Shown in pieces: positions 1 to 8,666 of a DNA stretch of 8,666 nt (position 1 is the stretch's first letter; each line of letters starts with the position of its first letter). Source of the DNA: Collinsella sp. Its GTDB lineage: Bacteria; Actinomycetota; Coriobacteriia; Coriobacteriales; Coriobacteriaceae. The translations under genes were made by a program, and so were the position numbers. Below the pieces are notes generated by a model. That model had not been told where the DNA came from. It worked only from the letters and a program-made list of their open reading frames with translations, and ran no database searches. The stretch spans positions 1-8,666 of the forward strand of contig JAIJJM010000067.1 of NCBI GenBank assembly GCA_022728415.1. The letters are read 5' to 3'.

Positions 1-129
1 CTGGCGTGGCACTCAGAAAACTGGACCCCACCCTCCACATGGAAAGAAGGTGTCGCCGGCGTCCTGATGGATATGGTGCTCGGCGTGATCGCCAAGATCG
101 CCACGCCCTGGCAGCAGAAGAAGAACTAG
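1..129 (+). CDS. C-terminal fragment, probable ABC transporter permease of the NitT/TauT (SsuC-like) family
   Basis: Only the last 42 codons lie in the window, in frame 1, ending with TAG at 127-129. The tail is a hydrophobic helix (about residues 20-34 of the fragment, AGVLMDMVLGVIAKI) followed by TPWQQKKN. An Asp-xx-Leu helix leading into a Pro-Trp and a basic end resembles the C-terminus of SsuC/TauC-type permeases. It is too short for a firm family call. The stop lies six bases before the start of an ABC ATPase of the matching class, and the ribosome-binding site of that gene overlaps this stop codon, so the two are surely co-transcribed. That context is the main reason for calling it a permease. 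Two tryptophans in the first half (WHSENW) are unusual for such a tail. A different membrane protein is possible. Confidence 0.45.
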   Translation: MAWHSENWTPPSTWKEGVAGVLMDMVLGVIAKIATPWQQKKN

Positions 130-135
130 GAGGGC

Positions 136-909
136 ATGATGTCTCACGAGCTTTCGATTGCAGACCTTAACAAGGACTTTTCCATCAAGGGCGAGACGCG
201 CCACGTGCTCGACCATATCGACCTTGATATCCGCGCCGGCGAGTTTTTGGTCATCGTGGGCCACTCCGGCTGCGGCAAGTCCACGCTGCTCAAGATCATC
301 GCCGGACTCGAGCATCCCACGACGGGTACCGTCGCGCTCGACGGCAAGCCTGTGACCGGCCCCGGCCCCGACCGGACCATGATCTTTCAGGAGCACCGCC
401 TGTTTCCCTGGATGAGCATCCGCGACAACGTTGAGTTTGGCCTGCGCGGACGGTCCGATTCCGAGCGCTCCCAGATCTCGAGCCGCCTGCTCAAGACCGT
501 CGACCTGGAAGAGTTCGCGGACGCGTACCCGGCACAGCTTTCGGGCGGCATGTCGCAGCGCGCCGCCATCGCCCGCGCCTTGGCGACTAATCCCGAGATT
601 CTGCTGCTCGACGAGCCCTTTGGCGCGCTCGATGCCTTTACCAAGATGGAGCTGCAGGAGGAGCTGCTGCGCATCCACGCCGAGCAGGGCGGCACTATGG
701 CCATGGTGACCCACGATATCGAGGAGGCCGTGTACCTGGCCGACCGTATCGTGGTCATGTCGAGCCGACCCGGCAAGATCGAGGAGATCGTCGAGGTGCA
801 GCTGGGCCGCCCGCGCGACCGCGGCAGCGCCGACTTTGCCTGGTACAAGAAACGTGTGTACGACCATTTCATCAAGTCGAAACAAAAGGGACCCGAATAC
901 GTTATCTAA
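136..909 (+). CDS. ABC transporter ATPase, NitT/TauT/SsuB class
   Basis: This is the cytoplasmic ATP-hydrolysing subunit of an importer, 257 residues, full length for the family. Visible motifs are Walker A GHSGCGKST (42-50), the Q-loop glutamine in FQEHRLFPW (Q85), the signature LSGGMSQR (135-142), Walker B ILLLDEP (155-161), the D-loop GALD (163-166) and the H-loop histidine in VTHDIEEA (H193). The FQEHRLFPW stretch and the THDIEEAVYLADRIVVMSSRPG block are typical of SsuB, TauB and NrtD, which serve sulfonates, taurine or nitrate. The start may be ATG 136 or ATG 139. An AGGAGGG ribosome site at 128-134 sits too close to 136 and slightly better for 139. It follows the probable permease by six bases. 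Location beside methionine and sulfite genes favours a sulfur compound as substrate, but the ATPase alone cannot show this. Confidence 0.9.
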   Translation: MMSHELSIADLNKDFSIKGETRHVLDHIDLDIRAGEFLVIVGHSGCGKSTLLKIIAGLEHPTTGTVALDGKPVTGPGPDRTMIFQEHRLFPWMSIRDNVEFGLRGRSDSERSQISSRLLKTVDLEEFADAYPAQLSGGMSQRAAIARALATNPEILLLDEPFGALDAFTKMELQEELLRIHAEQGGTMAMVTHDIEEAVYLADRIVVMSSRPGKIEEIVEVQLGRPRDRGSADFAWYKKRVYDHFIKSKQKGPEYVI

Positions 910-941
910 CCTATACGGTTGGTAGGATTTGTAGCAGAATG

Positions 942-968
942 GTGCGCCAAGCAAATTGTTCGCACAAT
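942..968 (+). promoter_or_regulatory. Overlapping small inverted repeats upstream of metY
   Basis: Two short inverted repeats share bases just before the metY ribosome site. ATTGT (955-959) pairs with ACAAT (964-968) across a TCGC loop. GTGCG (942-946) pairs with CGCAC (961-965) across 14 bases. The pairings exclude each other. They could be an operator or a minor RNA switch, but both stems are only five base pairs long and may be chance. I see no convincing -35/-10 pair and no known riboswitch in the 75-base gap. Confidence 0.2.
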
Positions 969-969
969 G

Positions 970-975
970 AGGGAG
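970..975 (+). promoter_or_regulatory. Ribosome-binding site choosing the metY start
   Basis: AGGGAG lies nine bases before ATG 985. The in-frame TTG at 919 and ATG at 967 have no comparable site, so 985 is the preferred start. A later in-frame ATG at 1018 would begin exactly where family similarity starts, but it lacks a clear site. Confidence 0.5.
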
Positions 976-984
976 CGATTGAGG

Positions 985-2259
985 ATGACCGAACCGAGCG
1001 ACGAGCGCATCGACGGCATGCGCTTTGAGACGGCGCTGCTCCACGCGCGCCGCCGCGAGCCGTTCGCCGTGGAGTCGACGACGCCGCCGATCTACCAGAC
1101 GAGCGCCTATGCGTTCGATGAGGAGGAGCGTCACGCCGCGGTGGCAGGCGGGCGTGCGCCGGGCTACGTGTATACGCGCCTGGGCAACCCCACCGTTGCG
1201 GCGTTCGAGCGTCGCATGGCGGCGCTGGAGGGCGGCTTTGCGGCCGTCGCCACCGCCTCGGGCATGGCGGCGATCTTCAACGCCGTCTCCAACGTGCTGC
1301 GCGCGGGGGACAAGATCGTGGCGGGTGCCTGCCTGTACGGCGGCACGCTCGAGCTGTTCGAAAGTCTGCGCGACTTTGGTATCGAGACCGTCTATGTTTC
1401 CGAGCTGACACCGGACACGTTGGAGCAGGCGATTGACGAGCGCACCAAGCTCGTCTTTGCCGAGACCATCTCGAATCCCAAGCTCGAAGTGCTCGATATC
1501 GCCGCTATTGCCGAGGTCGCCCACGTGCGCGGCATTGGCCTGGTGGTCGACAACACCGTGGCGACGCCGTATCTGTGTCGCCCGCTCGACCTGGGTGCCG
1601 ACGTGGTCGTTGAGTCCTCGAGCAAGTACATCAACGGTCACAGCAATGCCATCAGCGGCGTGGTGATCGATTCGGGCCGCGGTCCGTGGGATCCGCAGCG
1701 CTACCCGTCCATGGCCAAGTGGGCCAAGTTTCGCAACATGGCCTATACGGTCAAGCTGCGTCAGGGACTGTTCCGCGATACCGGCGCGTGCCTGTCGCCG
1801 CAAAACGCGTTTCTCAACTGTACGGGCATCGAGACGCTCGCCCTGCGCATGGAGCGCGCCTGCGCGAACGCCCAAGGCCTTGCCGAATGGTTCGCGTCGA
1901 GCGGCCACGATGTCGAGGTCGACTATCCGGGTCTGCCCTCGCACCCAGGTCATGACTTGGCCGCGCGTCAGTTTGGCGGCCGCGGCTTTGGCGCGCTCAT
2001 GTCGATCCGCGTGGGCTCCCAGGAGCGTGCGTTCAAGGTTATCAACGGCGTCAAGTTGCCGCTGCGCGTAAGCAACATCGGCGACACCAAGACGCTCATC
2101 ACGCATCCTGCGACAACTGTTTTCGCCGACAATTCGCCGCAGGAGCAACAGGCGGCAGGCGTGTGGCCCGATACGATTCGCCTATCGATCGGGATCGAGG
2201 ACCTCGCCGACCTTATCGAGGATTTCGAGCGGTCGCTCACCGCCGCCGATCAAGCATAG
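985..2259 (+). CDS. metY: O-acetylhomoserine sulfhydrylase (homocysteine synthase), PLP-dependent
   Basis: This cytoplasmic pyridoxal-phosphate enzyme of the Cys/Met metabolism family makes homocysteine from O-acetylhomoserine and sulfide or a protein-bound thiocarboxylate. From ATG 985 it has 424 residues, normal for MetY. Landmarks are YTRLGNPT (63-70, phosphate-contacting Tyr/Arg), ASGMAA (91-96), the stacking Tyr in LYGGT (Y118), the cofactor-binding Asp in VVDNTVATP (D189) and the Schiff-base lysine in SSSKYINGH (K214). Near the C-terminus, SNIGDTKTLITHPAT followed by RLSIGIED is the pattern of O-acetylhomoserine sulfhydrylases rather than cystathionine synthases. The first 12 residues are charged and unconserved. 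The stop lies 13 bases before the sulfite reductase start. That pairing, plus the downstream carrier-protein genes, points to the protein-thiocarboxylate version of the reaction. Free sulfide use cannot be excluded. Confidence 0.93.
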   Translation: MTEPSDERIDGMRFETALLHARRREPFAVESTTPPIYQTSAYAFDEEERHAAVAGGRAPGYVYTRLGNPTVAAFERRMAALEGGFAAVATASGMAAIFNAVSNVLRAGDKIVAGACLYGGTLELFESLRDFGIETVYVSELTPDTLEQAIDERTKLVFAETISNPKLEVLDIAAIAEVAHVRGIGLVVDNTVATPYLCRPLDLGADVVVESSSKYINGHSNAISGVVIDSGRGPWDPQRYPSMAKWAKFRNMAYTVKLRQGLFRDTGACLSPQNAFLNCTGIETLALRMERACANAQGLAEWFASSGHDVEVDYPGLPSHPGHDLAARQFGGRGFGALMSIRVGSQERAFKVINGVKLPLRVSNIGDTKTLITHPATTVFADNSPQEQQAAGVWPDTIRLSIGIEDLADLIEDFERSLTAADQA

Positions 2260-2272
2260 AAGGGGAACTGGT

Positions 2273-3187
2273 ATGGCAAAGATCAACAATGCCGCACTCA
2301 AAAAGGGCGGTTTTATGGCCCAGAAGCAGAAGGGGTACTACAGCCTTCGCCTGCGCGTGGTGGCCGGGCATATGACGGCCGAGCAGCTGCGTGTCGTGGC
2401 TGAGGTGGCCGAAAAGTGCGGTCACGGCTACATCCACAACACAAGTCGCCAGTCCATCGAGATTCCCTGGATCAACGTGGAGGATGCCGAGGAGGTCAAG
2501 GCCGTGCTTGCCCAGGGCGGCGTGGAGCCGGGCTGCTGCGGCGCGCGCGTCCGCACGGTGACGGGCTGCCAGGGCTGCGTGTCGTGTCCTTCGGGCAACA
2601 TCGACAGCTTTGCCGTCGCCAACGAGCTCGACGAGCGCTATTTTGGCCGCGACCTGCCCGGTAAGTTTAAGTTTGGCGTGACCGGTTGCCAAAACAACTG
2701 CCTGAAGGCCGAGGAGAACGACATGGGCATCAAGGGCGGCCGCAAGGTCACCTGGATTCCCGACGCGTGCATCCACTGCGGCATCTGCTCCAAGGTGTGC
2801 TCGTTTGATGCCATCAGCGACGACGGCGAGACGCTCACGGTGGACTACGACAAGTGCGCAAGCTGCGGCAAGTGCTCGCAGAAGTGCCCGGTCGACGCTT
2901 GGGAGACCCAGCCGGTCTACAACGTGTGCTTTGGTGGCCTGTTTGGCAACCACATTACCAAGGCCAAGTCGTTCCTTCCGCCCATCGAGAGCGACGAGCA
3001 GCTCATCGCCGTGGCGGATGCCGCGATCCAGTGGTTCGACGACCACGCCAAGGCCGGCGATCGCTTTAAGTTCACGCTCGATCGCGAGGGCTGGGAGGGC
3101 ATGGTCGAGGCCGTGACCGCTGCCTACAACGAGCATGCGCCCAAGCCGGGCGAGCCCATCAAGCCGCTGGTCGGCACTGATAAATAA
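2273..3187 (+). CDS. Small siroheme sulfite reductase with two ferredoxin clusters (AsrC-like)
   Basis: This cytoplasmic protein of 304 residues belongs to the nitrite/sulfite reductase family and probably reduces sulfite to sulfide with six electrons. The siroheme-bridging [4Fe-4S] site is visible as C99-x5-C105 and C139-x3-C143 (TGCQNNC). Two ferredoxin-type clusters follow: C166/C169/C172/C176 and C195/C198/C201/C205, the last ending in Cys-Pro. An extra Cys pair at 88-89 (PGCCGA) precedes the siroheme site. The size and domain order match AsrC-type and other compact anaerobic reductases, not the long CysI type. No AsrA/AsrB electron-transfer partners are in the window. Start ATG 2273 has an AGGGG site eight bases upstream. 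An in-frame ATG at 2315 is less likely. Nitrite reduction is a possible alternative, but the MetY and sulfur-carrier neighbours favour sulfite. Confidence 0.9.
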   Translation: MAKINNAALKKGGFMAQKQKGYYSLRLRVVAGHMTAEQLRVVAEVAEKCGHGYIHNTSRQSIEIPWINVEDAEEVKAVLAQGGVEPGCCGARVRTVTGCQGCVSCPSGNIDSFAVANELDERYFGRDLPGKFKFGVTGCQNNCLKAEENDMGIKGGRKVTWIPDACIHCGICSKVCSFDAISDDGETLTVDYDKCASCGKCSQKCPVDAWETQPVYNVCFGGLFGNHITKAKSFLPPIESDEQLIAVADAAIQWFDDHAKAGDRFKFTLDREGWEGMVEAVTAAYNEHAPKPGEPIKPLVGTDK

Positions 3188-3220
3188 GTTGACGCGGCGG
3201 GGTTGCACCCATGCCGTCTA

Positions 3221-3230
3221 AGGAAGGAGG
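3221..3230 (+). promoter_or_regulatory. Strong ribosome-binding site of the TusA gene
   Basis: AGGAAGGAGG sits five bases before ATG 3236 and decides that start over an upstream in-frame TTG at 3203. The site is followed at once by CCTCC, giving the palindrome GGAGGCCTCC at 3226-3235, which could partly mask it in RNA. Confidence 0.65.
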
Positions 3231-3235
3231 CCTCC

Positions 3236-3490
3236 ATGGCCCAGGAAGAGATTGCATTTGACGACGAGGTCGATATCACCGACGCCGTCTGCCCCATGAC
3301 GTTTGTGCGCGCGAAGGCCGCCATCGAGGAGCTCGAGATCGGCCAGGTGCTCAAGGTGCACCTCAACGAGGGCGAGCCCATGCAAAACGTGCCGCGCTCG
3401 CTTAAGGATGACGGCCAGCAGGTACTGCGCCTGGCGCCGTCGGACGAGGGCACGTTTGACCTGTACGTTAAGAAGCTCGTGGACGAGTAA
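3236..3490 (+). CDS. tusA: TusA-family sulfur carrier protein
   Basis: This is a small cytoplasmic protein of 84 residues with the SirA/TusA fold pattern. It has a beta strand and then Cys-Pro (C19-P20 in DAVCPMTFVRAK), followed by an amphipathic helix and the segment IGQVLKVHLNEGEPMQNVPRSLKDDGQQVL. The Cys of Cys-Pro carries a persulfide in TusA proteins and passes sulfur to partners. The gene lies 48 bases after the sulfite reductase and 11 bases before a thioredoxin gene, so it may take sulfur leaving the reductase and hand it on to the ThiS-like carrier encoded further down. This is inference: TusA proteins also serve tRNA thiolation and sulfur oxidation. No second conserved Cys is present. 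The start is fixed by an unusually strong ribosome site. Confidence 0.88.
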   Translation: MAQEEIAFDDEVDITDAVCPMTFVRAKAAIEELEIGQVLKVHLNEGEPMQNVPRSLKDDGQQVLRLAPSDEGTFDLYVKKLVDE

Positions 3491-3494
3491 GGAG
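3491..3494 (+). promoter_or_regulatory. Ribosome-binding site choosing the thioredoxin start
   Basis: GGAG directly after the TusA stop codon is seven bases before ATG 3502 but only one base before ATG 3496. This favours the start at 3502. Confidence 0.5.
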
Positions 3495-3501
3495 AATGAC
3501 G

Positions 3502-3822
3502 ATGGCAGAGAGAATCGACGCCGCTTCGTTTGAGGAACGTGTGCTCAAGGCGGACAAGCCGGTGCTCGTTGATTTTTATTCGGATACCTGCATTCCGTGT
3601 AAGCGCTTAAACCCGCAGCTTGCCAAGCTGGAGGAGGCCCGCGTCGGCGAACTCGACGTGGTGAAGGTCAATATCAACTTCGACACGCAGGTGGCCGTTG
3701 ACAACGGCGTCATGGCGGCGCCCACGCTCGTGCTGTTCCAGGGCGGCAAGGAGGCCGGTCGCACGGTGGGCTTTAAGGCGCTCAAAGAGCTCGAGGAGTT
3801 TATCGATGGGGCGCTCGCCTAG
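3502..3822 (+). CDS. Thioredoxin-fold protein with atypical CIPC active site
   Basis: This cytoplasmic protein of 106 residues has the size and order of a classical thioredoxin: PVLVDFYSDTC (20-30), the redox pair C30-I-P-C33, and the cis-proline loop at P74 (AAPTLVLF), ending with GFKALKELEEFID. The usual active site is WCGPC. Here the Trp is Thr and the Gly is Ile (TCIPC), so redox potential and partner choice are probably not those of housekeeping thioredoxin. Sitting between the TusA gene and the ThiS-like carrier gene, it may release sulfur from the TusA persulfide or keep a cysteine of the pathway reduced. That role is inferred from position only. No signal peptide is present. It follows TusA by 11 bases. 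Confidence 0.88.
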   Translation: MAERIDAASFEERVLKADKPVLVDFYSDTCIPCKRLNPQLAKLEEARVGELDVVKVNINFDTQVAVDNGVMAAPTLVLFQGGKEAGRTVGFKALKELEEFIDGALA

Positions 3823-3871
3823 GGCCCTGTCTGAGCGGGTCTGCAAGGGCTCGGATACGTAATTACTTCGT

Positions 3872-3878
3872 AGGAAGG
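3872..3878 (+). promoter_or_regulatory. Ribosome-binding site choosing the ThiS-like start
   Basis: AGGAAGG abuts ATG 3879 with no spacer and lies nine bases before ATG 3888. The second ATG, giving MKINVGGK, is therefore the likely start and matches the normal N-terminus of ThiS-type proteins. Confidence 0.55.
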
Positions 3879-3887
3879 ATGCCAATC

Positions 3888-4094
3888 ATGAAGATCAATG
3901 TCGGCGGCAAGCAGAAAGAATACGACGAGGGCCTGACCGTGACGCAGCTCGTAGCGGCCGAGAATGTCGAGACGCCCGAGTACGTGACCGTGTCGGTCAA
4001 CGACGAGTTCGTGGACCACAAGGACTTCGACAGCCGCGTGCTCAACGATGGCGACACGGTTGAGTTTCTCTACTTCATGGGCGGTGGCTGCTAA
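3888..4094 (+). CDS. hcyS: ThiS/MoaD-like sulfur carrier ending in Gly-Gly-Gly-Cys (HcyS-like)
   Basis: This is a beta-grasp, ubiquitin-like carrier of 68 residues. It begins MKINVGGKQKEYDEG, continues with a helix TVTQLVAAENV and a strand EYVTVSVNDEFV, and ends DGDTVEFLYFMGGGC. The DGD-x-VEFLY-x-MGGG block is the hallmark of ThiS-type carriers, whose C-terminal glycine is adenylated and then converted to a thiocarboxylate. In ThiS the protein stops at Gly-Gly. Here one cysteine (C68) follows, so the carrier should be inactive until trimmed. A ThiF-like E1 gene and a JAMM protease gene follow, as in the Wolinella HcyS/HcyF/HcyD system for homocysteine, where as I recall the cap is alanine. 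No thiG, thiH or moaE is nearby, which argues against thiamin or molybdopterin. The symbol is by analogy. Confidence 0.85.
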   Translation: MKINVGGKQKEYDEGLTVTQLVAAENVETPEYVTVSVNDEFVDHKDFDSRVLNDGDTVEFLYFMGGGC

Positions 4095-4200
4095 AAAAGT
4101 TCCCTAAGCACCGCACCTTGGCCCTCAAGCCGTCGCTTGCGTACATTTAAGTACGCGGCGCTCCTCTTTCGCGGCAACCTGCGGCACCTGGAACATTTTT
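4093..4200. repeat. Nested inverted-repeat element in the gap between carrier and E1 genes
   Basis: The 147-base gap at 4095-4241 contains ordered complementarity. The ends AAAAAAGTTCC (4093-4103) and GGAACATTTTT (4190-4200) match at 10 of 11 positions. Inside, CCGCA (4111-4115) pairs with TGCGG (4180-4184). Two hairpins lie within: CTTGG/TCAAG (4117-4129, one wobble pair) and a longer one with stem GCGTAC/GTACGC, loop ATTTAA, extended by CGC/GGCG through a bulge (4134-4160). The left end overlaps the hcyS stop codon. No T-run follows the strong hairpin, so it is not a standard terminator. It may be a structured RNA, an attenuator, or a small mobile inverted-repeat element. The A/T ends make chance more likely. 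The remaining 41 bases hold only the hcyF ribosome site. Confidence 0.35.
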
Positions 4201-4241
4201 AGCCGATCCCCGTTTCTCTTCAGTTTTAAGGGAGCTATCGC

Positions 4242-5078
4242 ATGGCTTTTTCGAATGAACAGCTTGAGCGCTATTCGCGCCACATCATCTTGAAGGAGGT
4301 TGGCGTCAAGGGGCAAAAGAAGCTCCTGAATGCCCGCGTCCTTATTATCGGCGCTGGCGGCCTGGGCGCACCGGCGGCCCTGTACCTGGCTGCTGCCGGC
4401 GTGGGCACCATCGGTATTGTCGATGCCGACGAGGTCGATCTTTCCAACCTGCAGCGTCAGGTGATCCATGCCACGTCCAACATCGGCGAGCCTAAGGTGG
4501 AAAGCGCCAAGGAGACGATGGAGGACATCAACCCCGACGTCACGGTCAACACCTACCAGGAGTTCGTCGACTCCACCAACATCGCCGACTTGATCGCCGA
4601 CTACGACTTTGTGATCGACGGCGTGGATAACTTTCCCACGAAGTTTCTCATCAACGACGCCTGCGTTATGGCCAAGAAGCCCTTTGTGCACGCGGGTATC
4701 ATCCGCTTTAAGGGCCAGCTCATGACCTATGTGCCGGGCGAGGGTCCGTGCTACCGCTGCGTCTTTAAGACCATGCCGCCCAAGGACGCCGTGCCCACGT
4801 GCAAGCAGGCGGGCGTCATCGGCGCCATGGCGGGTGTCATTGGCTGCCTGGAGGCGCTCGAGGCTATCAAGTACATCTTGGGCATCGGCAACCTGCTGAC
4901 GGGCAAGCTGCTCACCTATGATGCGCTGGCGGGCGATTTCCATACCATCAAGCTGCCGCCGGCAGACCCCAATTGCGCCATCTGCGGCGAGCATCCGACC
5001 ATCACCGAGCTGATCGACTACGAGCAGCCCGAGTGCGCCGACGCCGTGCATGGTGCGAGCCTGAAGGCGGGGGAGTAG
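4242..5078 (+). CDS. hcyF: ThiF/MoeB/HesA-family E1-like adenylyltransferase (HcyF-like)
   Basis: This cytoplasmic enzyme of 278 residues activates the C-terminal glycine of a ubiquitin-like sulfur carrier with ATP. Visible features are the opening RYSRHIILKEVG (10-21, with the ATP-contacting Arg), the nucleotide loop GAGGLG (37-42), IVDADEVDLSNLQRQ (59-73), the DGVDNF motif (D129) and two zinc-binding pairs, C170-x2-C173 (CYRC) and C245-x2-C248 (CAIC). C187 in PTCKQAGVIG is at the place of the catalytic or sulfur-transfer Cys of MoeB/ThiF. There is no C-terminal rhodanese domain, so sulfur must come from another protein, for example the TusA neighbour or the reductase. Start ATG 4242 has AAGGGAG seven bases upstream. 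Only two bases separate its stop from the protease gene. MoeB or ThiF function is the alternative, but no matching pathway genes are present. Confidence 0.88.
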   Translation: MAFSNEQLERYSRHIILKEVGVKGQKKLLNARVLIIGAGGLGAPAALYLAAAGVGTIGIVDADEVDLSNLQRQVIHATSNIGEPKVESAKETMEDINPDVTVNTYQEFVDSTNIADLIADYDFVIDGVDNFPTKFLINDACVMAKKPFVHAGIIRFKGQLMTYVPGEGPCYRCVFKTMPPKDAVPTCKQAGVIGAMAGVIGCLEALEAIKYILGIGNLLTGKLLTYDALAGDFHTIKLPPADPNCAICGEHPTITELIDYEQPECADAVHGASLKAGE

Positions 5079-5080
5079 CG

Positions 5081-5533
5081 ATGCCGCGCGTGGAGAAGCT
5101 GCTGCTTGCGGCTGCCGACTACGATCGCATCGTGGCGCATGCCAAGGAGGGTCTGCCCAACGAAGCATGCGGTCTGATTGCCGGCACGGTGGCCGGCGAG
5201 GACGAGGCAGCAGTGGGTATCGTCGAGCATGTGTACCTGCTTACCAATATCGACGAGAGTAACGAGCACTTTTCGATGAATCCGCGCGAGCAGCTCGCGG
5301 CCGTTAAGGACGCGCGCGCCCATGGCTGGGAGATGCTCGGCAACTGGCATTCGCACCCCGAGAGCCCGTCGCGTCCCTCCGAGGAGGACAAGCGCCTGGC
5401 GTTTGACTCGACGGCGGCGTATCTGATTCTGTCACTGATGGATTCCGAGCATCTGGTGCTCAACGCCTTCCATGTTGAACACGACAAGCAGGTTGCCCGC
5501 GTGCCGCTCGAGGTTGTTGAGGCAAAGGCGTGA
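5081..5533 (+). CDS. hcyD: JAMM/MPN+ zinc metalloprotease, M67 family (HcyD-like)
   Basis: This is a cytoplasmic Mov34/MPN-domain peptidase of 150 residues. The complete JAMM zinc site is visible: catalytic Glu E28 in NEACGLIAG, then H90-S-H92-P, seven residues on S100, and D103 (H-x-H-x7-S-x2-D). Free-standing bacterial JAMM proteins of this size trim residues beyond the diglycine of ubiquitin-like carriers. The obvious substrate is the carrier ending in Gly-Gly-Gly-Cys encoded two genes upstream, whose last cysteine must be removed before adenylation. In Wolinella the equivalent protease, HcyD, removes a terminal residue from HcyS. I chose ATG 5081, which has GGGGGAG upstream and gives the normal N-terminus. 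An in-frame reading back to 4973 overlaps the E1 gene and is not credible. The stop overlaps the next gene by four bases. Confidence 0.87.
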   Translation: MPRVEKLLLAAADYDRIVAHAKEGLPNEACGLIAGTVAGEDEAAVGIVEHVYLLTNIDESNEHFSMNPREQLAAVKDARAHGWEMLGNWHSHPESPSRPSEEDKRLAFDSTAAYLILSLMDSEHLVLNAFHVEHDKQVARVPLEVVEAKA

Positions 5534-6402
5534 CAGACGCTTTGACCGAGATGTCGGGTGCGGCTGGCGCGGTGACGCCGCATGAGGTCAGTCGCGTGGA
5601 CGCCGTCGTGTTTGCCGCCTATGGCACCACGCGTGCCCGGGCGCGCACGGCGGCGATCGAGCCCGCGTTTCGTGCGGTGGCCGATGCCGTTGACGTACCG
5701 TGCGAGCTGGCTTTTTGTGGCCCGGCGGTGTGCCGGCTTTTGGCTCGCCGTGGTGAGCCTGCGCCCGAGTTGGGGCGCGTGCTGGAGCAGGTCGCTGACG
5801 CCGGCGCGCGCAGGGTTGCCATCGTGTCCGGTATGGTTGTCGACGGATGGGCCCAAGCCAGCCTGCGTGAGCGCGTCGGTGTCGTGGCTGAGCGCTTGGG
5901 GCTGGAGGCCGTCGTCGGTGTCCCGCTCCTGTCCGATGCTGCTGACGTGGATTGTCTTGCCGCGGCGCTTATGGGGGAGTGGCGGCCTAAGCCTGGGACC
6001 GTGACCCTCTTTGTAGGCCATGGCATTGGCGGGCCGGCGGGCAGCGGCTATGTGCGGTCCCGTGATGCGTTTGATGCGTACGGGTCGCTTGGAGCGGCGT
6101 TTGCCCGCGCCGGTCGTGATGACTTGGCGGTGGCCTGTCTGTCGGATGGCCCAAGCGCTGCCCTGCAGACTGTTCGCGGGCTTGCCGAGCCGGGTTCGAC
6201 GGTGCGGCTGGTGCCGCTGATGCTTTCCGCCGGACGCCATGTGCTCAAGAATATCGGTGGCTTGGATGACCGCTCATGGTCGAGTGTGCTCGCGGCTGCA
6301 GACTATGTCCCGCAGCTTTGCGATTGTGGCCTGGGCGAGGTTGCCACCGTACGGGAACTGTATGCGCACCATGCACGTGCGCTGTTCGCCACGAACGAAT
6401 AG
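5530..6402 (+). CDS. cbiK: CbiK-type sirohydrochlorin chelatase (cobalt or iron)
   Basis: This anaerobic class II chelatase of 290 residues inserts Co2+ (cobalamin route) or Fe2+ (siroheme route) into sirohydrochlorin. Similarity to CbiK is seen in VVFAAYGTT (26-34), VGVPLLS (129-135), FVGHG with metal-ligand His H164, and VPLMLSAGRHVLKNI with the second His H237, then DDRSW and CGLGE near the end. From a remembered alignment, the Glu that completes the metal site in Salmonella CbiK seems replaced (about S205). A Cys-Asp-Cys at 264-266 is unusual. No signal peptide is present, so it is cytoplasmic, unlike the periplasmic Desulfovibrio form. The GTG start overlaps the protease stop as GTGA, with GAGG seven bases upstream, so translation is coupled. 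ATG 5551 is an alternative start. Neighbours suggest siroheme supply to the sulfite reductase, or metal/tetrapyrrole handling with the importer. Confidence 0.82.
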   Translation: MTDALTEMSGAAGAVTPHEVSRVDAVVFAAYGTTRARARTAAIEPAFRAVADAVDVPCELAFCGPAVCRLLARRGEPAPELGRVLEQVADAGARRVAIVSGMVVDGWAQASLRERVGVVAERLGLEAVVGVPLLSDAADVDCLAAALMGEWRPKPGTVTLFVGHGIGGPAGSGYVRSRDAFDAYGSLGAAFARAGRDDLAVACLSDGPSAALQTVRGLAEPGSTVRLVPLMLSAGRHVLKNIGGLDDRSWSSVLAAADYVPQLCDCGLGEVATVRELYAHHARALFATNE

Positions 6403-6430
6403 AAGAGAAGAAAGAACAGAAAGTATAACG

Positions 6431-7519
6431 ATGAAGAAGACCCATTTGGTACGACCCATGATGGCCGGTGCTACGCTTGCGCTCGCCGCTGTTTTGAGCC
6501 TGGGCTTGAGCGCCTGCGGCGCGACCGGTTCCTCGGCAAATAGCGGTTCTGCAGCGGGCTCTGCTGTCCCGTCGTCAGACGCCGGCAAATCCTCGGCTTC
6601 GACTTCGACTGACGATAAGGTCGCCAAGTCGGTCGATCTTAAGATCGCCGAGGATGGCGCGGTGAGTTTTACCGATGACCTGGGCAACACCGTTACCGTC
6701 AAGAAGCCTAAGCATGTCGTGGCCTGCATGGGCAGCTTTGCCAACGCTTGGGAGCTCGCAGGCGGCGAGCTCGCCGCCGCGACCGACGATGCCTATGAGA
6801 ACTATGGCGTCGATGCCGACAAGGTGGCATCGGTGGGCCGTTCCACGTCGTTGTCGCTCGAGTCCATCATGGCTCAGGACCCTGACTTTGTGATCGCTAC
6901 CGGCCTTTCGGATGGCAAGCACTCCACGGGCGTTTCGCAATCCGACCTTAAGAGCGCCCTCGATGCGTCCGAGATTCCCTGTGCGTTCTTTAAGGTCACC
7001 ACGTTCGACGACTATCTGCGCATGCTCCGCATCTTTACCGCCATCACGGGTCGCGATGACCTGTATCAGAAGAACGGCCTCGATGTTCAGGCCTCGATTA
7101 AAAAGGCCGTCAAAAAGTACAGCGTTTCCGACAAGAAGCCGCGTGTGCTGGTGATGAGCTCGTACTCCAAGGGCGTCACCGCGCAGGATTCCACCGGTAT
7201 GACGGGCGCAATGGTCAAGGAATTGGGTGCGACCAACGTGTGCGACGAGAGCCCGAGTGCGCTCACGGACTTTAGCATCGAGTCGATCGCCGCACTCGAT
7301 CCGGATTATATTTTTGTGCTGTCCGTCGGCGCTGATGCAAAGGCCGCCGAGCGCAACTTTGCGCAGTCCGTGGAGTCCAATCCTGCCTGGAGCGAGCTCT
7401 CGGCCGTTAAAGCAGGCAACTACAAGGTGCTCGACAGCGCGCATTTTATGTCGAAGCCCAATGCCAAATGGGATGAGTCCTATACGATTCTGGGCAAGGC
7501 GCTGGCCAAGATGAACTAG
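6431..7519 (+). CDS. Substrate-binding lipoprotein of a Fe-siderophore/heme/cobalamin ABC importer
   Basis: This is an extracellular binding protein of 362 residues, anchored by lipid. Residues 1-28 form a lipoprotein signal peptide (basic MKKTHLVR, hydrophobic core) with lipobox LSAC and lipidated C29. A Ser/Ala/Thr-rich linker (about 31-66) follows, typical of Gram-positive lipoproteins. From about residue 78, VSFTDDLGNTVTVKKPKHVV opens a class III periplasmic-binding-protein domain (FepB/BtuF family). Later hallmarks are MAQDPDFVIATG, ELGATNVCDE, IAALDPDYIFVLSVG and a C-terminal HFMSKPNAKWDESYTILGKAL. Ligand choice among ferric siderophore, heme and corrinoid cannot be read from the sequence. 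It starts 28 bases after the chelatase gene, with only a weak purine-rich ribosome site (around AGAAAG, 6418-6423). The in-frame reading back to 6239 lies inside the chelatase gene and would hide the signal peptide. Confidence 0.9.
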   Translation: MKKTHLVRPMMAGATLALAAVLSLGLSACGATGSSANSGSAAGSAVPSSDAGKSSASTSTDDKVAKSVDLKIAEDGAVSFTDDLGNTVTVKKPKHVVACMGSFANAWELAGGELAAATDDAYENYGVDADKVASVGRSTSLSLESIMAQDPDFVIATGLSDGKHSTGVSQSDLKSALDASEIPCAFFKVTTFDDYLRMLRIFTAITGRDDLYQKNGLDVQASIKKAVKKYSVSDKKPRVLVMSSYSKGVTAQDSTGMTGAMVKELGATNVCDESPSALTDFSIESIAALDPDYIFVLSVGADAKAAERNFAQSVESNPAWSELSAVKAGNYKVLDSAHFMSKPNAKWDESYTILGKALAKMN

Positions 7520-7528
7520 GGGGTTTGC

Positions 7529-8578
7529 ATGCGTAAGACGAGTTCGAACGGGGCGGGGAGCGCGCTGTCGCACGCACGTCGCCGTGTCGTCCGCCTGTTT
7601 GCCGGGTTTGTCGTGGCGCTGGTTGTCGTTGCCGTCGTCTCGTTTTGCATGGGCCCCAGCTCGGTTTCGATCGGCGATATTGCCGCCTTTGCGACGGGCG
7701 CCCCCGTGGACGCGACCGTCGCCAATATCATCGTGAATATCCGCATGCCCCGCGTCGTCGCCGGTCTTGTTGCCGGCGCGGCGCTTTCTGTTGCCGGCGC
7801 GCTCATTCAGGCGGTACTCGACAACCCGTTGGCGAGCCCGAGTGTGATCGGCATCAACTCGGGTGCGGGCCTGGCCGTGCTTGCCGTCTCGGCCTGCCCG
7901 TTGTTCTATAACGATCCGCCGCGCGAGCTGCTGCCGCTCGTTGCCTTTGTGGGCGCGCTTGTCGCGGCCGGGCTCGTGTTTGCCATCTCGGCGCGTGCCG
8001 GCGTGTCGCGTCTGACGGTGGTGCTTTCGGGCGTAGCGATTAACGCCGTGGCCGGTGCCGGCATGAACACCGTACTGTTAGTGGCACCGAACGTGTACGT
8101 GGGGTCGTCGGCATACTTGGTCGGCGGCTTCTCGGGCGTGCTCATGCGCAACCTGATGCTGCCGGCGTTGCTGGCGGTATGCGGCATGGTGGTGGCGTTT
8201 TGCCTGGCGAACCGCCTGAATGTGCTGTCGCTCGGTCGCGAAGCTGCCCATGGCCTGGGCATGCGTACAGTGGCGGTGCGTTTGGCGGCGCTGGCGGTGG
8301 CGGCACTGCTCGCGGGCTGCGCGGTGAGCTTTGGCGGCTTGATCGGCTTTGTGGGCCTGATGGTGCCCCATGCGGTTCGCCGCCTTGCGGGCCACGACAA
8401 CCGCGTGGTCATTCCGCTGTGCGCAATGTGCGGCGCGGCGTTTACCGTTCTGTGCGATACCGTCGCACGCACGGCTTTTGCGCCCTACGAACTGCCGGTG
8501 GGCATTTTGCTGTCGCTGGTGGGCGGACCGTTCTTTATCTACCTGATTATGGCACGAAAGGGGTTCCGCGATGAGTGA
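7529..8578 (+). CDS. FecCD/BtuC-family ABC transporter permease
   Basis: This is an integral membrane subunit of 349 residues, the normal length of this family, with a short basic cytoplasmic N-terminus (1-22) and about nine or ten hydrophobic segments. Family landmarks are IRMPRVVAGLVAGAALSVAGALIQ read as two parts (71-80 and 81-94), NPLASPSVIGINSGAG (99-114), SLGREAAHGLGM (234-245, the loop that contacts the ATPase), IGFVGLMVPHAVRRLAGHD (272-290) and ELPVGI with GGPFF (321-336). It forms the channel through which the ligand of the preceding lipoprotein enters. Start ATG 7529 has AGGGGG five bases upstream, beginning in the previous stop codon. The last eight bases overlap the ATPase gene. 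Iron-siderophore, heme and cobalamin permeases look alike, so the substrate is open. Confidence 0.94.
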   Translation: MRKTSSNGAGSALSHARRRVVRLFAGFVVALVVVAVVSFCMGPSSVSIGDIAAFATGAPVDATVANIIVNIRMPRVVAGLVAGAALSVAGALIQAVLDNPLASPSVIGINSGAGLAVLAVSACPLFYNDPPRELLPLVAFVGALVAAGLVFAISARAGVSRLTVVLSGVAINAVAGAGMNTVLLVAPNVYVGSSAYLVGGFSGVLMRNLMLPALLAVCGMVVAFCLANRLNVLSLGREAAHGLGMRTVAVRLAALAVAALLAGCAVSFGGLIGFVGLMVPHAVRRLAGHDNRVVIPLCAMCGAAFTVLCDTVARTAFAPYELPVGILLSLVGGPFFIYLIMARKGFRDE

Positions 8579-8666
8579 GCGTGAGGTGCCGGGGGCGGGC
8601 GCGTCGGGCGCTGGCGTGGCGGCGGGCGCGGCCGTTGAGCTGCGTGATGTTCGCTTTGCCTATGGT
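8571..8666 (+). CDS. N-terminal fragment of ABC importer ATPase (FecE/BtuD-like)
   Basis: The first 32 codons are present and the gene runs off the window. ATG 8571 overlaps the end of the permease gene by eight bases and has GAAAGGGG seven bases upstream (8556-8563). The reading is an Ala/Gly-rich leader of about 21 residues and then VELRDVRFAYG, the standard first strand and aromatic A-loop of ABC ATPases. As third gene after a binding lipoprotein and FecCD permease, it is almost surely the energising subunit of the same importer. Walker motifs lie outside the window, so this rests on the opening motif and context. Confidence 0.8.
   Translation, partial: MSEREVPGAGASGAGVAAGAAVELRDVRFAYG

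What the first reader, a model, noticed from the sequence alone, without database searches (positions are those of the whole stretch)
985..5533. Complete candidate protein-thiocarboxylate homocysteine pathway in one run of genes
MetY, sulfite reductase, a capped ThiS-like carrier, an E1-like enzyme and a JAMM protease occur consecutively with no thiamin or molybdopterin genes among them. This matches the Wolinella HcyS/HcyF/HcyD/MetY set, but apparently in a high-GC anaerobic Gram-positive organism. It suggests that homocysteine is made from carrier-bound sulfur rather than free sulfide. The gene families are seen in the sequence, the pathway is known from Wolinella, and its operation here is inferred.
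Basis: partly seen in the sequence, partly recalled or inferred. Interest (0 to 1): 0.8.

Follow-up and report, generated by a model that had tools for sequence, protein, structure and literature searches.

The report
Homocysteine operon with capped sulfur carrier
A bacterium of the Coriobacteriia, probably from a gut, carries a gene set that very probably makes homocysteine, the precursor of methionine, from sulfur held on a small carrier protein; the set is of a known kind, but its relatives suggest that one protease prepares carriers for two pathways and that the sulfur can come from two quite different suppliers.

Summary
Confirmed. At 985-5533 seven intact genes lie head to tail: MetY, sulfite reductase, TusA, thioredoxin, a ThiS-like carrier (HcyS) ending FMGGG-C, an E1-like enzyme without rhodanese (HcyF) and a JAMM protease (HcyD). 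The neighbourhood was described in 2006 (Iyer et al., row 4e) and its chemistry is credited to Wolinella (2011). It is a new member in Coriobacteriia, not a new system. Relatives support the reading: HcyF is 74-86% identical in 80 loci of five phyla; all 82 HcyS genes found in 85 loci end GGG plus 1-16 residues; the four nearest genomes have no full-length ThiG and no MoaE; main-type cluster MetYs form their own clade.

Two things appear new. (1) Thiamin ThiS is capped, or fused to ThiG, in 7 of 11 genomes with an HcyD-type protease and in 0 of 38 without, so HcyD probably decaps ThiS too, cutting after the third glycine. (2) The module sits beside sulfite reductase (25 of 51 loci), an encapsulin with cysteine desulfurase (16), both (6) or neither (4).

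Against: two close relatives lack MetY in the cluster, and all eight Coriobacteriales genomes checked have other enzymes of MetY's family. Carrier dependence is inferred.

The parts
1..129 (+). C-terminal 42 codons of an ABC permease (SsuC-like), cut by the window edge
   Evidence: Open frame ending at 127-129; no Pfam hit on this short piece. Identity inferred from the permease (PF00528) in the same place in relative G210 (L102)
136..909 (+). ABC importer ATPase, SsuB/TauB/NtrD type; substrate unresolved (sulfonate, taurine or nitrate class)
   Evidence: PF00005; NCBIfam ntrCD 264.5, SaoA 256, TauB 238, SsuB 221 bits, all below cut-off; conserved upstream in L005, L046, G210
985..2259 (+). 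MetY, O-acetylhomoserine sulfhydrylase-type PLP enzyme
   Evidence: PF01053 407 bits; TIGR01326 453 bits, below its 495 cut-off; in one clade with the other main-type cluster MetYs
2273..3187 (+). Single-chain sulfite reductase (siroheme type by family) with an inserted 2[4Fe-4S] ferredoxin domain
   Evidence: PF03460, PF01077, Fer4; nearest PDB sequence is the C-terminal half of F420-dependent sulfite reductase 7np8
3236..3490 (+). TusA/SirA-like sulfur relay protein with CPMT in place of the usual CPxP (usual motif recalled)
   Evidence: PF01206; CPxTFV in 82 of 82 aligned relatives
3496..3822 (+). Thioredoxin with active site CIPC
   Evidence: PF00085; C[IV]PC in 53 of 55 aligned relatives
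3888..4094 (+). HcyS, ThiS-like sulfur carrier, 68 aa, capped
   Evidence: PF02597, TIGR01683; nearest PDB 2k5p/3cwi, labelled ThiS
4089..4091 (+). Cap codon (Cys) after the GGG tail; predicted HcyD cut between Gly (4086-4088) and Cys
   Evidence: GGG plus 1-16 residues in 82 of 82 HcyS genes and 120 of 120 listed homologues; all 42 uncapped thiamin ThiS read end exactly at GGG
4090..4203 (.). Mostly intergenic palindromic element between HcyS and HcyF, 14-nt terminal inverted repeats
   Evidence: Arms 4090-4103 and 4190-4203, 93% complementary; fold z-score -2.07 for 4080-4245; no Rfam match; in 82 relatives the two genes overlap or lie within 27 nt
4242..5078 (+). HcyF, E1-like adenylyltransferase without rhodanese domain
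   Evidence: PF00899 299 bits; first CxxC and the PTC cysteine kept in 87 of 87 aligned rows, second CxxC in all variants listed
5081..5533 (+). HcyD, JAMM/JAB metalloprotease, motif E...HSHPx7S..D
   Evidence: PF14464; HxH...D motif in 80 of 83 relatives; nearest PDB 2kks, E 7e-40
5530..6402 (+). CbiK-like chelatase, proposed to metallate sirohydrochlorin for the sulfite reductase
   Evidence: PF06180 60.5 bits, above cut-off; NCBIfam CbiK 64 bits, far below its cut-off of 400
6431..7519 (+). Substrate-binding protein (lipoprotein by my reading of its N-terminus) of an iron/heme/cobalamin-type ABC importer
   Evidence: PF01497
7529..8578 (+). FecCD/BtuC-type ABC permease
   Evidence: PF01032 281 bits
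8571..8666 (+). Start of the importer's ATPase, cut by the window edge
   Evidence: ATG at 8571; identity inferred from the ATPase in this place in relatives

Best explanation
This is a protein-thiocarboxylate homocysteine operon. An importer brings in a sulfur compound (sulfonate or sulfite class, inferred) and the ferredoxin-fused sulfite reductase makes sulfide. HcyD removes the Cys cap of HcyS after the third glycine. HcyF adenylates the exposed GGG end, which receives sulfur as sulfide or as a TusA persulfide reduced by thioredoxin, giving HcyS-COSH. MetY joins this to O-acetylhomoserine, and HcyD cuts again to release homocysteine and recycle HcyS. CbiK and the downstream importer probably supply siroheme. 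Shown: genes, order, conserved residues, a cap in every HcyS examined, co-inheritance, absence of ThiG/MoaE in the nearest genomes. Inferred: every reaction, the order of sulfur transfer and the imported compound.
For: Intact gene set. A related set in 80 loci of five phyla, HcyF 74-86% identical; all seven genes in the window's order in 21 of 51 full-flank loci, TusA-HcyS-HcyF-HcyD in 44 of 51. 82 of 82 HcyS genes found in 85 loci end GGG plus 1-16 residues, and so do 120 of 120 listed of 1726 homologues. HcyD metal motif in 80 of 83, HcyF cysteines conserved. The nearest genomes G001, G002, G181 and G210 have no MoaE and no full-length ThiG. Main-type cluster MetYs form a clade (SH-aLRT 99, quick tree) that excludes eight out-of-cluster Coriobacteriales enzymes and other paralogues (clade named after seeing the tree). 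Relatives place sulfate transporter, AprA, CysD and CysN, or haem-synthesis genes, upstream of MetY. Thiamin ThiS is capped only where an HcyD-type JAMM exists, which supports decapping.
Against: No biochemistry. G181 and G210 carry the module without MetY or Trx. All eight Coriobacteriales genomes checked have other full-length PF01053 enzymes, so free sulfide could be used elsewhere. MetY scores below its NCBIfam cut-off, and its best PDB hits are other sulfhydrylases, ahead of 3ri6 (3ri6 recalled as the Wolinella enzyme). HcyS and HcyF pass generic ThiS, ThiF and MoeB models. In 70 of 82 relatives the HcyS and HcyF genes overlap, and all 11 caps of five residues or more run over the HcyF start, so part of the cap's variety may come from gene overlap; the window has no overlap. 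Wolinella HcyS/F/D could not be compared. The window's own genome is not held, and completeness of the relatives' genomes is not given.
Confidence: 0.8

Rival explanations
1. MetY makes homocysteine from free sulfide made by the sulfite reductase, while HcyS/F/D deliver sulfur to another acceptor (tRNA, cysteine, cluster assembly) or act as a ubiquitin-like tag.
For: G181 and G210 keep Sir-TusA-HcyS-HcyF-HcyD without MetY; 10 of 51 full-flank loci have no main-type MetY nearby; other PF01053 enzymes are present in all eight genomes checked; MetY resembles ordinary sulfhydrylases in the PDB.
Against: Main-type MetY lies with the module in 41 of 51 full-flank loci; main-type cluster MetYs form their own clade; the four genomes with a MetY at E up to 1e-100, of 395 in the order, all carry HcyF.
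Confidence: 0.13
2. The carrier is a thiamin or molybdopterin carrier that happens to lie here.
For: The carrier passes the NCBIfam ThiS model and HcyF passes ThiF and MoeB models; thiamin ThiS can also be capped.
Against: 12 of 23 genomes with an HcyF relative lack full-length ThiG and 20 of 23 lack MoaE; 10 lack both, among them the four nearest relatives. Completeness of these genomes is not given.
Confidence: 0.03
3. The product is chiefly cysteine: MetY acts on O-acetylserine, or the carrier feeds a cysteine synthase as CysO does in mycobacteria.
For: TIGR01326 covers O-acetylserine too; CysK lies directly upstream of MetY in Konateibacter (L034).
Against: No cysteine synthase among the window's genes; main-type MetY is near the module in 41 of 51 loci. 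CysK was not counted over the loci.
Confidence: 0.1
4. Same pathway, but the direct donor to HcyF is a TusA persulfide, not free bisulfide as reported for Wolinella (recalled).
For: A distinctive CPxTFV TusA (82 of 82 aligned) is present in 48 of 51 loci; 16 of 51 loci have an encapsulin with cysteine desulfurase in place of sulfite reductase, whose product is a persulfide; thioredoxin is found in 35 of 51.
Against: No direct test; TusA may serve another step. The Sir/desulfurase complementarity cannot be shown once relatedness is allowed for.
Confidence: 0.4

Closest known systems
Protein-thiocarboxylate methionine pathway of Wolinella succinogenes (HcyS/HcyF/HcyD/MetY/Sir; Krishnamoorthy and Begley 2011)
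   Same: Same gene families: capped ThiS-like carrier, E1-like enzyme, JAMM protease, MetY, sulfite reductase. The paper itself is not held; it is seen here only as cited in PMC6225789 and PMC5764234 (passages), and its details are recalled.
   Different: Cap is Cys after GGG, not Ala (Ala recalled). No sulfate-activation genes in the window; instead an SsuB-type importer upstream and CbiK plus an iron/haem/B12-type importer downstream. Host is a coriobacterium.
Row 4e sulfur-metabolism neighbourhoods of Iyer et al. 2006 (PMC1779556, passages read)
   Same: [quoted passage not shown] low-GC Gram-positives and two actinobacteria were listed.
   Different: Coriobacteriia, CbiK and the encapsulin link are not in the passages read; the ThiS of their actinobacterial cases is fused to sulfite reductase.
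CysO/CysM/Mec+ cysteine pathway of Mycobacterium tuberculosis (recalled)
   Same: Carrier thiocarboxylate, PLP enzyme, JAMM release.
   Different: No CysM-type enzyme among the window's genes; MetY stands in its place.
Family 2A encapsulin with cysteine desulfurase cargo (Andreas and Giessen 2021, PMC8346489, passages read)
   Same: The shell (PF19307) and desulfurase found beside the carrier module in relatives are of this kind.
   Different: Not in the window. The passages read name serine O-acetyltransferase and rhodanese as partners; 'MoaD', 'homocysteine' and 'JAMM' have 0 occurrences in its main text.

Membership tests
Wolinella-type HcyS/HcyF/HcyD/MetY pathway | ThiS-like carrier with residues beyond the terminal glycines | tested here: met
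   FMGGG-C in the window; 82 of 82 HcyS in relatives are capped
Wolinella-type HcyS/HcyF/HcyD/MetY pathway | JAMM protease with intact metal site next to the carrier | tested here: met
   PF14464, HSHPx7S..D
Wolinella-type HcyS/HcyF/HcyD/MetY pathway | E1-like adenylyltransferase without rhodanese | tested here: met
   ThiF domain over residues 11-246 of 278, no rhodanese hit
Wolinella-type HcyS/HcyF/HcyD/MetY pathway | MetY and sulfite reductase in the same run of genes | tested here: met
Wolinella-type HcyS/HcyF/HcyD/MetY pathway | Sulfate-activation and reduction genes in the cluster (recalled for Wolinella) | tested here: not met
   None in the window; present in relative G022 (L103: AprA, CysD, CysN and a sulfate-type ABC ATPase). 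An accessory feature, not decisive
Wolinella-type HcyS/HcyF/HcyD/MetY pathway | Orthology of the four proteins to the Wolinella ones | tested here: inconclusive
   Only 3ri6 (recalled as Wolinella MetY) could be reached: 307 bits, sixth in the list
Wolinella-type HcyS/HcyF/HcyD/MetY pathway | Cap removal, thiocarboxylate and HcyS-homocysteine adduct | not testable with these tools
   Needs protein chemistry
Iyer 2006 row 4e neighbourhood | Carrier, JAB, E1 without rhodanese, SirA/TusA, sulfur-metabolism genes | tested here: met
Thiamin ThiS | ThiG partner | tested here: not met
   No full-length ThiG in the nearest genomes G001, G002, G181, G210; the window's own genome is not held
Molybdopterin MoaD | MoaE partner | tested here: not met
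   No MoaE in G001, G002, G181, G210; 3 of 23 genomes with a hit, best E 1.3e-6
Mycobacterial CysO pathway | CysM-type cysteine synthase beside the carrier | tested here: not met
   None among the window's genes

The most novel reading that the evidence does not exclude
The HcyS/HcyF/HcyD/TusA module is an exchangeable sulfur-to-homocysteine adaptor of gut anaerobes. It takes sulfur as a persulfide either from sulfite reductase (as in the window) or from a cysteine desulfurase packed in a Family 2A encapsulin, which in the second case gives a direct cysteine-to-homocysteine route without cystathionine. Its protease HcyD has become the shared maturation enzyme of a second pathway: where HcyD is present, the thiamin carrier ThiS itself can acquire a cap, or be fused to ThiG, and must then be cut by HcyD before thiamin can be made.
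Probability: 0.35. Interest if true: 0.78.

Novelty: new member of a known kind. Interest (0 to 1): 0.5.

Why it matters
Automated pathway tools often misjudge which bacteria can make their amino acids. PMC5764234 (passages) notes that in November 2017 the thiocarboxylate route was absent from MetaCyc and KEGG. The gene order and cap rule described here would let annotators recognise the route in Coriobacteriia, Lachnospiraceae, Ruminococcus, Fibrobacter and Treponema. The cap rule (cut after the third glycine), the shared-protease prediction for thiamin ThiS and the encapsulin link are each testable with simple protein chemistry. They would show a ubiquitin-like precursor-processing step serving two metabolic pathways in bacteria.

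Tried and rejected
Thiamin or molybdopterin carrier: rejected on genome content of relatives. A riboswitch linking the operon to methionine: no Rfam match in the window at E up to 1; in 28 relative loci only a group I intron and a tRNA. Promoters and terminators: one promoter-like site on the - strand (shuffles 1.1) and one terminator-like site (shuffles 4.6). The window's own genome or species: not held; family- and order-wide searches gave no MetY above 60% identity (one search scored at most four candidates a genome). Protein clusters show near-identical copies (MetY 98%, HcyS 99-100%) but no species name. Plasmid origin: all 389 plasmid records matching HcyF are below 60% identity. Cluster MetYs labelled by distance to HcyF: one clade was rejected by the AU test (p 8e-45). 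One search shows why: the label took in five distant paralogues next door (four Fibrobacter, one Clostridia, 34-36% identical) and left out three main-type MetYs cut off by the encapsulin segment. The clade that I report was read from the tree afterwards. The MoaDE1Rhd tally was discarded because that query cross-matches HcyF, and its MetY tally (45 of 51) was replaced (41 of 51), because it counted paralogues. In one search the TusA query was out of frame; TusA numbers come.

Dropped rows. MetY tree: six hits left out for length (L013, L023, L046, L059, L078 and one in L062), and four of the twelve out-of-cluster loci (L123, L125, L128, L131) because my frame picker took a wrong frame. Thiamin test: 49 genomes with a readable ThiS were used. 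Left out were five loci without one (L119, L134, L156, L164, L175; two of these genomes, G017 and G477, have an HcyD-type JAMM) and three ThiG hits for which no locus was made (G551, G487, G537). Weak JAB hits (E 2.8e-6 to 9.7e-4; G422, G436, G461, G468, G579, G553, G503, G519; four of them over Pfam's cut-off) were counted as absent; none matched the window's HcyD at E 1e-8. Nine of the eleven JAMM-bearing genomes had been chosen because they carry the cluster. Loci L108 and L109 repeat the genomes of L046 and L005: dropped, kept.
Full report
What is there. The window holds, all on the + strand: the end of an ABC permease, its SsuB-type ATPase (136-909), MetY (985-2259), a sulfite reductase (2273-3187), TusA (3236-3490), thioredoxin (3496-3822), a ThiS-like carrier (3888-4094), an E1-like enzyme (4242-5078), a JAMM protease (5081-5533), a CbiK-like chelatase (5530-6402), and a binding protein, FecCD permease and the start of an ATPase (6431-8666). 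GC is 62.5% and third-position GC 0.70-0.86. NCBIfam names alone would mislead: the carrier passes ThiS, and the E1 passes a MoeB and the ThiF model.

Who carries it. HcyF is 74-86% identical in the 80 best GTDB loci, whose titles name Ruminococcus, Lachnospiraceae, Fibrobacter, Treponema, Succinivibrionaceae and Olsenella among others (427 relatives were found, 80 kept). In 51 of these loci with at least 6.9 kb before and 5 kb after the HcyF start, HcyS is found in 49, HcyD in 50, TusA in 48, main-type MetY in 41, Trx in 35, Sir in 31; all seven stand in the window's order in 21. In a tree of 58 HcyF rows the window groups with Coriobacteriia only (7 rows, support 99, starred; rows from G001 and G002 are present twice). 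Within the order of G001 the trait is sporadic: HcyF of 60% identity or more in 8 of 247 genomes, and MetY at E up to 1e-100 in 4 of 395, all four with HcyF.

Is it the known pathway. Iyer et al. 2006 (PMC1779556, passages) describe this class of neighbourhood, with SirA always present and an E1 lacking rhodanese, in Wolinella, Geobacter and several Gram-positives. PMC6225789 and PMC5764234 (passages) cite Krishnamoorthy and Begley 2011 for thiocarboxylate-dependent methionine synthesis in Wolinella; that paper is not held, so the Ala cap, bisulfide as donor and the double role of HcyD are recalled. The active-site signature holds across relatives: HcyD HxH...D in 80 of 83, HcyF first CxxC and PTC cysteine in 87 of 87, Trx C[IV]PC in 53 of 55, TusA CPxTFV in 82 of 82. 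The last departs from the usual CPxP (recalled).

The cap. All 82 HcyS genes found in 85 loci end FMGGG plus 1-16 residues: 51 with one residue, 20 with two; three loci have no HcyS hit. All 120 listed homologues of 1726 are capped too. Near-identical carriers differ in the cap (C, CC, CY). So a cap is always there but its sequence is free, as expected of a piece that is cut off. The window's genes do not overlap, yet it is capped.

Partner test. Of 23 genomes with an HcyF relative, 12 lack full-length ThiG (only fragments of about 50-100 residues match), 20 lack MoaE and 10 lack both. These include all four nearest relatives, one of which (G210) has the cluster on a 3.0-Mb contig. Completeness of the genomes is not given. 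In the other 11, real ThiG is present.

MetY. The tree (quick, 78 rows) puts the main-type cluster MetYs, the window's included, in one clade (SH-aLRT 99) that excludes eight out-of-cluster Coriobacteriales enzymes and 14 low-identity paralogues of the relatives. This was read after seeing the tree; the label set beforehand by distance was rejected as one clade (AU p 8e-45). Against strict coupling, G181 and G210 have Sir-TusA-HcyS-HcyF-HcyD without MetY or Trx, while PF01053 genes about 40% identical lie elsewhere in their genomes.

Sulfur supply. In the 51 full-flank loci, 25 have sulfite reductase only, 16 an encapsulin with cysteine desulfurase only, 6 both, 4 neither. In L031, the one studied closely, the encapsulin is PF19307 (308 bits) with PDB hits 8t6r and SrpI 6x8m; its neighbour is a cysteine desulfurase with about 200 extra N-terminal residues, and a second JAMM and a ThiS-ThiF-rhodanese fusion come before. 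Sir and encapsulin avoid each other (Fisher p 3e-5), but the labels follow kinship and tree-based pairs are too few to test. Other relatives put a sulfate-type ABC transporter, AprA, CysD and CysN (L103, G022), sulfate ABC genes (L072), CysK (L034, Konateibacter) or HemC, HemB and HemL (L001, Ruminococcus) upstream of MetY. In the window that place is taken by the SsuB-type importer, whose substrate the family models do not settle. No paper in the library held both 'encapsulin' and 'thiocarboxylate', and the five hits hold 'encapsulin' 0 times (listing only).

A shared protease. In genomes with the cluster I noticed that thiamin ThiS beside ThiG is often capped. I then sampled 60 Lachnospiraceae and 117 genomes of the order of G003 for ThiG, read the ThiS tails and searched for Prok-JAB. 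With an HcyD-type JAMM: 7 of 11 ThiS capped or fused to ThiG (G003 C, G006 CGTSL..., G008 AC, G009 fused, G010 SGA, G013 R, G418 Q), 4 uncapped (G004, G011, G016, G424). Without: 0 of 38. On the ThiG tree the cap needs 7 changes; starred independent pairs go the predicted way in 2.8 of 3 on average, too few for significance (median p 0.25). All 42 uncapped ThiS end at GGG, which places the cut after the third glycine. Searches showed no report of this (listings only; one search is a weak search, since 'ThiS' also matches the word 'this').

Small features. Between HcyS and HcyF the window has 147 nt with 14-nt terminal inverted repeats (fold z -2.07), where 82 relatives range from an overlap of 17 nt to a gap of 27 nt. 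No riboswitch was found.

Verdict. A new member of a known kind in Coriobacteriia, with good support for the pathway and no direct proof of carrier dependence. The added value lies in the cap rule, the shared-protease prediction and the exchangeable supply module.

Noticed in passing
L031:2362-6962, and encapsulin plus desulfurase genes in 22 of 51 full-flank relative loci: A Family 2A encapsulin shell and a cysteine desulfurase with a long N-terminal extension lie near the carrier operon; in L031 a second JAMM and a ThiS-ThiF-rhodanese fusion come directly before them.
   Followed up: partly
L110, L112, L113, L114, L115, L117, L141 (thiamin loci): Thiamin ThiS carries a C-terminal cap, or is fused to ThiG, only in genomes (of 49 read) that have an HcyD-type JAMM protease.
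   Followed up: yes
window 4090-4203: Palindromic element with 14-nt terminal inverted repeats splits HcyS from HcyF; in 82 relatives these genes overlap or lie within 27 nt. Possibly a small mobile repeat or an attenuator.
   Followed up: partly
L006, L029, L031, L039, L040, L042, L045, L054, L055, L060, L078: The HcyS reading frame runs 14-17 nt into the HcyF gene, so the longest caps are encoded by DNA that also encodes the start of HcyF.
   Followed up: partly
L071:14531-14872: A group I intron (Rfam RF00028, 70.8 bits) lies just after a ThiF-family reading frame that looks like TcdA (the name is my reading, no call gave it).
   Followed up: no
L102 (G210) and L101 (G181): Close relatives have the sulfite reductase and carrier module without MetY and thioredoxin in the cluster.
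   Followed up: partly
L103 (G022): A run of sulfate-type ABC genes, AprA, CysD, CysN, MetY, Sir, TusA, HcyS, HcyF, HcyD: a likely sulfate-to-homocysteine operon in another Coriobacteriales genome.
   Followed up: partly
window 5530-8666: A CbiK-like chelatase followed by an iron/haem/B12-type importer is next to the operon in G001, G002, G181 and G210 only among the loci compared; its metal and substrate are unknown.
   Followed up: no
P0121 and P0001: The window's MetY is 98% identical to a protein cluster of 705 member sequences, yet none of 395 genomes held in the order of G001 gave a MetY above 60% identity, which hints at an accessory region of a common species.
   Followed up: no
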